This document shows positions 1-64,000 of a DNA stretch of 64,000 nt, piece by piece. Both the position numbers and the translations under genes were made by a program. The stretch's first letter is position 1, and each line of letters begins with the position of its first letter. The DNA comes from Tenggerimyces flavus (lineage in GTDB: Bacteria > Actinomycetota > Actinomycetes > Propionibacteriales > Actinopolymorphaceae): NCBI RefSeq assembly GCF_016907715.1, contig NZ_JAFBCM010000001.1, positions 62,001-126,000 of the forward strand, in the 5' to 3' direction. The notes under the pieces are model-generated. The model was not told the DNA's origin and made no database searches. It was given only the letters and a program-made list of their open reading frames with translations.

Positions 1-1114
1 GCGGCGGCGGATGCCCGGCGTTCGCGTACACGAGCCGGCCGTCAGGCTCGAGGATCGCGTAGATCACGGTCGCGATCCGCTCGCCGCCGATCGCGGGGAT
101 CAGCCGGTCGGTGCGGTCGAGCACCTCCGACGGCGCGTGCCCCTCGGTCGCGTACGCGCGCATCGCCACCTTGAGCTGGCCCATGAACGCGGCCGCGCCG
201 ACGCCGTGCCCCATCACGTCGCCGATCACCAGTCCGGTACGCCCACCGGGCAGTTGGATCACGTCGCACCAGTCGCCGCCGACGCCGCTGTGCGCGCTGC
301 TCGGCTTGTACTCCATCGTGATGTTGAGCCCGTTCGGCGACGGCACCTTGGCCGGCATCAGCGACTGCTGCAGCGTCAGCGCGGTGTTGTGCTCGCGTTC
401 GTACAGCAGCGTGTTGCCCAGCGAGGCCGCCGCGAGCTGCCCGAACTGCGCGAAGACAGCCTCCTCGAACGCGGTGTACGGAGTCCGCCGCCAGACGGCG
501 AACAAGCCGTCGTGCGCGGCCGCCGCCAGCCAGTAGAGGTACGGCTCCTGGTCGTCCCAGATGCCTCGCGCGGTGTCGGCCCCGGGGAGCTTGGGGAAGC
601 CTTCGGTGCGCGGCGGGATGTCGCCGACGGTCGCTTCCTGGTTGCTCAGCTGCACGGTGGCGCCGTCCGCGGACAGCAGCTGGGCGCCGCTCTTGGCGAG
701 CTGCAGGAGCCGCTCACCCACCGGCACCTCGACCGACGCGTCGACGAACGACTGCGCGAGCGCGTGCAGGTGGCTGACGTGCGCCCGCTCGACCTTGATC
801 CGTTCCGCCGCCTCGACGAAGCCGCGGGTCGCCATGTCCAGCGCGGCGAGGCTCTGCAGCAGGAACGGCAGCGCCGCCTCCCAGATCGCCGCGGCGTCGG
901 CCCCCGACGGAGCCTCGCGGACGAGCCGGGAGATCGTCCGGTGGTGCAGCTCGGAGATGTCGAGCACGGACAAGTTGTCGGCCAGCGCCTGCCGGCCGAG
1001 CTCGTGCGCTCGTTCGAGGCTCTCCTCGTCGTGCGCGCCGTCTGTGGTGTCGCGTACGTACACGGCGAGCGCGGTCTCGTACGCGGTCTCGAACGCCAGC
1101 GACTCGAGCGTCAT
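1..1114 (-). CDS. RsbU-like SpoIIE/PP2C phosphatase with GAF-like domain (3' end outside window)
   Basis: The reading frame runs from ATG at 1114 to the window edge without a stop, so the C-terminus is missing. The first ~100 residues look like the RsbU N-terminal helical domain (ALADNLSVLDISELHHR). A GAF-like stretch follows at about 110-230, then a SpoIIE/PP2C phosphatase domain with VGGDWCDVI, GDVMGHGVGAAAFM and YANAGHPPP, which hold the metal-binding Asp/Gly residues. RsbU proteins are activated by RsbT and dephosphorylate an anti-sigma antagonist, releasing a sigma factor. The start codon overlaps the stop of the upstream PP2C gene by ATGA, so translation is probably coupled. The domain order and position make it the output phosphatase of the stressosome operon. 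Its substrate is not in the window. Confidence 0.85.
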   Translation of the reverse strand, partial: MTLESLAFETAYETALAVYVRDTTDGAHDEESLERAHELGRQALADNLSVLDISELHHRTISRLVREAPSGADAAAIWEAALPFLLQSLAALDMATRGFVEAAERIKVERAHVSHLHALAQSFVDASVEVPVGERLLQLAKSGAQLLSADGATVQLSNQEATVGDIPPRTEGFPKLPGADTARGIWDDQEPYLYWLAAAAHDGLFAVWRRTPYTAFEEAVFAQFGQLAAASLGNTLLYEREHNTALTLQQSLMPAKVPSPNGLNITMEYKPSSAHSGVGGDWCDVIQLPGGRTGLVIGDVMGHGVGAAAFMGQLKVAMRAYATEGHAPSEVLDRTDRLIPAIGGERIATVIYAILEPDGRLVYANAGHPPP

Positions 1115-1734
1115 CGGGCGAGGCCCCGGTAGCGCGCGGCGAGCACCAGCGCGTCGTCGGTTTCCTTCCGGCAACGGATCAGGATGTCGTCCGCCAGACT
1201 CGGCACCTCCTGGGCGAGCGGCGGATCCTCGATGAAATGCGGGCGCAGGCCGTCGGTTCCGAGTAGCAGCACATCGCCAGGATGCATGGTCACGCCACGG
1301 ATGTGCATGGTGGGCGGCAACTGATGTCCGACGATGCCGGCGCCGACGAGCGCGACCGCGAGGCTCGTCGAGCCCACCGGCGCGTTCCGCAGCACCGCGC
1401 CGAGCACGTTGCCGACGCCGAGCCAGGTGAGCTCACCGTCGTCGAGAGAGAACCTGGCGAGCGTCATCGCGACCCCGCGGGTCTCGGCCAGCGACTGGTG
1501 ACACAGGTACATGAGCGCGTCGAGCGGCTCGCCGCCGTTCGCGTTGAGCACCTTGATCGCCTCGAACGCCGCCTCCGCCGCGACCGGGCCGTGCCCGAGC
1601 CCGTCGATCACGGCGAGCAACGCGGAGTCGCCCGCGTCGACCACGACGTACTGGTCCCCGGAGACGTCCTGGCCGGGCATCGGCCGTCCCGCGATCGCCC
1701 ACTCGATCGCGCCGACCTGCCCCGAGTCACGCAT
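1111..1734 (-). CDS. rsbX: RsbX-like PP2C serine phosphatase
   Basis: This 207-residue single-domain PP2C/SpoIIE phosphatase carries the metal-site motifs SGDQYVVVDAG and AVIDGLGHGPVAAEAA near residues 25-55 and GDVLLLGTDGLRPHF near 155. In known stressosomes RsbX removes phosphate from RsbS and RsbR and resets the complex after RsbT has fired. The short length without sensor domain and the position directly after rsbT match RsbX, not RsbU. It overlaps rsbT by 8 bp and the next gene by 4 bp, so all lie in one coupled operon. The assignment rests on architecture and context; sequence alone does not separate RsbX from other small PP2C proteins. Confidence 0.82.
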   Translation of the reverse strand: MRDSGQVGAIEWAIAGRPMPGQDVSGDQYVVVDAGDSALLAVIDGLGHGPVAAEAAFEAIKVLNANGGEPLDALMYLCHQSLAETRGVAMTLARFSLDDGELTWLGVGNVLGAVLRNAPVGSTSLAVALVGAGIVGHQLPPTMHIRGVTMHPGDVLLLGTDGLRPHFIEDPPLAQEVPSLADDILIRCRKETDDALVLAARYRGLAR

Positions 1735-2137
1735 GTCGGGGTGCCCACATCCGCATGGTCACGGTGGTGCCCTGGCCCACGATCGAGTCGATAATGAACT
1801 CGTCCATCACGCGGCGCGCTCCGGGCAGTCCGAGGCCCAGGCCACCGCCGGAGGAGTAACCGTCCTGCAGCGCCTGGTCGGTGTTCGCGATGCCGGGGCC
1901 GGAGTCGACGGCCTTGACCTCGAGCATGCTGCGACCGGCCCGCTGCACTATCGACAACCGGATCTCGCCGTGGTCGGCGTAGCTGGTGATGTTGCGCGCC
2001 ACCTCCGAGATCGCGGTCGCGATCATCGTCACGTCGGTGAGGGAGAAGCCGAGCTGGGAGGCGAGCTCACGCCCGGCCTGACGAGCCGCCACGATGTCGT
2101 CCGGGTGCGCGACTCGTACGACCATCTCAGCGGCCAT
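1727..2137 (-). CDS. rsbT: RsbT-like anti-sigma regulatory serine kinase
   Basis: A 136-residue GHKL/HATPase_c kinase. The N-box is visible as AISEVARNITSYA (about residues 42-54) and the ATP lid as DSGPGI and GLGLGLPGARRVMDEF. RsbT is the switch kinase of the stressosome: it phosphorylates RsbR and RsbS, is then released, and activates the RsbU phosphatase by binding its N-terminal domain. The length matches the family (~133 residues). The start ATG at 2137 lies inside the 3' end of rsbS (11-bp overlap); a second in-frame ATG at 2125 is possible. Its neighbours rsbS upstream and rsbX/rsbU downstream make the role secure. Confidence 0.9.
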   Translation of the reverse strand: MAAEMVVRVAHPDDIVAARQAGRELASQLGFSLTDVTMIATAISEVARNITSYADHGEIRLSIVQRAGRSMLEVKAVDSGPGIANTDQALQDGYSSGGGLGLGLPGARRVMDEFIIDSIVGQGTTVTMRMWAPRHA

Positions 2138-2504
2138 CAGTGCGGCCTACGCCAGTACCGCGCCGGTTGAGGTGCGCTAAACCTTCTTCCAAGTCGAGGG
2201 CGGTCGTGATGTCTTCGAACGTGATGCCGAGCTGGACCATCGCGAACGCCACCTCGGGCTGGATCCCGACGATCACGGTCGCGGCGCCACGCAGGCTGGT
2301 CATGTGCGAGATGGTCCGGAGCGAGCGGGCGGCGAAGGAGTCCATCACGTCCATCGCCGTGACGTCGACGATGATGCCGGTCGAACGGAACCGTCCGACC
2401 TGCTCCATCAGGTCGTCCTGCAGGCGCTGGGCATCGGTGTCCGACATCGCCGCCTGAATGGACGCGATGAGGTACGTGCCCTGCTTGAGAATAGGTACCG
2501 GCAT
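2127..2504 (-). CDS. rsbS: RsbS-like STAS scaffold protein of the stressosome
   Basis: A 125-residue stand-alone STAS domain. The phosphorylatable serine of RsbS appears in DVMDSFAARSL (about residue 55), the position of Ser59 in the Bacillus protein as I recall it. RsbS forms the core of the stressosome with RsbR and sequesters RsbT until it is phosphorylated. The start ATG at 2504 follows rsbR by 26 bp and the 3' end overlaps rsbT. The N-terminus MPVPILKQGTYLIASIQ matches the usual beginning of RsbS proteins. Confidence 0.9.
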   Translation of the reverse strand: MPVPILKQGTYLIASIQAAMSDTDAQRLQDDLMEQVGRFRSTGIIVDVTAMDVMDSFAARSLRTISHMTSLRGAATVIVGIQPEVAFAMVQLGITFEDITTALDLEEGLAHLNRRGTGVGRTDGR

Positions 2505-2530
2505 AGCCGCTCACACACCACCGAGCGTGA

Positions 2531-3394
2531 TCATCGGGAGTCCGAGGACTGCCCGGCGTGCCTGACCTCGTAGCCGAGCAGGCGCTCGGCCTCTTCGATG
2601 CCACCCTGCAGGTCACCGACCGCGTTCATCTTCGACAGGTCGACGCCGATCGTCACCAGCGTGAGCGCGATCTCCGAGGACAGGCCGGTGATGATGACGT
2701 TCGCGCCCATCAGGCCGGACGCGTCGACGGTCTGCACCAGGTGGTTCGCGACCGTGGAGTCGATCTCCGGCACACCGGTGATGTCGATGACGACGACCTT
2801 CGCGCGGTTGCCGCGGATCGCGCGAAGCAGCTGCTCGGTGAGCTGCCGGGCGCGCTGGCCGTCGAGCACGCCGATGATCGGGAGGATCAGCAGTCGTTCG
2901 CGGACCTGGAGGACCGGCGTCGACAGCTCGCGGATGGCCTCCTGCTGCTGGCGGATGACGCGTTCGCGCTCCTGGACGAACGAGACGCCCACGGTGTTCG
3001 CGATCCGGTTCGCGGCCGGCTCGTACGCGTCGAGCACGCGGTTCAGCAGCTCGAAGTCGCCCTGGTACTTCTCGAACAGGCTGCGCGCGAGAACGTCACG
3101 CAGCAGCAGCACGATGCCGAGGACCTCGTCGGTCTCGACGCCTCGCGGGATGATCCGCTCGGACAGGTCGCGCGCGTAGTCCTGCAGCGCCTCGACGCTA
3201 CCGGTCTCGAGCACCTCGACGTAGTTGTCGTACACCGACGTCGCCTCGGAGAAGATCTCCTCTGGCGTCATCGCCGTCAGCAGGCGAGTGTCGGTGATCC
3301 GGCGCGCCCACTCCTCGCGCAGGAACGTGCGGTTCTGCCTCAGGTGCTCGACGAGCTCCGGCAGCAGACTCTCGGTGGATCGTTCGCCGGACAT
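2531..3394 (-). CDS. rsbR: RsbR-like stressosome sensor (helical N-domain plus STAS)
   Basis: A 287-residue protein with an N-terminal four-helix RsbRD-type domain (about 1-145), a linker helix (QERERVIRQQQEAI) and a C-terminal STAS domain (about 165-275). RsbR paralogues form the turrets and core of the stressosome and set its sensitivity. Against the two threonines that RsbT phosphorylates in Bacillus RsbRA, the first appears to be Gly (VLDGQRA) and the second Ser (PEIDSTVANH); this alignment is from memory. The start ATG has a good GGAGG ribosome site 7 nt upstream. It is the first gene of the operon; a possible SigB-type promoter lies about 110 bp upstream. Confidence 0.9.
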   Translation of the reverse strand: MSGERSTESLLPELVEHLRQNRTFLREEWARRITDTRLLTAMTPEEIFSEATSVYDNYVEVLETGSVEALQDYARDLSERIIPRGVETDEVLGIVLLLRDVLARSLFEKYQGDFELLNRVLDAYEPAANRIANTVGVSFVQERERVIRQQQEAIRELSTPVLQVRERLLILPIIGVLDGQRARQLTEQLLRAIRGNRAKVVVIDITGVPEIDSTVANHLVQTVDASGLMGANVIITGLSSEIALTLVTIGVDLSKMNAVGDLQGGIEEAERLLGYEVRHAGQSSDSR

Positions 3395-3504
3395 CTACCG
3401 TCCTCCTACCCATGCGATCTCGACGGGACCTTACCGTCTCGCCTGGTGAGGGGGTACCTGGGCAAGCCCAAGCGGCGACGTACCGGTTCGTCCGAAACCG
3501 CCCC

Positions 3505-3531
3505 GTACCCACTCAATGCCCGGTACCAAAC
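3505..3531 (-). promoter_or_regulatory. possible SigB/SigF-type promoter for the stressosome operon
   Basis: On the minus strand GTTT (3531-3528) is followed after 17 nt by GGGTAC (3510-3505). The actinobacterial SigB/SigF-family consensus is about GTTT-N14-17-GGGTAT. It lies ~110 bp upstream of the rsbR start. Stressosome operons are often under control of their own sigma factor, so the match is plausible, but short motifs like this arise by chance in GC-rich DNA. Confidence 0.3.
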
Positions 3532-3585
3532 CCCCGGAGCTGGCGATTTCCGGCCAGCCCGGCGTGGGTCTTGCGGACAGAGGGA

Positions 3586-3637
3586 GCCGAGCGTTCCAGT
3601 CGGGCGGTTGGGGACCTGGGCTACTGGAACGCTCGGC
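3586..3637 (-). terminator. 15-bp perfect inverted repeat, probable terminator of the sulfite oxidase-like gene
   Basis: GCCGAGCGTTCCAGT (3586-3600) pairs perfectly with 3623-3637 across a 22-nt loop. It lies about 60 nt beyond the stop codon of the minus-strand sulfite oxidase-like gene and before the rsbR promoter region. There is no U-tract, which is common for actinobacterial terminators. The long loop leaves open an operator role. Confidence 0.45.
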
Positions 3638-3694
3638 CAACACCACTCTGAGCTACCCCGATGTGCAACTTCTGGGAAAGCTCTGGGCAACGGC

Positions 3695-4774
3695 TCAGGC
3701 GACGGTGACGTCGAGCCGCTGGACCGCGTTGTTGACGTAGCCCTTGGGGTTCCAGATCGGCTCGACCGGCTGGACGTTGCCGGCGGCGTCGGTCGCCCGC
3801 GGGCAGAGGACGTGCTCGCCGGCGGACGCGTCCCAGCCGAAGCGCCAGCCGCGCCAGGCGGCCGGGCCGAGCGGCTCGTCCAGCTCGGCCGCGGCGAACG
3901 TGGCGCCGCCGTCGACGGACACCTCGACGAGCTCGATCGGGCCGCGCCCCGACCAGGCCCGCCCGGTCAGCGTCACCGGGCCGGGCGCCAGGTGGCGCCG
4001 CCTGGTCATGTACTCCGGCACGCCGGGCGGGAGCATCAGCGAGCGCGGCAGCATCCGGTGCAGCGGCTCGCCGGGGACGCCGTCGTTGTCGTACATGCGG
4101 TACGAGACCTTGTTCTGGTAGCCGTCGAACGGCTCGGCGAGCAGCGTGATGCGCGCGAGCCACTTGACGTTCGCCATGCCGTACCAGCCGGGCACGACGA
4201 GCCGCAGCGGGAAGCCGTGCTGGGGCGGGAGCGGCGCGCCGTTCATCTCGTCGACGAGCAGGGCCTGCTCGACGGCGTCGTCGGTCAGCCGGAGCGAGCG
4301 CTCGTACGTCTGGGCGACCCCGCCCTCCACGCCACGGTCGTGGCCGGTGAACAGCACCTCGATCGCGTTCGCCTGGACGCCCGCCTCGTCGAGCAGCGGC
4401 TTCAGCGGCGTACCGCCCCACTCGGCGGTGCCGACCGCCTCGGTCAGCCACGGCATGCTGACCGGGCGCGGCTCGAGCAGCGCCCGCCCGTTCCCGGCGC
4501 ACTCGAACGTCACGGGCACCGTCAGCCGCTCCCGGGCACGCAGGTCGTCCATGGACAGGCTCAGCGGCTGGTCGACGTTCCCGCCGACCTCGAGCCGGTA
4601 CGTGCCGGCGTCGACCACCGGGATGTCGAAGTGGGTCAGCAGGTAGTGCAGGCCCACCGGCGTGATCGGGTACCGCAGCGCCTCGAGCGGCAGCGCGTGG
4701 TTGCGCGCGGCGAGCCGCAGCTCGTCCCGGGTGATCCCCTCGCCCGTCACCGAGCCCTTGGCCAGCAGGTCCAT
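3695..4774 (-). CDS. sulfite oxidase-like molybdopterin oxidoreductase
   Basis: A 359-residue cytosolic protein of the sulfite oxidase / YedY-like molybdopterin family. The Mo-coordinating cysteine is visible at residue 92 (VTFECAGNGRALLEP), followed by the GGTPLKPLL and GFPLRLVVPGWYG segments that bind the pterin. A C-terminal Mo-co dimerisation domain covers about 235-359 (TLTGRAWSG, SVDGGATFAAA). Enzymes with this layout oxidise sulfite or related substrates. No twin-arginine signal is seen. The frame stays open upstream, but ATG at 4774 begins the conserved region and upstream residues are low-complexity, so this start is preferred. Convergent-side neighbours give no further hint of substrate. 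Confidence 0.85.
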   Translation of the reverse strand: MDLLAKGSVTGEGITRDELRLAARNHALPLEALRYPITPVGLHYLLTHFDIPVVDAGTYRLEVGGNVDQPLSLSMDDLRARERLTVPVTFECAGNGRALLEPRPVSMPWLTEAVGTAEWGGTPLKPLLDEAGVQANAIEVLFTGHDRGVEGGVAQTYERSLRLTDDAVEQALLVDEMNGAPLPPQHGFPLRLVVPGWYGMANVKWLARITLLAEPFDGYQNKVSYRMYDNDGVPGEPLHRMLPRSLMLPPGVPEYMTRRRHLAPGPVTLTGRAWSGRGPIELVEVSVDGGATFAAAELDEPLGPAAWRGWRFGWDASAGEHVLCPRATDAAGNVQPVEPIWNPKGYVNNAVQRLDVTVA

Positions 4775-4819
4775 GGCCCGATGGTAAGCCGCCGGCCGTG
4801 ACCGGTTGCGCACCTTTCG

Positions 4820-4849
4820 TTGACAGGCACCGCGTCGTGCTCGTCTGAT
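4820..4849 (+). promoter_or_regulatory. promoter of leaderless phytanoyl-CoA dioxygenase-like gene
   Basis: TTGACA (4820-4825) and TCTGAT (4844-4849) are separated by 18 bp. The -10 ends 6 nt before GTG at 4856, so the transcript probably starts at or next to the start codon. Confidence 0.5.
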
Positions 4850-4855
4850 GATGTG

Positions 4856-5686
4856 GTGACCGACACGATCAACCTCCCGCAGGTACTCAGCGACTCCGAG
4901 GTCGAGCAGTTCTGGGAGCAGGGCTACTTCCTCGTCAAGGGCGTGTTCTCCAAGGAGGAGGCCGAGTACTACCGCAACCTGATCCTCGGCCTGATCCCGC
5001 CCAACCTCGACATCCCCGAGCACTGGCATGTCGCCTCCGGCCGGATCAAGCCGCACTTCACGCCGGGCAACCACACCTACGACTCGCCGGACTTCATCCC
5101 GTTGTTCCAGAACGAGAAGTTGTACGCGGTCGTCGCCCAGCTGCTCCAGTCCCACCGGCTGCGCTCGTTCGACGGCTCGATCGGCATCACCGTGCGCAAC
5201 GACGACCAACGGGACAATTCCCGCAGCCAGACGCTGCACATCGACGCGTCCGTACCGACCGACCTCGACAACTTCCTGTTCACCTTGAAGGAAGTCCAGC
5301 TCGGCGGCTGCTTCTACTTCACCGACGTCCAGCCTGACGGCGGCGGCATCCACGTCGTGCCCGGCGGCCACCGGATCGTCGAGTCGGAGTCGCGCGCCGA
5401 CCCGCAGGGCCGGCACCTGCACAACGACTGGAAGCAGATCCACCACCTGCAGAGCGTCGAGGTGACCGGCGAGGCCGGCGACTTCGCGCTGCTGCACCAC
5501 CTGATGCCGCACGGCGCCTCGCACAACCGGCGGCCGACGGCGCGGGTGGCGCAGTTCCTGCGGTACGTCCGCGACGACCACCCGCACGGCGCGGGCAGCA
5601 AGCCCGCGGCGGGGTTGTACAACGAGCTGCAGATCGCGGCGATGTCGGACCTCGGCAGGAAGCTGCTCGGCGTCGATCCCTGGTGA
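4856..5686 (+). CDS. phytanoyl-CoA dioxygenase (PhyH) family Fe(II)/2-oxoglutarate oxygenase
   Basis: A 276-residue double-stranded beta-helix oxygenase. The iron ligands are visible as HxD (LHIDAS, H128 and D130) and a distal histidine near 219-223 (MPHGASHNRR), with Arg227 or so for 2-oxoglutarate. PhyH-like enzymes hydroxylate small-molecule substrates; the substrate here is unknown. A TTG at 4820 would lengthen the protein by 12 residues, but that TTG is part of a TTGACA -35 box. GTG at 4856, placed 6 nt after a -10 hexamer, is the better start and implies a leaderless mRNA. The gene ends 1 bp before the convergent methyltransferase. Confidence 0.8.
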   Translation: MTDTINLPQVLSDSEVEQFWEQGYFLVKGVFSKEEAEYYRNLILGLIPPNLDIPEHWHVASGRIKPHFTPGNHTYDSPDFIPLFQNEKLYAVVAQLLQSHRLRSFDGSIGITVRNDDQRDNSRSQTLHIDASVPTDLDNFLFTLKEVQLGGCFYFTDVQPDGGGIHVVPGGHRIVESESRADPQGRHLHNDWKQIHHLQSVEVTGEAGDFALLHHLMPHGASHNRRPTARVAQFLRYVRDDHPHGAGSKPAAGLYNELQIAAMSDLGRKLLGVDPW

Positions 5687-5687
5687 G

Positions 5688-6479
5688 TCAGCGCCAGACG
5701 CTCAGCGTGATGCCGCGGGCGCGTTCGACGAACGTGCCCTCGGGGCTGTGGTCGCGGAGCAGCTGGCGCAGGTCCCGTTCGAACGCCTCGCGCCGGTCGC
5801 CGAACAGGTGCGGCGCGGCGCCGGACAGCGAGAAGACGGACGCGACGATCTGGTCCTCGCTGCGTTCGAGCAGCTCGCCTCGTTCGACCTCGACGACCTG
5901 CGGGCCGTCGAAGCCGGCCGCGGCGAAGATGGCGTTCTCGCCGCCCGCGGTCCCGTCGGTGAGGACGCCCTGGCCGGCGCGGCGCGTGCTGCCGAGGTAC
6001 TCCGTGATGAGCCCGCGGATCTCGTCGCGCGGCGTCGTACTTCCTTCGATGCCCTCGTGCGTGGTGGCGCCGACGTGCACGACCGCCCCGCCGGGCTGGA
6101 GCATGCCGCGCACGATGCCGGCGACGAGCGGGCGGTCGAACCAGTGGAACGACTGGGCGAACGTGATCAGCCGCTGGTCGCCGAGGTCTGCGGGGAGCTC
6201 CTCGGCGCGCATGCAGCGCCAGTCGATCTCGGGCGCGTTGGCCTTGGCGACGCGGATCATGCCCTGGTCGGCGTCAACGCCGGTGGCGCGTTCGAACAGC
6301 GGCGCGACCAGGGTGGTGAGCGAGCCCGGACCGCAGCCGATGTCGAGGTAGCCGCCGGTGCCGTCGAGGTCCAGTGCGTCGCGGATGGCGTCCGCGATCG
6401 CTTGTGGGTAAGGCATTCTGCCGACGGCGTAGTACTCGGCACTGCCCTCGTAGAGCGTCGGATCCCACTGCCAGCTCAT
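5688..6479 (-). CDS. class I SAM-dependent methyltransferase
   Basis: A 263-residue Rossmann-fold methyltransferase with motif I YLDIGCGPGSL (about 44-54), the acidic residue after strand 2 (TGVDADQGMI) and the post-motif FAQSFHWFD typical of the Methyltransf_11 group. The substrate is unknown. Its ATG overlaps the stop of the upstream phosphotransferase-fold gene by 4 bp (ATGA), so the two are co-translated and may modify the same or related small molecules. Confidence 0.8.
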   Translation of the reverse strand: MSWQWDPTLYEGSAEYYAVGRMPYPQAIADAIRDALDLDGTGGYLDIGCGPGSLTTLVAPLFERATGVDADQGMIRVAKANAPEIDWRCMRAEELPADLGDQRLITFAQSFHWFDRPLVAGIVRGMLQPGGAVVHVGATTHEGIEGSTTPRDEIRGLITEYLGSTRRAGQGVLTDGTAGGENAIFAAAGFDGPQVVEVERGELLERSEDQIVASVFSLSGAAPHLFGDRREAFERDLRQLLRDHSPEGTFVERARGITLSVWR

Positions 6480-7342
6480 AGCCTGCTCTCACCGAGGTCG
6501 AGATGGATGGCGATCACTTCTTCGTAGCCCGAGCGGATCGTCCAGTACAGCATCGCGAGCGTCCAGTGCGCCCAGTACAGCTTCAGCTTCTCCGGCTCGA
6601 TGGCGTCGACCGCCTCGGCGGCACGTTCGAGTGCGTCCGGCCGCGGCGCCTGCTCTTCGCCGGGCGACCCGGCCGCCCAGGTGAGGTCGAACAGCAGCTT
6701 GACCAGGCCGAAGCGGCGGTCGCCGCGGGCGACGCCGAAGTTCCAGTCGACGACGCCGCTGAGGTTGCCCTCGTCGTCGAAGAGGATGTTGGGCACGGTG
6801 AGGTCGACGTGCACGAGGTCGTCGCCGTCCATCTCGTGGATGTCCGCCGCGCCGAGCTCTTTGATCCGCTTCAGCAGGCGGCGGCTCCGGTCGCTGTGCT
6901 GCTCGAGCGGCTCGTGCCTCGGTACGGGGTCGCCGCTCTCGCGCAGGCAGAGGGGCGGGATCGGCACGTCGGTCCGGTCGGCGAGCAGATGGGCGAACCG
7001 TTCGTTCAACGCGACCATCGCGTCGATGGTCGACGCGTCGGACGCGGCGATCGGCTTGCCGGGAAGGCGTTCCTGGACGACGGCGACCAGTCCGTCGTCG
7101 CGCGGGAGCAGGAGCTCGTGGTGTGGCACGGGGAGCCCGAGGCCCTTGGCGTACGCGAGGATCTCGGCGGTCTGGCGCATGTGATCGAGCGAGGCCATCG
7201 CGGTGGTGACGACGCTCTGGTGGCCGTCGGGCCAGCGGACGAACGCGGCACCGCCGGACTGTCCTTGCGGGGCGATGCCGATCAGCTCGAGTCCACAACC
7301 AGCTCGCTCGTTGACGAAGTCGACGAGCTCGTGTTGGGGCAC
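6476..7342 (-). CDS. aminoglycoside phosphotransferase (APH) superfamily protein
   Basis: A 288-residue kinase-fold protein. The catalytic loop reads HVDLTVPN (H178, D180, N185) and the metal motif VVDWNFG (D199); the usual Gly of HGD is Val here. It need not confer antibiotic resistance, since the superfamily includes many metabolic kinases. Start GTG at 7342 is chosen because TAGGCT (minus strand, 7356-7351) lies 8 nt upstream, suggesting a leaderless mRNA. It is divergent from the Nudix gene with only 59 bp between starts, and is coupled to the downstream methyltransferase. Confidence 0.78.
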   Translation of the reverse strand: MPQHELVDFVNERAGCGLELIGIAPQGQSGGAAFVRWPDGHQSVVTTAMASLDHMRQTAEILAYAKGLGLPVPHHELLLPRDDGLVAVVQERLPGKPIAASDASTIDAMVALNERFAHLLADRTDVPIPPLCLRESGDPVPRHEPLEQHSDRSRRLLKRIKELGAADIHEMDGDDLVHVDLTVPNILFDDEGNLSGVVDWNFGVARGDRRFGLVKLLFDLTWAAGSPGEEQAPRPDALERAAEAVDAIEPEKLKLYWAHWTLAMLYWTIRSGYEEVIAIHLDLGESRL

Positions 7343-7401
7343 AATCGGTCAGCCTAAGCGGAGTTCGCGCTGGCCGTCACGCCGGTTTATCGTTCACCGT
7401 C

Positions 7402-7893
7402 GTGACGATCGAACGCCGAACCCGAGTCGCCGCGTACGCCATCTGCCATCGAGCCGACGAGGTGCTGCTCGCGCACTTCGTGTCGGCCGATGGTGCCGAC
7501 CGGCACTGGACGTTGCCGGGCGGTGGGATCGACTTCGGCGAGGATCCCTCGCACGCCGTCGTCCGTGAGGTGGCCGAGGAGACCGGGTACCAGGTCGAGG
7601 TCGAGCAGTTGCTCGGCGTGGACTCGCGGCCGCGGCGGCAGAGCTTCAACGGGCACGAGGAGGACGTACACCACCTCGGCGTCTACTACAGCGTGCGCAT
7701 CGTCGGCGGCTCGCTGCGGGACGAGGTGGGCGGCTCGACCGACCAGGCGGCCTGGATCCCGTTGGCCCAACTGCCCTCGCTGCCCCGCGCGTCGCTCGTG
7801 GACCTCGGCATCGGGTTGGAACGCGACCGTCCGCCGACCGGTCACGTCAAGCCGGCAGCGTCCGGAGGCTCCGGATCGGCGACAGTGCGGTGA
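7402..7893 (+). CDS. Nudix hydrolase
   Basis: A 163-residue protein with a complete Nudix box at residues 41-63 (GGIDFGE then REVAEETG), matching Gx5Ex7REUxEExGU. Nudix enzymes hydrolyse nucleoside diphosphate derivatives using these glutamates to bind Mg2+. Start is GTG at 7402, 8 nt after TATCGT (7388-7393), consistent with leaderless translation. The last 47 bp overlap the end of the convergent MFS gene, so the C-terminal tail after about residue 148 is poorly constrained. Substrate unknown. Confidence 0.85.
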   Translation: MTIERRTRVAAYAICHRADEVLLAHFVSADGADRHWTLPGGGIDFGEDPSHAVVREVAEETGYQVEVEQLLGVDSRPRRQSFNGHEEDVHHLGVYYSVRIVGGSLRDEVGGSTDQAAWIPLAQLPSLPRASLVDLGIGLERDRPPTGHVKPAASGGSGSATVR

Positions 7894-9085
7894 ACGCCAC
7901 GGCGACCAGCATGCCGGCGCCGCTGAGCAGGATCGTGGCGCGCAGACCCACGGTCTCGCCGAGGACGCCGCCGACGAGCGCGCCGATGGGTTGCATGCCG
8001 AAGACGAGGAATCGCCAGGTGGCGTTGACGCGAGCGAGCATGTCCGGCGGCGTCAACGCTTGCCTGACAGTCACCTGGTTAACGCTGTAGAGCGGTTGAC
8101 CGAGCCCACGCAGGACCTGGCTGGCGACGGCGACCACGAGGATCGCTGCCGGCGGTCCGCCGGCCATCGCGAGCACGATGCCGGCGAGCGAGGCGATCAG
8201 CGTGCCGGCGAGGAACGTGGGTCCGTGGCCTACCCGTTCGGTGAACGGTGCGGCGATCAGCGCCCCGACCACGCCGGCGACTCCGGCGACCGCGACCAGC
8301 AGGCCGATCGCGCCGGCTTCGAGGCCGAGGTCGTTGGCGAAGAACAGCATCAGCACGACGGTCTGGACCTGACCGGCCAGCGCTCCCAGCGTCGCCGCGA
8401 CCAGCATCACCCGGAGGATCGGCTGCGCGTAGACCGTGCGGAAGCCTTCCACGATGCTCGCGCCCAGCCGTTGGCGCCTGACGGTCTTCTCGATCACCTT
8501 GCCGGGTTGCCGAATCAGCCCCTGCAGGACGGCGGCTATGAGCGATGACACGGCGTCCACGACCAGCGCGATCGGCGCCGTCAGCACCTGGACGAGCGCC
8601 CCGCCCGCCGCCGAACCGCTGACGCCCATGATCGTGCCGCTCTGCGACAGTGCCGCGTTCGCCTGCAGGAGCTGGTCCTTCGGCACGAGCAGGGGAACGA
8701 ACGTGGTCGACGCGAGCGAGCTGAACAGCACGCAGATGCCGGTGAGGAAGCCGATGACGTAGAGCTGCCACATCGCGAGGACGCCGAGCACGGCCAGCAG
8801 CGGGACCGTGCCGGTCAGGACGGCGGCGGCGATGTTGCAGGCGAGCAGCGTCGTTCGATACGGGATGCGATCCACCCAGACGCCGGCGGGCAGCCCGAAG
8901 ATGAGGAACGGAGCGAGCGCGACGGCACCGAGAACGCCCATCTGGGAGGGCGATGCGTCGAGGAAGATCACCGCGGTGAGCGGCAGGGCGATCGCGTTGA
9001 GGTTCGCGCCGAACGTACCGACGGTCGTCCCGGCGAACAGGTTGCGGAAGTCCCGATGCGATCGGAGCACTGCCCATTGGCGCAT
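7847..9085 (-). CDS. MFS transporter (drug efflux type)
   Basis: A 412-residue integral membrane protein with about 12 hydrophobic segments and the MFS loop PAGVWVDRIPYRTTLL after segment 2. It resembles the DHA/enterobactin-exporter-like MFS_3 family, so export of a small molecule is likely. ATG at 9085 starts the conserved NLFAGTTVG region; the frame continues upstream but without membrane-protein features. It is separated by 47 bp from the upstream methyltransferase gene on the same strand and may be co-transcribed. Confidence 0.82.
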   Translation of the reverse strand: MRQWAVLRSHRDFRNLFAGTTVGTFGANLNAIALPLTAVIFLDASPSQMGVLGAVALAPFLIFGLPAGVWVDRIPYRTTLLACNIAAAVLTGTVPLLAVLGVLAMWQLYVIGFLTGICVLFSSLASTTFVPLLVPKDQLLQANAALSQSGTIMGVSGSAAGGALVQVLTAPIALVVDAVSSLIAAVLQGLIRQPGKVIEKTVRRQRLGASIVEGFRTVYAQPILRVMLVAATLGALAGQVQTVVLMLFFANDLGLEAGAIGLLVAVAGVAGVVGALIAAPFTERVGHGPTFLAGTLIASLAGIVLAMAGGPPAAILVVAVASQVLRGLGQPLYSVNQVTVRQALTPPDMLARVNATWRFLVFGMQPIGALVGGVLGETVGLRATILLSGAGMLVAVAFTALSPIRSLRTLPA

Positions 9086-9132
9086 GGCTCTCAACCTGGC
9101 ATGGCGCTCCGGACTTCGGCAGGGTCGTTCGC

Positions 9133-9945
9133 TTATGGCTGACGGCCCCAGGCGCCGACGAGGGTCGGCATGACGAACGTGCCTTGAGCAGCGTCGATCT
9201 CGGCGATCATGCGCTGGCGCAGGGTGTCGATGCCGAGGTCGTCGGGGCCGACGACGCCGCCGCGGACGGCGCCGGGGTGGAAGTTCTCGGCCAGGTCGCA
9301 GACCGAGCGGGCGCCGTCCTCGACGTTGGCGAACGGGCGAACTCCGAGCGCTTGGACGTCCTCGAGGCCGCCGCCGGCGAGGACTTCGTCGAGCCGGGCG
9401 CCGAACGCCGCGTCGACGCCGCCGAGCCGCGCGGCGCCGGACATCATCGCGAGCGTGCGCTGCAACAGCGGGCTGGCCGGATCGGCGCGGGTAGTGAGGT
9501 AGTCCCAGTCCATCGCTACGTAGATGCCGTGCTCGCGTAGCGCCTGGCGCTGGTGCCGTACGACCGCGGCGGGATCGGGATGGTGCATGTGGACCAGGCG
9601 GCCGACGACGGCATCGAACGGCTGCTCGCTGGGGTCGCGCCACTCGAGGATGTCGCCGCGCTCGAAGCTGACGTTGCTGGTGGTGGTCGTCCTGCGCCGG
9701 GCGGTCGCGATCGCGCGTTCCTCCCGGTCGATCCCCACGACGCTGCCGGTGGGACCTACGAGCTCGGCCGCGAGCAGGGCGACGTCGCCGATGCCGGTGC
9801 CGAGGTCCAGGACGCGCATGCCGGGAGTGAGGCCAGCGAGGGTCAGGATCGCCTTGGTGGCGGGGGCGATCAGCTTGGCCTGGTGGGCCAGCCGGACGAG
9901 CTCGGGATCGGTGTGGCCGAGCAGGTACTCGTGGGTGGTGGTCAC
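9133..9945 (-). CDS. SAM-dependent methyltransferase (UbiE/Methyltransf_11-like)
   Basis: A 270-residue class I methyltransferase with motif I MRVLDLGTGIGDVALL (about 43-58), VVGIDREERAI after strand 2 and VGRLVHMHHPDP around strand 4. Substrate unknown. Start GTG at 9945 is preceded by TACACC 6 nt upstream (leaderless pattern). The MFS gene follows 47 bp downstream on the same strand, so modification and export of one compound is possible, but this is inference. Confidence 0.8.
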   Translation of the reverse strand: MTTTHEYLLGHTDPELVRLAHQAKLIAPATKAILTLAGLTPGMRVLDLGTGIGDVALLAAELVGPTGSVVGIDREERAIATARRRTTTTSNVSFERGDILEWRDPSEQPFDAVVGRLVHMHHPDPAAVVRHQRQALREHGIYVAMDWDYLTTRADPASPLLQRTLAMMSGAARLGGVDAAFGARLDEVLAGGGLEDVQALGVRPFANVEDGARSVCDLAENFHPGAVRGGVVGPDDLGIDTLRQRMIAEIDAAQGTFVMPTLVGAWGRQP

Positions 9946-10001
9946 CGTGCTGGTGTAGCCGGAGATGCTGGGATCTGGCTGGCGGCCGGCTACGTACGGC
10001 G

Positions 10002-10373
10002 CTACGTAGCGGGCTTCTGGCCGACGGTGATCGTGTTGCCGTCGGGGTCCTGGACGATGGCCATCCGTTCGCCCCAGGGCTGGTCGGTGGGGTCTTGGAC
10101 GATCTTGATGCCGGCGTTGCGGAGCTTGTCGACCGCCTGGTCGCAGTCTGGTGTGTAGACCCAGAGGGACAGGCGCTGGTTGCCTGCGCCGGGTTGGACG
10201 GCGGGGTCGAGGCCGATGCCGAGGTGGGAGGTGCCGAGCTGGAGGCCGACGTAGCCGGGGTCGCCCTCGGGCGGGAACTGGTAGGTGACGGTGCCGCCGA
10301 GCAGGTCGCGGTAGAACGCGAGGGCCTTGCCCAGGTCGGGGGTGGAGATGATGGGAAACGCCTCGTCGATCAT
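10002..10373 (-). CDS. VOC (glyoxalase/bleomycin-resistance fold) family protein
   Basis: A 123-residue protein of two beta-alpha-beta-beta-beta modules: LGKALAFYRDLLGGTVTYQF in the first half and KIVQDPTDQPWGERMAIVQDPDGN in the second. The ending QDPDGNTITVGQK is typical of VOC proteins. Members bind metals or sequester drugs; the function here is open. ATG at 10373 begins the conserved fold. The longer open frame upstream runs through the antisense of the HNH gene and is not used. Confidence 0.82.
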   Translation of the reverse strand: MIDEAFPIISTPDLGKALAFYRDLLGGTVTYQFPPEGDPGYVGLQLGTSHLGIGLDPAVQPGAGNQRLSLWVYTPDCDQAVDKLRNAGIKIVQDPTDQPWGERMAIVQDPDGNTITVGQKPAT

Positions 10374-10501
10374 GCGGGGTCCTCTCGTGGTCGGGGCCTT
10401 CGTCGGTGTTGACGAACGAGTCTCCCGGAATCGACAGATTCGTTCGAGGGCAGCCTGACCCGGCCGCGGGGTGGTTTCCCCGGCGGTCGGGTTGGCTGGG
10501 T

Positions 10502-11749
10502 CTAGGCGTGGATGGGGTTGCGGATGGGTGTTTGGTGGTGGTCGATCCATGGGGGTGGGATGAACTCGGGTTTGCCGTCGAGGGCCATGCGGATGGCCCA
10601 GTCGCCGCGGTGGATGACTCGGTGGTGGTGGGTGCAGAGCAGGACGCCGTTGTTGAGAGTGGTGGGTCCGCCCTTTGACCAGGCTTTGATGTGGTGGGCG
10701 TGGGTCCAGCCGGGTGGGCGGTCGCAGCCGGGGAAGGCGCAGCCGCGGTCGCGGAGTTCGAGGAGCCGGCGGAGTTTGCCGGTGAACAGCCGTTCGGGGT
10801 CGGTCAGGTGCAGGTGCCCGGGCATCAGGTGGTCGGGGAGGAGGTGACTGACTTCGGCTTCGCACATGATCCGGGCTGTGAGTTCGGGGGAGAGGTCTTG
10901 TCCGGTGTGCAGGGTGGTGCCGATGCCGGTGTCGGGGTTGACCATGACGACCATTTGGGTGCGGTTGCCGCCGTGGCGGGTGGTGGAGTGGTTGTGCGCG
11001 AGTTCGATGATCTGGCCGAACGCGTCGGCGCGGCGTGCGGCGGCGGTGCGTAGGTCGGGGCCGTCGGCGCCTTTGACGGGGCGGGACCGTGCGTCGACCA
11101 GGAGGTGGAGGCGTTCGCCGGTGTCTTTGTCGGTGCGGCCGTTGAATCGCCACATGCCGGAGTCTGGGTCTTGGTTGAGGTGGAAGTACGCGGTCTTGTC
11201 GGCGTCGCGTTCTTCGCGTTCCACTTGGGCTTGCAGGATCTGGTGGGCGATGTCGGGGGCGACGAGTTCGAGGACGTGGTTGCCGAGTTTCCGCAGCGGT
11301 GTCGGTCCCAACGTGTGGGCGTGGTCGGTCAACGTCTTGTCGACCTCAGCCAGGGGTGCGGCGCTGGGCAGCTTCGCCACGGTGTGGGCGATGGCGTGGA
11401 CCTGGTCGACGGAGATCTCCCCCGCACACAGGGCAGCCCCAGCAGTCGGCAGGTGTTGTTCGACCATGCGGGCGAGGGTGAGTTTCTTCTTGGCGCGGGT
11501 GGGGTCGATGCCCTGTTTGTCGGCGAGCCAGGCGGTCGTGGAGGAGGCGTCAGCGGCTTTGGCGACCTCGCACACTTCGGCTTGGTGGATGACCTTGAGT
11601 TCGAGGCCGTCGCAGATGTTGCGGATCTCGGTGAGGACCCCGACGGTGGCGGCAAGTTCAGCTGGATTCGTGGACAGCACGTTGCTGTTCGCGGCGGCGA
11701 GGAGCTGTTCCTTCACCGCGGCGAGTGTCGAACGTGTGGTCGATTCCAT
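10502..11749 (-). CDS. DUF222 and HNH endonuclease domain protein (13E12 repeat family)
   Basis: A 415-residue protein with an N-terminal DUF222 helical region (about 20-300) and a C-terminal HNH nuclease motif: CAFPGCDRPPGWTHAHHIK followed by N-N, then LCTHHHRVIH (about 340-385). The two CxxC-like pairs and the His residues form a treble-clef site. Such genes occur in many copies in actinobacterial genomes and are often linked to mobile DNA; their function is not settled. ATG at 11749 is chosen because TACGCT lies 6 nt upstream on the minus strand. The open frame upstream of it lacks family similarity. Confidence 0.85.
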   Translation of the reverse strand: MESTTRSTLAAVKEQLLAAANSNVLSTNPAELAATVGVLTEIRNICDGLELKVIHQAEVCEVAKAADASSTTAWLADKQGIDPTRAKKKLTLARMVEQHLPTAGAALCAGEISVDQVHAIAHTVAKLPSAAPLAEVDKTLTDHAHTLGPTPLRKLGNHVLELVAPDIAHQILQAQVEREERDADKTAYFHLNQDPDSGMWRFNGRTDKDTGERLHLLVDARSRPVKGADGPDLRTAAARRADAFGQIIELAHNHSTTRHGGNRTQMVVMVNPDTGIGTTLHTGQDLSPELTARIMCEAEVSHLLPDHLMPGHLHLTDPERLFTGKLRRLLELRDRGCAFPGCDRPPGWTHAHHIKAWSKGGPTTLNNGVLLCTHHHRVIHRGDWAIRMALDGKPEFIPPPWIDHHQTPIRNPIHA

Positions 11750-12043
11750 AGAACAAGCGTAGGCAGACCACGACCCTAAGGCCACTGAGAAATGGGTTTC
11801 CTGTCCACAGATTCCATCCACAAGCACAACCCAGCAACCACAACAAACCCGCACCCGCGCACCGGCCGGAGCACGCTCGTCGACCAGGCGCGGCGTCGTT
11901 CTCGTCCATGCGCCCTTCCGACGCGGCCGGACCATGGCGGACGAGAATGACGATGCACAGCACCACACAAGCGACGAGCGCGCCAAAGCGCGATCGACTG
12001 GCCCGACTCGGAAACCAGCGAGAGAGGGCAGCGACTCACCCCA
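11750..12043. other. 294-bp intergenic region between the HNH gene and the histidine kinase gene
   Basis: It contains the -10-like TACGCT of the HNH gene at its left end. A 61-codon plus-strand frame from ATG at 11934 has weak third-position GC bias and no clear ribosome site. No other element was recognised. Confidence 0.5.
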
Positions 12044-13285
12044 TCACGTCACGGGTGGAAACCTCACCTCCACCTCCAGCCCACCCTTGGCATGCGCTCG
12101 AGCCGTCAACATGGCTTGATGATTCGTCGCAATGGCCTGCACGATCGACAACCCCAACCCGTGCCCGTCAGCCCGGTTCGTACGATCAGCGCCCAACCGA
12201 TGGAACGGCTCGAACAGCTGCTCCACCTCCCCAGGAGGCACCACCGGACCACCGTTCGAGACCACCAGAACAGCGCGCCCCTCATGAGCCCCCGTGTAGA
12301 TCTCCAGCCAGCCGCCCTCCACGTTGTGGCGGATGGCGTTCTCCACCAGGTTCACAATCAGCTGCGACACCAACCGCCGATCGCCAGACAGGACGGCAGG
12401 TCGCAGCCGGGCGTCCACATGCAACGAACGCGCGGAGGCCATCGGCTGGCGCACCTTCACCACGTCCCGCGCCAAAGCAGCCAGGTCGAAGGTCGACAAC
12501 CGTGAGGGCCCAGCCTGCCCCCGCGCCAACGTCAACAGCGAGTCGATCAGCCGCCCCTGCTCGGCCCCAGAAGCCAACACCCGTTCGTGCGCATCGCGCA
12601 AAGACAGAACCGAAGCCGAAGGATCGGCCAAAGCCACCTGCGCAACCGCGCGTTGACGGGCCAACGGGGTACGCAGCTCGTGGGACGCGTTCGCCACAAA
12701 CCGCCGCTGGGCCTCGAACGAGGACTCCAGCCGCGCCAACAGGGCGTCGAACGTGTCCCCCAACTCCTTCAGCTCATCGTCCGGCCCGCGCAGTGCCAAC
12801 CGATCGTGCAATCGCGAAGCCGAGATCCGCTGCACCGTCGACGTCATCGAACGCAATGGCCGCAACACTCGCCCCGCGACGATCCAGCCCGCGCCCATCG
12901 CCACGATGGTCATCAAGGCTAGCGCCAAGCCGGACATCCCGAGCAAGGTGTTCATCTGTTTCTGCTGCTGCTGCTTCAGGACCGCCATCGTTTCCTGCTT
13001 GACGTTCTCGGCCACCTTCTGCTGGATCTCCACAGGCAGGCCCTCAACGGTCTGCTTGAGATGCAGCATGCGCCCGGACTCACCCGGAGGTGGCTTGCCG
13101 TCCCCGTTGAACATGGCAAGGCTGCTGCCGTCCGGCGCCTGATAGAGGAAGCCCTTCGTGTTGTGAGCCACCAGAAAGTACGTCATCCCCACCAACAAGA
13201 TCCCGCAAGCCAGGAACAGCCCACCATAGATCAGCGTCAGCCGGAACCGAACCGTCTGCCGAGGAAGTCGCCAACGCATTGCCAT
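12044..13285 (-). CDS. two-component sensor histidine kinase
   Basis: A 413-residue membrane kinase. Membrane segments lie at about 16-39 and 114-138 around a ~75-residue extracellular sensor loop that is rich in Gln and charged residues near its end (LKQQQQKQ). A HAMP domain follows (GRVLRPLRSMTSTV), then the H-box ASHELRTPLARQRA with His202, the N-box LIVNLVENAIRHN and the G-box DGHGLGLSIVQAI. ATG at 13285 has a GAGGTGAG ribosome site just upstream; ATG at 13279 is an alternative. It starts 8 bp after the response regulator stop, so the pair is one operon. The divergent lipoprotein/transporter operon is the probable target. Confidence 0.9.
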   Translation of the reverse strand: MAMRWRLPRQTVRFRLTLIYGGLFLACGILLVGMTYFLVAHNTKGFLYQAPDGSSLAMFNGDGKPPPGESGRMLHLKQTVEGLPVEIQQKVAENVKQETMAVLKQQQQKQMNTLLGMSGLALALMTIVAMGAGWIVAGRVLRPLRSMTSTVQRISASRLHDRLALRGPDDELKELGDTFDALLARLESSFEAQRRFVANASHELRTPLARQRAVAQVALADPSASVLSLRDAHERVLASGAEQGRLIDSLLTLARGQAGPSRLSTFDLAALARDVVKVRQPMASARSLHVDARLRPAVLSGDRRLVSQLIVNLVENAIRHNVEGGWLEIYTGAHEGRAVLVVSNGGPVVPPGEVEQLFEPFHRLGADRTNRADGHGLGLSIVQAIATNHQAMLTARAHAKGGLEVEVRFPPVT

Positions 13286-13293
13286 ACTCACCT

Positions 13294-13947
13294 CTAGATT
13301 CGGTAGCCCGACTTCGCGATCGTCTCGATGACCGGCGGCTCCCCCAGCTTGGCCCGCAGCCGGCTGACCGTGATCTTGACGGCGTTCGTGAACGGATCCG
13401 CCGACTCGTCCCACACCCGGTCCAGCAGCTCCTCCGCCGACACCGTACGGCCGCGCGACGCCAACAGCAGCTCCAAGACGCCGAACTCCTTCGGCGCCAG
13501 CTCCAACACCCGCGACCCCCGCCGCGCCACCCGCTTAGCCGTGTCCACCAGCACGTCGCCGTGCCGCAGCACCGGCGGCAGCGCCGGCTGCGCGCGACGC
13601 ATCAACGCAAAGATCCGCGCCAACAGCACGGGAAAGTCGAACGGCTTGGCCAGATAGTCGTCGGCCCCCAGTGCCAACCCGTCCACCAGATCGTCCACCG
13701 ACCCCGCGGCCGTCAGCATCAGCATCCGACTCCGCGACCCCGAGGCAGACAGCTGTGCGCAGATCGCGTCGCCATGCACCCCGGGTAGATCCCTGTCCAG
13801 CACGATCACGTCGTAGGAGTTCAGCTCAGCACGTTCCAGGCCAGAGGAACCGTCGTACGCCACGTCCACCGCCAGCTGGGCTCGACGCAGCCCCAGAGCG
13901 ACCGTCTCGGCCAGCTCCTCGTCGTCCTCGATCACCAACACGCGCAC
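13294..13947 (-). CDS. OmpR-family response regulator
   Basis: A 217-residue regulator: receiver domain 1-115 with acidic pocket IEDDEE and phosphoacceptor D51 in VIVLDRDLPG, then a winged-helix DNA-binding domain (ELAPKEFGVLELLL ... ITVSRLRAKLGEP ... IETIAKSGYRI). GTG at 13947 begins the receiver fold exactly and has GATACT (minus strand, 13960-13955) 7 nt upstream, so the mRNA is probably leaderless. It is divergent from the lipoprotein gene; four half-sites of an 11-bp-period repeat occupy the shared promoter region, which suggests autoregulation. Confidence 0.92.
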   Translation of the reverse strand: MRVLVIEDDEELAETVALGLRRAQLAVDVAYDGSSGLERAELNSYDVIVLDRDLPGVHGDAICAQLSASGSRSRMLMLTAAGSVDDLVDGLALGADDYLAKPFDFPVLLARIFALMRRAQPALPPVLRHGDVLVDTAKRVARRGSRVLELAPKEFGVLELLLASRGRTVSAEELLDRVWDESADPFTNAVKITVSRLRAKLGEPPVIETIAKSGYRI

Positions 13948-13969
13948 AGGAGCCAGTATCGCCGAGTGC

Positions 13970-14015
13970 ACGGTTTCGGGACGGTTTCGTTCGCGCGATA
14001 CCGTCCCGAAACCGC
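13970..14015. promoter_or_regulatory. inverted pair of OmpR-type direct repeats in a divergent promoter
   Basis: Plus strand: ACGGTTTCG at 13970 and again at 13981 (11-bp period). Minus strand: GCGGTTTCG from 14015 and ACGGTATCG from 14004 (11-bp period). Together they give a 14-bp perfect inverted repeat, 13972-13985 with 14000-14013. The boxes cover the -35 regions of both the regulator promoter (-10 at 13955-13960) and a candidate lipoprotein promoter (TAGAAC, 14024-14029). This is the layout expected for an OmpR-family dimer site on each side. Confidence 0.7.
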
Positions 14016-14063
14016 CGTCTTCGTAGAACTGGTCCCACATCCCCGGACCAAAGGACGACGACG

Positions 14064-14657
14064 ATGAAGGACAGCAAGCTCAGTCAACGCAACCGCAAGG
14101 TGACCCTCGCCACCCTGGCGATCGGCCTCGCCTTCGTCGCCGCGGCGTGCGGCGGCCAGCAGCCCCAGGCCCAGGGCGTCGCGAGCCTCGGCGACACCCC
14201 CTCCCCCACCGCCTCTTCCGAGAGCAAAGCAAGCGGCGGCAAGGACGGCGGCCTGAAGTACGCGCAGTGCATGCGGGAGAACGGCATCGACGAGTTCCCC
14301 GACCCCGAGGGCGGCAAGCTCACGCTCAAGGCCAAGCCGGGCAGCAAGCTGGACCCGAACTCGCCGGCGTGGAAGAAGGCCGAGGAAGCCTGCAAGTCGC
14401 TGCGACCCGAGCCGTCGGAGGGCCAGAAGCAGCAGATGAAGGCCCAGGGGCTCGAGTACGCGCAGTGCATGCGGGAGAACGGCATCAAGGAGTTCCCCGA
14501 CCCCAACCCCGACGGCGGCATGCTGCTCAGGATGAAGAAGGGCACCGACCTCGACCCGGAGTCGCCGAAGTTCAAGAAGGCGCAGGAGGCCTGCAAGTCG
14601 TTGATGCCCGGCGGCGCCAAGGGTGGCGCCGGCGAGACGAACGTGGAGGAAGGATGA
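14064..14657 (+). CDS. lipoprotein with internal ~50-residue duplication
   Basis: A 197-residue secreted lipoprotein: signal peptide 1-28 with lipobox VAAAC (C29), then a Ser/Pro/Ala linker and two homologous modules. Each module carries YAQCMRENGI, EFPDP and EACKSL, with two cysteines that could pair. The modules cover about 68-118 and 130-182. No known domain is recognised. It is the first gene of an operon with an adaptor, an ABC ATPase and a permease, joined by ATGA overlaps, and is divergent from a two-component system. A role in envelope sensing or as a substrate-binding part of the transporter is inference. Confidence 0.8.
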   Translation: MKDSKLSQRNRKVTLATLAIGLAFVAAACGGQQPQAQGVASLGDTPSPTASSESKASGGKDGGLKYAQCMRENGIDEFPDPEGGKLTLKAKPGSKLDPNSPAWKKAEEACKSLRPEPSEGQKQQMKAQGLEYAQCMRENGIKEFPDPNPDGGMLLRMKKGTDLDPESPKFKKAQEACKSLMPGGAKGGAGETNVEEG

Positions 14658-15823
14658 CCTCCGCACCTCCCGACACCCCGGAGCCCGTCGCGACTCCGAA
14701 ACGCCACGGCCGGCGCCTCATCATCGCCGGCGTGACGGTAGGAATCCTGGCCGGTGCCATCGTCGCGGCGGACCGTACGAACGTCTTCGGCGTCACCCTC
14801 GCGAGCCTCACGACTCCCGAGCCCACGCCGACGAATCAACCGCAGAACAACGACAAGAGCGAGAGCCTCAGCACCGTAGGCAAGCAGACGTTGTCGGCGC
14901 AGACCACCGTGGACGGAACGCTCGGGTACGCGGACAGCTATCCCGTCCTCGGCAGCCTCAACGGCACCGTGACCTGGTTGCCCGAAGAGGGCCAGATCAT
15001 CAAGCGGGGCGGGATCCTCTACCGCGTCGACGGCGAGCCGGTGCTCCTCATGTACGGAACGATGCCCGTCTACCGCGACCTCGCCGCGGGCGACGACGCG
15101 GACGACGTCAGCGGCCAGGACGTCAAGCAGCTCAACCAGAACCTGGTCGCGATGGGGTACGGCGAGGACTACGAGCTCGACCCCGACTCCGACGACTACA
15201 GCTGGCGGACCAGGGAGGCGGTCGAGGATCTGCAAGACGCGCTGGGCGTCGACGACACCGGCGAGATCGAGCGCGGGCAGGTCATCTTCCTACCCGGCCC
15301 CGTACGCGTGACCGACGTCAAGGCGACGCTCGGCGGGCAGGCCGGCGGCGCCGTCCTGCAGGCCAGCTCGTCCAGCCGGCTCGTCACTGTCAACCTCGAC
15401 ACCTCGCAGCAGTCCGAGCTGAAAGTGGGCGACGCGGTCACGATCACCTTGCCCAATGGAGAAACCACGCCAGGCAAGGTCACGTCGGTCGGCAAGGTCG
15501 CGAGCACGCCGCAGTCCGAGGACGACACCCCGACGATCGAGGTCCAGATCACCCCGACCGATCCGAAGGCGACCGGCAGCCTCGACCAGGCGCCCGTCGA
15601 GGTGAACATCATCACCGACCAGGCCAAGGACGCGACCGTGGTCCCCGTCGAGGCGCTGCTCTCCCTTGCTGGCGGCGGCTACGCGGTCGAACGGGTGTCG
15701 GCGACCGGCGAGCACAAGCTGATCCGCGTCAGCCTCGGGCTGTTCGACGACGACGCGAGCGTCGTCCAGGTCACCGACACCGAGCTGAAGCCGGGCGACC
15801 GAGTGGTGGTGCCCTCGTCATGA
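14654..15823 (+). CDS. HlyD/MacA-like periplasmic-adaptor-type protein with peptidoglycan-binding domain
   Basis: A 389-residue protein with one N-terminal membrane helix (about 22-40), a lipoyl/barrel region (VDGTLGYADSYPVL ... EEGQIIKRGGILYRVDGEPVLLM), a peptidoglycan-binding-like module (QDVKQLNQNLVAMGY, about 155-215) and beta-barrel segments to the end (LKVGDAVTITLPNGE; VVPVEALL). This layout is typical of Gram-positive adaptors that partner MacB-type ABC systems. It overlaps both neighbours by ATGA. It probably links the ABC permease to the cell wall. Confidence 0.85.
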   Translation: MTSAPPDTPEPVATPKRHGRRLIIAGVTVGILAGAIVAADRTNVFGVTLASLTTPEPTPTNQPQNNDKSESLSTVGKQTLSAQTTVDGTLGYADSYPVLGSLNGTVTWLPEEGQIIKRGGILYRVDGEPVLLMYGTMPVYRDLAAGDDADDVSGQDVKQLNQNLVAMGYGEDYELDPDSDDYSWRTREAVEDLQDALGVDDTGEIERGQVIFLPGPVRVTDVKATLGGQAGGAVLQASSSSRLVTVNLDTSQQSELKVGDAVTITLPNGETTPGKVTSVGKVASTPQSEDDTPTIEVQITPTDPKATGSLDQAPVEVNIITDQAKDATVVPVEALLSLAGGGYAVERVSATGEHKLIRVSLGLFDDDASVVQVTDTELKPGDRVVVPSS

Positions 15824-16590
15824 GTACGACGACCAGCCCCACCTACTCGATCGGTCCGCAAGCGGGAGTTGACAACGGCTTCCGCGGCCCGGTCCTCGAG
15901 TTCGAGGCGGTGACCAAGACGTACGGGAGCGAGCCGCCCGTCACCGCCCTGCGCGGGGTCGATCTCACCATCAGGCAAGGCGAACTGGTCGCCGTCGTCG
16001 GCCCCTCGGGGTCGGGCAAGACCACGATGCTCCACCTCATGGGCACGCTGGACCGGCCCACCAGCGGGGTCGTACGCCTCACCGGGCTCGACGTCTCCAA
16101 GCTCACCGACCGGCAGGTCGCCAGGCTGCGCTCGACGAGGATCGGCTTCGTGTTCCAGCAGTTCTTCCTCGCCGAGCACGCGACGATCCTCGACAACGTG
16201 GCGGACGGGCTGCTGTACGCGGGCACCCCGCAGCGCGTACGACGCAAGCTCGCCGCCAACGCTCTTGCCGCCGTCGGGCTCCCGGCCAGACACCACGCCA
16301 GGCCGACGCAGCTCTCCGGCGGGCAACGGCAGCGCGTCGCCATCGCCCGCGCACTCATCGGCGAGCCGACCATCGTGCTCGCCGACGAACCGACCGGAAA
16401 CCTCGATCACGCGACAGGACAGTCGATTCTCGGCCTGTTGAACGAGCTCAACCAGGGCGGCACCACGATCGTCGTCATCACCCACGATCGCGACGTCGCG
16501 GCCAACATGGACCGCCAGGTCGAGATCCTGGACGGCAAGATCGTCGGCGACACCAGCATCCCCCACCACGAGGCGAGGTGGTCGCGATGA
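15820..16590 (+). CDS. MacB/LolD-type ABC transporter ATP-binding protein
   Basis: A 256-residue ATPase with Walker A GPSGSGKTT (61-69), Q-loop FVFQQFF, signature LSGGQRQRVAIARAL, Walker B IVLADEPTGNLD and H-loop ITHD. The family couples ATP hydrolysis to mechanical movement of FtsX/MacB permeases. An N-terminal extension of ~25 residues precedes the usual start. ATG at 15820 overlaps the adaptor stop and the 3' end overlaps the permease start, so stoichiometric co-translation is likely. Confidence 0.93.
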   Translation: MSTTTSPTYSIGPQAGVDNGFRGPVLEFEAVTKTYGSEPPVTALRGVDLTIRQGELVAVVGPSGSGKTTMLHLMGTLDRPTSGVVRLTGLDVSKLTDRQVARLRSTRIGFVFQQFFLAEHATILDNVADGLLYAGTPQRVRRKLAANALAAVGLPARHHARPTQLSGGQRQRVAIARALIGEPTIVLADEPTGNLDHATGQSILGLLNELNQGGTTIVVITHDRDVAANMDRQVEILDGKIVGDTSIPHHEARWSR

Positions 16591-17795
16591 CCACCACGCT
16601 CGCTCCGACGTCGGGGCGCATGCGGGCGGGCGATGTCGCGCGGGTCGCGAGCGTCGGCATCCGTACCCGCAAGATGCGAGCCGGCCTGTCCGCGTTGGGC
16701 ATCGCGATCGGAGTCGCCGCGATCGTCGCCGTCCTCGGCCTGTCCGCGTCGTCCCAAGCAGGCTTGCTCGCGCAGATCGACAAGCTGGGCACGAACCTGC
16801 TCACGGTGTCGAACGGGCAGACGATGTTCGGCGACGAGGCGTCGCTGCCGACGCAGGCGCCGGGCATGATCGGCCGGATCGGGCCGGTCAGCGAGGTCCA
16901 GGCGACGGGCAAGGTGCCCGACATCAACGCGTACCGGTCGTCGCTGATCCCCGAGGTACGGACGAACGGGCTCTCGGTCCAGGCGGCCACGCTGGACCTG
17001 CCCAAGACCGTGGGGACGAGCCTCGCGCAGGGGCGCTACCTCAACGCCGCGACCGAACAGGTCCCGGTCGCCGTCCTCGGCGCGACCGCGGCGAAGCGGC
17101 TCGGGATCACGAAAATCCATCCAGGACAGCGGATCTGGATCGGCGGGCACTGGTTCTCGATCGTCGGGATCCTGGAGCCGGCGGTGCTCGCGCCGGAGAT
17201 CGACACCGCGGTGCTGGTGGGCTTTCCGGCCGCTGAGAAGTACCTCGACTTCGACGGGCACCCGACCATGATCTACGTACGGTCGGACACCGCCCAGGTC
17301 GAGGCCGTGCACTCCGTGCTCGCCCAGACGGCGAACCCGGAGGCGCCGGACGAGGTCGAGGTCAGCCGCCCGTCGGACGCGCTCGAGGCGCGGGCCGCCG
17401 CGCAGAGCGCGCTGGACTCGCTGTTCCTCGGACTCGGCGCGGTCGCGTTGCTCGTCGGTGCGGTCGGGGTCGCCAACACGATGATCATCTCGGTGCTGGA
17501 ACGCCGACCGGAGATCGGTCTGCGGCGCGCGCTCGGTGCGACACGGGGGCACATCAGGGTGCAGTTTCTCGCCGAGGCGATCCTGCTCGCGGTGCTCGGC
17601 GGCGCGGTCGGGGTGGCGGCGGGCATCGCGGCGACGGCGATCTACGCGAGTACGAAGGACTGGACGATCGTCGTCCCCACGATCGCCTGGGTCGGCGGGC
17701 TGGCCGCGACCGTCCTGGTCGGTGCGGTCGCGGGCCTATTGCCGGCACTGCGGGCGGCACGGATGTCGCCGACCGAGGCGCTCTGGACGCTGTAG
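16587..17795 (+). CDS. MacB/FtsX-family ABC transporter permease
   Basis: A 402-residue permease: one N-terminal membrane helix (about 33-55), an extracellular MacB-PCD domain, and three C-terminal helices (about 280-305, 330-355, 370-395) ending in RAARMSPTEALWTL, the family's usual terminal motif. It acts with the preceding ATPase and adaptor. ATG at 16587 gives an ATGA overlap with the ATPase stop; GTG at 16578 is less likely. The transported substrate is unknown; control by the divergent two-component system suggests an envelope-stress or antimicrobial-peptide role (inference). Confidence 0.9.
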   Translation: MTTTLAPTSGRMRAGDVARVASVGIRTRKMRAGLSALGIAIGVAAIVAVLGLSASSQAGLLAQIDKLGTNLLTVSNGQTMFGDEASLPTQAPGMIGRIGPVSEVQATGKVPDINAYRSSLIPEVRTNGLSVQAATLDLPKTVGTSLAQGRYLNAATEQVPVAVLGATAAKRLGITKIHPGQRIWIGGHWFSIVGILEPAVLAPEIDTAVLVGFPAAEKYLDFDGHPTMIYVRSDTAQVEAVHSVLAQTANPEAPDEVEVSRPSDALEARAAAQSALDSLFLGLGAVALLVGAVGVANTMIISVLERRPEIGLRRALGATRGHIRVQFLAEAILLAVLGGAVGVAAGIAATAIYASTKDWTIVVPTIAWVGGLAATVLVGAVAGLLPALRAARMSPTEALWTL

Positions 17796-18755
17796 CTAGG
17801 GGAGGAGGACGACCTTGCCCACCGTTGCCCTGCTCTCCAGGGCACGGTGGGCGGTCGCGGCTTCGGCGAGCGGGAACGTCTGCACCGCGGGCACCAGCCG
17901 ACCCGCGGCCGCCTCGGCGAGGGAGCGCTCCTCCAGCGCGCGGAGGCCGCCGGGCTGTCGCAGGACCGACGGTCCGAGCGCGACCGTGACGGTCAGCAGC
18001 TTCTCGTAGACCTCGCTCGAGGAGAACGCGAGCTCCTTGCCCGAGGACCAACCGAACAGCACGATGCGCCCACCAGTCTTGAGTCTCTCGAACGCGGCGC
18101 GCGCCTCCGCGCCGCCGACACCGTCCAGCAGGAGATCGATCTGCCGGTCGCCGAGACGATTGGTCCAGTCCGGCTCGGCGTAGTCGACGGCGAGGTCGGC
18201 TTCGACGCGTTCGACCTTGGCCGGGCCGCCCGCGGCGCCGATGACGAACGCGCCGGCGTTGCGCGCGGCCTGGACCAGCAGCGTGCCGATGCCGCCCGCC
18301 GCGGCAGTGACGAGAACGGTCTCGCCCGCGGCCGGCTGGGCGAGCGCGAGGATGCCCTGTGTCATCCGGCCGGTGCCCATCATCGCGACGGCGTGGTCGA
18401 ACGCGAGGGTGTCCGGCAGCTGGTGCAGCGCGTCGACGTTCGCGACCGCGAGCTCGGCGTACCCGGCGCTCGCCATCCCGAGGTGCGCGACGACGCGTTT
18501 GCCCAACCAGCGTTGAGGAACGTCGGCGCCCAGCTGGTCGACCACACCGGCGACCTCGCGGCCGGGGATCATCGGCAGCTGGGGAAGCTGCCACGGTCCG
18601 CTCGTCCGGCCGGACCTGATCTCGGTGTCGACGAGATGGACGCCGGCGGCTCGCACGGCGATCCTTACCTGATCGGGGTCCGGAGCGGGGTCAGGTGCTG
18701 ATTCGTAGCGGAGGTTCTCGGCGGCGCCGAACTCGTGCTGCCTGATCGCGTGCAT
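17796..18755 (-). CDS. zinc-type alcohol dehydrogenase / quinone oxidoreductase family protein
   Basis: A 319-residue medium-chain dehydrogenase of the QOR group. The GroES-like N-terminal domain contains PGREVAGVV and the Rossmann domain holds VTAAAGGIGTLLVQAA (about 148-163). The catalytic-zinc ligands of true alcohol dehydrogenases are absent, which fits NADPH:quinone reductases. Immediately upstream is a MerR-type promoter with a 19-bp spacer; its -10 ends 7 nt before ATG 18755, so the mRNA is probably leaderless and induced by a small molecule or oxidative signal. Confidence 0.85.
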   Translation of the reverse strand: MHAIRQHEFGAAENLRYESAPDPAPDPDQVRIAVRAAGVHLVDTEIRSGRTSGPWQLPQLPMIPGREVAGVVDQLGADVPQRWLGKRVVAHLGMASAGYAELAVANVDALHQLPDTLAFDHAVAMMGTGRMTQGILALAQPAAGETVLVTAAAGGIGTLLVQAARNAGAFVIGAAGGPAKVERVEADLAVDYAEPDWTNRLGDRQIDLLLDGVGGAEARAAFERLKTGGRIVLFGWSSGKELAFSSSEVYEKLLTVTVALGPSVLRQPGGLRALEERSLAEAAAGRLVPAVQTFPLAEAATAHRALESRATVGKVVLLP

Positions 18756-18762
18756 GCTTGCC

Positions 18763-18793
18763 AGCCTGCAAGCTCAACCACGGTTGAGGTCAA
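18763..18793 (-). promoter_or_regulatory. MerR-type promoter and operator of the quinone oxidoreductase gene
   Basis: On the minus strand: -35 TTGACC (18793-18788), 19-bp spacer, -10 CAGGCT (18768-18763). The spacer centres on the palindrome CTCAACCGTGGTTGAG (18788-18773). A long 19-bp spacer with a central CTCAACC/GGTTGAG palindrome is the signature of MerR/SoxR-family controlled promoters. No MerR gene is present in the window, so the regulator is encoded elsewhere. Confidence 0.75.
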
Positions 18794-19950
18794 CCCAAGC
18801 GGTCGTGGATGAAGTAGCGGCCCTGCGCGTCGCGGTGCGCGCGGTCGCCCGAGGCGATCAGCCGGCCGAGGCGAGGGCGGTCCGATCCGTTGGAGTAGCG
18901 CGAGAACGCGAGCGTGCTCCGCACCCACAGCTGGCCGCGCACGCCGGGCGCGACGGGACGGTGCTCGGCGTCGAGGACGTGCAGCCGCACGCCCGCTGCC
19001 GGTCGGCCGACCGTGCCGGGAGCGGCGGCGAGGTCGGCGGGCGTCGCGAGCGTGGACCAGCCCTGCTCGGTAGCGCCGTAGAGGTTGAACACCGGGCCGA
19101 ACGACTCCCCGAGCGAGGCGGCGACCTCGGGGTCGAGCGGCATCGCGCCGCTGACCACGGCTCGGACCCGCTGACGACCGACCGCATCGGCGAGCTTGGC
19201 GAGGACGGGCGGGACGCCGACGACCAGCGCGGGCTCGCGCTCGGTCAGCAGCCGGGCTTGGTCGTCCGTGGTCTGGCCGAGCAGCACGGTCACGCCGAAC
19301 GTCAGCCCCAGCGCGAGGAAGCCGAGCCCGAAACCGCGGTTCAGCGGCGGCGTCAGCAGCATCGACTCCCCTGCTGGCATGGGGATTCGATGGACAAGGG
19401 TACTGATCGGGATCGCCTGCAGGAGCCGGAACGTACGGTGCGCGCCCTTCGGCGGACCGGTCGTGCCAGACGTCAGCACCACCAGCCGCCCCCGCCGGCG
19501 GCCCCTCCCCGAAGGGATCGCCCGGCTCGCGGGTGCGTCGCCAGGCAGGACCAGGTCGAGGCGTTCTTCCTCGATCAGCGCCTCCAGCTCGGCGGGCGGC
19601 AGCGCGGGGCTGAACAGCGTGACGTCCGCGCCGACACGCGCCGCCGCGGCGACCGTGATCACGAAGTCGCGCGTGTTGGCGGCGAGGACTCCGAGCCGAT
19701 TGCCCTTGCCTGCAAGGCGATCCGTCAGCTCGTCGGCCGCCGACAGCAGCTCGGCGTTCGTCACCGCGCCTCGGTCGTCGACCAGCGCGACCGCGGCAGG
19801 GCGACGCAGGGCGGCGACCTCGACGAGGGCGCCGAGCGTCAGGCCGTACCGGCGGATCGTCCGCGCGACGCTCGGCCGCCACGGTCGTACCGCACGGAGC
19901 AGCCGGGTGAGCCCGACGGCGACGTCGGCGACCGCCTCGGCGCGGATCAC
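18790..19950 (-). CDS. AMP-binding (acyl-CoA synthetase-like) enzyme lacking the C-terminal domain
   Basis: A 386-residue adenylate-forming protein. The P-loop LTSGTTGPPKGA is at 159-170 and the A5 motif NLYGATEQG near 300. Full-length relatives have 500-550 residues. Here the protein stops just after GDRAHRDAQGRYFIHDRLG, at the hinge, so the C-terminal domain with the catalytic lysine is missing. The stop lies in the -35 element of the next gene's MerR-type promoter. GTG at 19950 overlaps the SDR stop by 4 bp (GTGA), so it is coupled to that reductase. It may bind acyl groups without full ligase activity, or be a truncated relic. Confidence 0.78.
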   Translation of the reverse strand: MIRAEAVADVAVGLTRLLRAVRPWRPSVARTIRRYGLTLGALVEVAALRRPAAVALVDDRGAVTNAELLSAADELTDRLAGKGNRLGVLAANTRDFVITVAAAARVGADVTLFSPALPPAELEALIEEERLDLVLPGDAPASRAIPSGRGRRRGRLVVLTSGTTGPPKGAHRTFRLLQAIPISTLVHRIPMPAGESMLLTPPLNRGFGLGFLALGLTFGVTVLLGQTTDDQARLLTEREPALVVGVPPVLAKLADAVGRQRVRAVVSGAMPLDPEVAASLGESFGPVFNLYGATEQGWSTLATPADLAAAPGTVGRPAAGVRLHVLDAEHRPVAPGVRGQLWVRSTLAFSRYSNGSDRPRLGRLIASGDRAHRDAQGRYFIHDRLG

Positions 19951-20792
19951 GAGCGCCGCCGGAGCAGAGCGGCGGAGGCGGCTTCGTACGGTCCCTGCGC
20001 GTTGTTGGTGAGGACGCCGGCGAGCCGCACCCACCACGGCACCAGCAGGCGCTGCCTGGTGACCAGCGTGCGGGCGACCACCTCCGCGGCCTGGCGCGCG
20101 GTCAGTCCGGGAAGTCGGGTGCTGTACGTCGGCGCGCTCATCGCCGTATGCACCAAGGGAAAGTGGATCGAGGTCGTCGCGACGCCGTCGGCGCGCAGCT
20201 CCGGGGCGACGCTGCGAAGCCAGGCCTCGAACGCGGACTTCGTGGCGCTGTAGACCGCGAAGTTCGCGGCCGGCAGGTCGACGCTCAGGCTGCTCACGTT
20301 GACGACCTGGCCGCTGCGCCGCGCGCGCATCCGCGGGAGCAGCGCGGACAGCAGCCGCACCGGTCCGAGGAAGTTGACGGCGTTGCCGCGGGTCACGTCG
20401 TGGAACCGGTCCGCCGTGTCCGTGAGTGAACGGCGGATCGACTTGCCCGCGTTGCTCACGACGACGTCGATCCGGTCGTGGTCCGCGAGCAGGCGCGTCG
20501 CGAGCTCGTCGACCGCCTCGGGATCGGCCAGGTCCGCTGCGTACGGGATCGCGCGTCCGCCGCGCGAAACGATCCGTTCCGCCAACGCGGCAAGCAGGTC
20601 GCCGCGGCGTGCGGTGAGCAGGACGGTCGCTCCGGCCGCACCGAGCAGCTCCGCGGTCTGCTCGCCGATGCCCGACGAGGCGCCTGTGACGAGCACGACC
20701 CGACCACCGACCGCCACCCGGATGCGGTCGAGGCCCACGGGTGACCAGGACGGCCCGAGCGCGGCGCGGTACCAGCGGCTCATCGAATTCAT
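19947..20792 (-). CDS. short-chain dehydrogenase/reductase (SDR)
   Basis: A 281-residue classical SDR. The NAD(P) motif VTGASSGIG is at 35-43, the NAG motif in VVSNAGKSIRR near 112 and the catalytic tetrad at NVSSLS (Ser) and YSATK (Tyr and Lys) near 167-185. ATG at 20792 is chosen; ATG at 20783 is possible. Coupled by GTGA overlap to the AMP-binding gene, the pair may act on fatty acyl or lipid substrates (inference). The C-terminal hydrophobic stretch LLVPWWVRLAGVL could associate with the membrane. Confidence 0.88.
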   Translation of the reverse strand: MNSMSRWYRAALGPSWSPVGLDRIRVAVGGRVVLVTGASSGIGEQTAELLGAAGATVLLTARRGDLLAALAERIVSRGGRAIPYAADLADPEAVDELATRLLADHDRIDVVVSNAGKSIRRSLTDTADRFHDVTRGNAVNFLGPVRLLSALLPRMRARRSGQVVNVSSLSVDLPAANFAVYSATKSAFEAWLRSVAPELRADGVATTSIHFPLVHTAMSAPTYSTRLPGLTARQAAEVVARTLVTRQRLLVPWWVRLAGVLTNNAQGPYEAASAALLRRRS

Positions 20793-20979
20793 CGTCGAGC
20801 AGTCTGACAGCCAGCGCCGGTAAGCGCCGGACGTGGGCGGATCGCAAGCGGAACTGACGAGCATCGTCAATATACGCAGGGAATCCACATTCTCTTCGCG
20901 AGTTCTTCTTTCACTGGTTGACGAATCTCCACGCAGCGGTCGCCAACAGTTTCGCCTCGAAGAGGGACTTTCCTTGATT

Positions 20980-21537
20980 TCAAAGGAAGGCGGCGGTGTC
21001 GACCACGATGTCGAACGGCTCGGGGATCGCCAATTGCTCGCCCATCGAGACTTTGATCGCCTCGTGATATCTGCCCTGCCCCGGTTCACTGTAGAGGGTC
21101 ACCGAAGAGGCCAGGACGTCCACCAACAGGTAGAAGGGGACCGCGTGAGCGGCGTATCCCCGCAGTTTCCTGCCGCGGTCGTGCCCGTACGTGGCCCGCG
21201 AGGTGACCTCGACCGCGAGAAGCGCCTCGGAAATTGGCACAATCCAGGTGATATCTTCCCGCGTGAGTACCTCGGTGGGGAGAACGAGAAGATCGGGCAC
21301 GTACCGTTCTCCCGACAGCGGTAGCTCAATGGTCACCATTTGAACGGCAGCCGTATCCACGGGCGTCGATCGAAGGACACCCTCCAAGACCCAGATCACT
21401 CGCGCATGTCGCGTGGATGGGGTCGGCGACACGACGATGACCTCCCCGACTATCTCGACGCGGTAGCCCTCAGGGACGGTGATCTGTTCAGCGACTGTCG
21501 CAAGCTCTGACAAAGCCGGCGAGTCGGGTACGGTCAT
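20980..21537 (-). CDS. Uma2-family (PD-(D/E)XK-like) protein
   Basis: A 185-residue protein of the Uma2/DUF820 family, with YVPDLLVLPTEV and LLAVEVTSRATYGHDRGRKL, the acidic D...ExT...K layout of PD-(D/E)XK nuclease folds. These proteins are abundant in actinobacteria and cyanobacteria and their function is unknown. ATG at 21537 has a GAGGG ribosome site about 9 nt upstream and is preferred over GTG at 21558. The gene and its 3' flank look less GC-rich than neighbours, which may indicate recent acquisition; I did not compute this. Confidence 0.78.
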   Translation of the reverse strand: MTVPDSPALSELATVAEQITVPEGYRVEIVGEVIVVSPTPSTRHARVIWVLEGVLRSTPVDTAAVQMVTIELPLSGERYVPDLLVLPTEVLTREDITWIVPISEALLAVEVTSRATYGHDRGRKLRGYAAHAVPFYLLVDVLASSVTLYSEPGQGRYHEAIKVSMGEQLAIPEPFDIVVDTAAFL

Positions 21538-21725
21538 GAGCTTACCCTCTGTCGTCACTCAGTGACGTAAGCACGCATGGTGGTCGAGACGTTGCGCATC
21601 ACCCTAGAACGGCTGGCCAGGTCCGGACTCACCGACGCGCGGATCTGTCCGAGATCGGTTTCGGGAAGCCTTCCCAAACCGCCACTGTCAAGGCACGGTT
21701 GACACCTCTAAATAGAGCCAAACCG

Positions 21726-22733
21726 ATGGCGCGGCTGGATAGGGTCGTCGGCGTGATCGACCAAGCGCTGGAGATCCTGGCCCGGCATGGGTACGACGCG
21801 ACGCGGCTGGAGCTGCTCGGCGAGGGCGGGCAGAGCACCTGCTACGGCACCGGCGAGATCGCGGTCCTACTCTGCAACGCCGACGTCAGCGCGTACACCG
21901 AGGACCTGACCGGGCACACGCTCCCCGGCCCGGACGTCGTTCCCCCGTTGAACAAGTACGCGGCGCCGTGGTGGATGTCCACCCGAGCGGCCGACCAGGG
22001 GATGCGGACGCCGCGGATTCTCGCCGTCGGCGACGAGCCGCGCCCGTACGCGCTGATCGAGCCCGTCCGAGGCACGCTGGCGTCCAAGCACGCAGAGGTT
22101 GGCGAGCGGGCGGTCGGCTGGTACGCCCAACTGGGACAGGAGATTCGGAAGGCGAACGACGTCGAGACCATCGGCTTCGGAACGTTCACACCCGACGAGG
22201 CGAACGGGTTCCGCGGCCGCTTCGCCACCTGGCCCGACTATCTGGACCGCTATCTCGAGCTGTTCCTCGTGCGCGGTCCGGAGAACGCCAAGACGCTCGA
22301 CCAGCTCCTCGCCCAGGACCTCGTCGACGAACGCGACCTCGGCCGCGTCGAGGCCAGGGTCCGCGCGGCACGGACGTGGCCCGTGCGACCTCAGCTCACG
22401 CACTACGACAACCGGCTCGACAACGTCATGGTCGACGGCGACCGGATCACCGTGCTCGACTGGGGCCTCGCGTTCAGCGGGATCGGCATCGCCCAGGAGC
22501 TGATCAAGATCTTCGAGACCGCCCCGACCACGATCCAGGACAGCAGGGTGGCGGCGTTCCTCGACGGCTACGGCCTGACCAGGAACGAGGCTCTGGACGC
22601 GATCGAGGCAGGCAAGCTGATGCTCGTTCTGGACGGGCTCGCGATGGCCTCCGGCTGGGCCTACCGGCCCGACCGGCTCGGCGGCGTCCGGGGCTGGCTG
22701 AGCACCGTCCAGCGCCTCAGCGCCGACTGGTAA
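21726..22733 (+). CDS. APH-superfamily phosphotransferase
   Basis: A 335-residue kinase-fold protein. The catalytic loop reads LTHYDNRLDNVMV (H, D and N in the H-x-D-x4-N pattern) and the metal motif TVLDWGLA. N-lobe residues include LGEGGQSTCYG. Substrate unknown. ATG at 21726 is used; GTG at 21753, which has TAGGGT exactly 7 nt upstream, is a serious alternative and would make the mRNA leaderless. It ends 4 bp before a strong bidirectional hairpin terminator shared with the tRNA gene. Confidence 0.75.
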   Translation: MARLDRVVGVIDQALEILARHGYDATRLELLGEGGQSTCYGTGEIAVLLCNADVSAYTEDLTGHTLPGPDVVPPLNKYAAPWWMSTRAADQGMRTPRILAVGDEPRPYALIEPVRGTLASKHAEVGERAVGWYAQLGQEIRKANDVETIGFGTFTPDEANGFRGRFATWPDYLDRYLELFLVRGPENAKTLDQLLAQDLVDERDLGRVEARVRAARTWPVRPQLTHYDNRLDNVMVDGDRITVLDWGLAFSGIGIAQELIKIFETAPTTIQDSRVAAFLDGYGLTRNEALDAIEAGKLMLVLDGLAMASGWAYRPDRLGGVRGWLSTVQRLSADW

Positions 22734-22737
22734 AACG

Positions 22738-22769
22738 ACGCTGACCAGCCCAAACGGGCTGGTCAGCGT
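22738..22769. terminator. bidirectional hairpin terminator
   Basis: A 14-bp perfect stem: ACGCTGACCAGCCC (22738-22751), loop AAAC, and its complement at 22756-22769. It sits between the stop of the plus-strand phosphotransferase gene and the 3' end of the minus-strand tRNA gene, so it can serve both. Confidence 0.85.
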
Positions 22770-22771
22770 GG

Positions 22772-22847
22772 TGGAGCCGCCTGTCGGAATCGAACCGACG
22801 ACCTATTCATTACGAGTGAATCGCTCTACCGACTGAGCTAAGGCGGC
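22772..22847 (-). tRNA. tRNA-Thr (anticodon CGU)
   Basis: A 76-nt cloverleaf including an encoded CCA. The acceptor stem GCCGCCU pairs with AGGCGGC. The D-arm has AGCUCAGUCGGUAGAGC, the anticodon arm is AUUCA-CUCGUAA-UGAAU giving anticodon CGU (reads ACG), and the T-arm GUCGGUUCGAUUCCGAC is intact. It is a single isolated tRNA. I see no integrase or att-like duplication beside it. Confidence 0.95.
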
Positions 22848-22900
22848 AACGGCGAGCAAGCATACCGAACGGTTGCCCGCGACCGGCAACGAGTATCGGG

Positions 22901-24502
22901 TCAGCCGGGTGGGCAGCGCAGCGACGCCTCCGGCGGCTTGCCCTCCAGCAGGTACTTCTCCACCGCCTCGTCCACGCAGCTGTTGCCCTCCTTGTAGGCG
23001 GTGTGGCCGTCGCCGTCCCGGCTCAGCAGCACGCCGGAGTCGAGCTGCGAGGCCAACGCCTGCGCCCAGCGGTACGGCGTCGCGGGGTCGCGGGTCGTGC
23101 CCACCACCAGGATCGGCTTCGCGCCCGTCGCGCGGATCGCGTGCGGCGTGCCGGTCGGCTTCACCGGCCAGTTCGCGCAGGCGAGCGATCCCCACAGGAT
23201 GTACGGGCCGAACAGCGGCGCCGCGGCCTCGAACGACGGAAGCTCCCGTTCGGCGTCCGCGACCGACGTGAGGTCCGGCCGGTCGAGGCAGTTGACCGCG
23301 TAGATCACCTCGCCGGAGTTGTCCTTGTACCCGTTCGGGCCACGCGAGTTGTACTCGTCGACCATGCTCAGCAGCCGCTCGCCGCTGCCGTCGAGGCCGG
23401 CCTTGAGCGCGGCGCGCAACCGCGGCCAGTACGACTTCACGTACAGCGGCATCACCACGCCGACCGTCGCGAGCGCCTGCGTCACCTCGCGGTCGTCCGA
23501 CCCCGGCAGCGGGTCCTGGTCGAGCTCGTCGAGGAACGACCGGAGCTTGGCGTACGCCGCGTCGACCGACGTGCCCAGCGGGCAGTCCGAACGCTTCACA
23601 CAGTCCTCGAGGAAGGCGCGCAGCGCGACCTCGAAGCCCTTCGCCTGCTCCAGCCCGAGCTGGACGCCGGTGAGCTGCGGGTCGAGCGCGCCGTCCAGCA
23701 CGAGCCGCCCGGTGCGCTTCGGGAACAGCTCGGCGTACGTCGCGCCGAGGAACGTCCCGTACGACTTGCCCAGGTAGTACAGCTCCTCGTCGCCCAGCAG
23801 TCCGCGCAGCACGTCCATGTCGCGGGCCGCGTCCTGCGTCGAGACGTGCGCGATCAGGTCGCCCGACTTCTGCTGGCAGCCCTGGCCGAACGCGCGGGTC
23901 TGATCGAACAGCTCGTTGATCTCTTCGGGCGAGTCCGGCGTACCGTCCGCGGCGATGATCTTGTCGAGGTCCTCGTCCGACACACAGTCGACCGGGGTGG
24001 ACTGCCCCACGCCGCGCGGGTCGAAGCCGACGATGTCGTACCTGTCGAGCACCGGCTGACCGAGGATCAGCGGTGAGTAGCGCGCGTACTCGACGCCGGA
24101 GCCGCCCGGCCCGCCCGGGTTGACCAGCAGCGAGCCGATCCGCTGGGACGGCTTGCGCGCCCGCAGGCGCAGCACGGCGAGCTCGATCGACTTGCCCTCG
24201 GGCTTGGCGTAGTCGAGCGGGACCTGGATCGTCGCGCACTCGAAGCCGCCGGCGCCGCAGTCGGACCACTTCGGCTTCTGCATGTAGAACTTCGCCAGCG
24301 CGGGCGAGGCGTCCGAGGGCGCCGGCGCCGGCTCGCGGGTCGGCTGCGGATCGTTCGGCGACTGCTTGTCGGGGCCGAGCTGGTCGGGCGGGCCGCCGCG
24401 TGCGGTCGCTTTGACCGTGTCGGCGGCGGAGGGCGCCAGCGTGCAGCCCGCGAGGAGCGCGAGACCGACGAACGCGGCTCCGACTCGGTGCGCCAGCCTC
24501 AC
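22901..24502 (-). CDS. secreted alpha/beta-hydrolase lipoprotein (tripeptidyl aminopeptidase-like)
   Basis: A 533-residue lipoprotein with lipobox LLAGC (C20), a disordered Pro-rich linker to ~65, an alpha/beta-hydrolase core with the oxyanion loop NPGGPGGSGVEY (about 128-139) and nucleophile elbow GKSYGT (Ser247), and a C-terminal TAP-like domain holding the terminal His (DGDGHTAY). Actinobacterial relatives (SlpD/SlpE, Tap) cleave peptides outside the cell. GTG at 24502 overlaps the stop of the PSP1 gene by 4 bp (GTGA). The pairing with a cytosolic PSP1 protein is conserved in actinobacteria as far as I recall, without a known reason. Confidence 0.88.
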   Translation of the reverse strand: MRLAHRVGAAFVGLALLAGCTLAPSAADTVKATARGGPPDQLGPDKQSPNDPQPTREPAPAPSDASPALAKFYMQKPKWSDCGAGGFECATIQVPLDYAKPEGKSIELAVLRLRARKPSQRIGSLLVNPGGPGGSGVEYARYSPLILGQPVLDRYDIVGFDPRGVGQSTPVDCVSDEDLDKIIAADGTPDSPEEINELFDQTRAFGQGCQQKSGDLIAHVSTQDAARDMDVLRGLLGDEELYYLGKSYGTFLGATYAELFPKRTGRLVLDGALDPQLTGVQLGLEQAKGFEVALRAFLEDCVKRSDCPLGTSVDAAYAKLRSFLDELDQDPLPGSDDREVTQALATVGVVMPLYVKSYWPRLRAALKAGLDGSGERLLSMVDEYNSRGPNGYKDNSGEVIYAVNCLDRPDLTSVADAERELPSFEAAAPLFGPYILWGSLACANWPVKPTGTPHAIRATGAKPILVVGTTRDPATPYRWAQALASQLDSGVLLSRDGDGHTAYKEGNSCVDEAVEKYLLEGKPPEASLRCPPG

Positions 24503-25398
24503 TCGTCGCTGCCTTCGTCGGCAGGGCGAGTGGTGATCTCGACGTCAGCCGTGGGACGCGCCCCGGTCGAGACCGCCTGCTCGTACTCCTGCCGCGAGCC
24601 GCACACGTCGGCCTTCGGGCAGGCGCAGCGCCGCCCGTTCGACGACAGCCTGACGACGACCTTGTCGGCGGGGACGTTGTGGCCGACGACCGTACCCTCG
24701 CCCTCGGGCGTCTCGACCTTGCTGCCGTACGCCGGCGCGGTCGACTTGAAGTCCTGGTAGAGCGGGTGCTCGTACTTCAGGCAGCACATCAGCCGGCCGC
24801 AGGCGCCGGAGATCTTGAGCGGGTTGAGCGGCAGGTCCTGGTCCTTGGCCATGCGGACGCTGACCGGCTCGAAGTCCTTGAGGAACGTCGCGCAGCACAG
24901 GTCGCGGCCGCACGGTCCGATGCCGCCCTGCAGGCGGGCCTCGTCGCGGGCGCCGAGCTGCCTGAGCTCGATGCGCGCCCTGAGCTCCCTTGCGAGCTCC
25001 CTGACCAGGGCGCGGAAGTCGACGCGGTGCGGGGCGGAGAAGTAGATGATGATCAGCTGGTCGACGTCGGCCCGCCGGTCGACGAAGTCGATGCCGACGA
25101 TCTTCATCGGCAGCTCGTGCTTCTTGATCATCCGCCGGGCGATCATCTTGGCTTCCGCGCGCCTTCGGCGGTTGGCCTCGTCGCGGGTCAGGTCGTCGTC
25201 GGACGCCAGCCCGGCGAGCGTCGGCAGACCGCCGATGTCGTCGGTGACGTACTGCGGCGCCCAGATGCACTCCGCGACCTCGGGTCCGTCGTCCGTGGGC
25301 ACGAGCACCTTGTCCCCGACCCGGGGCTGATGCTGCCCGGGGTCGAGGTAGTACAGCCGGCCGTAGCGCTCGAACGCGACAGCCATCACCATGCCCAT
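24499..25398 (-). CDS. ricT: PSP1/RicT (YaaT)-like protein
   Basis: A 299-residue protein of the PSP1 C-terminal domain family. Three cysteine clusters are visible: GPCGRDLCC, SGACGRLMCC and RRCACPKADVC, which could bind an iron-sulfur cluster as reported for the Bacillus RicAFT complex. In Bacillus the protein influences RNA processing and development; the actinobacterial role is not known. ATG at 25398 has TAGGCT (minus strand, 25411-25406) 7 nt upstream, so the mRNA is probably leaderless. The frame continues upstream but without similarity. The nearby holB and tmk genes recur beside yaaT in Firmicutes too. Confidence 0.85.
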   Translation of the reverse strand: MGMVMAVAFERYGRLYYLDPGQHQPRVGDKVLVPTDDGPEVAECIWAPQYVTDDIGGLPTLAGLASDDDLTRDEANRRRRAEAKMIARRMIKKHELPMKIVGIDFVDRRADVDQLIIIYFSAPHRVDFRALVRELARELRARIELRQLGARDEARLQGGIGPCGRDLCCATFLKDFEPVSVRMAKDQDLPLNPLKISGACGRLMCCLKYEHPLYQDFKSTAPAYGSKVETPEGEGTVVGHNVPADKVVVRLSSNGRRCACPKADVCGSRQEYEQAVSTGARPTADVEITTRPADEGSDE

Positions 25399-25470
25399 GC
25401 CGGCCAGCCTAAACGTTCTCCCTGCGTTCGGGGCGTAGCCATCCACAAGGGCTGCTTCTAGTCTCTGCGG

Positions 25471-25962
25471 ATGGACGCTCTGACCAGGACGTATCTGTGG
25501 GAACAGTTCGGCGGCGCCATCGACATGCTGGACGATGCGCTGACGCTGTGCCCGGACTCGCTGTGGACCGCGCACCTGTGGGACGACGAGGAGGACCAGC
25601 GGTACGGCGACTACTGGTTCATCGCGTACCACGCCAGCCGCTGGCTCGACGTCTATGTCTCGGGTTCGGCCAGCGCGGGCGACTGTCCGCTGCCGGAGCC
25701 GTTCGTCACCGGGCTGCCCACTGAGCCGTACGCGCGGGACTCCGTCCGTGCCTACTTGCAGGCGACGCGTGAGAAGGTCCAGTCCGCGATGGGGTCGCTG
25801 ACCGCCGAACGTGTGCACTCACCGGCCACCTGGGGCGCGCCGTACCTGCGGTTGCAGCTCATGAGCATGCGGCACACGCAGGAGCACGCGTCGCAGCTGA
25901 CGTTCTTCCTCGGCCAGAACGGCGTGACCGGCATGGACTGGGTCGCTGAGGCGCGTGACTGA
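25471..25962 (+). CDS. DinB-superfamily protein
   Basis: A 163-residue four-helix-bundle protein of the DinB/DUF664 type. Possible metal-binding histidines are in WFIAYHASRW (about 48-57) and MSMRHTQEHASQL (about 131-143). Related proteins are metal-dependent thiol transferases or damage-inducible proteins of unknown role. ATG at 25471 lies 6 nt after TAGTCT (25459-25464), a leaderless arrangement. It is divergent from the PSP1 gene. Confidence 0.8.
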   Translation: MDALTRTYLWEQFGGAIDMLDDALTLCPDSLWTAHLWDDEEDQRYGDYWFIAYHASRWLDVYVSGSASAGDCPLPEPFVTGLPTEPYARDSVRAYLQATREKVQSAMGSLTAERVHSPATWGAPYLRLQLMSMRHTQEHASQLTFFLGQNGVTGMDWVAEARD

Positions 25963-26026
25963 CGCGGAGAAGGCGAGTCTCCGCGAGCTGATCGACGGAA
26001 CGACCGGGTACCGCCGGCCGAGCTAG
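25955..26026 (+). CDS. possible 23-codon micro-ORF after the DinB gene
   Basis: GTG at 25955 overlaps the last codons of the DinB gene and reads VTDAEKASLRELIDGTTGYRRPS before TAG. Codon third positions are mostly G/C and the peptide is not low-complexity, so it may be a small coupled protein or a relic of a longer gene. No homology is recognised. Confidence 0.2.
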   Translation: MTDAEKASLRELIDGTTGYRRPS

Positions 26027-26922
26027 CTGAGCAGCTCCGCCACGGCCTCGTAGGCGCCGACGGTCTCGGCCGGATCTCCCGCCCGGCGGCTGTAGTGGGC
26101 GCCGGACACGGCGTCGTACTGAGCCCACCGGACCGCCCGCTCGCGCTCGACCTCCGCGGCATCGGCGAAGATCGCCAGCCGGCGCAGCAACTCGGCGCGC
26201 AGGTCGGGCGCCGCGAACAGGCTGTGGCGGCCGCCGACCAGTACCTTGAAGGCGTCGACCGCGAGATCGCCGGCCCAACCCTTCGGGTCGATCGCGAGCC
26301 AGGGCTCGCGCTGCGCGCGGACGACGTTCCCGAAGTGCAGGTCGCCGTGCACCATCGTGTCGGGCTGCTTCGAGCCGAGCTCCCGCACGGTCGCGAGCGC
26401 CGCGTCCAGGGCCCGCTTCGAGAGCGGCTGGCCCAGCTGGGCATCGTCTGTGCGCAGCGCGTCCTCCCACTCCGGCGCCCGTTCGGCCAGCCGCGGCAGG
26501 TGCGGCGGCGCGGGTACGGCCAGCCGCCGGGCGAGCTGCCCGATCAGCGCTGTCTGGTTGTCGACGTCGCCGGCAGCGTCCAACGTCTCCCACTCGCCCT
26601 GTTCGAGCAGCATGGCGAAGTTCGCGTCGTCCCGTTCGTACAACAGCACCGCGCCGCGGCCGCCCCAGGTGGCGAACGCGTCGGCCTCGTAGCGGTTGCC
26701 CGGGTGCGGGAACGACACCTTCAGCACCGCGGGCGAGTCGTCGAATCGCTTCACCGGCAGGATGACTCCCACGCCGCCGCGGGTGATCGGGGTGGTCGGG
26801 ATGCACCGCCAGCGGTCGAGCAGGTCCGCCACCAGCTCGGGCAGCGCCGCGAGCCACGTTCGGCCGGCCTCGCCTTCGCGAGAGATCACCGCACTGACGA
26901 ACGATTCCGGCACCTCGATCAC
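26023..26922 (-). CDS. APH(6)/streptomycin 6-kinase-like phosphotransferase
   Basis: A 299-residue kinase-fold protein close in layout to the APH_6_hur family. The catalytic loop is VHGDLHFGNV (H192, D194, N199) and the metal motif LAIDPKGWAGD. N-lobe features are LPVKRFDDSPAVLKVSFPH. Family members phosphorylate streptomycin or related compounds, but chromosomal homologues often lack this activity. GTG at 26922 has TAGGGT (minus strand, 26936-26931) 8 nt upstream. An AAC(2')-I-like gene lies 240 bp away on the other strand. Confidence 0.78.
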   Translation of the reverse strand: MIEVPESFVSAVISREGEAGRTWLAALPELVADLLDRWRCIPTTPITRGGVGVILPVKRFDDSPAVLKVSFPHPGNRYEADAFATWGGRGAVLLYERDDANFAMLLEQGEWETLDAAGDVDNQTALIGQLARRLAVPAPPHLPRLAERAPEWEDALRTDDAQLGQPLSKRALDAALATVRELGSKQPDTMVHGDLHFGNVVRAQREPWLAIDPKGWAGDLAVDAFKVLVGGRHSLFAAPDLRAELLRRLAIFADAAEVERERAVRWAQYDAVSGAHYSRRAGDPAETVGAYEAVAELLS

Positions 26923-26986
26923 GACATCGCACCCTAGCCTCGATCTTTCGTCCGGCGGTGGGTTCGCCCGGTCCGGCCCGCCCTGG

Positions 26987-27018
26987 GGCCAATGATCATG
27001 TTTACCTGATCATTGGCC
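26987..27018. repeat. 12-bp perfect intergenic palindrome
   Basis: GGCCAATGATCA (26987-26998) and its exact complement (27007-27018) flank an 8-bp centre TGTTTACC. It is more AT-rich than the surroundings and lies between divergent start codons. It could be an operator, a REP-like element or an insertion remnant. Confidence 0.5.
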
Positions 27019-27067
27019 GCTTTACGTGGGGTGGACGCCAGGTAGAGCGGTCACTGGCCAGGTAAGG

Positions 27068-27150
27068 CACCCCACATCCCGTCCGGACGGGGGCGCCGCG
27101 CGCCATCGCGCTACGCGCGATGACCGGCGCTATTCGCCAAACACGACCTA
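27068..27150 (-). mobile_element. truncated copy of the MITE-like element at 36846-37026
   Basis: Read on the minus strand, this 83-bp stretch begins TAGGTCGTGTTTGGCGAA (27150-27133), continues through a CATCGCGC/GCGCGATG hairpin and GGCGCGCGGCGCC, and ends with GTCCGGACGGGATGTGGGGTG. Both parts match the longer copy at 36846-37026 with few changes, but the middle ~60 bp and the second terminal repeat of that copy are missing here. Confidence 0.65.
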
Positions 27151-27160
27151 GGCTTTCCGC

Positions 27161-27697
27161 ATGGGAGCGAAGATCCAGGTCGCGCACACCTCCGCGCTCG
27201 ACGCCGAGGTGCTCGACCGGGCCCGGCAGCTGTTGGTCGACGTGTTCGAGGGCGACTGGACCGACGACGACTGGGAGCACTCGCTCGGCGGCGTGCACGT
27301 CCTCGCGTTCGACGGCGCGTCGCTGGTCGGGCACGGCGCGGTGGTCCAGCGGCGGCTCATCCACGACGACAAGGCGCTGCGTACGGGCTACGTCGAGGGC
27401 GTCGGTGTCCGCTCCGACCTGCGCGGCAACGGCGTCGGGGCGCGGATCATGACCGAGCTCGAAAGCATCATCCGCGCCGCCTACGTCCTCGGCGCGCTCA
27501 GCTCCACCGAGGATGCCCTGGAGTTCTACGCCCGCCGCGGCTGGCGCAACTGGGAAGGCGCGACCTTCGCCCTCACCCCCGCGGGCGTCCAGCGCACAGC
27601 CGACGAAGACGGCGGCATCTACGTCCTCCCCGCCACCGCCCACCTCGACCTCGCCGGCGACCTCATCTGCGACTGGCGCGACGGCGAACTCTGGTAG
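27161..27697 (+). CDS. AAC(2')-I-like aminoglycoside 2'-N-acetyltransferase (GNAT)
   Basis: A 178-residue GNAT protein. Segments DWEHSLGGVH, VVQRRLIH, GYVEGVGVR, RGNGVGA, YVLGALSS and CDWRDGELW closely follow mycobacterial AAC(2')-I proteins as I recall them, including the acetyl-CoA loop after VRSDLRGNG. These enzymes acetylate the 2'-amino group of aminoglycosides; in mycobacteria the chromosomal copies may serve a housekeeping role. ATG at 27161 lies 6 nt after TAGGCT (27149-27154), whose first two bases are the end of the truncated MITE-like element. Confidence 0.85.
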   Translation: MGAKIQVAHTSALDAEVLDRARQLLVDVFEGDWTDDDWEHSLGGVHVLAFDGASLVGHGAVVQRRLIHDDKALRTGYVEGVGVRSDLRGNGVGARIMTELESIIRAAYVLGALSSTEDALEFYARRGWRNWEGATFALTPAGVQRTADEDGGIYVLPATAHLDLAGDLICDWRDGELW

Positions 27698-27713
27698 CGG
27701 CCATCGGCGCAGG

Positions 27714-28892
27714 TCAGCGCAGGTTGATGGTCATCGCTTCGACGGCGAGCAAGGGGGCGACGTTGGCGGCGATGGCTTCGCGGCAGGCGAGGATGGCGTC
27801 GACCTTGGCCAGCACGGCTTCGGGCGGGGTGGACGCTGCGGCGCGGGCGATGTCGGGGCGCAACTCGAGGTTGACGAGCTCTGCTCCCGTGTTCAGCGCG
27901 ACCGCCAGGACGTCGCGGTAGTACGACATCAGGTCCAGCAGCGCCCGGTCCAGCGCGTCACGCTGCAGCCGCTTGGCCCGGACCTTCTGCTGGTCGTCCA
28001 GATCCTTCAACGCTGCTTGCAAAGAACGAGGCTTCGCGCCCTTTCCGCCCACGCCTAGAGCGTTCTCGAGCTCGGTACGTTCGTGCGTGTCCAGCTCGGT
28101 CGTCGCCGCCTTCGCCTCCTCCGCGGCCCGCTCGACCAGGGCCGCGGCCGCGTGCACGCAACCCGACAACGTGCCCACCTGCGACGGGATCGAGAGCACC
28201 TCAGAACGCCGGTCGCGCACCTCTTCCTTCAGCGCGAGGGCCCGCGCCCGGCCGATGTGCCCCTGCGACGCCCGCGCCGCGAAGAGCGCCATCGAACGCT
28301 CGACCCCACGCCGCTCCAACAACGACGCTACTGCCGACGTCGACGGCGTACGCAACACCAGCAGCCGGCACCGCGACCGGATCGTCGGCACCACGTCCTC
28401 GACGGTCGGCGCGCACAGCAGCCAGACCGTACGCGCGGCCGGTTCCTCCAGGCTCTTCAGCAGCGCGTCCGCCGCCTGCTCGGTCAGCCGGTCCGCGTCC
28501 TCGACCACGAGCACCTGCCAGCGCGCGCCCACCGGCGACATCGCGGACTTCAACACCAGCTCGCGAATCTCGTCCACCCGCAACGACAGCTGCTCGGTCC
28601 GCACCAGCGTCACGTCCGGGTGCGTTCCGCTCAACGACGTACGGCAGGCGTTGCACTCACCGCACCCCTCGTTCTGGCACTCCAACGCCGCCGCGAAGGC
28701 GCGTGCCGCGTTCGACCGCCCCGAGCCCGGCGGGCCGGTGATCAGCCACGCGTGCGTCATGCCCGAGATCCCCTCGACGCCGGCCAACCGCGCCGCCGCC
28801 GCGTGGGCCGCGTTGGCCAGGGTCTCGACCGTCGGCTCCTGCCCGGTGAGGTCCGCCCAGACGCCTGCCATCAACTCTGCCGGCGCCGTCAT
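27714..28892 (-). CDS. holB: DNA polymerase III delta' subunit
   Basis: A 392-residue clamp-loader subunit. The P-loop reads GPPGSGRSN, with Arg in place of the usual Lys, a zinc module follows (CQNEGCGECNAC), then VEDADRLTEQAADALLKSLEEP and the sensor RSRCRLL. It loads the sliding clamp with the delta and gamma/tau subunits. The changed P-loop suggests it does not hydrolyse ATP, as for delta' in other bacteria. ATG at 28892 overlaps the tmk stop by 4 bp. The convergent AAC(2') gene ends 16 bp from its stop. Confidence 0.93.
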   Translation of the reverse strand: MTAPAELMAGVWADLTGQEPTVETLANAAHAAAARLAGVEGISGMTHAWLITGPPGSGRSNAARAFAAALECQNEGCGECNACRTSLSGTHPDVTLVRTEQLSLRVDEIRELVLKSAMSPVGARWQVLVVEDADRLTEQAADALLKSLEEPAARTVWLLCAPTVEDVVPTIRSRCRLLVLRTPSTSAVASLLERRGVERSMALFAARASQGHIGRARALALKEEVRDRRSEVLSIPSQVGTLSGCVHAAAALVERAAEEAKAATTELDTHERTELENALGVGGKGAKPRSLQAALKDLDDQQKVRAKRLQRDALDRALLDLMSYYRDVLAVALNTGAELVNLELRPDIARAAASTPPEAVLAKVDAILACREAIAANVAPLLAVEAMTINLR

Positions 28893-30994
28893 CGCCGTGC
28901 CTCCTCAGGGGAATCCACCGGAACGGGGACGTCGGACTCGGTCGCGACGGGCTCGAGCAACGACTCGACCCTGGCGCGAATCTGGTCCGCGATCTCCGCG
29001 GGCTGCTGGGTCGCGTCGACCACCAGGTAGCGGTCCGGATCGAGCAGCGCGAGGTCGAGGAACCCCTGCCGTACGCGCTGATGGAACTCCAGCGACTCGC
29101 TCTCGATCCGGTCGGCCGGCCCGTTCGCCGCACCCCGCGCCAGCCCGACCTCGGGCGGAATGTCAAGCAGGACGGTGAGATGAGGCCGCAATCCGCTCGT
29201 CGCCCACCGCGACAGCCGCAGCACCTCGCGCTGCGCGAGATCACGTCCGCCACCCTGGTAGGCGAGGGTGGAGTCGATGTACCGGTCGGTGATGACGATC
29301 GCGCCCTCGTCGAGCTCCGGGCGGACCATCGTGTCGACGTGCTCGGCCTTGTCCGCGGCGTACAGCAACGCCTCGGTCCGCGGCGACAGGCTGCCGGTCG
29401 CGTTGCCCAGCACGATCGAACGGATCGTCTGACCGACCGGCGTCGCGCCCGGCTCGTGCGTCGCGACGACCCGCAACCCACGTTCGACCAGCCACGCCTC
29501 CAACCGGCGCACCTGGGTCGACTTGCCGGAACCCTCGCCGCCCTCCAACGCGATGAACAACCCCGTGTCGGAGAACACGCCACGCTCGTGCCCGCTGAAC
29601 GCCCCGCGCAGGTCGCGGATCAGCGAGACCTTCCGCCGGTCGTCCATCTGCCGGTAGCTGAAGACGCCGAGGAACGTGGCCGCCAAGCCAGCAATGAGGA
29701 ACGTGATCGAGGCGCCGTTGTACGTGATCGTTCCCTTGCCCAGCAAGGAGATCTGGTGCGCGCCGATCGCGCCGGCGATGCCCGGCGCGGCCGCGAGGAC
29801 GGCCGCCAGGACGACGCGAGTGAGCGACTGGACGAACGCAAACGTGCGGCCGCGGATCGCGTCGTCGACCTCCATCCCCAGCATCGTGTAGCCGGTGATC
29901 CACGCGATGCCGGCGCAGAAGCCAAGCAGGACAGTGAATCCGGAGACCAGCACGATGTTCTGGACGAGCGCCATCATCACCAGCGACCCGCCCGCGCCGG
30001 TGAGCGCGAGACCGAACATGCGCTTGCGGGAGAAGCCGGTCAGCAGCCGCGGGCCGAACGCCATGCCGCCCGCGAGGCCGAGGAACACCGCGCCGAACAG
30101 CACGCCGTAGCCGGCCTCGCCGCCGCCGAGGTCGGCGACGTACGTACGACCCAGCCCGATCACCACACCGCCGACGCCGAACGCGCCGACCACGCCGATG
30201 ACGAGACCTCGGACCAGCTTGTTGCGAGCGACGAACTTCCAGCCGACGAAGATCGCGCGGAGCACGCCTTGGCGTTCCTCCGAGCCGTTGCCTGCGCCCT
30301 GCCCGGACAGTTCGTGCAGCCGGCTCGCGACGATCGCGCCGACGAGGAACGTGGCGGAGTTGAAGTAGAGCGCGAGGTCGACGGGGCTGGCGAACCAGTT
30401 GAGCGTCGCGGACAGCGACTTGTTCAGCAGCGCGAGCAGGGTGAACAGCAGCGCGGCGGGGAGCGCGGAGCCGTACGTCGTGACGAGCGAGAGCTGGTTG
30501 GCGACCGCGAGGCGTTCGCGCGGGACGAGGTTGGGGACCGCGGCGTCCTTGGCGGGGAGCCAGACCAGGCTCACGCACTCGATGAGGACGGTGGCGGTCA
30601 GCAGCCAGAACAGGTTGCCGACGATCGGAATCGAGACGAACAGGCCGAACCTCAGTACGTCGCCGATCACCAGCGTCCAGCGCCGGTCCAGCCGGTCGGC
30701 GATGTAGCCGCCGAGCGGGCCGACGACCACGGCGGGGAGCAGGCGGAGGAGCAGCACGCCGGCGATCGCGAAGTTCTGCGCGCGGTAGTCGCCCTGGGCG
30801 AGCTGGCTCGCCATCGCGGTGAGGGCGAGCAGGCCGAGCCAGTCACCGAGGCTGGACAGGCCGAGCGCGATCCAGAGCTTGCGGAACGCGGCGATCTTCA
30901 GCACCGCGCCGAGCGCGTGCGCCGGCGGCGCGGCAGTGCGGGCCGCGTCGCCGCCGTTGCTGCTGTCGCCTTCTGGGTGGGCCTGCTCGGACAC
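28889..30994 (-). CDS. tmk: MFS-like membrane domain fused to thymidylate kinase
   Basis: A 701-residue fusion. Residues ~30-450 form an MFS-type membrane domain with about 12 hydrophobic segments (GPLGGYIADRLDRRW after segment 2). Residues ~480-690 are a complete dTMP kinase: P-loop ALEGGEGSGKSTQ, the DR(Y) motif ITDRYIDSTLAYQGGGR and a lid-like arginine region (ARGAANGPADRIE). The same fusion is known in other actinobacteria. The kinase makes dTDP for DNA synthesis; what the membrane part does is not established. GTG at 30994 has TACGCT 6 nt upstream. It overlaps holB by ATGA. Confidence 0.92.
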   Translation of the reverse strand: MSEQAHPEGDSSNGGDAARTAAPPAHALGAVLKIAAFRKLWIALGLSSLGDWLGLLALTAMASQLAQGDYRAQNFAIAGVLLLRLLPAVVVGPLGGYIADRLDRRWTLVIGDVLRFGLFVSIPIVGNLFWLLTATVLIECVSLVWLPAKDAAVPNLVPRERLAVANQLSLVTTYGSALPAALLFTLLALLNKSLSATLNWFASPVDLALYFNSATFLVGAIVASRLHELSGQGAGNGSEERQGVLRAIFVGWKFVARNKLVRGLVIGVVGAFGVGGVVIGLGRTYVADLGGGEAGYGVLFGAVFLGLAGGMAFGPRLLTGFSRKRMFGLALTGAGGSLVMMALVQNIVLVSGFTVLLGFCAGIAWITGYTMLGMEVDDAIRGRTFAFVQSLTRVVLAAVLAAAPGIAGAIGAHQISLLGKGTITYNGASITFLIAGLAATFLGVFSYRQMDDRRKVSLIRDLRGAFSGHERGVFSDTGLFIALEGGEGSGKSTQVRRLEAWLVERGLRVVATHEPGATPVGQTIRSIVLGNATGSLSPRTEALLYAADKAEHVDTMVRPELDEGAIVITDRYIDSTLAYQGGGRDLAQREVLRLSRWATSGLRPHLTVLLDIPPEVGLARGAANGPADRIESESLEFHQRVRQGFLDLALLDPDRYLVVDATQQPAEIADQIRARVESLLEPVATESDVPVPVDSPEEARR

Positions 30995-31063
30995 CCTGTC
31001 AGCGTAACGACGCCCTCCCCCGAAAGCCTGGCGAGTGGGGGAACGACGCGCCCGAGCGACTTC

Positions 31064-31127
31064 CGCTACCGCAGTTGCGTAATCCACGGACGCGACCTAC
31101 AGTCGGCATTACGACACCGAGGTAGCG
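31064..31127. promoter_or_regulatory. imperfect long inverted repeat upstream of the TetR gene
   Basis: Arms 31064-31084 and 31107-31127 match at 16 of 21 positions, with perfect ends CGCTACC/GGTAGCG and inner CGTAAT/ATTACG. It sits between tmk and the divergent TetR gene and could hold the TetR operator(s). Confidence 0.35.
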
Positions 31128-31146
31128 AAAAGTGGGAGCCACAGAG

Positions 31147-31743
31147 ATGACCCCAGAGCTGACCGAGCAGCCCGGCCGGCGCGGCCGCCCCCGCGACCCC
31201 GGTGCCGATCGGCGCATCCTGGATGCGGCCCGCCAGCTGCTCGCGACCGACGGCTACGAGGCGCTCGCGGTCGACCGGGTGGCCGAGCACGCCGGCGTCG
31301 CGAAGACCACGCTGTACCGGCGCTGGCCGAGCAAGGCGCACCTGGTGATCGAGCTGGTCGCCGACCTGCAGGGCCAGGTACGGCTCGAGGAGACCGGCGA
31401 CCTGCGCAACGACCTGACCGCGCTCGTGCGCGGCATCACCGTCCGGCTGCACGCGGTCGGGGCAGCCCTGGTCGCCGACCTCGCCGCCGCGGTCGCCCGC
31501 GACTCGAGCGTGGCGCTCGGCATCCGCGAGCTGTTCAAGGCCTGGCGCGGAGCGGCGATCACGATCCTTTGGGCCGCCCGCGACCGCGGCGACCTGCCTC
31601 GAGCATCGAACGCGGAGATCCTCGTCGACCAGCTCGTCGGCCCGCTCTACTACCGCCTGCTCATCACGGGCGATCCGCTCACACCGGAGTACGCGACCAG
31701 GCTGGTCGACAGCGTGCTCGGTACCCACGAACCCACCAGTTGA
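31147..31743 (+). CDS. TetR-family transcriptional regulator
   Basis: A 198-residue regulator with an N-terminal helix-turn-helix (RRILDAARQLLATDGYEAL ... VAKTTLYRRWPSKAHLV, about 18-62) and a C-terminal ligand domain of the TetR_C_11-like type. ATG at 31147 has GGGAG about 10 nt upstream; GTG at 31132 is possible. It is followed after 14 bp by an SRPBCC gene on the same strand, its probable target along with itself. Confidence 0.9.
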   Translation: MTPELTEQPGRRGRPRDPGADRRILDAARQLLATDGYEALAVDRVAEHAGVAKTTLYRRWPSKAHLVIELVADLQGQVRLEETGDLRNDLTALVRGITVRLHAVGAALVADLAAAVARDSSVALGIRELFKAWRGAAITILWAARDRGDLPRASNAEILVDQLVGPLYYRLLITGDPLTPEYATRLVDSVLGTHEPTS

Positions 31744-31757
31744 ACAGGACCACCACC

Positions 31758-32267
31758 ATGCCTCGGGTACTCATCGTCATCGGCGCCCTCGTCGTCGTCC
31801 TCGCCGGCGCGATCGTCTGGCAGCGCGCGAATCCCCTCGTCCTGCGGGTCGAGACCGAGATCGAAGCCTCCGCCGACCAGGTCTGGAACGTCCTCGCCGA
31901 CCGGGCCGCCTACCCTGAGTGGAACCCGTTCATCGTCCGCTCCGAGGGCGAGCTTGCCGTCGGCGCGACCATCACGAACGTCATGCGCAGCGGCGGAACG
32001 GACCGTACGTTCACGCCCACGCTGCTCGCCGTCACGCCAGGCCGCGAGCTGCGCTGGATCGGCCGGCTGTACGTCCCGGGCCTGTTCGATGGCGAGCACT
32101 CGTTCGTGATCGAGGAGCTCGGCCCCGGCCGGGTACGGCTCGTCCAGGAGGAGACGTTCAAGGGCGCGCTCGTCCCGTTCCTCACCGGCATGCTCCGCGG
32201 CGAGACCCTGCCCGGCTTCCGGGCGATGAACGACACCCTCGCCGTCCGCGCCGCCGCGACGCGCTAG
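31758..32267 (+). CDS. membrane-anchored SRPBCC-domain protein
   Basis: A 169-residue protein: one N-terminal hydrophobic helix (3-21) then a START-like SRPBCC fold (VETEIEASADQVWNVLADRAAYPEWNPFI ... LLAVTPGRELRWIGRL ... FVIEELGPGRVRLVQEETFKG). The fold binds hydrophobic ligands. It follows the TetR gene by 14 bp with an AGGAC ribosome site, so it belongs to the TetR operon. The stop overlaps the convergent small secreted gene by 4 bp. Confidence 0.85.
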   Translation: MPRVLIVIGALVVVLAGAIVWQRANPLVLRVETEIEASADQVWNVLADRAAYPEWNPFIVRSEGELAVGATITNVMRSGGTDRTFTPTLLAVTPGRELRWIGRLYVPGLFDGEHSFVIEELGPGRVRLVQEETFKGALVPFLTGMLRGETLPGFRAMNDTLAVRAAATR

Positions 32268-32446
32268 GCAGGTGGGGCTGGCTGAAGGTCCGAGCCGGGC
32301 AGCGAGCTCGGCGCGCAGTTCGAGCCCGGCAGCGAGTCGTCGCACGGAGCCTCGTTCGATGCGAAAGCCGTTCCCGTTCCCAGGACCGCGAGTCCCAGCG
32401 CCAGCGCGGCCAGGCCGGCCGCGATCGATCCACCTCTCGTACCCAT
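32264..32446 (-). CDS. small secreted protein of unknown function
   Basis: A 60-residue protein: signal peptide 1-30 (AALALGLAVLGTGTAFA) and a ~30-residue mature part with two cysteines (APCDDSLPGSNCAPSSLPGS), which could form a disulfide. The sequence DSLPGSNCAPSSLPGSDLQ contains a repeated SLPGS. ATG at 32446 has a GGGGG ribosome site 9 nt upstream. A 20-bp element ~100 bp upstream is identical to one before the PKD gene, so both may be co-regulated. No homologue is recognised. Confidence 0.65.
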   Translation of the reverse strand: MGTRGGSIAAGLAALALGLAVLGTGTAFASNEAPCDDSLPGSNCAPSSLPGSDLQPAPPA

Positions 32447-32536
32447 CAGGTGCCCCCTTTCCGTTCGTCCCCTGACCCGCACGAACCAGACCCCAGCTGG
32501 CCCGCCTGCCTACCATCCCGTACCCGTCCCGCGGAC

Positions 32537-32556
32537 GAATCGGGGAAACCCCTCGC
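32537..32556 (-). promoter_or_regulatory. shared 20-bp upstream element, copy 1
   Basis: On the minus strand GCGAGGGGTTTCCCCGATTC, centred on the palindrome GGGGTTTCCCC. It lies 91-110 bp upstream of the small secreted gene. An identical copy in the same orientation lies at 34603-34622, at a similar distance from the PKD gene. Confidence 0.6.
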
Positions 32557-32574
32557 TTTTGACACCGCACTCAA

Positions 32575-32614
32575 CACTGGCGGCCATCGGTCCCCCCGCC
32601 GATGGCCGCCAGTG
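32575..32614 (-). terminator. hairpin terminator of the PKD-domain gene
   Basis: A 16-bp perfect stem (32575-32590 with 32599-32614) closes an 8-nt loop, 4 nt after the stop codon of the minus-strand PKD gene. No U-tract follows. Confidence 0.85.
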
Positions 32615-32617
32615 CCG

Positions 32618-34501
32618 CTACGGCGCGGCGATGGCTGGCGGAGTGAGGCCGACCCGGTACGGGTACGGCCCGTCCGTCGACCCCGCGTAGAGGTTGCCGC
32701 CCGCGGTGACGGCCGCGACCGTCGTGTCGCCCAGCAGCAGCGGCGCGATCAGCAGCGCCGCGGCCCGGCCGCGCGAGTCCGTCCTGTCCTGCACGTCGAT
32801 GCCGCCGATCTTGAACGTCACCTCCGCGTTCGCGACGGGCTTGCCCTGCGAGTCCACCACGGTCGCCGACAGGTTGATCGGCAGCAGCGGCAGGGAGTGC
32901 CGTGGCCCGGTGTACGTGGTCTTCGTGGCCCGCGCGGTGACGGTCGCGACCACCTCGGCCGAGGCCGAGGCGCCGTCTTTGTCGGTCACGGTGACCTTCG
33001 CGGTGTACGTGCCGGGCTTGGCGTAGGTGTGCGTCGCGTCGGCGCCGTCCGCCTGGGTGCCGTCGCCGAACTCCCAGCGGTACTTCAGCGTCGCCTGGTC
33101 GGCCGGCCCCGGATCGGTCGCCTCCGCGTGGAAGCTGGCCGGCAGCCCCCACTCCTGCTTGACGTCCGCGGGCCTCGCGACGACCGGCGCCGCGTTCTCG
33201 ATCGGCTGGCGCAGGTCGAACGGCTGCTCCGCCACGTTGCCGCCCGCGTCGCTGACGACGAGCGTGCCGTTGTACGTCCCGTTGTCGGCGAACACGTGCT
33301 CTACGGTCTTGCCCGACGCCGTCGTGCCGTCGGAGAACGTCCAGTCGTACGTCAGCCCGTCGAGGCAGTTGTCCTCCGCGCCGGCGGTGAACGTCACCGG
33401 CGAGCCCTCGACGAAAGCGCCGGTCTGGTCGAGGCCGGTGATCCGCGGCTTCACGTCGTCCGGCAGGACCGTGCCGACCTCGTACGTCGCGGCCGTCGCG
33501 TGGTCGAACATGTTCATGCTGCCCTTGAGCAGCACGCCCTCGCGCAGCGTGTGCCAGGTGTGCGAGTTCAGCGGCCCGGGGCCGTCGATGTCCAGGTAGA
33601 ACTTCAACGATCCCGTGGCGGCGACGTCGGGCGCGTAGAGGGCGGGAGCGCCGACCTTGTACCTCAGCTTCGAGCCGGGCGTCGCGGTGCACGGCACCGG
33701 AACCTCGTCCGCAACGTTCTCGGCCTTGGCCCACACGGACTTCTTCGCGTCGACGTTTCCCGCGCTGGTGTTGAAGGTCGCCGTCCTCGCGACGACGATG
33801 CCCTCCTTGGTCGCCTGCACCTGGCCGTCGGCGTGCAGGTTGACGGTGAGGTCGACCGGGCAGCCGGGGAGGAAGCAGGTCTCCGGGACGAACCCGTCGA
33901 TCTTCGTGCTGAAGTCGCACAGGACGGCGCCGGCCTGCGGCGTGCAGGCGGTCGGGGCGGTCATCGTCTTCGTCGCGGTGCGGGTGTACTCGTTCGTCTC
34001 CTGCCAGTCGTCGTAGCCCTTGTCCCCACAGGGCTTGAAGTCCCCGCCACAGACGAAGATGCCGAACGCGTAGGTGCCTTCGAACGCGAGCTTCAGCCCC
34101 TCGCCCTCACCTCGGCCCATCCGGTTGAACACGGTCGCGGTCGATCCCTGCCGTACCTCGGCTGGGTCGACGGTGAAGACGGGCACCTGCGAGTTCGCCC
34201 AGTCCAGCCGCGAGATCGCCTTGATCTTGATGCCGGCCGTGACCTCGCAGCCACCGCAGTCGAACAGGTCGTCCGGCACGCAGGTGTCGCAGTGGGCAAT
34301 CAGTCCGCCGCCGTCGACCGGCCCGAGCGAGCCGACCGGCTTGAGCTGGACGCTGTGCTCGGCGGCGGCGGTCACCGCGGCCGGCTCCGCGTCCTCCAGC
34401 GTCACGGCCGCGTTCGCGCCGCCGGTCGCGACGACGGCGACCACGTGGAGATAGATGGTGATCAGGACGAGTGCGAGCGCCCGCGCCACGTTGCGTTGCA
34501 T
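32618..34501 (-). CDS. large secreted PKD-domain protein, Cys-rich N-terminus
   Basis: A 627-residue secreted protein: signal peptide ~1-32, a cysteine-rich unknown region 33-340 (12 Cys in all, with CDTC and CGGC pairs near 71-85), then two PKD beta-sandwiches (about 352-432 and 438-520, with YDWTFSDGT and YRWEFGDGT) and a C-terminal Ig-like domain (540-627). PKD domains mediate extracellular binding. No catalytic domain or cell-wall anchor is seen. ATG at 34501 follows a palindromic leader and shares the 20-bp upstream element with the small secreted gene. Function unknown. Confidence 0.8.
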   Translation of the reverse strand: MQRNVARALALVLITIYLHVVAVVATGGANAAVTLEDAEPAAVTAAAEHSVQLKPVGSLGPVDGGGLIAHCDTCVPDDLFDCGGCEVTAGIKIKAISRLDWANSQVPVFTVDPAEVRQGSTATVFNRMGRGEGEGLKLAFEGTYAFGIFVCGGDFKPCGDKGYDDWQETNEYTRTATKTMTAPTACTPQAGAVLCDFSTKIDGFVPETCFLPGCPVDLTVNLHADGQVQATKEGIVVARTATFNTSAGNVDAKKSVWAKAENVADEVPVPCTATPGSKLRYKVGAPALYAPDVAATGSLKFYLDIDGPGPLNSHTWHTLREGVLLKGSMNMFDHATAATYEVGTVLPDDVKPRITGLDQTGAFVEGSPVTFTAGAEDNCLDGLTYDWTFSDGTTASGKTVEHVFADNGTYNGTLVVSDAGGNVAEQPFDLRQPIENAAPVVARPADVKQEWGLPASFHAEATDPGPADQATLKYRWEFGDGTQADGADATHTYAKPGTYTAKVTVTDKDGASASAEVVATVTARATKTTYTGPRHSLPLLPINLSATVVDSQGKPVANAEVTFKIGGIDVQDRTDSRGRAAALLIAPLLLGDTTVAAVTAGGNLYAGSTDGPYPYRVGLTPPAIAAP

Positions 34502-34532
34502 TCCTGTGGTTCCCCTCCCGAAGGCGAGACAG

Positions 34533-34559
34533 CTCGTGCACCCCCCTGACGTGCACGAG
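34533..34559 (-). promoter_or_regulatory. 9-bp inverted repeat in the leader of the PKD gene
   Basis: CTCGTGCAC (34533-34541) and GTGCACGAG (34551-34559) flank 9 nt. It lies 32-58 bp before the start codon and could be an operator or a leader hairpin. Confidence 0.4.
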
Positions 34560-34602
34560 TCGTCCGTACGTACACCAAGCCTGGCCGGGGGCGGGCCGTG
34601 GT

Positions 34603-34622
34603 GAATCGGGGAAACCCCTCGC
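34603..34622 (-). promoter_or_regulatory. shared 20-bp upstream element, copy 2
   Basis: Identical to 32537-32556 and in the same orientation, 102-121 bp upstream of the PKD gene start. Identity stops at the edges, so it is not part of a longer duplication. Confidence 0.6.
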
Positions 34623-34700
34623 CATTGCCGGTGCCCCACGACGCTGCGCGTTCGGCTGACGACGAATCGTGAACAGGGCATGGTGATACGGTCCAGACTC

Positions 34701-35774
34701 ATGGCGAGAACTCTCTCCACCGGCATCGTCGGGGCCGGCGAGGTCGCCCAGGTGATCCACCTCCCCGTCCTGCAGACGCTCCCGGACCAGTTCGAGGTCC
34801 GCGCCATCTGCGACCTCTCCCCCGGCCTGCTCGGCGCGGTCGGCGACCGGTACGGCGTCAAGGCGCGCTACACCAGCGTCGACGAGCTGCTCGCCGGCGA
34901 GGACCTCGACTGCGTGCTGGTGCTGAACAGCGACGAATACCACACCGACGCGGTCGTCGCGGCGCTCCAGCAGGACGTGCACGTGCTGGTGGAGAAGCCG
35001 ATGTGCCTCAGCCCGCGCGAGGCCGAACGCGTCATCGCGGCCAGGGACGCGAGCGGCGCGACGGTCATGGTCGGGTACATGCGGCGGTTCGCGCCGGCTT
35101 TCCTTGCAGCCAAGGAGAAAGTCCCCTCGCTGGGAGACATCCGCTACGTGCGGGTCCGCGACATCATCGGCCGCAACGGGCTGTTCATCGAGCCGACCGC
35201 CCGAGTCGACCGGCCATCGGACCTCCCGCAAGCCACGCTTGACGAACGCACGGCGCGCGGTCGAGAGCTTGTCACCGAAGCGCTCGGCGACGTCTCCGGC
35301 GAGCTCGTGCGCACGTACCGCATGCTCTGCGGGCTTGGCAGCCACGACCTGTCGGCGCTGCGCGAGCTGGTCGGCCGGCCGAAGGGAGTCGTCGCGGCGC
35401 GCGGGTGGCGAGGAGGCACGTACCTCACGGCGCTGCTCGACTACGGCGACTTCGTGGCCACGTACGAGACCGGCGTCGACGACCAGCGCCGCTTCGACGC
35501 CCACCTCGAGGTGTACGGCGCGACGTCGTCGCTGCGCGTGCAGTACGACACGCCGTTCGTCCGCCATCTCCCGACCACGTTGACGATCGAGGAGACGAAC
35601 GGCGACGCGTTCACCCGCACGGTCACCCGGCCGCATCTGAAGGATCCGTACACGCACGAGCTGGAGTACTTCCACCGCGCGATCACCGAGGGCTTCGCCC
35701 CGAAGACCAGTCCGGAGGACTTCGTCGCGGACCTCGACCTGTTCGCCGAGATCATCCGGGCATTGGGGCGCTAG
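34701..35774 (+). CDS. Gfo/Idh/MocA family oxidoreductase
   Basis: A 357-residue NAD(P)-dependent oxidoreductase. The dinucleotide motif GIVGAGEVAQ is at 8-17 and the family motif VLVEKPMCLS near 95-104. A C-terminal alpha/beta domain follows. Family members act on sugars, inositols or bile pigments. ATG at 34701 has TACGGT (34687-34692) 8 nt upstream. The convergent LacI gene shares the stop-codon bases (overlap of 4 bp), which may mark a functional sugar-related pair. Confidence 0.85.
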   Translation: MARTLSTGIVGAGEVAQVIHLPVLQTLPDQFEVRAICDLSPGLLGAVGDRYGVKARYTSVDELLAGEDLDCVLVLNSDEYHTDAVVAALQQDVHVLVEKPMCLSPREAERVIAARDASGATVMVGYMRRFAPAFLAAKEKVPSLGDIRYVRVRDIIGRNGLFIEPTARVDRPSDLPQATLDERTARGRELVTEALGDVSGELVRTYRMLCGLGSHDLSALRELVGRPKGVVAARGWRGGTYLTALLDYGDFVATYETGVDDQRRFDAHLEVYGATSSLRVQYDTPFVRHLPTTLTIEETNGDAFTRTVTRPHLKDPYTHELEYFHRAITEGFAPKTSPEDFVADLDLFAEIIRALGR

Positions 35775-36790
35775 ACCGAGGCGCGTTCGACCAGCGGACA
35801 GGGCAGCTTGACCGTGCGGGCCGGGCCGGTGAAGTCGCCGTTCATCCGGCCGAGCAGCAGCTCGCCCGCGTTGGAGCCGATCTCGTACGCGGGGTTGCGG
35901 ACCGTCGTCAGCGCCGGCATGACCATCGTCGCCGCGTCGATGTCGTCGAAGCCGACCAGCGCGATGTCATCGGGCACGGTCAGCCCGGCCGCGCGGAGGA
36001 CGTCGATCGCGCCGATCGCGGACAGGTCGTTCGCGCAGAAGACCGCGTCCGGCCTTTCGTCGAGCGCGAGCAGCGTCCGCATCGCGGCCTGGCCGCCGGC
36101 GCGGGTCCAGTCGCCCTGCAACAGCATCCGGCCGTCGACCGCGCGGCCCGCGCGCAGCATCGCGTCGTGGTAGCCCTCGGTCCTCGGCGTTCCCGTCCCC
36201 GGCGGCCCTTGGATCATCGCGATCCGCTGGCGGCCGCGCTCGAGCAGGTGCGCGGTCGCGTCGCGGGCTCCAGAACGGTCGTCGGTCGAGACCCAGTCGA
36301 CGCCGAGGTCGTCCTTCGGCGTACCGACGCACACGATCGGCGTCGCGAGCCGGGCCTGGGCGAGGTCGGGCTCGATCGCGGCGTTGACCGCGGCCATCAC
36401 GATGCCGTCGACGCCGCGGTCGAGCACGTCGTGCAGGAACTTGCGTTCCCGGTCGGCCGAGCCGTCGGTGTTGCAGACGTACGTCCCGTACTCCTGGCCG
36501 CCGATGTGGTCGGCGAGGCCTCGGGTGAGGACGCCGTAGAAGGAGTTGGTCAGGTCCGGGACGATCACCGCGACCATGCGCGACAGGTTGGTACGCAGCT
36601 GGCGCGCGGCCTGGTTCGGGCGGTAGCCGAGCTCGCGGATGGCGTCCTGGACGCGGTCGCGGGTCGCGGCGTTCACGAGGCGTTTGCCGGACAGCACGTG
36701 CGAGACCGTCGTCGGGCTGACCGCCGCGTGTCTGGCCACGTCCGCGAGCCGTACGCGCTCCCCCGGCCTGTTCGCGTCGCTGACGACCAT
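35771..36790 (-). CDS. LacI-family transcriptional regulator
   Basis: A 339-residue repressor: N-terminal helix-turn-helix VRLADVARHAAVSPTTVSHVLSGKRLV (about 13-39) with hinge helix NQAARQLRTNLS, then a periplasmic-binding-like effector domain. ATG at 36790 has a GGAGG site 6 nt upstream; the frame runs further upstream into the MITE-like element and is not used there. Its targets are unknown; the convergent oxidoreductase is a candidate. Confidence 0.9.
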   Translation of the reverse strand: MVVSDANRPGERVRLADVARHAAVSPTTVSHVLSGKRLVNAATRDRVQDAIRELGYRPNQAARQLRTNLSRMVAVIVPDLTNSFYGVLTRGLADHIGGQEYGTYVCNTDGSADRERKFLHDVLDRGVDGIVMAAVNAAIEPDLAQARLATPIVCVGTPKDDLGVDWVSTDDRSGARDATAHLLERGRQRIAMIQGPPGTGTPRTEGYHDAMLRAGRAVDGRMLLQGDWTRAGGQAAMRTLLALDERPDAVFCANDLSAIGAIDVLRAAGLTVPDDIALVGFDDIDAATMVMPALTTVRNPAYEIGSNAGELLLGRMNGDFTGPARTVKLPCPLVERASV

Positions 36791-36845
36791 CGGTTCCTCC
36801 CCGGCTTCCCCCTCGCCCGCCGGGTCACGGTAGCAGCGGTTCGCG

Positions 36846-37026
36846 TAGGTCGTGTCTGGCAAATAGCGCCGGTCATCGCGCTCCGCGCGATGGCGCGCGG
36901 CGCCCCGCGCCCGTATGGGCGTGGTGCAGGAGGAACTCATATTGGTTATATGGGTGACGAGGTGCACCGCGTCCAGACGGGATGTGGGGTGTCGCGCGCC
37001 GGGCGATCTTTGCCAGACACGGCCTA
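36846..37026. mobile_element. MITE-like element with 18-bp terminal inverted repeats
   Basis: The 181-bp element starts TAGGTCGTGTCTGGCAAA (36846-36863) and ends with its near-complement TTTGCCAGACACGGCCTA (37009-37026), matching 17 of 18. It has an internal CATCGCGC/GCGCGATG hairpin and no coding capacity. Ends in TAG/CTAG resemble IS5-family termini and targets. Related sequence occurs truncated at 27068-27150. Its right end supplies the stop codon of the DUF3616-like gene. Confidence 0.7.
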
Positions 37027-38090
37027 GTCAAAGATCAATGTGCGAAGGGCGACCCGACCCTCCTCGTCGATGACGTAGTGGGCGTGGCCCTCGTCGTCGA
37101 GCGCGACGCCCTCGACTCGGCGGAGGTCGCCGAAGTGGTGGAGGGCCTTGCTGCCCACTCCTCCGCCGTCGGTGTCCGGGAGCGTGAAGCGAACGTGCTC
37201 CGACGCCGCGATGGCGCCGTGCGGGTGGTCGTCGAGCACGGTCGCGGACTTGCCGGTCGCGTCCAGATCACCGATCACGGCCTCGAACGTGTCGTCGCCG
37301 GCGCTGTCGAGTCCGCGGACACCGGCGGGCGCTTCCCTGCTGCCGACGTCGGTGAGGACCCAGACGTTGCCGTGGGTCGGGGTGGCGTCCGGGTCGGTGA
37401 AGAGGGCGTCGATGTCGTGCAGCTCGACGAGGATCGGGTGGCCGTCGGCCGTGACGGGATAGCGGAGACCGAGCAGCAGGTTGCCGTTGGCGCGGAACTC
37501 GGCGGCCTCGATGTTGATCGGGTGGTCCTCGGGGCGGAGTCGGCCGTTCCAGCGTTTGGCCTCGCGTTCGCCTTTGCGATGGTGGCGTCGACGTACGCCT
37601 GTTTGGCTCCGGCACCGAGCGGGATCAGGTCGAGGCTGGCGATGGCGTCGTTGACCGCGCGGTGGATGCCGAACCTGCGGCGGGCGATCTCCAGCTTGGT
37701 ACGGCCCGCGGTCGCTGCGTGCTCGAGCTCCTCCTCGCTCACGCGAGCGATCCAGGACCGCTTGGCCGACAGCGGGCCAGCCTTCTTGCCGAACTGCGAG
37801 CCGAGAATGTAGATGGTGCCGTCGCGCCTGGCACAGGCCTCGGCGTCCTCGGTGCGGCCGCGGTCCTCGGGTGGCTCGGGGTCGGCGTGCACGCGGATCG
37901 CCTGCCACCCGTCGTCGAGCGCGGCGCCCTTGGTGTGCACGAGCAGGGCGAGCGCGTCCTCCGCGGCCGCCTCGTCGAGCACCGTGACGAACGCGCGGTC
38001 CCAGCCGTGCCTGTCGAGGGTCGGCTGGCTGAAGACGCGGGACAGGTCAGAGGCCTCGTTGGGCTCCAGGTGCAGATCGGTCTCGTGCAT
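37024..38090 (-). pseudogene. DUF3616-like gene with a -1 frameshift
   Basis: Two frames together make one ~355-residue protein. Codons 1-~171 (38090 down to ~37576) read MHETDLHLEPNEASDLS ... KQAYVDATIAK. The frame then must move by one base near 37571-37577 (GCAAAGG, where one C appears missing) to continue GEREAKRWNGRLRPEDHPI ... ALRTLIFD to TAG at 37024. Motifs IEAAEFRANGNLLLGLRYP and VEGVALDDEGHAHYVID match the beta-propeller-like DUF3616 family. Both halves keep good codon bias, so the lesion is recent or a sequencing error. The stop codon lies within the MITE-like element end. Confidence 0.72.
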
Positions 38091-38154
38091 GCCTAGCCCA
38101 ACGTCTCGCGGTCGGTCTGGCGCTCCCGGGTCAGGGAACGTTCCGGGTCAGCCC

Positions 38155-40182
38155 CTAGCTGGTGGGGCTGGGCGTGGGGGTAGGGCTGGGTTTCGGGGAG
38201 GGAGTGGGGCTGGGCGACGGGTCGGCGGCCCGAACGCGGAACGCGCGGTAGATCCGCTGGTGCACGGTGTTGCCGGCGGCGTCGGTCGCCTGAGCGCGCA
38301 GCGTCACGTACGACTGGGGTTTCGTCGCGATCCGCGCCGTCCACGACGCCGGGTGCTTGGTGACCGGCGCCTCGGTCCAGGTCAGGCCGTCGTCGTAGGA
38401 GATCTGTACGGCGAGCTTGGTGACCTCCGCCGCCGGTGCGCCGCGTTCGCGCTGGATCCAGATCGGGAGCTCGTAGGCGTCCTTCGCCGAGACCTCGCCA
38501 CGCAGGTCGGTCTCGGGATGGAACCGTACGGCCATCAACGGGAGCACGCCCGAACCGTTCGACGACACCGTCCAGCTCGCGGTGATCTTCGTCGAGGTCG
38601 GCCACCAGGGCGCCTTCCGGGCGAGCTCGGTGTCGATGCGAAGCTTCGCCGCACCGTTCGGGATCGTGAAGCCGCCGCGCCCGGCCTGGTTGATGGTCTT
38701 GACCAGCGTGCCGTTGCGGAACAGCTTCGTGAAGCCCTTGTCGACGGTCAGCGTCTGGTCGATGTCGGGGTCGTCGACCTGCCCGGATCCGTCGGCCAGC
38801 AAGGGGATCACGGCCTCGACGTCGGTGCCGTCGCGCGAAACCCAGTGCGGATGGACGACCTTGTCGAACGGTGCGCCGAAGCCCGGCCCGATGACCGGCG
38901 CCCCGACCGTGATCGACTTCGGTTTCCCCTTCTGCAGCGCGCGAATCGCCTCGTACCCGCTGCCGGTCGTGTCCTCCGACGCGGGCCCGCCGACCGACTC
39001 CCAGGAGGAGCGGGCGTACCACGTTCCCGGCGTCGAGAACTCCGTCCGTTCCAGCGGCAGCGCGAACTCCTCGGAGGAGAGATCGCCCGCGGGGAAGGAG
39101 TACTGGCGCCCGCTGATGGCAAGGTTGTCGTAGGTGTAGCCGACCGCGTCGAACGGCGAGGCGTTCACGTACCTCGCGTCGACGCGGGCGAGGTCGGCGT
39201 CGTGGAAGGTCCCTCCGGGCGCCGCGGGGATCGTTCCGGCCGTGGGGGCGACGAGGTCGTAGCGGTACGGGCTCGCCGGCTCGCCTTCGACGGAGATCTT
39301 CCCGCCCTGCTTGGCGAGCTGCACGAGCTTCGCGCCACCGGCGCGGGTGGTGTAGAGCGTCGGAAGGATCCGTCCGTCGGCGCCGCTGATCAGCCCCGGA
39401 CGGAACCAGACGATCGCGAGTCGCCCACCGTTCCTCGCGATCGCACGGATCGTGGCACTGAGGTCGGAGTCCTCGGTCGGCGTGACGACGACCGCCTTGC
39501 CCCGCACGCCGCGGTTGGCGATCTCGGCGGGTGCCCCGGCGCCGACGTCGACGAGCTTCAGCTCCTCCTTGCCGACGAGGTGCGGCTGGTACGGCAGCCA
39601 CCAGACGTCGAGGTCCAGCCCCGGCGCGGCGACGGTGACGTCGGTCGCGGTCAGCTGGGCGCGGACGTAGAACTCGAAACCGGCCGTCACCGGCCCGACG
39701 TTGCCGGCGTACAGATCGTCGAACGTGCCGGCGAGCTCGACGCCCTCCTCGCCCTGGATCCCGTTCTTCCGGCTCACCATCGCGACGCGGAAGATCCGCG
39801 CGTCGGGTCGGTCGACGCCGAAGCGCACGCGGTTCGCCCGGCGGGCGTCGAGCGTCAGGGTCTGGTTGCGGCGGACGTCGAGGTTGGGCTGGGCGAGCAT
39901 CGTGACGGACGGCTCGAGCTTGCCGGGGCTCGGGGACTCGACAGTCGCGACGACCAGGTACCGGCCGCCGGTGAGCTGGACGGTCTCGCCGGCCTGGGCG
40001 ACGACGTACGTGCCGTTCGTGCTCTGGAACGTCGCCGAGCCCGTCTTCGCCAGGTTGCCGGTGCGGTCGACGAGCTTGACCTTGACCGCGAGTGTCGGCG
40101 CTGGCGCGGCCTGACCCACCCCGGCGCCGACGAGGATGCTGCCGACCGTGAGCGCGACTACCAAGCGCGATGCAACCGTCAC
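38155..40182 (-). CDS. large secreted protein with PA-like segment, no catalytic domain seen
   Basis: A 675-residue secreted protein: signal peptide 1-26, beta-rich repeats, a protease-associated (PA)-like segment near 210-270 (IANRGVRGKAVVVTPTED ... IARNGGRLAIVWF) and a C-terminal Ser/Pro/Thr tail (SPTPSPKPSPTPTPSPTS). It resembles the non-catalytic C-terminal halves of actinobacterial subtilase-like proteins; no Asp-His-Ser triad is visible. GTG at 40182 lies 8 nt after TATAGT (minus strand, 40196-40191), a strong leaderless promoter. Function unknown. Confidence 0.75.
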   Translation of the reverse strand: MTVASRLVVALTVGSILVGAGVGQAAPAPTLAVKVKLVDRTGNLAKTGSATFQSTNGTYVVAQAGETVQLTGGRYLVVATVESPSPGKLEPSVTMLAQPNLDVRRNQTLTLDARRANRVRFGVDRPDARIFRVAMVSRKNGIQGEEGVELAGTFDDLYAGNVGPVTAGFEFYVRAQLTATDVTVAAPGLDLDVWWLPYQPHLVGKEELKLVDVGAGAPAEIANRGVRGKAVVVTPTEDSDLSATIRAIARNGGRLAIVWFRPGLISGADGRILPTLYTTRAGGAKLVQLAKQGGKISVEGEPASPYRYDLVAPTAGTIPAAPGGTFHDADLARVDARYVNASPFDAVGYTYDNLAISGRQYSFPAGDLSSEEFALPLERTEFSTPGTWYARSSWESVGGPASEDTTGSGYEAIRALQKGKPKSITVGAPVIGPGFGAPFDKVVHPHWVSRDGTDVEAVIPLLADGSGQVDDPDIDQTLTVDKGFTKLFRNGTLVKTINQAGRGGFTIPNGAAKLRIDTELARKAPWWPTSTKITASWTVSSNGSGVLPLMAVRFHPETDLRGEVSAKDAYELPIWIQRERGAPAAEVTKLAVQISYDDGLTWTEAPVTKHPASWTARIATKPQSYVTLRAQATDAAGNTVHQRIYRAFRVRAADPSPSPTPSPKPSPTPTPSPTS

Positions 40183-40190
40183 GTTCCAGC

Positions 40191-40196
40191 ACTATA
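40191..40196 (-). promoter_or_regulatory. -10 TATAGT of the secreted-protein gene
   Basis: A near-consensus -10 on the minus strand, 8 nt before GTG 40182. No good -35 is seen 17-18 bp upstream. Confidence 0.5.
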
Positions 40197-40261
40197 TGGG
40201 CATCACACCCGAAGCGGCACCCTTCGGTCTACTTCGGGCGATCTACGCGCTTCGGGCCAAC

Positions 40262-42970
40262 CTACGAACGCTTGGCAGCGGCCTTCTTCGTGGTCTTCTT
40301 CGCCGTCTTCTTGGCGGTGCTCTTCTTCGCCGCGGCCTTCTTGGCCGGGCGCTTCACCGGACCGCGGGCACGCTTCTCGGCGAGCAGCTCGATCGCGCGC
40401 TCGAAGGTGAGCTTCTCGACGTCGTCGTCCTTGCGCAGCGTCGCGTTGGTCTCCCCGTCGGTCACGTACGCACCGAACCGGCCGTCCTTCACCACCACCG
40501 GCTTGCCCGACACCGGGTCGGCGGCGAACTCGCGCAGCGGCGGCGTCGCGGCACCGGAGCGGCGGCCGCGGGCCTTCGGCTGCTTGAACAGCTCCAGCGC
40601 CTGCTCGATCGTGACCGTGAAGAGCTCCTCTTCGGCGCCGAGCGAACGGGAGTCCGAGCCGCGCTTGACGTACGGGCCGTACCGCCCGTTCTGCGCGGTG
40701 ATCTCCTCGCCGTTGTCGGGATCCTTGCCGAGCGACCGCGGCAGCGACAGCAGCTGCAGCGCCTCGTCCAGCGTCACCGTGTCGAGCGCCATCGACTTGA
40801 ACAGCGAGCCGGTGCGCGGCTTGAGATCCTTCGGCGAGTCCTCGGGCAGCACCTCGGTGACGTACGGGCCGAAGCGTCCGGCCTTCGCCACGACCTCGCG
40901 ACCGCTCTCCGGGTCGGTGCCGAGCGCGACCTCCGCGCCGGCGGGCTGACTGAGCAGCTCGGCCGCGCGTTCCGGCGTCAGCTCGTCCGGCGGCAGGTCG
41001 TCCGGCACGTTCGCGCGGTTGCCCGCGTCGTCCTCGACGTACGGGCCGTACCGGCCGACGCGCACGACCACGCCGTCCTCGGACCCGTCGGCGTTGCGCA
41101 GCCGGAACGTCGAGATCTCACGGGCGTCGATGTCGCCGAGGTCGGTGACGAGCTGCTTCAGCCCGTCCTCGCCGTTGCCGAAGTAGAACCGGGCGAGCCA
41201 GGTCTGCATGTCGTCGCGGCCGCTCGCGATCTCGTCGAGCGCGTCTTCCATGCCGGCGGTGAAGTTGTAGTCGACGAGGTGCGCGAAGTGCTGCTCGAGC
41301 AGTCGCACGACAGCGAACGCGAGCCAGGTCGGGACGAGCGCCTGGCCCTTCTTGTAGACGTAGTCGCGGCCGGTGATCGTGCCGATGATCGTCGCGTACG
41401 TCGACGGCCGGCCGATCTCGCGCTCTTCCAGCTCGCGGATCAGCGTGGCCTCGGTGAAGCGTGCCGGCGGGCGGGTCTCGTGGCCCTCGTGGTCGACCCG
41501 GTTCGCCGACAGCTGGTCGCCCTGGGCGACGTCGGGCAGCCGGCGCTCGGCGGAGTCGGACTCGGTCGACGCGTCGTCGACGCCCTCGACGTACGCCTTG
41601 AGGAAGCCGTGGAACGTGATGACCTTGCCGCTCGCGGTGAACTCCGCGTCCTGGCCTTCGGTCGAACGGGCGCCGACGCGGATCGTGACGCTGCGGCCCT
41701 CGGCGTCGCGCATCTGGGAGGCGACCGTACGCATCCAGATCAGCTCGTACAGCCGGAACTCGTCGCCGGTCAGCCCGGTCTCGGCGGGCGTCCGGAAGAC
41801 GTCGCCGGAGGGGCGGATCGCCTCGTGCGCCTCCTGCGCGTTCTTCACCTTGCTGGTGTAGACGCGCGGCTTGTCCGGCAGGTAGTCGCTGCCGAACAGC
41901 TGACGGACCTGCGCGCGGGCCGCGTTGATCGCGGTCTCCGACAGCGTGATCGAGTCCGTACGCATATAGGTGATGTAGCCGTTCTCGTACAGCCGCTGCG
42001 CGATCTGCATGGTGCGGGCGGCGCCGTACCCGAGCTTGCGGGACGCCTCCTGCTGCATGGTCGTGGTGCGGAACGGCGCGTACGGCGACCGCTTGTACGG
42101 CTTGGACTCGACGCCGCGGACCTCGAAGGTCTGGGTGCGCAGCCCCGCGGCGAGCGTGGTCGCGGCGCTCTCGTCGAGGTGGACGACGTTGCCCTGGCTC
42201 GCCTGCTTGAGCGTGCCGTCGGAGGCGAAGTCGCGGCCGGTGGCGACGCGCCTGCCGTCGACGCTGGCCAGCCGGGTCATGAACGCGGCGGGCTCGCGGC
42301 CGGCGCCGGAGTCGAGCTCGGCGACGACGTCCCAGTACGTGGCGGCGCGGAACGCCATCCGCTCGCGCTCCCGGTCGACGACCATGCGCGTCGCGACGCT
42401 CTGCACGCGGCCGGCGGACAGCCGCGGCATGACCTTCTTCCACAGGACCGGGCTGACCTCGTAGCCGTACAGCCGGTCCAGGATGCGCCGGGTCTCCTGC
42501 GCGTCGACGAGGTGGTCGTCGATCGAGCGCGGGTTGGCGACGGCCGCCTCGATCGCCTCCGGGGTGATCTCGTGGAAGACCATCCGGTGGACGGGGACCT
42601 TGGGCTTGAGCTCGTCGAGCAGGTGCCACGCGATGGCCTCGCCCTCGCGGTCCTCGTCTGTCGCGAGGTAGACGCTGCCGGCGTCGGCGAGGACGTCCTT
42701 CAGCTTCTTCAGCGTTGGGCGCTGCCGCGCGGGGACCACGTAGAGCGGCTGGAAGCCGTCGTCGACGTTCACGCCGAGGCGGGCCCAGGGCTCCTTCTTG
42801 TACTTCGCCGGCACCTCGGAGGCGCCGCCGGGGAGGTCGCGGATGTGGCCCACGCTGGACTCCACGACGTAATCGTTGCCGAGGTAGCCGGCGATCGTTC
42901 GCGCCTTGGCTGGCGACTCGACGATCACCAGGCGCGGACCACCCTCGGTCGACCTGTCGTTGGCGGGCAC
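40262..42970 (-). CDS. topA: DNA topoisomerase I
   Basis: A 902-residue type IA topoisomerase. The TOPRIM domain starts LVIVESPAKARTIAGYL with the acidic TDEDREGEAIAWHL, and the catalytic tyrosine lies in YITYMRTDS (about residue 318). Instead of zinc fingers the C-terminus has several GRYGPYV-type repeats (e.g. GRYGPYVED, GRFGPYVTE, GRYGPYVKR, GRFGAYVTD) and a Lys/Ala tail (KRPAKKAAAKKSTAKKTAKK), the usual actinobacterial form. It relaxes negative supercoils. GTG at 42970 has GGAGA upstream. Confidence 0.96.
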   Translation of the reverse strand: MPANDRSTEGGPRLVIVESPAKARTIAGYLGNDYVVESSVGHIRDLPGGASEVPAKYKKEPWARLGVNVDDGFQPLYVVPARQRPTLKKLKDVLADAGSVYLATDEDREGEAIAWHLLDELKPKVPVHRMVFHEITPEAIEAAVANPRSIDDHLVDAQETRRILDRLYGYEVSPVLWKKVMPRLSAGRVQSVATRMVVDRERERMAFRAATYWDVVAELDSGAGREPAAFMTRLASVDGRRVATGRDFASDGTLKQASQGNVVHLDESAATTLAAGLRTQTFEVRGVESKPYKRSPYAPFRTTTMQQEASRKLGYGAARTMQIAQRLYENGYITYMRTDSITLSETAINAARAQVRQLFGSDYLPDKPRVYTSKVKNAQEAHEAIRPSGDVFRTPAETGLTGDEFRLYELIWMRTVASQMRDAEGRSVTIRVGARSTEGQDAEFTASGKVITFHGFLKAYVEGVDDASTESDSAERRLPDVAQGDQLSANRVDHEGHETRPPARFTEATLIRELEEREIGRPSTYATIIGTITGRDYVYKKGQALVPTWLAFAVVRLLEQHFAHLVDYNFTAGMEDALDEIASGRDDMQTWLARFYFGNGEDGLKQLVTDLGDIDAREISTFRLRNADGSEDGVVVRVGRYGPYVEDDAGNRANVPDDLPPDELTPERAAELLSQPAGAEVALGTDPESGREVVAKAGRFGPYVTEVLPEDSPKDLKPRTGSLFKSMALDTVTLDEALQLLSLPRSLGKDPDNGEEITAQNGRYGPYVKRGSDSRSLGAEEELFTVTIEQALELFKQPKARGRRSGAATPPLREFAADPVSGKPVVVKDGRFGAYVTDGETNATLRKDDDVEKLTFERAIELLAEKRARGPVKRPAKKAAAKKSTAKKTAKKTTKKAAAKRS

Positions 42971-43143
42971 GCTTCTCCACTCTCCTTAACGAGCTGTAAC
43001 GAGCTGTTCGGCCTCACTCCATGCGGTCGAGGCCCGCTAGACCGTAACCGTACGGGCAGCCCCTCGATTTCGCGGGTACCCGGCGACATTGCGCGGGTTT
43101 CCCTTCGGCTGCCTTTCGGGGGTCGCTCATTAGCATCCGAGAG

Positions 43144-44577
43144 GTGAGAGTACGTCGAACCGCCACCGTTCTCACACTCGGTGTCCTCTCCGTGGTCCTG
43201 TCAGCTTGTTCCACGCCGACCGATTCCGGGTCCCCGTCACCGTCCGTGACCCCTTCGCCGAGCGTTCCCACGAGAGCGTCGGTGACACCTCGGCCGGCCG
43301 CGCCGTCGACCCCCGCGTCGACCGTTCCGTTGGTGCTGGCGACGCACGCGACGCGTCGGCCGCTGTCGATCTCGCTTGCGGTGGCCGAGTCCGTTCTCGC
43401 AGGTCAGACGACCAACTGGAGTGCTCTGGGTGACGTCGCCGGGCGGCTGGTGCTGGACCGGTCTTCGGCGGCCTTGAGCGCGGCGCAGAAATCCCGTGCG
43501 GTCCTGGCCGTGGCACCGGCCACGCGGGTCGGCCCGGGGGTGTCGGCGGTGCTGGTGGACGGCGTCGACCCGCTGCGCGACCCCGCTCGGTATCCGTTGC
43601 GCGTGCCGGGCTCGGGGCAGCCCGCTCAGGTGACGACGGTGTCGGTGGTGGGCGACATCATGCTGGCGCGGCGGGTCGGTGCGTCGTTGGGCGGCGACTT
43701 CGCCCGGCCACTGCGCCCGACGGCACCGCGGCTGGCCGCGGCGGACCTGACGATCGGCAACCTGGAGAGCACGCTGTCCCGGCTGGGGCCGCGTACGCAG
43801 GGCGACGACTCGTTCGGCGCGGACCCGCGGGTGCTGGCGGGGCTGAAGCTGGCCGGGTTCGACGTGGTGTCCCTCGGCAACAACCACGTCGGCGACTACG
43901 GCCTGGAGTCGCTGACGGTGACGCAGCGGCTGCTGCATCGCGGTGGGTTCGCGACGGTCGGGGCCGGCGCCTCGCTGGCCGACGCGTGGAGGCCGGCGGT
44001 GATCGCACGGGACGGGGTGCGGTTCGGGATCGTGGCGTTCAACGCGATCGGCGAGACGCCACGGGCTTCGACGCGGCCGGGTGCGGCTTCGGTGCGGATG
44101 GAGCCGCGGACCGGGCCGTTGAACGCCTCGGACGTCGCACGGCTGCGTACGACCATCGCTTCACTGCGACCTTCCGTGGACGTGGTGCTCGTGGTGCCGC
44201 ACTGGGGCACGCAGTACACGCACTCCCCCGTGCCCGACCAGCGCACGGTCGCCCGCGCGGCCATCGACGCCGGCGCGGACCTGGTTGTCGGCGGCCATCC
44301 GCACTGGGTGCAGGGGGTGGAGGTCTACAAGGGCCGGTTCATCGTGCACTCGCTGGGCAACTTCGTCTTCGACATGGACTGGGAGGACGAGGTCCGCGAG
44401 GGCCTGGTGCTGGAGCTGACGTACTGGGGCCCGGCGCTGAAGTCGATGCGCTTCGTCCCGTACCGGATCGCGACGAACTCGGACTTCGCGCCCCGCTTCG
44501 TCTCCTGGGAGAACGGCGGCTCGGAGATCCTCTCCGACCTGTGGTCGACGAGCGGCCCACCGTTCAGCCTTCGCTGA
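43144..44577 (+). CDS. CapA/PgsA-like lipoprotein (metallophosphatase fold)
   Basis: A 477-residue lipoprotein: lipobox VLSAC (C22), a Ser/Pro/Thr linker, an unknown N-terminal region, then a CapA-type domain from ~165 with VVGDIMLARRVG, IGNLESTLS, LGNNHVGDYG, VPHWGTQYT, GGHPHWVQG and HSLGNFVFD, which carry the metal-binding residues. CapA proteins take part in poly-gamma-glutamate or polysaccharide handling; the actinobacterial substrate is unknown. GTG at 43144 lies 7 nt after TAGCAT (43131-43136). The 3' end overlaps the convergent vapC by 14 bp. Confidence 0.87.
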   Translation: MRVRRTATVLTLGVLSVVLSACSTPTDSGSPSPSVTPSPSVPTRASVTPRPAAPSTPASTVPLVLATHATRRPLSISLAVAESVLAGQTTNWSALGDVAGRLVLDRSSAALSAAQKSRAVLAVAPATRVGPGVSAVLVDGVDPLRDPARYPLRVPGSGQPAQVTTVSVVGDIMLARRVGASLGGDFARPLRPTAPRLAAADLTIGNLESTLSRLGPRTQGDDSFGADPRVLAGLKLAGFDVVSLGNNHVGDYGLESLTVTQRLLHRGGFATVGAGASLADAWRPAVIARDGVRFGIVAFNAIGETPRASTRPGAASVRMEPRTGPLNASDVARLRTTIASLRPSVDVVLVVPHWGTQYTHSPVPDQRTVARAAIDAGADLVVGGHPHWVQGVEVYKGRFIVHSLGNFVFDMDWEDEVREGLVLELTYWGPALKSMRFVPYRIATNSDFAPRFVSWENGGSEILSDLWSTSGPPFSLR

Positions 44578-45013
44578 CCTCGTCGTACGGCAACAGCCTG
44601 AAGTGATTGGCGCCCCAGATGGGGCGGAGCATGCGGAAGTGCCGCTGGTCCAGGGTCATCAGCTCGGTCGTCCGGTAACGATCGGCCAGCACGACGTTCG
44701 ACGCATCGGCGATGCCGACGTAGTCCCCGTGATAGCTGTCGATGACGCCGAGCGCCACGGCATGGTCACTCACCGACCAGGTGGCAAGCTCGAACGCACC
44801 GTTCACGAGATCCTCGGCGAAATATCGCGCGCCCCTCGGACCGAGCTCATCCGCCAACAAGTAGTCAGCCTCAACGACGATCATGGGCGAGACGATGAGC
44901 TTCTCGCGTCTTTCGCGGACCAGGCGAGGAAGAATGCTGACGATCGCGTCGTGCTCGGCCTGGCCCTCGTCATACCAGGCGACGATCGCGCTAGCGTCGA
45001 CGATGATCGCCAT
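44564..45013 (-). CDS. vapC: PIN-domain ribonuclease toxin
   Basis: A 149-residue PIN-domain protein. Acidic residues D6 (VDASAIVAW), E49 or so (VVEADYLL), and D97/D-x-x near YVGIADASNVVLADRY form the metal site. VapC toxins cleave RNA, often tRNA, when released from antitoxin. It starts one base inside the antitoxin stop (TGATG). The pair is a standard type II module. Confidence 0.88.
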   Translation of the reverse strand: MAIIVDASAIVAWYDEGQAEHDAIVSILPRLVRERREKLIVSPMIVVEADYLLADELGPRGARYFAEDLVNGAFELATWSVSDHAVALGVIDSYHGDYVGIADASNVVLADRYRTTELMTLDQRHFRMLRPIWGANHFRLLPYDEVSEG

Positions 45014-45225
45014 CAGCGACCGAAACCCTCCCGCAGCTTGGCGTCCATCTCCTCTGCCGTGAGCGACCTGGCGCTGCGGAACCCGCCAAGCCTGGGCAAG
45101 GGCTGAGGCTCGTTCTTGTCGATCAGCTTCTCGATCTCTTGGGCGAGCGTCAGCCCGTCCCTTGCGGCGAGCTGATGCAGCCGGTCGCGCGTGCTCTTGG
45201 GCACCTTGATGGTCGTGCTAATCAT
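45013..45225 (-). CDS. vapB: ribbon-helix-helix antitoxin
   Basis: A 70-residue protein: an N-terminal ribbon-helix-helix (MISTTIKVPKSTRDRLHQLA ... TLAQEIEKLID) for DNA binding and a C-terminal region (FRSARSLTAEEMDAKLREGF) that would wrap the PIN toxin. It represses its own operon with the toxin in this class. The first gene of the pair; its stop overlaps the toxin start. Confidence 0.85.
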   Translation of the reverse strand: MISTTIKVPKSTRDRLHQLAARDGLTLAQEIEKLIDKNEPQPLPRLGGFRSARSLTAEEMDAKLREGFGR

Positions 45226-45273
45226 ACCGCCGAGTATACCGCAGCTCCAGGAGTGCCTGCCAGAACGAGGCCG

Positions 45274-45909
45274 TCACGGCCGGGTCGCGCTGCCTCGGAC
45301 GTGGGGCGAGGCGGGGTTGGGGCCGCGCTCGGGGAAGCGGAAGCGGTGCACCTCGTCCAGGACGAACCCGGCCGCCTCGATCGCGGCCGCGGTGTCGCGG
45401 CCGGTGTGGCAGCCGCCCGCGACGTACGGCCAGATCGTGGCGTCGAAGAACCGCTGCACCCCATGGAGCAGGCTGCCGGACGGCGCGGCGACGTGTTCGT
45501 AGAACCGCAGCTGGCCACCAGGTCGCAGCACCCGCCGGATCTCGGCCAGCGCTCTCGCCTGGTCGGGGACGCTGCACAGCACCAGCGAGGTGACCGCCGC
45601 GTCGAACACAGCGTCGTCGTACGGCAGGTCGTCCGCCACGCCGTCGACGACGGTCACGGGCACCGGCGCGGAACGGGCGGCCAACACCGCGGCGGCGTGC
45701 AGGTTCGGTTCGGGTTCGACCGCGACGAGCTCGGTGACCTGGCGCGGGTAATGCGCGAAGTTCAGGCCGTGGCCGGCGCCGATCTCGATCACCCGCCCGG
45801 ACAGGCCGGCGACGAGCGCGCGGCGGTGCTCGAGTACGCCGGCGCGGTCCATCGCGGCGCTGACGCGCTGGTACTGCCGGGCGAAGAAGGGGCGCGACTT
45901 GGTCGGCAC
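45274..45909 (-). CDS. class I SAM-dependent methyltransferase
   Basis: A 211-residue methyltransferase with motif I RVIEIGAGHGLNFAHY, VAVEPEPNL after strand 2 and VVTSLVLCSVPDQ-like strand 4 (AAVTSLVLCSV). GTG at 45909 begins PTKSRPFFARQY and has TATCTT (minus strand, 45923-45918) 8 nt upstream; that -10 lies inside the 3' end of the M28 gene. Substrate unknown. Confidence 0.82.
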   Translation of the reverse strand: MPTKSRPFFARQYQRVSAAMDRAGVLEHRRALVAGLSGRVIEIGAGHGLNFAHYPRQVTELVAVEPEPNLHAAAVLAARSAPVPVTVVDGVADDLPYDDAVFDAAVTSLVLCSVPDQARALAEIRRVLRPGGQLRFYEHVAAPSGSLLHGVQRFFDATIWPYVAGGCHTGRDTAAAIEAAGFVLDEVHRFRFPERGPNPASPHVRGSATRP

Positions 45910-45911
45910 GA

Positions 45912-46898
45912 CTACAGAAGATAGGCCCAGACGAGCGCAGCCGTGCGCGTCAGCTGTGGACGGCTGATCAGGTTCGGCTTGTCGTTCGCGTTGTGATAGC
46001 CCGCGTACCCGTGCCCGCCGACCCGGGCCGCCGCGATCCCCACCTTCTCGAACGACCAGTGGTCGCTGCCCCGGTTCGTCCCGCGCGACGTCGCGATCCG
46101 CACCCGCCGGCCGGTCGCGACCAGCGCGTCGGCGACGGTCAGCGCCGCGCGACCGCCGGTCCGGACGCGTACGTTCGGGCCGGTTCCGACCCGGTCCAGC
46201 GACACCATGCCGCGGATTGCGCGACGTTCCTCGGCAGGGAGCTGGGCCAGGTAGTGCCGCGAGCCGTAGTGGTGCCGGAGGTCGCCGTCGCCGCGTGGCT
46301 CCTCGGCCGCGAAGGCCGCGAACAGCACCGGCAGCCTCGGTGGTCGCAGGACGGCCATCCGGGCGAGCTCGAGCACGATCGCGACGCCGGACGCGTTGTC
46401 CTCCGCACCCGGTGCCTGCGGAACGGTGTCGAGGTGCGCGCCCACGACGAGGTGCGGCCGGGTGCCGTCGAAGCCGGGCGACGTCGCGATCAGGTTGTCG
46501 GCCTGCCCGCTCGGGACGCGGACGCCCCACGAGACGCCGGCGGGCACGCGGACGGTCTGCCGCCGGACGTCCAGCCCCGCGGCGGTGAACCGGCCCTCGA
46601 CGTACGTCGCCGCCTCGCGGTACCCGGCCGACGAGGCTTCGCGCGGGCCGATTCGACCGGCGAGCTCGGTGATGACGGCGACCGCGGTCGCGACCTCGAA
46701 CCTGGCCGGCCGCGGGACCGGCGAAGGCGTCGGCGTTGCTGTGGGCGTCGGCGTCGGCGAGGCCGAAGGAGTCGGCGAGGCGGAAGGCGGACGACTCGGG
46801 GCCGTGGGAGTAGGGCTCGCCGGCTCGTTCTCCTCGGGCGCCGTGCATCCGGCCACGCCGAGCGCGGCCAGCCCCACGGCGAACTCCCGACGGCGCAT
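45912..46898 (-). CDS. M28-family metallopeptidase lipoprotein
   Basis: A 328-residue lipoprotein: lipobox GVAGC (C18), a Pro/Thr/Ser linker to ~62, then an M28 aminopeptidase domain. Zinc ligands appear in LVVGAHLDTVPQ (His, Asp), GAEDNASGVAI (Asp), AAEEPRG (Glu) and SLDRVG; the last ligand His lies in AGYHNANDKPN. It probably removes N-terminal amino acids outside the cell. ATG at 46898 has TAGACC 6 nt upstream. Confidence 0.87.
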   Translation of the reverse strand: MRRREFAVGLAALGVAGCTAPEENEPASPTPTAPSRPPSASPTPSASPTPTPTATPTPSPVPRPARFEVATAVAVITELAGRIGPREASSAGYREAATYVEGRFTAAGLDVRRQTVRVPAGVSWGVRVPSGQADNLIATSPGFDGTRPHLVVGAHLDTVPQAPGAEDNASGVAIVLELARMAVLRPPRLPVLFAAFAAEEPRGDGDLRHHYGSRHYLAQLPAEERRAIRGMVSLDRVGTGPNVRVRTGGRAALTVADALVATGRRVRIATSRGTNRGSDHWSFEKVGIAAARVGGHGYAGYHNANDKPNLISRPQLTRTAALVWAYLL

Positions 46899-47008
46899 GT
46901 CCCAGGTCTAACCCGCCGAGGCGAAAAGCCCTAGAAAGCGACCGGCTAGGGTGAGGCCTCGCAGGGGGACAAACGGGGCAGTGAGTCATATTGGGGTAGA
47001 GGACCGCC

Positions 47009-47965
47009 GTGCGCACCGATCGCTGGGCCTGGACGGCCGCGCTCGTCCTCGCCCTTGCCGTCGCCTGCAGCCCCGGCGAACCCACCCCCGACACCACGGC
47101 CGAGCCGGTCGCCCTCGACCCCTGTGACCTCGTCTCCGCGACCACGGTCGCCGACGTCGTCGGACCCGCGCTCGCCTCGCCGTGGGACGGACTGGCCGGC
47201 GACCTCACCACCGGCATCTGCTCCTGGCGCCTCGAGGTCGACATCGGCGACGTCAGCGACGTCGTACGCCGGCCCACCCGCCGCCTCCTGCAGATTCGCA
47301 CCACCGCCAGCAACGACTGCGGCGAGGCGACCAGCACGCCCCTCCCGAGCCAGAACGGGTCGACGCTCCGCTTCTGTTGGAACGACGGCACGGCCGACGT
47401 CACGTACGAGGCGGTCGACGACCTCGGCGGGCAGGACGTCGCACCGGACAAGGCGCAGGTCGAGCTGATCCTGCAGCGCGTGGTCCGCGAGGTGGACGAG
47501 CGCCGGACGACGGCCAAGCGGCTCGCGCCGGACCCGGCCCGTACGCAGACCGCGACGCCCAAGCCCGTTAAGAACGTCTGCGACCTGGTCGCGCCGGCGA
47601 CGCTGCGAGCCGCTCGCGTTCCGCGAGCCCAGGACCCGGTCGACATCGGCGTCTCCACCAAGTGCGTCTGGAACGACGGTCGCGACCGGTCGCTCGCGCT
47701 CGTTTTCACCCCGTACGGCAACGGCCAGGGCCGCCCTGGCAGTGCGTTCGCGAACGTCGCGGTCGAGCAGTTCGCGTACGTCTGGCAGGTCGAACCGACC
47801 AAGGACGGCGCGTACTTCGGCGACTCGCTCCACGTCGACGGCAGGGCCGCGGTCGGCGCGTTCCAACTCGACGTCGCCATGACCGACCTGGACGGGTCGG
47901 ATCCACGGCTCCAGGAGTTCGCGACCAGCGTCATACGGGACGCCGCCAAGGCGCTCCCGCAGTAG
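47009..47965 (+). CDS. lipoprotein, DUF3558-like (paralogue 1)
   Basis: A 318-residue lipoprotein: signal peptide with lipobox ALAVAC (C20), then two related halves that each begin with a CDLV-x-ATxxDV/AxV element (PCDLVSATTVADVVGP and VCDLVAPATLRAARVP), followed by C-W pairs (GICSWRLEV; KCVWNDG). This duplicated layout fits DUF3558-type actinobacterial lipoproteins. GTG at 47009 has TAGAGG 6 nt upstream. Function unknown; the next gene is a paralogue. Confidence 0.72.
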   Translation: MRTDRWAWTAALVLALAVACSPGEPTPDTTAEPVALDPCDLVSATTVADVVGPALASPWDGLAGDLTTGICSWRLEVDIGDVSDVVRRPTRRLLQIRTTASNDCGEATSTPLPSQNGSTLRFCWNDGTADVTYEAVDDLGGQDVAPDKAQVELILQRVVREVDERRTTAKRLAPDPARTQTATPKPVKNVCDLVAPATLRAARVPRAQDPVDIGVSTKCVWNDGRDRSLALVFTPYGNGQGRPGSAFANVAVEQFAYVWQVEPTKDGAYFGDSLHVDGRAAVGAFQLDVAMTDLDGSDPRLQEFATSVIRDAAKALPQ

Positions 47966-47978
47966 AAAGGGCACAGCA

Positions 47979-49064
47979 ATGAGTCCGTGGAAGTCCGCCA
48001 GCCTGCTGGTGGTCGCCGTCCTCGCCCTCGCGGCGTGCGGCGCCGACAGGCAGGCCGCGAAGGACGCCGCGACCCCGCCGGCGAGTCCGAACCCGTGCGA
48101 CCTCGTCGCGCCGACGACGATCGCCGACGTGGTCGGGCCGAGCCTGCCGCTGACGGTCGGCGGGTACGGGCTGCCGGACAAGACGACGGGGAGCTGCAGC
48201 TGGTCGTTCGGCCTGGACACCAAGGCTTCCGACGACGTACGCCGGCCGCGGGAACGCCAGCTGCACATCGACGCGGAGACCTGGAAGGGCGACCCCTGCG
48301 CGGAGGTCAAGCCGGGCAAGCGGGCGACGGCGGTCAGCGGCCTCGGCGACAAAGCGGTGCTGGACCTGTCGGTGAAAGGCGGCGTACTGAAGTTCTGCCG
48401 CGCGCACCAGCTCGCGAAGGTCACCTGGTGGGCCGTGGACTGGCAAGCCAGCAAGGCGGTGTCGGTGCAGGACTCGGCGTACGAGGACACGCTGGTCCGG
48501 CTCGGTCGCGAGGTCCTGGACCGCTGGGACGAGGCGCGGCCGGTCACGATCAACCAGTTCATGCCCAAGCGCAGCGACGGACCCGAGCCGCCCGAGGCCT
48601 GTGAGCTGGTGAAGGGCGAGACGCTCGCCATCGTCGGCGTCGACCCGGAGACCGCGCACCCGCTCGGGACGCCTTCGTTCGGCAACACCCAGTGCACCTG
48701 GGACCTCAGCGTGGACAACATCGGGCACAAGCCCGGCGAACGGTTCTCGCGCCACCTCTCGGTCGACATCCAGTCCTACGGCGGCGAGTGGGGATTCCGC
48801 GGCACCGAACGGGCGGGCACCACGGCCCGCCAGTTCAGCCACGGCTGGCAGGTCTCGCCGGACTCGACGCTCGGCGGCGGAGCGGTCGTCGTCGACGACC
48901 ACGAGGGCAACGGGTTGGCCGCCTACCGGGCGTTCACCATCTCGGTCGAGTTGCGCGCGCGGGACTTCGGTTGGACCGAGACGAAGCCCAACCCGTCGGA
49001 CGAGAGGCTCGAGGAGTGGACCCGGCTCGTCACGGACGACGTGATGCAGGCGATGCCTCGTTGA
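47979..49064 (+). CDS. lipoprotein, DUF3558-like (paralogue 2)
   Basis: A 361-residue lipoprotein: lipobox LALAAC (C20), then PCDLVAPTTIADVVGPSLP, GSCSWSFGLDT and DVRRPRERQLHI, nearly the same as the previous gene's PCDLVSATTVADVVGP, GICSWRLEV and DVVRRPTRRLLQI. A second half starts ACELVKGETLAIVGV. The genes are adjacent (13 bp apart, AGAAAGG ribosome site), so a tandem duplication is likely. Function unknown. Confidence 0.72.
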   Translation: MSPWKSASLLVVAVLALAACGADRQAAKDAATPPASPNPCDLVAPTTIADVVGPSLPLTVGGYGLPDKTTGSCSWSFGLDTKASDDVRRPRERQLHIDAETWKGDPCAEVKPGKRATAVSGLGDKAVLDLSVKGGVLKFCRAHQLAKVTWWAVDWQASKAVSVQDSAYEDTLVRLGREVLDRWDEARPVTINQFMPKRSDGPEPPEACELVKGETLAIVGVDPETAHPLGTPSFGNTQCTWDLSVDNIGHKPGERFSRHLSVDIQSYGGEWGFRGTERAGTTARQFSHGWQVSPDSTLGGGAVVVDDHEGNGLAAYRAFTISVELRARDFGWTETKPNPSDERLEEWTRLVTDDVMQAMPR

Positions 49065-49076
49065 TGTACGCGGTGG

Positions 49077-50570
49077 TCAGCCCGCCGAGCTGACCGGGTC
49101 GAGGAAGCCGTCCAGGATCAGCTCGCGGGCCCGTCCGAGCAGGCGGTGCCGCAGCGGGTCGACGTCCTCCCACAGCAGCTCGGCCAGCGCGTCGCTGATC
49201 TGGCCGACGGTCAGGCTGCCGTCGCACGCGCCGACGAACCCGGCCTCCGCGGTATCGACGCGGATCGCTCGGCACATGCCGCCGCGCTGGCGGAGGACGA
49301 GGTGTTCGGGGTCCTGCGCGCCCGGGCGGCCGAGCTGCTCCTGGTCGATCTCGGGTCGGAGCGTGAGTCGTTCGCCGAGCAGGCGCTTGTCGTCCCAGCC
49401 GCGGAGCAGGTCGACGTTCTCCAACCAGCGTTGAACGGTGGAGCCGAGCGGCTGCTGGATCGCGTGCGGCCAGTCCTCGACGCGCAGCACCGGCTTGGCG
49501 TTCGTACGTCGCAACGTCAGCCAGCCGAACCCGATCGCCTCGACGTTCTGGTCCTCGAACCAGCCGAGCCACTCGTCGTACCTGCGCTGGTACTCCGGCG
49601 TCCCGTACAGGCCGGCGTCGCGCAGCCAGAGCTCGACGTACGCGGCGGGGTCGCTGGCCTCGCGTTGCACGACCCAGGCGTCGCAGCCGGTGCGCGCGAC
49701 CCAGCCGGTGAGGCGGTCGGTCCAGTCCTCGCCGCGGACGTGCAGCCAGTTCGCGAGCACCTGGCCGACGCCATGGTCGTTGAGGTACTTCGGCAGCTGG
49801 TTGACGAGCTGCCGGCAGAGCTGGTCGCCGGCGAGGCCGCTGTCGCGGTAGACGAGGTCGCCGCCGGGTGAGATCACGAACGGCGGGTTGCTGACGACGA
49901 GGTCGAACCGTTCACCGTCGACCGGCTCGAACAGGCTCCCGTCGCGGACGTCGACCTCGATGCCGGCGAGGCGGGCGTTCAACCGGGCGACCGCGAGGGC
50001 ACGTTCGTTCACATCGGTGCCGACGACGGTGGCCGCGTGGCTGGCGAGGTGCAGGGCCTGGACGCCGCAGCCGGTGCCGAGGTCGAGCGCCCTCTCGACC
50101 TTGGTGCGCGGGGTGAGCTGGGCGAGCGTGGTCGCCGAGCTGTTGACGCCGAGCACGTGGTCGGGAGTGACGGCCGGTCGCGCGCCGTCCATGCCGGGGG
50201 TGAGGTCGGCGGCCACCCACCAGTCGTCCTCGTCGGTGCCGTACGGGCGGACGTCGAGCAGCGCGCTCACCTGGCCGCCGTGCTTGTGCAGGATGCCGGC
50301 CGCGCGGAGCTTGTCGACGAGCTCGCCCAACGCGCGCTGGGCGTCGTCGTACGTGACGCTGGCCTGCAGGAGCCAGAGCCGGGTCAGCGTGCTCAACGGG
50401 TCGTGCCCGCGGGTCTCCCGGAGTCCGGGCGTGGTCTCGTTGCGATGCAGCGCGGCGTGGGCGACGGGTCCGAGCAGGTCGCGGACGCCGTCCACGGTGT
50501 AGTCGACCTCCCGCAGCCGCTCGCGGAAGCTGTGCAGGTCTTCGTCAGGGAGGTCGAACACCCGGGCCAT
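49077..50570 (-). CDS. large class I methyltransferase (release-factor methyltransferase-like core)
   Basis: A 497-residue protein: N-terminal helical region (1-145), a methyltransferase core with motif I ALDLGTGCGVQALHLA (about 160-175) and the NPPF motif LVVSNPPFVI (about 230-240), typical of enzymes that methylate glutamine, adenine or guanine N atoms, and a C-terminal helical region. This three-part layout is common in actinobacteria; substrate not known to me. ATG at 50570 begins the conserved part. The gene converges with the lipoprotein pair. Confidence 0.82.
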   Translation of the reverse strand: MARVFDLPDEDLHSFRERLREVDYTVDGVRDLLGPVAHAALHRNETTPGLRETRGHDPLSTLTRLWLLQASVTYDDAQRALGELVDKLRAAGILHKHGGQVSALLDVRPYGTDEDDWWVAADLTPGMDGARPAVTPDHVLGVNSSATTLAQLTPRTKVERALDLGTGCGVQALHLASHAATVVGTDVNERALAVARLNARLAGIEVDVRDGSLFEPVDGERFDLVVSNPPFVISPGGDLVYRDSGLAGDQLCRQLVNQLPKYLNDHGVGQVLANWLHVRGEDWTDRLTGWVARTGCDAWVVQREASDPAAYVELWLRDAGLYGTPEYQRRYDEWLGWFEDQNVEAIGFGWLTLRRTNAKPVLRVEDWPHAIQQPLGSTVQRWLENVDLLRGWDDKRLLGERLTLRPEIDQEQLGRPGAQDPEHLVLRQRGGMCRAIRVDTAEAGFVGACDGSLTVGQISDALAELLWEDVDPLRHRLLGRARELILDGFLDPVSSAG

Positions 50571-50571
50571 C

Positions 50572-50821
50572 CTGCCGGATATTCGCTCGACCGCTCCGGC
50601 ACGGTCCTGGTACGTCGTCCAGCAGGCCGTCACGGGACCCTCGCCGGACCACGAGTGGTTCGCGTCGAACGTCGAGCCCTGGTCGGCGATGGTCGGGAGC
50701 TACCTCGGCGACGAGCCCCTGCGGCAGCTTGTGGAGGCCACGCCCGCGTTCTGGCGCCTCACCGTCCCCGACGCGGTCACGCTGCTCGGCGGTGAACCGC
50801 GACCCCTGGGTCACCACGTAG
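50572..50821 (+). pseudogene. C-terminal gene remnant with frameshift, unknown family
   Basis: From ~50629 the plus strand encodes DHEWFASNVEPWSAMVGSYL and DEPLRQLVEATPAFWRL with nearly all third positions G or C, a strong coding sign. No start codon precedes it in frame after the stop at 50500-50502. Near 50792 a one-base shift gives GGNRDPWVTT and TAG at 50819-50821, followed directly by the terminator hairpin. It looks like the 3' end of a decayed gene. The family is not recognised. Confidence 0.45.
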
Positions 50822-50822
50822 A

Positions 50823-50854
50823 AAGAGCCCCTCCCGCGAACGGGAGGGGCTCTT
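50823..50854 (-). terminator. hairpin terminator of hppA
   Basis: AAGAGCCCCTCCCG (50823-50836) pairs with 50841-50854 around a 4-nt loop, UUCG when read on the minus strand. It lies 16 nt after the hppA stop codon. It also sits just beyond the remnant at 50572-50821. Confidence 0.88.
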
Positions 50855-50869
50855 CCGAAGGGACAGAGG

Positions 50870-53143
<2,274 letters not shown>

Positions 53144-53390
53144 TCGTCCTCCTTGGAAAGGCCGACGCCTTCGTTCGGCCTCTTGGAGCACTCCCTACGA
53201 ATCGGCGCATGGCGCCGGGCCAGGAGTGCGTGGACAGCAGAACGCCACGAGATTCACGACAGAACCTCTGGCGGGCGGCGAGTCTAGCGTGCACCCTCCG
53301 GCGCGACGCTTACCGGCCCCTTGACGTGCACTTTCGGCGGTTCCGGCCCGGTTATGGCGGGCATGTCGCCGGGATGTCGGTGGTGGCTGT
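53144..53390. other. 247-bp gap between bldG and hppA
   Basis: It holds the hppA ribosome site and presumably its promoter. In Streptomyces an anti-sigma gene occupies this place, as I recall; no such frame is seen here. Confidence 0.5.
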
Positions 53391-53741
53391 TTAGCTGCTC
53401 TGCACCGCGGCAGCGGCCGCTTCGTCCACGGTGTCGTGGATCGGGAAGACCTTGGTGAGTCCGGTGATCCGGAAGATCTTGAGGAGGCGTTCCTGGGTAC
53501 ACACGATTCGCAGCGAGCCGTCGTTCGTCCGTACGCGCTTGAGCCCGCCGACGAGAACGCCCAGCCCGGTGGAGTCCAGGAAGTCGACATGCTCCATGTC
53601 GATGATCAGCTGGTAGTGGCCTTCGCCGACCAGATCGACCAGCTTCTCCCGCAGGCGCGGCGCGGTGTAGACGTCGATCTCGCCGCCGACCTCGACAACC
53701 ATGCAGTCGCCGACGGCACGGTTCGAGAGCGACAGGTCCAC
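53391..53741 (-). CDS. bldG: BldG-like anti-sigma factor antagonist (STAS)
   Basis: A 116-residue STAS protein nearly collinear with Streptomyces BldG as I recall it: [30 protein letters not shown], and the phosphoserine site [19 protein letters not shown] (Ser57), then [17 protein letters not shown]. BldG binds anti-sigma factors and controls development and stress responses. GTG at 53741 has a GGAGG site 6 nt upstream. It is divergent from the helicase gene, as in Streptomyces. A partner anti-sigma gene is not adjacent. Confidence 0.93.
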
Positions 53742-53809
53742 GAGCGCCTCCTACCCACTTGCACGGACAAACTCACTGGCATCGGCATTCAATCAGAAGA
53801 GGTGGAGGT

Positions 53810-56200
53810 GTGACACTGACCTCCGTGCCCGCTCGCCCGCCCTCGCCAGCCGCGGGTGGGCCGACCAAGGCGTCCGAGCTGCTCGACAGCCTGACCCGTA
53901 CGCCGCGTCGCGCCAGCCGGGTCACCCACGTCGAGCAGGTGCCTCCTCGTTCCAGTACGACCACCGACTGGCCGTCCTGGGCACTGCCTTCCCTCGTCGA
54001 GCGGTTGCGCAAACGCGGGATCGACCGGCCGTGGACACATCAGGTGGCCGCGGCCGAGCTCGCCAGGCGGGGCGAGCATGTGATCCTCGCCACGGGGACC
54101 GCTTCCGGAAAGTCGTTGGGCTACCTGCTGCCGGCGCTGACCGAGATCGCGGAGGGCGGGGCGCGGCGGACGGGCCCGACCGTTCTGTATCTCTCGCCGA
54201 CGAAGGCGCTCGCGTACGACCAGTACCGGGTGCTGCAGAACGTCGGCGGCGACGACCTGCGGGCGGCGACGTACGACGGCGACGCGTCCTGGGAGGAACG
54301 CGACTGGGCCCGCGACAACGCCTCGTACCTGCTCACCAACCCCGACATGCTGCACCGCTCGTTGCTGCCGACCCACCGGCGGTGGACCCGGTTCCTCGGC
54401 TCGCTGCGGTACGTGGTCGTCGACGAGTGCCACCAGTACCGCGGCGTGTTCGGCTCGCATGTCGCGCAGGTACTGCGCCGGCTGTGGCGGATCGCGCTGC
54501 ACTACGGTGCGACGCCGCGGTTCGTGCTCGCGTCGGCGACGGTCTCCGACCCGGAGTCGTCGGCGCGGCGGCTGACCGGGCAGAACGTCGTCGCGGTGAC
54601 CGATGACGGGTCGCCGCACGGCGGGCTCTCGTTCGCGCTGTGGGAGCCGCCGCTGACCCGGCTGACCGGCGAGAACGGCGCGCCCGTACGTCGTAGTGCC
54701 ACCGCGGAGACGGCCGATCTGCTGTCCGATCTGGTCGCGGACGGCGTCCGTACGGTCGCGTTCATCCGCTCCCGGCGCGGCGCCGAGGTCGTCGCGCTGC
54801 AGGCGAAGGACAACCTCGCGGCGGTCTCGGAGTCGCTGGCGGACCAGGTCGCGGCGTACCGCTCGGGCTACCTGCCGGAGGAGCGCCGCGCGCTCGAGCA
54901 GGCGCTGCAGGACCGCACCTTGCTCGGAGTGGCGGCGACGAACGCGCTCGAGTTGGGCGTCGACATCGTCGGGCTGGACGCGGTCCTGCTCGCCGGCTAT
55001 CCGGGGACGCGGGCTTCGTTGTGGCAGCAGGCGGGACGGGCCGGGCGGGACCAGACCGGCGCTCTGGCGGTGCTGGTCGCGCGGGACGACCCGCTGGACA
55101 CCTACCTCGTGCGGCATCCGGAGGCTCTGTTCGGGCCGCCGGTCGAGGCGACGGTGCTGGACCCGGACAACCCGTACATCGTCAAACCGCACCTGGCCGC
55201 GGCCGCCGCCGAGCTGCCGCTGACGGCTGATGATCTGGTGCGATTCGGGCCGACGGCGCCGGCCGCCGTGCGCGAGCTGCAGGACGAGGGGATGCTGCGG
55301 CAGCGCAAGTACGGCTGGTTCTGGACTCGGCGCGGCCGGGCCAGCGACCTCGCCGACATCCGGTCGATGGGCGGTGCGCCCGTACGCCTGGTCGAGGCCG
55401 CGACCGGGCGGCTGCTCGGCACGATCGACGCCGGCGCCTCCCATCTTTCCGTCCACGACGGGGCGGTGTATCTGCATCAGGGACAGTCGTTCGTCGTCGA
55501 GCAGCTCGACCTGGAGGCGAACGTCTCGTTGGTCAAGCGCGCGAACCCGGACTACACGACGACCGCGCGGGAGAAGACGTCGATCCGGGTGCTCTCCCGC
55601 GATCGCTCGGGTGAGTGGGGCGAGGCGGAGCTGGCGTTCGGGACGGTCGAGGTGACCAGCCAGGTGGTGTCGTACCTGCGTCGCTCGTTCGCCTCCGGTG
55701 AGGTGCTCGGCGAGACGTCGTTGGACCTGCCGGAACGTTCGGTGACCACGAAGGCGGTGTGGTGGACGTTGTCGGACGCCGCTGTGCGGGCGGCGGGCAT
55801 CACCCGTGCCGCTCTGCCGGGTGCGGCGCACGCGGCCGAGCACGCGTCGATCGGGCTGATGCCGCTGTTCGCGACCTGCGACCGGTGGGACATCGGCGGC
55901 GTCTCGACCGCGCGGCACGCCGACACCGGGCGAGTGACGGTGTTCGTCTATGACGGACATGTCGGAGGCGCCGGGTTCGCTGAGCGCGGGTACGAGTCGG
56001 CTTCGCGTTGGCTGCGGGCTACGCGGGACGCGATCCACGCCTGCGAATGCACTGAGGGGTGCCCCTCATGCGTACAGTCCCCGAAATGCGGGAATGGGAA
56101 TAGTCCACTCGACAAATCGGGCGCGGTACGACTGCTCGACGCTCTCCTGAGCGGCGCGCCGACGGATCGCACGGACGAAGGAGATGGCGGCACGCCATGA
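53810..56200 (+). CDS. DEAD/DEAH-box helicase with DUF1998-type zinc module
   Basis: A 796-residue SF2 helicase: Walker A ATGTASGKSLGYLLP, Walker B VVDECHQYRG (DECH), motif III ASATVSDP, motif VI QQAGRAGRDQTG, and a C-terminal cysteine module CECTEGCPSCVQSPKCG (about 750-768). This is the YprA/SftH-like family, implicated in DNA repair. GTG at 53810 with an AGAGG site 8 nt upstream is preferred over TTG at 53759. It is divergent from bldG and overlaps the next gene by ATGA. Confidence 0.9.
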   Translation: MTLTSVPARPPSPAAGGPTKASELLDSLTRTPRRASRVTHVEQVPPRSSTTTDWPSWALPSLVERLRKRGIDRPWTHQVAAAELARRGEHVILATGTASGKSLGYLLPALTEIAEGGARRTGPTVLYLSPTKALAYDQYRVLQNVGGDDLRAATYDGDASWEERDWARDNASYLLTNPDMLHRSLLPTHRRWTRFLGSLRYVVVDECHQYRGVFGSHVAQVLRRLWRIALHYGATPRFVLASATVSDPESSARRLTGQNVVAVTDDGSPHGGLSFALWEPPLTRLTGENGAPVRRSATAETADLLSDLVADGVRTVAFIRSRRGAEVVALQAKDNLAAVSESLADQVAAYRSGYLPEERRALEQALQDRTLLGVAATNALELGVDIVGLDAVLLAGYPGTRASLWQQAGRAGRDQTGALAVLVARDDPLDTYLVRHPEALFGPPVEATVLDPDNPYIVKPHLAAAAAELPLTADDLVRFGPTAPAAVRELQDEGMLRQRKYGWFWTRRGRASDLADIRSMGGAPVRLVEAATGRLLGTIDAGASHLSVHDGAVYLHQGQSFVVEQLDLEANVSLVKRANPDYTTTAREKTSIRVLSRDRSGEWGEAELAFGTVEVTSQVVSYLRRSFASGEVLGETSLDLPERSVTTKAVWWTLSDAAVRAAGITRAALPGAAHAAEHASIGLMPLFATCDRWDIGGVSTARHADTGRVTVFVYDGHVGGAGFAERGYESASRWLRATRDAIHACECTEGCPSCVQSPKCGNGNSPLDKSGAVRLLDALLSGAPTDRTDEGDGGTP

Positions 56201-56607
56201 TCGTCATCGGGCTACTTCTCATTCTCGCCGGAGCCGCGGCAGCCGTCGTGGCTGCCATGGGCGGCGGCGGGGGCCAGACCTCCATCGAGGTTTTCGACTA
56301 CCAGATCGTGGGTTCGGCAGCGTCGTTCTTCTTCATGGGCCTGGGCGTGATGCTCGCCTTCGTCCTCGGGGTGTGGATGTTCGCTGCTGGGGCTGGGCGG
56401 TCCGCGAAGCGGCGCCGGGAGCTGAAGCGGCTCCGGCGTCGGGCAGACGCCGAGCCGGTACCCGTTCCTGCTCCGGCCGAGCCGGTCGCCGCTGAGCCGG
56501 CTCGGGAGCCGGTGACGGAGACGACCACGGAGCCGGCGGTGCCGGCTCAGGTGAGCAACGAGTCGGCCGCGGGGGCGCATCGGGACACGGCGAAGCCCAC
56601 CACGTAG
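56197..56607 (+). CDS. small two-helix membrane protein
   Basis: A 136-residue protein: hydrophobic segments at 2-20 and ~42-66, then a basic helix (GRSAKRRRELKRLRRRADAE) and a Pro/Ala/Glu-rich tail in the cytosol. It resembles LapA-type two-helix proteins. ATG at 56197 overlaps the helicase stop by 4 bp. Function unknown; a strong terminator follows. Confidence 0.75.
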   Translation: MIVIGLLLILAGAAAAVVAAMGGGGGQTSIEVFDYQIVGSAASFFFMGLGVMLAFVLGVWMFAAGAGRSAKRRRELKRLRRRADAEPVPVPAPAEPVAAEPAREPVTETTTEPAVPAQVSNESAAGAHRDTAKPTT

Positions 56608-56638
56608 CACCAAGGCTCCGGTGAGGACCGGCACCCGA

Positions 56639-56677
56639 CCCGGCCACGTCGACTTCGTTCGGCGTGGCCGGGTTTTT
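56639..56677 (+). terminator. intrinsic terminator with T-run
   Basis: CCCGGCCACG (56639-56648) pairs with CGTGGCCGGG (56663-56672), followed by TTTTT (56673-56677). It closes the helicase/membrane-protein unit before the tad locus. Confidence 0.9.
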
Positions 56678-56787
56678 CTCCACAGTCGCTCGATTCTCCG
56701 ATTCGTCCACAGCTTCGCCCTCCGCACACCCGAACACGCGTTCGGACCCGCAAGGTGGAACTCCCCACGCCACAAGGAGTTCCGCCG

Positions 56788-57870
56788 ATGTCCACCGCTG
56801 TCGCTTCTCCCGATCGTCCCCTTGCCCTGACCACCGACGAGGAGCTGCTCGACGACCTGGTCCGGCTCGCCGCCGCGGCCGGCGTCGTGTTGGACGTCGT
56901 GACCGAGCCAGCCGGTGTTCGGCGTACGTGGTCCACGGCGCCGCTCGTTCTCGTCGGCGCCGACGCCTCCGCCGCGTTGGCTCGGGCGGCACCCATGCAC
57001 CGGCCGGGTGTGGTCGTGGTGGGACGGTCGCCGCAGATCTCGCACTGGCGCAACGCCGTGGAGCTGGGCGCCGACCTGGTCGTGTCGCTGCCCGAGCAGG
57101 AGGCCGACCTCGTCGACCGGCTCGCCGACGCGGCGGAGGGCATCAGCCGCGAGGCCGCCACCATCTGCGTGATCGGCGGCCGCGGCGGCGCTGGAGCGAC
57201 GACGTTGGCGACCGCACTCGCGGTGACGGCCACGTCCGAACGGCTGAGCGTCATGCTCGTCGACGGCGACCTCCTCGGCGGCGGCATCGACCTGATGCTC
57301 GGCGGCGAGCACATCCACGGACTGCGCTGGCCGGACCTCGTGAGCACCGAAGGCCGCGTCAGCGCCGCGGCCTTGCGGGCCGCTTTGCCGCAGATGGACG
57401 AGCTCGTGGTGCTCTCCTGGGATCGCGGCGACGTGGTCGCGGCCTCAGCCGAAGCCATGCGCGCCGTCCTCGCGGCGGCCCGCCGAGCCAGCGACCTCGT
57501 GGTGGTCGACCTACCTCGTCACCTGGACGAAGCCGCCGCGGCAGCGCTGGCCAACTGCACCACCGCGCTCCTGGTCGTGCCGGCCGAGCTCCGCGCCACC
57601 GCATCAGCCGCCCGAGTCGCCGCCGTACTGACACCCCGAGCTCCCGACGTCCGCCTCGTCGTCCGCGGACCCGGCCCCGCCGGCCTGGACGGCGAGCTGA
57701 TCGCCCACACCCTCGGCCTCCCGCTGGCCGCTCAACTCCCGCCCGAGCCAGGCCTCGAAGGCCTCCTCGAACAAGGCATAGCCCCCGCCAGCTCCGGCAA
57801 AGGCCCCTTGGCCACCTTCACCCGCCGCTTCCTCGCCGAACTCATGTCCACCCGAAGCGCCGCGGCATGA
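56788..57870 (+). CDS. ssd: Ssd/TadZ-like septum-site-determining / pilus ATPase
   Basis: A 360-residue MinD/ParA-like protein. An N-terminal receiver-like region (1-115) precedes the deviant Walker motif IGGRGGAGATTLATALA (about 132-148) and DGDLLGGGIDLML. In mycobacteria Ssd affects septum formation; in the Tad system TadZ/CpaE localises the pilus machine. ATG at 56788 has an AAGGAG site 7 nt upstream. The first gene of the tad operon, overlapping tadA by ATGA. Confidence 0.88.
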   Translation: MSTAVASPDRPLALTTDEELLDDLVRLAAAAGVVLDVVTEPAGVRRTWSTAPLVLVGADASAALARAAPMHRPGVVVVGRSPQISHWRNAVELGADLVVSLPEQEADLVDRLADAAEGISREAATICVIGGRGGAGATTLATALAVTATSERLSVMLVDGDLLGGGIDLMLGGEHIHGLRWPDLVSTEGRVSAAALRAALPQMDELVVLSWDRGDVVAASAEAMRAVLAAARRASDLVVVDLPRHLDEAAAAALANCTTALLVVPAELRATASAARVAAVLTPRAPDVRLVVRGPGPAGLDGELIAHTLGLPLAAQLPPEPGLEGLLEQGIAPASSGKGPLATFTRRFLAELMSTRSAAA

Positions 57871-59087
57871 CCACCCACGCCCATCGGAGCGACGCCATGA
57901 CCTCCACCGCGGCTGCCACAGCCACCACCGCTGACCAACTCCTGCTCGAGCGCGTCCGCACGGCACTGGCCTCCGACAACTCCGAGCCCACTCCGGCTCG
58001 GGTCGCGGCCGTCCTCCGTCAGGAGGGCAGGCTCCTCGGCGACACCGCGGTGCTCGGCGTGGTCGACGCGCTCAGGCGGGAGATCGCTGGTGCTGGTCCT
58101 CTCGATCCGCTGCTCGCCGAGCCCGGCGTCACCGACGTCCTCGTCCATGGACCCCGCGAAGTCTGGATCGACAAGGGCCGCGGCCTCGAGCGGGCCGCTG
58201 TCACACTCGACGACGACGGCGCGGTGCGTCGGTTGGCTCAGCGCCTCGCCGCCGCGGCCGGACGACGTCTCGACGACTCCACTCCCTACGTCGACGCGCG
58301 GCTCCCCAACGGCAGCCGCCTGCACGCCGTTCTCTCCCCCATCTCCGCCAACGGCACCTGCATCTCACTCCGCGTCCCGGCCAGACGCACGTTCACCCTC
58401 GACGAGCTCATCCAGGCCGGCTCGATCCCCACCAACGGCGCCCGCCTGCTCCGCCGCATGATCCAAGCCCGCTTGGCATTTCTCATCTCCGGCGGGACTG
58501 GCACAGGCAAGACAACGTTGTTGTCCGCGATGCTCTCGCTCGTCCCTCCAGCCGAACGCATCGTCCTCGTTGAGGATTCGGCCGAGCTCGACCCCAACCA
58601 CCCGCACGTCGTCCACCTCGAGGCCCGCCCACCCAACGTCGAGGGCGCCGGCGAGATCACCCTCCGCACCCTCGTCCGCCAAGCACTACGCATGCGCCCC
58701 GACCGGCTCGTCGTCGGCGAGGTACGCGGCGCCGAAGTCGTCGACCTCCTTGCCGCTCTCAACACCGGTCACGAAGGCGGCTGCGGAACGTTGCACGCCA
58801 ACTCCGCCGCCGAAGTCCCCGCTCGGCTGGAAGCGCTCGGCGTCGCCGCGGGCCTCGATCGAGCCGCTGTGCACAGCCAGCTCGCGGCCGCCGTCGACGC
58901 CGTCATCCACGTGCTCCGGGCACGCGACGGCAGACGCCGCATCGCCGAGTTCTGCGTCTTCACCAGAAGTACCGACGGACTCGTCGTCGCCCAAGAGGCG
59001 TTGCGGTTCGACCGTTCCGGCAACGTCCACGAAGGCCCAGGCATGGACCGCCTCAGCGAGCTCCTCGCCCGCCGGGAGGACACATGA
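57867..59087 (+). CDS. tadA: TadA secretion ATPase
   Basis: A 406-residue type II/IV secretion ATPase: Walker A SGGTGTGKTTLLSAML (about 205-220), Asp box RIVLVEDSAELD, Walker B LVVGEVRGAEVVDLL and His box GHEGGCGTLHANS. It powers Flp pilus assembly. ATG at 57867 overlaps the ssd stop; the frame is open far upstream but runs antisense through ssd. tadB follows with an ATGA overlap. Confidence 0.93.
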   Translation: MTTHAHRSDAMTSTAAATATTADQLLLERVRTALASDNSEPTPARVAAVLRQEGRLLGDTAVLGVVDALRREIAGAGPLDPLLAEPGVTDVLVHGPREVWIDKGRGLERAAVTLDDDGAVRRLAQRLAAAAGRRLDDSTPYVDARLPNGSRLHAVLSPISANGTCISLRVPARRTFTLDELIQAGSIPTNGARLLRRMIQARLAFLISGGTGTGKTTLLSAMLSLVPPAERIVLVEDSAELDPNHPHVVHLEARPPNVEGAGEITLRTLVRQALRMRPDRLVVGEVRGAEVVDLLAALNTGHEGGCGTLHANSAAEVPARLEALGVAAGLDRAAVHSQLAAAVDAVIHVLRARDGRRRIAEFCVFTRSTDGLVVAQEALRFDRSGNVHEGPGMDRLSELLARREDT

Positions 59088-59896
59088 ACGGCGCCACCTG
59101 GCTGGCCGCGGCCCTGGCCGGACTCGCCGCCGCGACGGCGATCCGTTCCTCGCCCCAAGCCCTGCTCAAGAGGCGCCTCGGACGCGGCCGCCCACCACCG
59201 AAGAGGAACGGCCCGAGCCGCGCGCTGATCGCCGCCGTGATCATCGCCGGGGCGACAACAACCACGGTCATCGGTGGGCCCGCGGGCATCCTCGTCGCCC
59301 TGCTCGCGGCAGCCGCCGCCACCGTGGGCAAGCGGATCCTCAGCGCCAGAAGGGCAAACCAAGCGCGACGGGTGCAGCAGGCCAAGGTACGGGAAGCCTG
59401 CGGCATCCTGGCCACCGAGCTCGCCGCGGGCCGCCCACCCGAGAACGCCCTGCAAGCGGCGGCCGACGTCCTCCCCGAGCTCGCGCCGATCGCCGCCACC
59501 GGACGCATGGGCGGCGACATCCCCACCGCACTCAGAGCCATCGACGGTCCGGGCACCGAAGCACTGCGGCAGATCGCCGCCGCCTGGGCCGTCGCCGAGC
59601 ACTCCGGCGCGGGCCTCGCCGGTGTCGTCGCCAAGGTCGCGAACGGACTCGGCGCCGACGAGCTCCAACGCCGCGAGGTCGCCGCCCAGCTCGCCGCACC
59701 GCGCGCGACCGCGAAGCTGCTCGCCGGCCTCCCGGTGTTCGGCCTCGTCCTCGGCGCCGGCGTCGGCTCGAACCCGTACCACGTCCTGTTCGGCACCGGC
59801 TACGGCATCGCCTGCCTGGTGGTCGGCGCCGCCCTCACCGCCGCCGGCCTGTTCTGGGTCGAACGGCTCGCCCAACGAGCGGAGCGCCCGCCGTGA
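59084..59896 (+). CDS. tadB: TadB-like type II secretion F-domain membrane protein
   Basis: A 270-residue membrane protein with hydrophobic segments near 5-20, 47-80, and two at the C-terminus (about 215-265). The cytosolic loop contains the T2SSF-like segment CGILATELAAGRPPENALQAAA. It forms the inner-membrane platform with TadC. It overlaps tadA and tadC by 4 bp each. Confidence 0.87.
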   Translation: MNGATWLAAALAGLAAATAIRSSPQALLKRRLGRGRPPPKRNGPSRALIAAVIIAGATTTTVIGGPAGILVALLAAAAATVGKRILSARRANQARRVQQAKVREACGILATELAAGRPPENALQAAADVLPELAPIAATGRMGGDIPTALRAIDGPGTEALRQIAAAWAVAEHSGAGLAGVVAKVANGLGADELQRREVAAQLAAPRATAKLLAGLPVFGLVLGAGVGSNPYHVLFGTGYGIACLVVGAALTAAGLFWVERLAQRAERPP

Positions 59897-60627
59897 CCCT
59901 CCTCGCCATCGCCCTAGCCACTGCGGCCGTCATCGCCTGGCCGAGATCCGACCGAATCCGAAGAAGGCTCGCGGCCGTTCTCCCCACCAGACAAGAGCAA
60001 ACCCGCAAACCCGACAGAACAGAGCTCTGGTCGAGCACCCGTGGCCGACGGATCGTCGCCGGACTCGCCGGTCTGGCGGTGTGCCTGGTCCTCGGCGGCT
60101 GGTTCGGCCCGATCGTCGGCCTCGGCGTCGCCGTCGGTGTGGACCAGGCGCTGGCCAGGATGGAGCCGCGCGCCACCCGCGAACGGCGTACGAAGCTCAC
60201 CGCCGACCTCCCGTTCGCGGCCGACCTGCTCGCTGCCTGCCTGCGCGCGGGAAGGCCGCCCGGCGCCTGCGTCGACGCGGTCGCACGAGCCTGCAACGGA
60301 CCCCTCGCCGTCGAGCTCGCCCTCGTCGCCGCAGCACTCAGGCTCGGCGCCGAGCCACGGATCGCGTGGTCCGCGTTCCTCGACGAACCCGTTCTCGCCC
60401 CCTTCGGCCGCGCGATGGTCCGCAGCTGGGACTCCGGCGCACCCCTGTCCGACACCCTGGACTCACTCGCCGCCGAATGCCGCCAAGACCTCCGCGCCGC
60501 CGCCACCGAACGAGCCCGCTCCGTCGGAGTACGAGCCGCCGCCCCACTCGGCCTCTGCTTCCTCCCCGCCTTCCTCCTCATCGGCATCGTCCCCGTCGTC
60601 ATAGCCGCCGTCTCCCGCGTCCTCTGA
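59893..60627 (+). CDS. tadC: TadC-like type II secretion F-domain membrane protein
   Basis: A 244-residue membrane protein. Segments near 1-16, 55-85 and the C-terminal LGLCFLPAFLLIGIVPVVIAA are hydrophobic; the loop holds LPFAADLLAACLRAGRPPGACVDA of the T2SSF domain. GTG at 59893 overlaps the tadB stop (GTGA). The last codon region, including the TGA, begins a 37-bp sequence that is repeated 1.44 kb downstream after the MFS gene. Confidence 0.87.
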   Translation: MTLLAIALATAAVIAWPRSDRIRRRLAAVLPTRQEQTRKPDRTELWSSTRGRRIVAGLAGLAVCLVLGGWFGPIVGLGVAVGVDQALARMEPRATRERRTKLTADLPFAADLLAACLRAGRPPGACVDAVARACNGPLAVELALVAAALRLGAEPRIAWSAFLDEPVLAPFGRAMVRSWDSGAPLSDTLDSLAAECRQDLRAAATERARSVGVRAAAPLGLCFLPAFLLIGIVPVVIAAVSRVL

Positions 60628-60661
60628 CCGCGCTTTCGTCCACAGCACAAGGACGTTCGCG
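60625..60661 (+). repeat. direct repeat, left copy, at the tadC stop codon
   Basis: 37 bp matching 33 of 37 positions with 62065-62101, including the identical 20-mer TTTCGTCCACAGCACAAGGA. The two copies bracket the MFS gene. Confidence 0.8.
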
Positions 60662-60754
60662 CCTATGACCGATCGACCCGACACGGTGTAGGGTCCGCAG
60701 GGACAACTGCACAGCACGTGTACAGGGACTGAGGTGGGCGTCCTTAGGTGAGAT

Positions 60755-62038
60755 ATGCCCACGATCAGGCCACCTCAGAGCTCAGTCCACACCTCCCGAC
60801 GCAACCTCAACCGATTGTGGTTTGCCCAGTCGACCTCCTTGGTGGGGTTGCAGGCCGGCTCGGTAGCTGTCCCCTTGCTCGCCGTGGATGTCCTTCATGC
60901 CAACGCGTCGCAGGTCGCACTCATCGGAACCCTGTCGACCTTGCCGTGGCTCATCGCACCCGTCATCGGGACGATCGCCGATCGCGCGAACCGGAAGAGA
61001 CTTCTCGTTGTCTCGCATCTGGGGCGAGCCCTGCTCTGGCTCTCCATTCCAGCGGCCTACCTGTTCGGCGTGCTCACCCTGCGCCAGCTCTGGATTGTCA
61101 CCGCCATGGTGGGCGTCCTCAGCGTGGTGTTCGGAGTCGGCTATCGCACGTTCCTCCCCACGATCGTGCCCAAGGCCGACCTCGGTTCGGCGAACGGGAA
61201 GATGGGAGGCACGGACGCTGTCGCCCGCTCGGCGGGCCCTGCCTTCGCCGGCTACCTGATTCAGCTCATCGGTACGGTCTGGACCATCCTTGTCCAGACG
61301 GTGACGTCGCTGTTGGCGGGACTCTCCACCGCCACTATCCGAGCGGAACATGTACCGCCATCCCGGCCGGATGCCGACCAGCAGTCGATGCGCCTTGTGG
61401 AGTGGTGGAAAAGCATCGTCGACGGGTTCCGGTGCATCTACCGGATCAAGCCCCTGCGCTGGCTGGCCATCGGCGAGACGACGTACCTGTTCTTCTTCGA
61501 CGTCTGCTTCGCGATCGTCGTCGTGTTCTTCCGCTCCGACCTCGGCCTCAGCGCTGCCATGATCGGTGTCGTCTTCTCCGCCGGCAGTCTGGGCGGCATT
61601 CTCGGCGCGACCCTTGCGAACCGCCTCCGCGCTCGGGCCGGCTTCGACGCGACTGTCAAGACCGCTGCCGTTCTCAGGGGAGTCGGCCTGGCCGTCCTGC
61701 CACTGAGCCTCTTGGTCTCCGGTCCTGCCGTCATCGCGGTACTCATCGCCGGTCGTGCGATCAATGCCTGCGCCTGGAGCGTGTACGAAGTTCTGACAGA
61801 TACGTACCAACAAACCAACCTCCCGAACAACCGCCGCGGCAGCGCCACGGCCGCAAGCCTGTGGCTGGCCAACGGAGCGTCGACGATCGGTGCGGCGACC
61901 GCGGCCTTGATCGCCACAGCGGTCGACACCACCGTCCTCGTCACAGCGGCAGGGATCGGTGCAGCAGGAGCGGGCTTCATAAGCCTCCTCGTCAACACGA
62001 CGACTGCGCACCCAAGCGGCAGTTCCGATACCGAGTAG
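60755..62038 (+). CDS. MFS transporter inserted in the tad locus
   Basis: A 427-residue membrane protein with about 12 hydrophobic segments and the MFS loop GTIADRANRKRLL after segment 2; the type is MFS_3 (enterobactin exporter/macrolide efflux-like). ATG at 60755 has AGGTGAG upstream. Tad loci usually run tadC to flp without interruption; here this gene stands between them and is bracketed by 37-bp direct repeats. Its codon use seems a little richer in A/T-ending codons than the tad genes, by eye. Export substrate unknown. Confidence 0.85.
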   Translation: MPTIRPPQSSVHTSRRNLNRLWFAQSTSLVGLQAGSVAVPLLAVDVLHANASQVALIGTLSTLPWLIAPVIGTIADRANRKRLLVVSHLGRALLWLSIPAAYLFGVLTLRQLWIVTAMVGVLSVVFGVGYRTFLPTIVPKADLGSANGKMGGTDAVARSAGPAFAGYLIQLIGTVWTILVQTVTSLLAGLSTATIRAEHVPPSRPDADQQSMRLVEWWKSIVDGFRCIYRIKPLRWLAIGETTYLFFFDVCFAIVVVFFRSDLGLSAAMIGVVFSAGSLGGILGATLANRLRARAGFDATVKTAAVLRGVGLAVLPLSLLVSGPAVIAVLIAGRAINACAWSVYEVLTDTYQQTNLPNNRRGSATAASLWLANGASTIGAATAALIATAVDTTVLVTAAGIGAAGAGFISLLVNTTTAHPSGSSDTE

Positions 62039-62064
62039 CGCTGGCCATCCGGTCGCGTGTGCGC

Positions 62065-62101
62065 TGACCGGGTTTTCGTCCACAGCACAAGGATTTTCGC
62101 G
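62065..62101 (+). repeat. direct repeat, right copy, upstream of flp
   Basis: The partner of 60625-60661. It keeps the TGA that is the tadC stop in the left copy, so it looks like a duplicated tadC/flp junction. Confidence 0.8.
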
Positions 62102-62223
62102 TTCATCAACAGATCGGCGAACGACCACGCCGCAACCTTGAAGACCACGCAAGCTCGAGTCATCGCCAGTAGCCGTTGGCGATCCGCACCCGGCCGGACG
62201 CCGGGGGTTGTTCGGAGGTTTCC

Positions 62224-62400
62224 ATGCGCAAGATCTACGCCCGACTGAAGGGCGAGCGCGGCATGTCGACCGCGGAGTACGCGATCGGCACGGTTGCCGC
62301 CGCGAGCTTCGCGGGGCTGCTCATCAAGCTGCTGAGCAGCCCTGAAGTCCAGGGCCTGTTGATGAAGCTGGTCAAGGCCGCGCTCAGTCTCGCGTCCTGA
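62224..62400 (+). CDS. flp: Flp-type pilin (DUF4244-like)
   Basis: A 58-residue prepilin-like protein: basic leader KIYARLKGERG, then MSTAEYAIGTVAAASFAGLL with the conserved Glu near +5 of the processed form and a hydrophobic helix. Prepilin peptidase would cleave after the Gly. ATG at 62224 has a GGAGG site 6 nt upstream. It supplies the pilus subunit of this Tad system. Confidence 0.87.
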   Translation: MRKIYARLKGERGMSTAEYAIGTVAAASFAGLLIKLLSSPEVQGLLMKLVKAALSLAS

Positions 62401-62471
62401 TCGGCCCGGGCCGGCCGGCTTCTGTTGCCCCGCCGGCCGGCCCCGGCCTTGTACGGAAGGAGAAACTCGTC

Positions 62472-62834
62472 ATGCACACACGCGAGCGAGGCATGGTCAC
62501 GGCCGAGATCGCGGTCTCGCTGACCGGGCTGGTGATCGTGCTCCTCGGCCTGCTCTGGGTCTTCGGCGTCGTCAGCGCCCAGATCCGCTGTGTCGACGCC
62601 GCCCGCGACACGGCCCGGGCGCTGGCTCGCGGTGAGAGCGTCGCCAACGCGAAGGCTGAAGGCGAACGGTCGGCACCCGACGGCGCTCAGTTCGCTGTCC
62701 AGGTGGGCGATGGCAACGCGACGGTACGCGTCAGCGTTCGGGTCCAGCCGACCGTGCCGGTGCTCTCGCGACTGCCGGGCGTCCTCGTGCACAGCAAGGC
62801 GGTCGTCTCGACCGAGCCGGGAGTGGACGAATGA
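62472..62834 (+). CDS. TadE-like pseudopilin
   Basis: A 120-residue protein: leader MHTRERG, then MVTAEIAVSLTGLVIVLLGLLWVFG, the TadE-type pilin-like helix with its Glu, and a small beta-rich tail containing one cysteine (RCVDAARDTARAL). It is a minor pseudopilin of the Tad system. It has an AGGAG site and overlaps the next gene by ATGA. Confidence 0.87.
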   Translation: MHTRERGMVTAEIAVSLTGLVIVLLGLLWVFGVVSAQIRCVDAARDTARALARGESVANAKAEGERSAPDGAQFAVQVGDGNATVRVSVRVQPTVPVLSRLPGVLVHSKAVVSTEPGVDE

Positions 62835-63397
62835 GAGAACGCGGAAGCGGAACGGTCCTCGCGCTCGGCCTCGGCGCGGTCCTCATCGTCGGCGGCCTGG
62901 TCGGTATGGCGCTGGCCACTGTCATCGCCGCGACGCATCGCGTGGATGCCGCGGCGGATCTCGCCGCGCTGTCGGCCGCGCGACTGCTCGTCGAGGGCGA
63001 GGAGGAAGCCTGCGCGAAGGCCCGTTCGGTGGCCGTCGAGAACGGCGTCGAGCTCGAGAGCTGTCAGACAGCCAACCTGATCGTCGATGTCGTGGTACGA
63101 GCCAGAACGGCCCGACTGTTCGGCACGTCGCTCACGGTACGAGCCCGAGCTCGCGCCGGACCCTCGACGATCGAGCAACAACGCGAGGGCGCCACCCAGA
63201 GAGCGGACCGCACTCGAGACCGTCTGGTTTTCCGCCAGCCAGAAACGAGCGCATTAGAAGAGGCTGCCGGGAGCAAACCGAATTGCTCTAGGAAAGTGGC
63301 AGCCCCCGCCGGGCGGGAGACACTGCCGGGGGCTGCCCTGGCCACGACCCGCGAACGCAAACAGCAAGGTCAGCCCTTGCAAACCGAATTGCTCTAG
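62831..63397 (+). CDS. TadG/Rv3654c-like secreted protein, C-terminus runs into the tandem repeat
   Basis: A 188-residue protein: N-terminal RERGSGTVLALGLGAVLIVGGLVGMALATV helix region, then the Tad-like segment HRVDAAADLAALSAARLL and two cysteines (EACAKA; ESCQTA). Relatives end about where ARARAGP stands (residue ~117). Here the frame continues ~70 residues into noncoding-looking DNA and the first unit of the 106-bp repeat before TAG at 63395-63397, so the native stop seems lost or the tail is newly acquired. The core identification is good; the tail is doubtful. Confidence 0.75.
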   Translation: MRERGSGTVLALGLGAVLIVGGLVGMALATVIAATHRVDAAADLAALSAARLLVEGEEEACAKARSVAVENGVELESCQTANLIVDVVVRARTARLFGTSLTVRARARAGPSTIEQQREGATQRADRTRDRLVFRQPETSALEEAAGSKPNCSRKVAAPAGRETLPGAALATTRERKQQGQPLQTELL

Positions 63398-63775
63398 GAA
63401 AGTGGCAGCCCCCGCCGGGCGGGAGACACTGCCGGGGGCTGCCCTGGCCACGACCCGCGAACGCAAACAGCAAGGTCAGCCCTTGCAAACCGAATTGCTC
63501 TAGGAAAGTGGCAGCCCCCGCCGGGCGGGAGACACTGCCGGGGGCTGCCCTGGCCACGACCCGCGAACGCAAACAGCAAGGTCAGCCCTTGCAAACCGAA
63601 TTGCTCTAGGAAAGTGGCAGCCCCCGCCGGGCGGGAGACACTGCCGGGGGCTGCCCTGGCCACGACCCGCGAACGCAAACAGCAAGGTCAGCCCTTGCAA
63701 ACCGAATTGCTCTAGGAAAGTGGCAGCCCCCGCCGGGGGGGAGAGCGGGGGCTGCCCTGGCCACGACCCGCAAGC
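63273..63775. repeat. 106-bp tandem repeat array (4 identical units plus a variant fifth)
   Basis: Units start at 63273, 63379, 63485 and 63591 and look identical; the fifth (63697-~63775) has altered hairpin loop and right end. Each unit holds GGCAGCCCCC with complement GGGGGCTGCC (a 10-bp stem with ~20-nt GC-rich loop) and GCAAGG/CCTTGC at the unit junction. The unit length is not a multiple of three. No protein-coding bias is visible. It sits at the 3' end of the tad operon and would be a very strong terminator cluster. Confidence 0.9.
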
Positions 63776-64000
63776 GGGTCGGACCGGCACCAGCGGCGGG
63801 GGGGTTGCCGCTGAGATGCCCGTTCCCCCCTGGCGCTCGTTCGAAACACCAATCGGGAACGGCACATCCAGTGTGACGCACCATATGCATCCACGCCAGC
63901 CAAGACTGCGAAGAGTTACCGAAACTGTTCGACGACCGGCTGAGCGGGTGCGCCAGCCGGTCACCGAATGTTGGCATCGCGGTAGCCCAGGCCACGCGCT
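63776..64000. other. unassigned right edge of the window
   Basis: After the array come two more hairpins (CGACCCGC/GCGGGTCG near 63764-63781 and CAGCGGC/GCCGCTG near 63790-63814) around a run of seven G. From ~63886 a plus-strand frame reads ASQDCEELPKLFDDRLSG and stays open to the edge, but I see no clear start; it may be the beginning of the next gene. Confidence 0.35.

Follow-up and report, generated by a model that had tools for sequence, protein, structure and literature searches.

A 20-bp element that occurs twice, letter for letter, ahead of two neighbouring genes of Tenggerimyces flavus raises the question whether it is a repeat or a regulatory site, and, in the latter case, which protein reads it. 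The window, the whole stretch of DNA analysed here, measures 64,000 nucleotides. Copy 1 (GCGAGGGGTTTCCCCGATTC, featuring the dyad GGG-GTTT-CCC) spans positions 32537..32556 and copy 2 positions 34603..34622, both on the minus strand. Exact string matching confirmed that the two are identical and equally oriented (32556-32537 and 34622-34603), and at up to 3 mismatches the window holds these two copies only, shuffled sequences averaging 0.01 matches. As the sequence-only reading had it, copy 1 lies 91 bp before the ATG at 32446 of a gene for a 60-residue peptide (32264..32446, minus strand), and copy 2 lies 102 bp before the ATG at 34501 of a gene for a 627-residue PKD-domain protein (32618..34501, minus strand; Pfam PKD_4, E 6.4e-37). 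Both products have a signal-like start (MGTRGGSIAAGLAALALGLAVLGTGTAFAS... in the peptide). A Pfam search with the peptide gave no match; the PKD protein has in addition a weak Ig-like (Big_1) match, below the cut-off. The flanks, described as unmatched, are indeed so beyond the five bases on the upstream side, but these five resemble each other, 23 of 25 positions being alike when the element is included.

The gap that separates copy 1 from the PKD gene contains a perfect 16-bp inverted repeat with an 8-nt loop (32575..32614). It is possibly the terminator of the PKD gene, of a kind lacking a T-run; a scan of the window region for T-run terminators found none. Because this repeat lies between them, the peptide and PKD genes are probably separate transcription units. 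For a cooperation of the two products outside the cell no support was found: the inverted repeat separates the genes, and the remaining sites are dispersed along the chromosome. The PKD protein moreover has a paralogue in the same genome with 47% identity (L227, G000:C1:2334131-2335933, with one TAG inside the match in the search output), and no element was found in the 4.8-kb locus of the latter. The PKD protein was matched in 2 of 57 genomes, T. flavus itself and one with a 159-residue stretch at 36% identity, too few for a footprint. Elsewhere in the window, at 28889-31087 (minus strand), one reading frame seems, by eye, to join an MFS-type transporter and a thymidylate-kinase-like domain.

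The T. flavus genome (8.52 Mb, a single contig) was searched with the reversed pattern as control. With as many as 3 mismatches allowed, the full 20-mer gave 5 sites (control 0), and GCGAGGGNNTTYCCNGATTC at up to one mismatch gave 6 (control 0). A seventh site, CGTGGGGGTTTCCCCGATTC, differs in the first four bases and fits in the last 16 only; it came from another degenerate pattern, out of register (26 matches, control 10), the one that revealed the LivJ site described below. The degenerate pattern GCGAGGGNNTTYCCNGATTC at up to 3 mismatches gave 29 matches over the whole genome versus 20 in the control; its weaker matches are not counted here, because most are chance. Four two-mismatch matches (L033-L036, L035 being the same as L029) were inspected and left out of the counts. 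Besides the two in the window, sites precede two lipoprotein-like genes (L003 and L032), a gene for a 92-residue protein (L004), a STAND-ATPase/SARP (LAL-SARP) regulator gene at 7.04 Mb identified by Pfam (L005), and a gene for a LivJ-like substrate-binding lipoprotein (L021). At L064 (2320-5065) two LivJ-like lipoprotein genes stand in tandem, the first with the element, the second with at best a degenerate one. In each of the seven cases a gene of the same orientation begins 24 to about 100 bp past the site. A random spread, also inside genes, was the distribution named as contrary to a regulatory role, and all seven genome sites were found upstream of genes. When the seven are aligned, 12 of the element's 20 columns do not vary, nor does one A located three bases upstream. 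By a weight matrix made from 18 sites of other genomes, T. flavus excluded, the seven score 15.4-32.9; copy 1 scores 29.1, and the best other position of the window 9.9. The element is a part of promoters rather than a repeat.

The promoter architecture emerges from the distance to the -10 box. Based on the spacing seen in other genomes, -10 hexamers are proposed 19 nt past the GATTC of each window copy, GATGGT for copy 1 (32512..32517, minus strand) and CAGGCT for copy 2 (34578..34583, minus strand). Both fit NANNNT, not TANNNT. A NANNNT hexamer is found 19 or 20 nt past GATTC in all seven T. flavus sites (GATGGT, CAGGCT, TACGTT, TAGGCT, GAGGGT, TACGGT, GAACCT), with a chance of 0.044 per site in a test framed after the sites had been inspected. 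The full TANNNT is present in three of the seven; in the other four -10 boxes, among them the two in the window, the first T is missing. In the L003 and L004 sites the ATG is placed 7 and 6 nt past the -10 box, which resembles leaderless transcripts. No canonical -35/-10 pair was found in the window region, nor in its shuffles.

The same spacing was observed in named genomes, scanned with a pattern that did not include the -10 part. At least 80 stretches, with 82 sites, are among the matches listed, and the element consensus in these genomes is GCGAGGGTTTTCCCYGATTC. Most of the 82 sites look like chance, 65 coming from non-actinobacteria. Among the matches listed, TANNNT stands at exactly 19 nt in 7 of 17 actinobacterial sites, or 7 of 11 once six Microbacterium sites are set aside; the latter were rejected as coding, since they reside inside long open frames, and none has a -10 box at 19. 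By comparison, 1 of the 65 non-actinobacterial sites listed has TANNNT at any offset from 18 to 21 (Fisher 1.1e-6 for 7/11 versus 1/65, among the matches listed). The seven actinobacterial sites with TANNNT at 19 are also the seven with a TTTT core, and they are not all independent, because L096 and L122, as L073 and L131, mark the same genes in related species.

In the genomes of the class, the exact string AGGGKTTTCCCYGATTC was found 9 times in 7 of 394 genomes, three times in T. flavus (control 0), and all six sites in 6 of the 393 other genomes have TANNNT at 19-21. A pattern with a looser core and a required -10 box gave 8 matches in 7 of 394 genomes, two of them in T. flavus (control 0). 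Nine genomes were picked for already having a site, so that 9 of their 19 matches are the sites that led there and 10 are new (control 0). Of the 13 exact matches in these genomes, 11 have TANNNT at 19 (among the four new exact ones, two do), and the exact sites L218 and L221 have none at 17-22; of the one-mismatch matches, one of six has TANNNT (at 20), and five have none at 17-22. The scan of named genomes traced the element to Mycobacterium, to Actinoplanes and relatives, to a Pseudonocardiaceae strain and to an uncultured actinobacterium; genome g8 is presumably a Nocardioides. We describe genome g15 as mycobacterium-like on the ground that YVGRVGALAVALG, allowing for one I in place of V, recurs in its exported targets and in a target of Mycobacterium sp. 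Root135 (L218 in G449). Since the exact form is missing from 387 of the 394 sampled genomes, either the spread is patchy or the element is variable. A search of 37 further related genomes that allowed up to one mismatch showed no enrichment (4 matches, control 2).

Some sites are set apart by what follows them. In Actinoplanes relatives (L216 and L224) a one-mismatch form, AGGGTTCTCCCTGATTC, lies about 120 nt before a gene that resembles, by eye, a primary-type sigma factor; the two share ATGCCACC past GATTC and have no -10 box at 19. In mycobacterium-like genomes four copies (L155, L156, L157, L217) have no clear gene after the promoter, and predicted hairpins are found instead, followed in L157 by TTTTTT. 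For this reason these copies may drive short non-coding RNAs. A search of Rfam with 13 loci gave no match up to E 1.

The targets are biased towards exported products. By a crude signal-peptide rule, 15 of 20 targets are exported, versus 55 of 229 background genes; for T. flavus the figures are 5 of 7, with 26 of 109 and 29 of 120 in the background sets, which may include targets and overlapping loci. The binomial values (0.010 for T. flavus, 2.2e-6 for all) are overstated, because several targets are homologous. The 20 rows comprise the seven T. flavus targets, L073, L131, L096, L123, L075 (two sites), L161, L158, L159, L211, L215, L218 and L221; L004, L005, L073, L131 and L161 were called non-exported. 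By eye, M4-metalloprotease-like proteins are encoded at L075, L096, L123 and L215, an SGNH-like esterase at the second site of L075, and giant YVGRVGALAVALG-type proteins at L158, L159, L211 and L218. Left out of the 20 were L143 (Pfam Vgb_lyase), unscored by the script and with a signal-like product start; L122, twin of L096; repeat sites (L209, L210, L212, L213, L214, L220, L194-L197); L259-L262, the same gene as L161; sites with no clear downstream gene (L155-L157, L217, L219); one-mismatch sites with no -10 box (L216, L222-L224); and sites with no -10 box at 19 (L111, L126, L130, L137 and the six Microbacterium sites).

Placement, spacing to the -10 box, recurrence in actinobacteria and the excess of exported products are properties of the element itself; from them we infer where transcription starts, that the element activates rather than represses, and that a dimer of LuxR type (GerE-HTH) is the binder. 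The element is probably, though with a good share of doubt, an activator operator, LuxR-type reading included, at promoters of sigma-A type whose -35 box is poor. The idea of a shared activator site gained from the fixed spacing and from the presence of the element in other genera. A dimer would bind the GGG-N4-CCC dyad, centred at about -42.5 and adjoining RNA polymerase; GATTC would occupy about -36 to -32, in place of a -35 box, and transcription would begin from the -10 box 19-20 nt beyond GATTC. The T. flavus regulon would be small and scattered, made up of the two window genes, the two lipoprotein-like genes and those for the LivJ-like protein, the 92-residue protein and the LAL-SARP regulator. 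More tentatively, at somewhat less than even chances, one ancient LuxR-type regulator, acting through AGGG-N4-CCCY-GATTC as operator at a fixed distance from the -10 box, may govern an undescribed actinobacterial regulon that coordinates exported proteins. If so, the regulon would span metalloproteases and an esterase in some groups, lipoproteins and a PKD protein here, and, in mycobacteria, giant surface proteins of YVGRVGALAVALGVG type as well as short structured RNAs. One readable DNA signal would then connect, at the level of expression, surface and secreted proteins without a known role in several actinobacterial groups; the element would group orphan exported proteins by shared control, and offer a direct handle on the regulator and on what the regulator senses.

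A binder of LuxR type had been proposed from the core, and the evidence on it is divided. The centre of the dyad, as deduced from the 19-nt spacing given a -10 box at -12 to -7, would fall at about -42.5, and in class II LuxR-type sites the lux box is centred at -42.5. In a genus of the same order as T. flavus, a solo 110-residue LuxR-HTH gene (L161:1570-1899; Pfam GerE, E 5.1e-19) has the exact element upstream, the only match in its genome. Homologues at E 1e-18 or better were found in 9 of 215 genomes of that genus, with 16 matches. The element, followed by a TAG-type -10 box, stands 68-74 bp ahead of the L161 gene as well as of the four homologues nearest to it (64-75% identity; L258-L262); no site was found upstream of the other 11, weaker, homologues. 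In the alignment of the upstream regions of the group, 13 of 16 element columns are invariant, versus 47 of 194 other columns. The symmetric core GGGTTAACCC occurs in two members, in one as the full dyad AGGGTTAACCCT. A second conserved stretch, approximately AAG.GATTC.GC, is present some 40-70 nt upstream of the element in L259-L262. The conservation in the group favours autoregulation by the LuxR-HTH protein, but the gene could also be one more target.

In T. flavus the 91 GerE-gene regions (280,591 bases, with bounds reaching some hundred bases before the open frame) were scanned, and no such site was found; one match exceeds 9 bits, at 13.1, versus 22-35 for the sites, and an autoregulated LuxR gene in this genome was rejected accordingly. 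It is here that the LuxR reading is weakest. Within 3 kb of the seven sites there is one GerE gene (L062), where 0.45 would be expected by an estimate from the 91 genes; it features Pfam GerE and TPR matches and no PAS in the part scanned. The nearest listed GerE domain is more than 40 kb away from the window pair.

These regions lend some weight to an operator for an activator of another kind, such as a SARP, a different dimeric HTH protein, or a WhiB-like protein that works together with sigma-A region 4, which we regard as possible, if unlikely. GATTC, at the -35 position, is conserved at least as much as the dyad and breaks its symmetry, and a site, found at none of the 91 GerE genes, is present at a LAL-SARP gene. 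That gene, the only regulator gene among the T. flavus targets, was considered as master regulator and rejected: in spite of the site in its promoter, its DNA-binding domain is of SARP and not of LuxR type. It is matched in 6 of 37 other related genomes, and no site was found in the four homologue loci scanned. In our judgement the dyad, symmetric through the core in two species, suits a dimeric HTH protein better than WhiB. In SARP sites, directly repeated heptamers stand close to the -10 box on its upstream side; by eye none were seen there at the element, the seven T. flavus sites featuring the dyad and a 19-20-nt gap. The title of PMC5930380 mentions heptamer repeats.

It is improbable that a dedicated sigma factor recognizes the element as its extended -35 region: the 19-21 nt spacing, and the lack of a canonical -35/-10 pair in the window region (shared by the shuffles), would agree with it, but the -10 box is an ordinary TANNNT, and a dyad-containing element of 17 bp exceeds known -35 boxes in length. 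Slightly less probable still is a repressor operator overlapping the -35 region; the dyad does adjoin the promoter, but a repressor would need, in our judgement, neither the fixed 19-nt spacing nor a missing -35 box. Chance, a dispersed repeat or a recent duplication, which two identical copies 2 kb apart might suggest, can practically be dismissed, given flanks unrelated past five bases, promoter positions, the same element in other genera and control matches of 0.

The activator operator, here again the preferred reading, can be compared with known systems. Like class II LuxR sites, the element is a 20-bp site with a deduced dyad centre at about -42.5 and a poor -35 box; it is unlike them in sequence. 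MalT boxes, bound by LAL/MalT activators, are G-rich, directional and placed beside the -35 position, as is the element; in contrast to the latter, they are not known to be dyads, and come in arrays. The DosR/DevR box (TTSGGGACTWWAGTCCCSAA) is made of GGG/CCC half-sites of a LuxR-HTH protein; the half-sites are alike, but the gap measures 8 in DosR and 4 in the element. String searches of the literature returned no title on such an actinobacterial operator among the matches listed, and the portions available of PMC3551636 and PMC5015266 give no LAL binding site. Parts of the string do occur in bacterial papers, among them PMC6856326, PMC6475665, PMC3976249 and PMC10314930. The closest published operator known to us is that of PimM and related PAS-LuxR activators, which, in the available part of PMC9774167, bind CTVGGGAWWTCCCBAG in the -35 region. 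The same GGG-N4-CCC dyad and spacing are found there in the -35 region of activated actinobacterial promoters, and the GGGATTTCCC variants of the element (L211, L221) fit the core of both. In contrast, the flanks of the element are CGA...YGATTC, not CT...AG; the window copy differs, by our count, at 4 of 16 positions from the 16-bp consensus given in that part; and its targets are scattered and mostly exported proteins. We rate the element as a probable new activator operator, with a new regulon and with a LuxR-type protein as the candidate binder.
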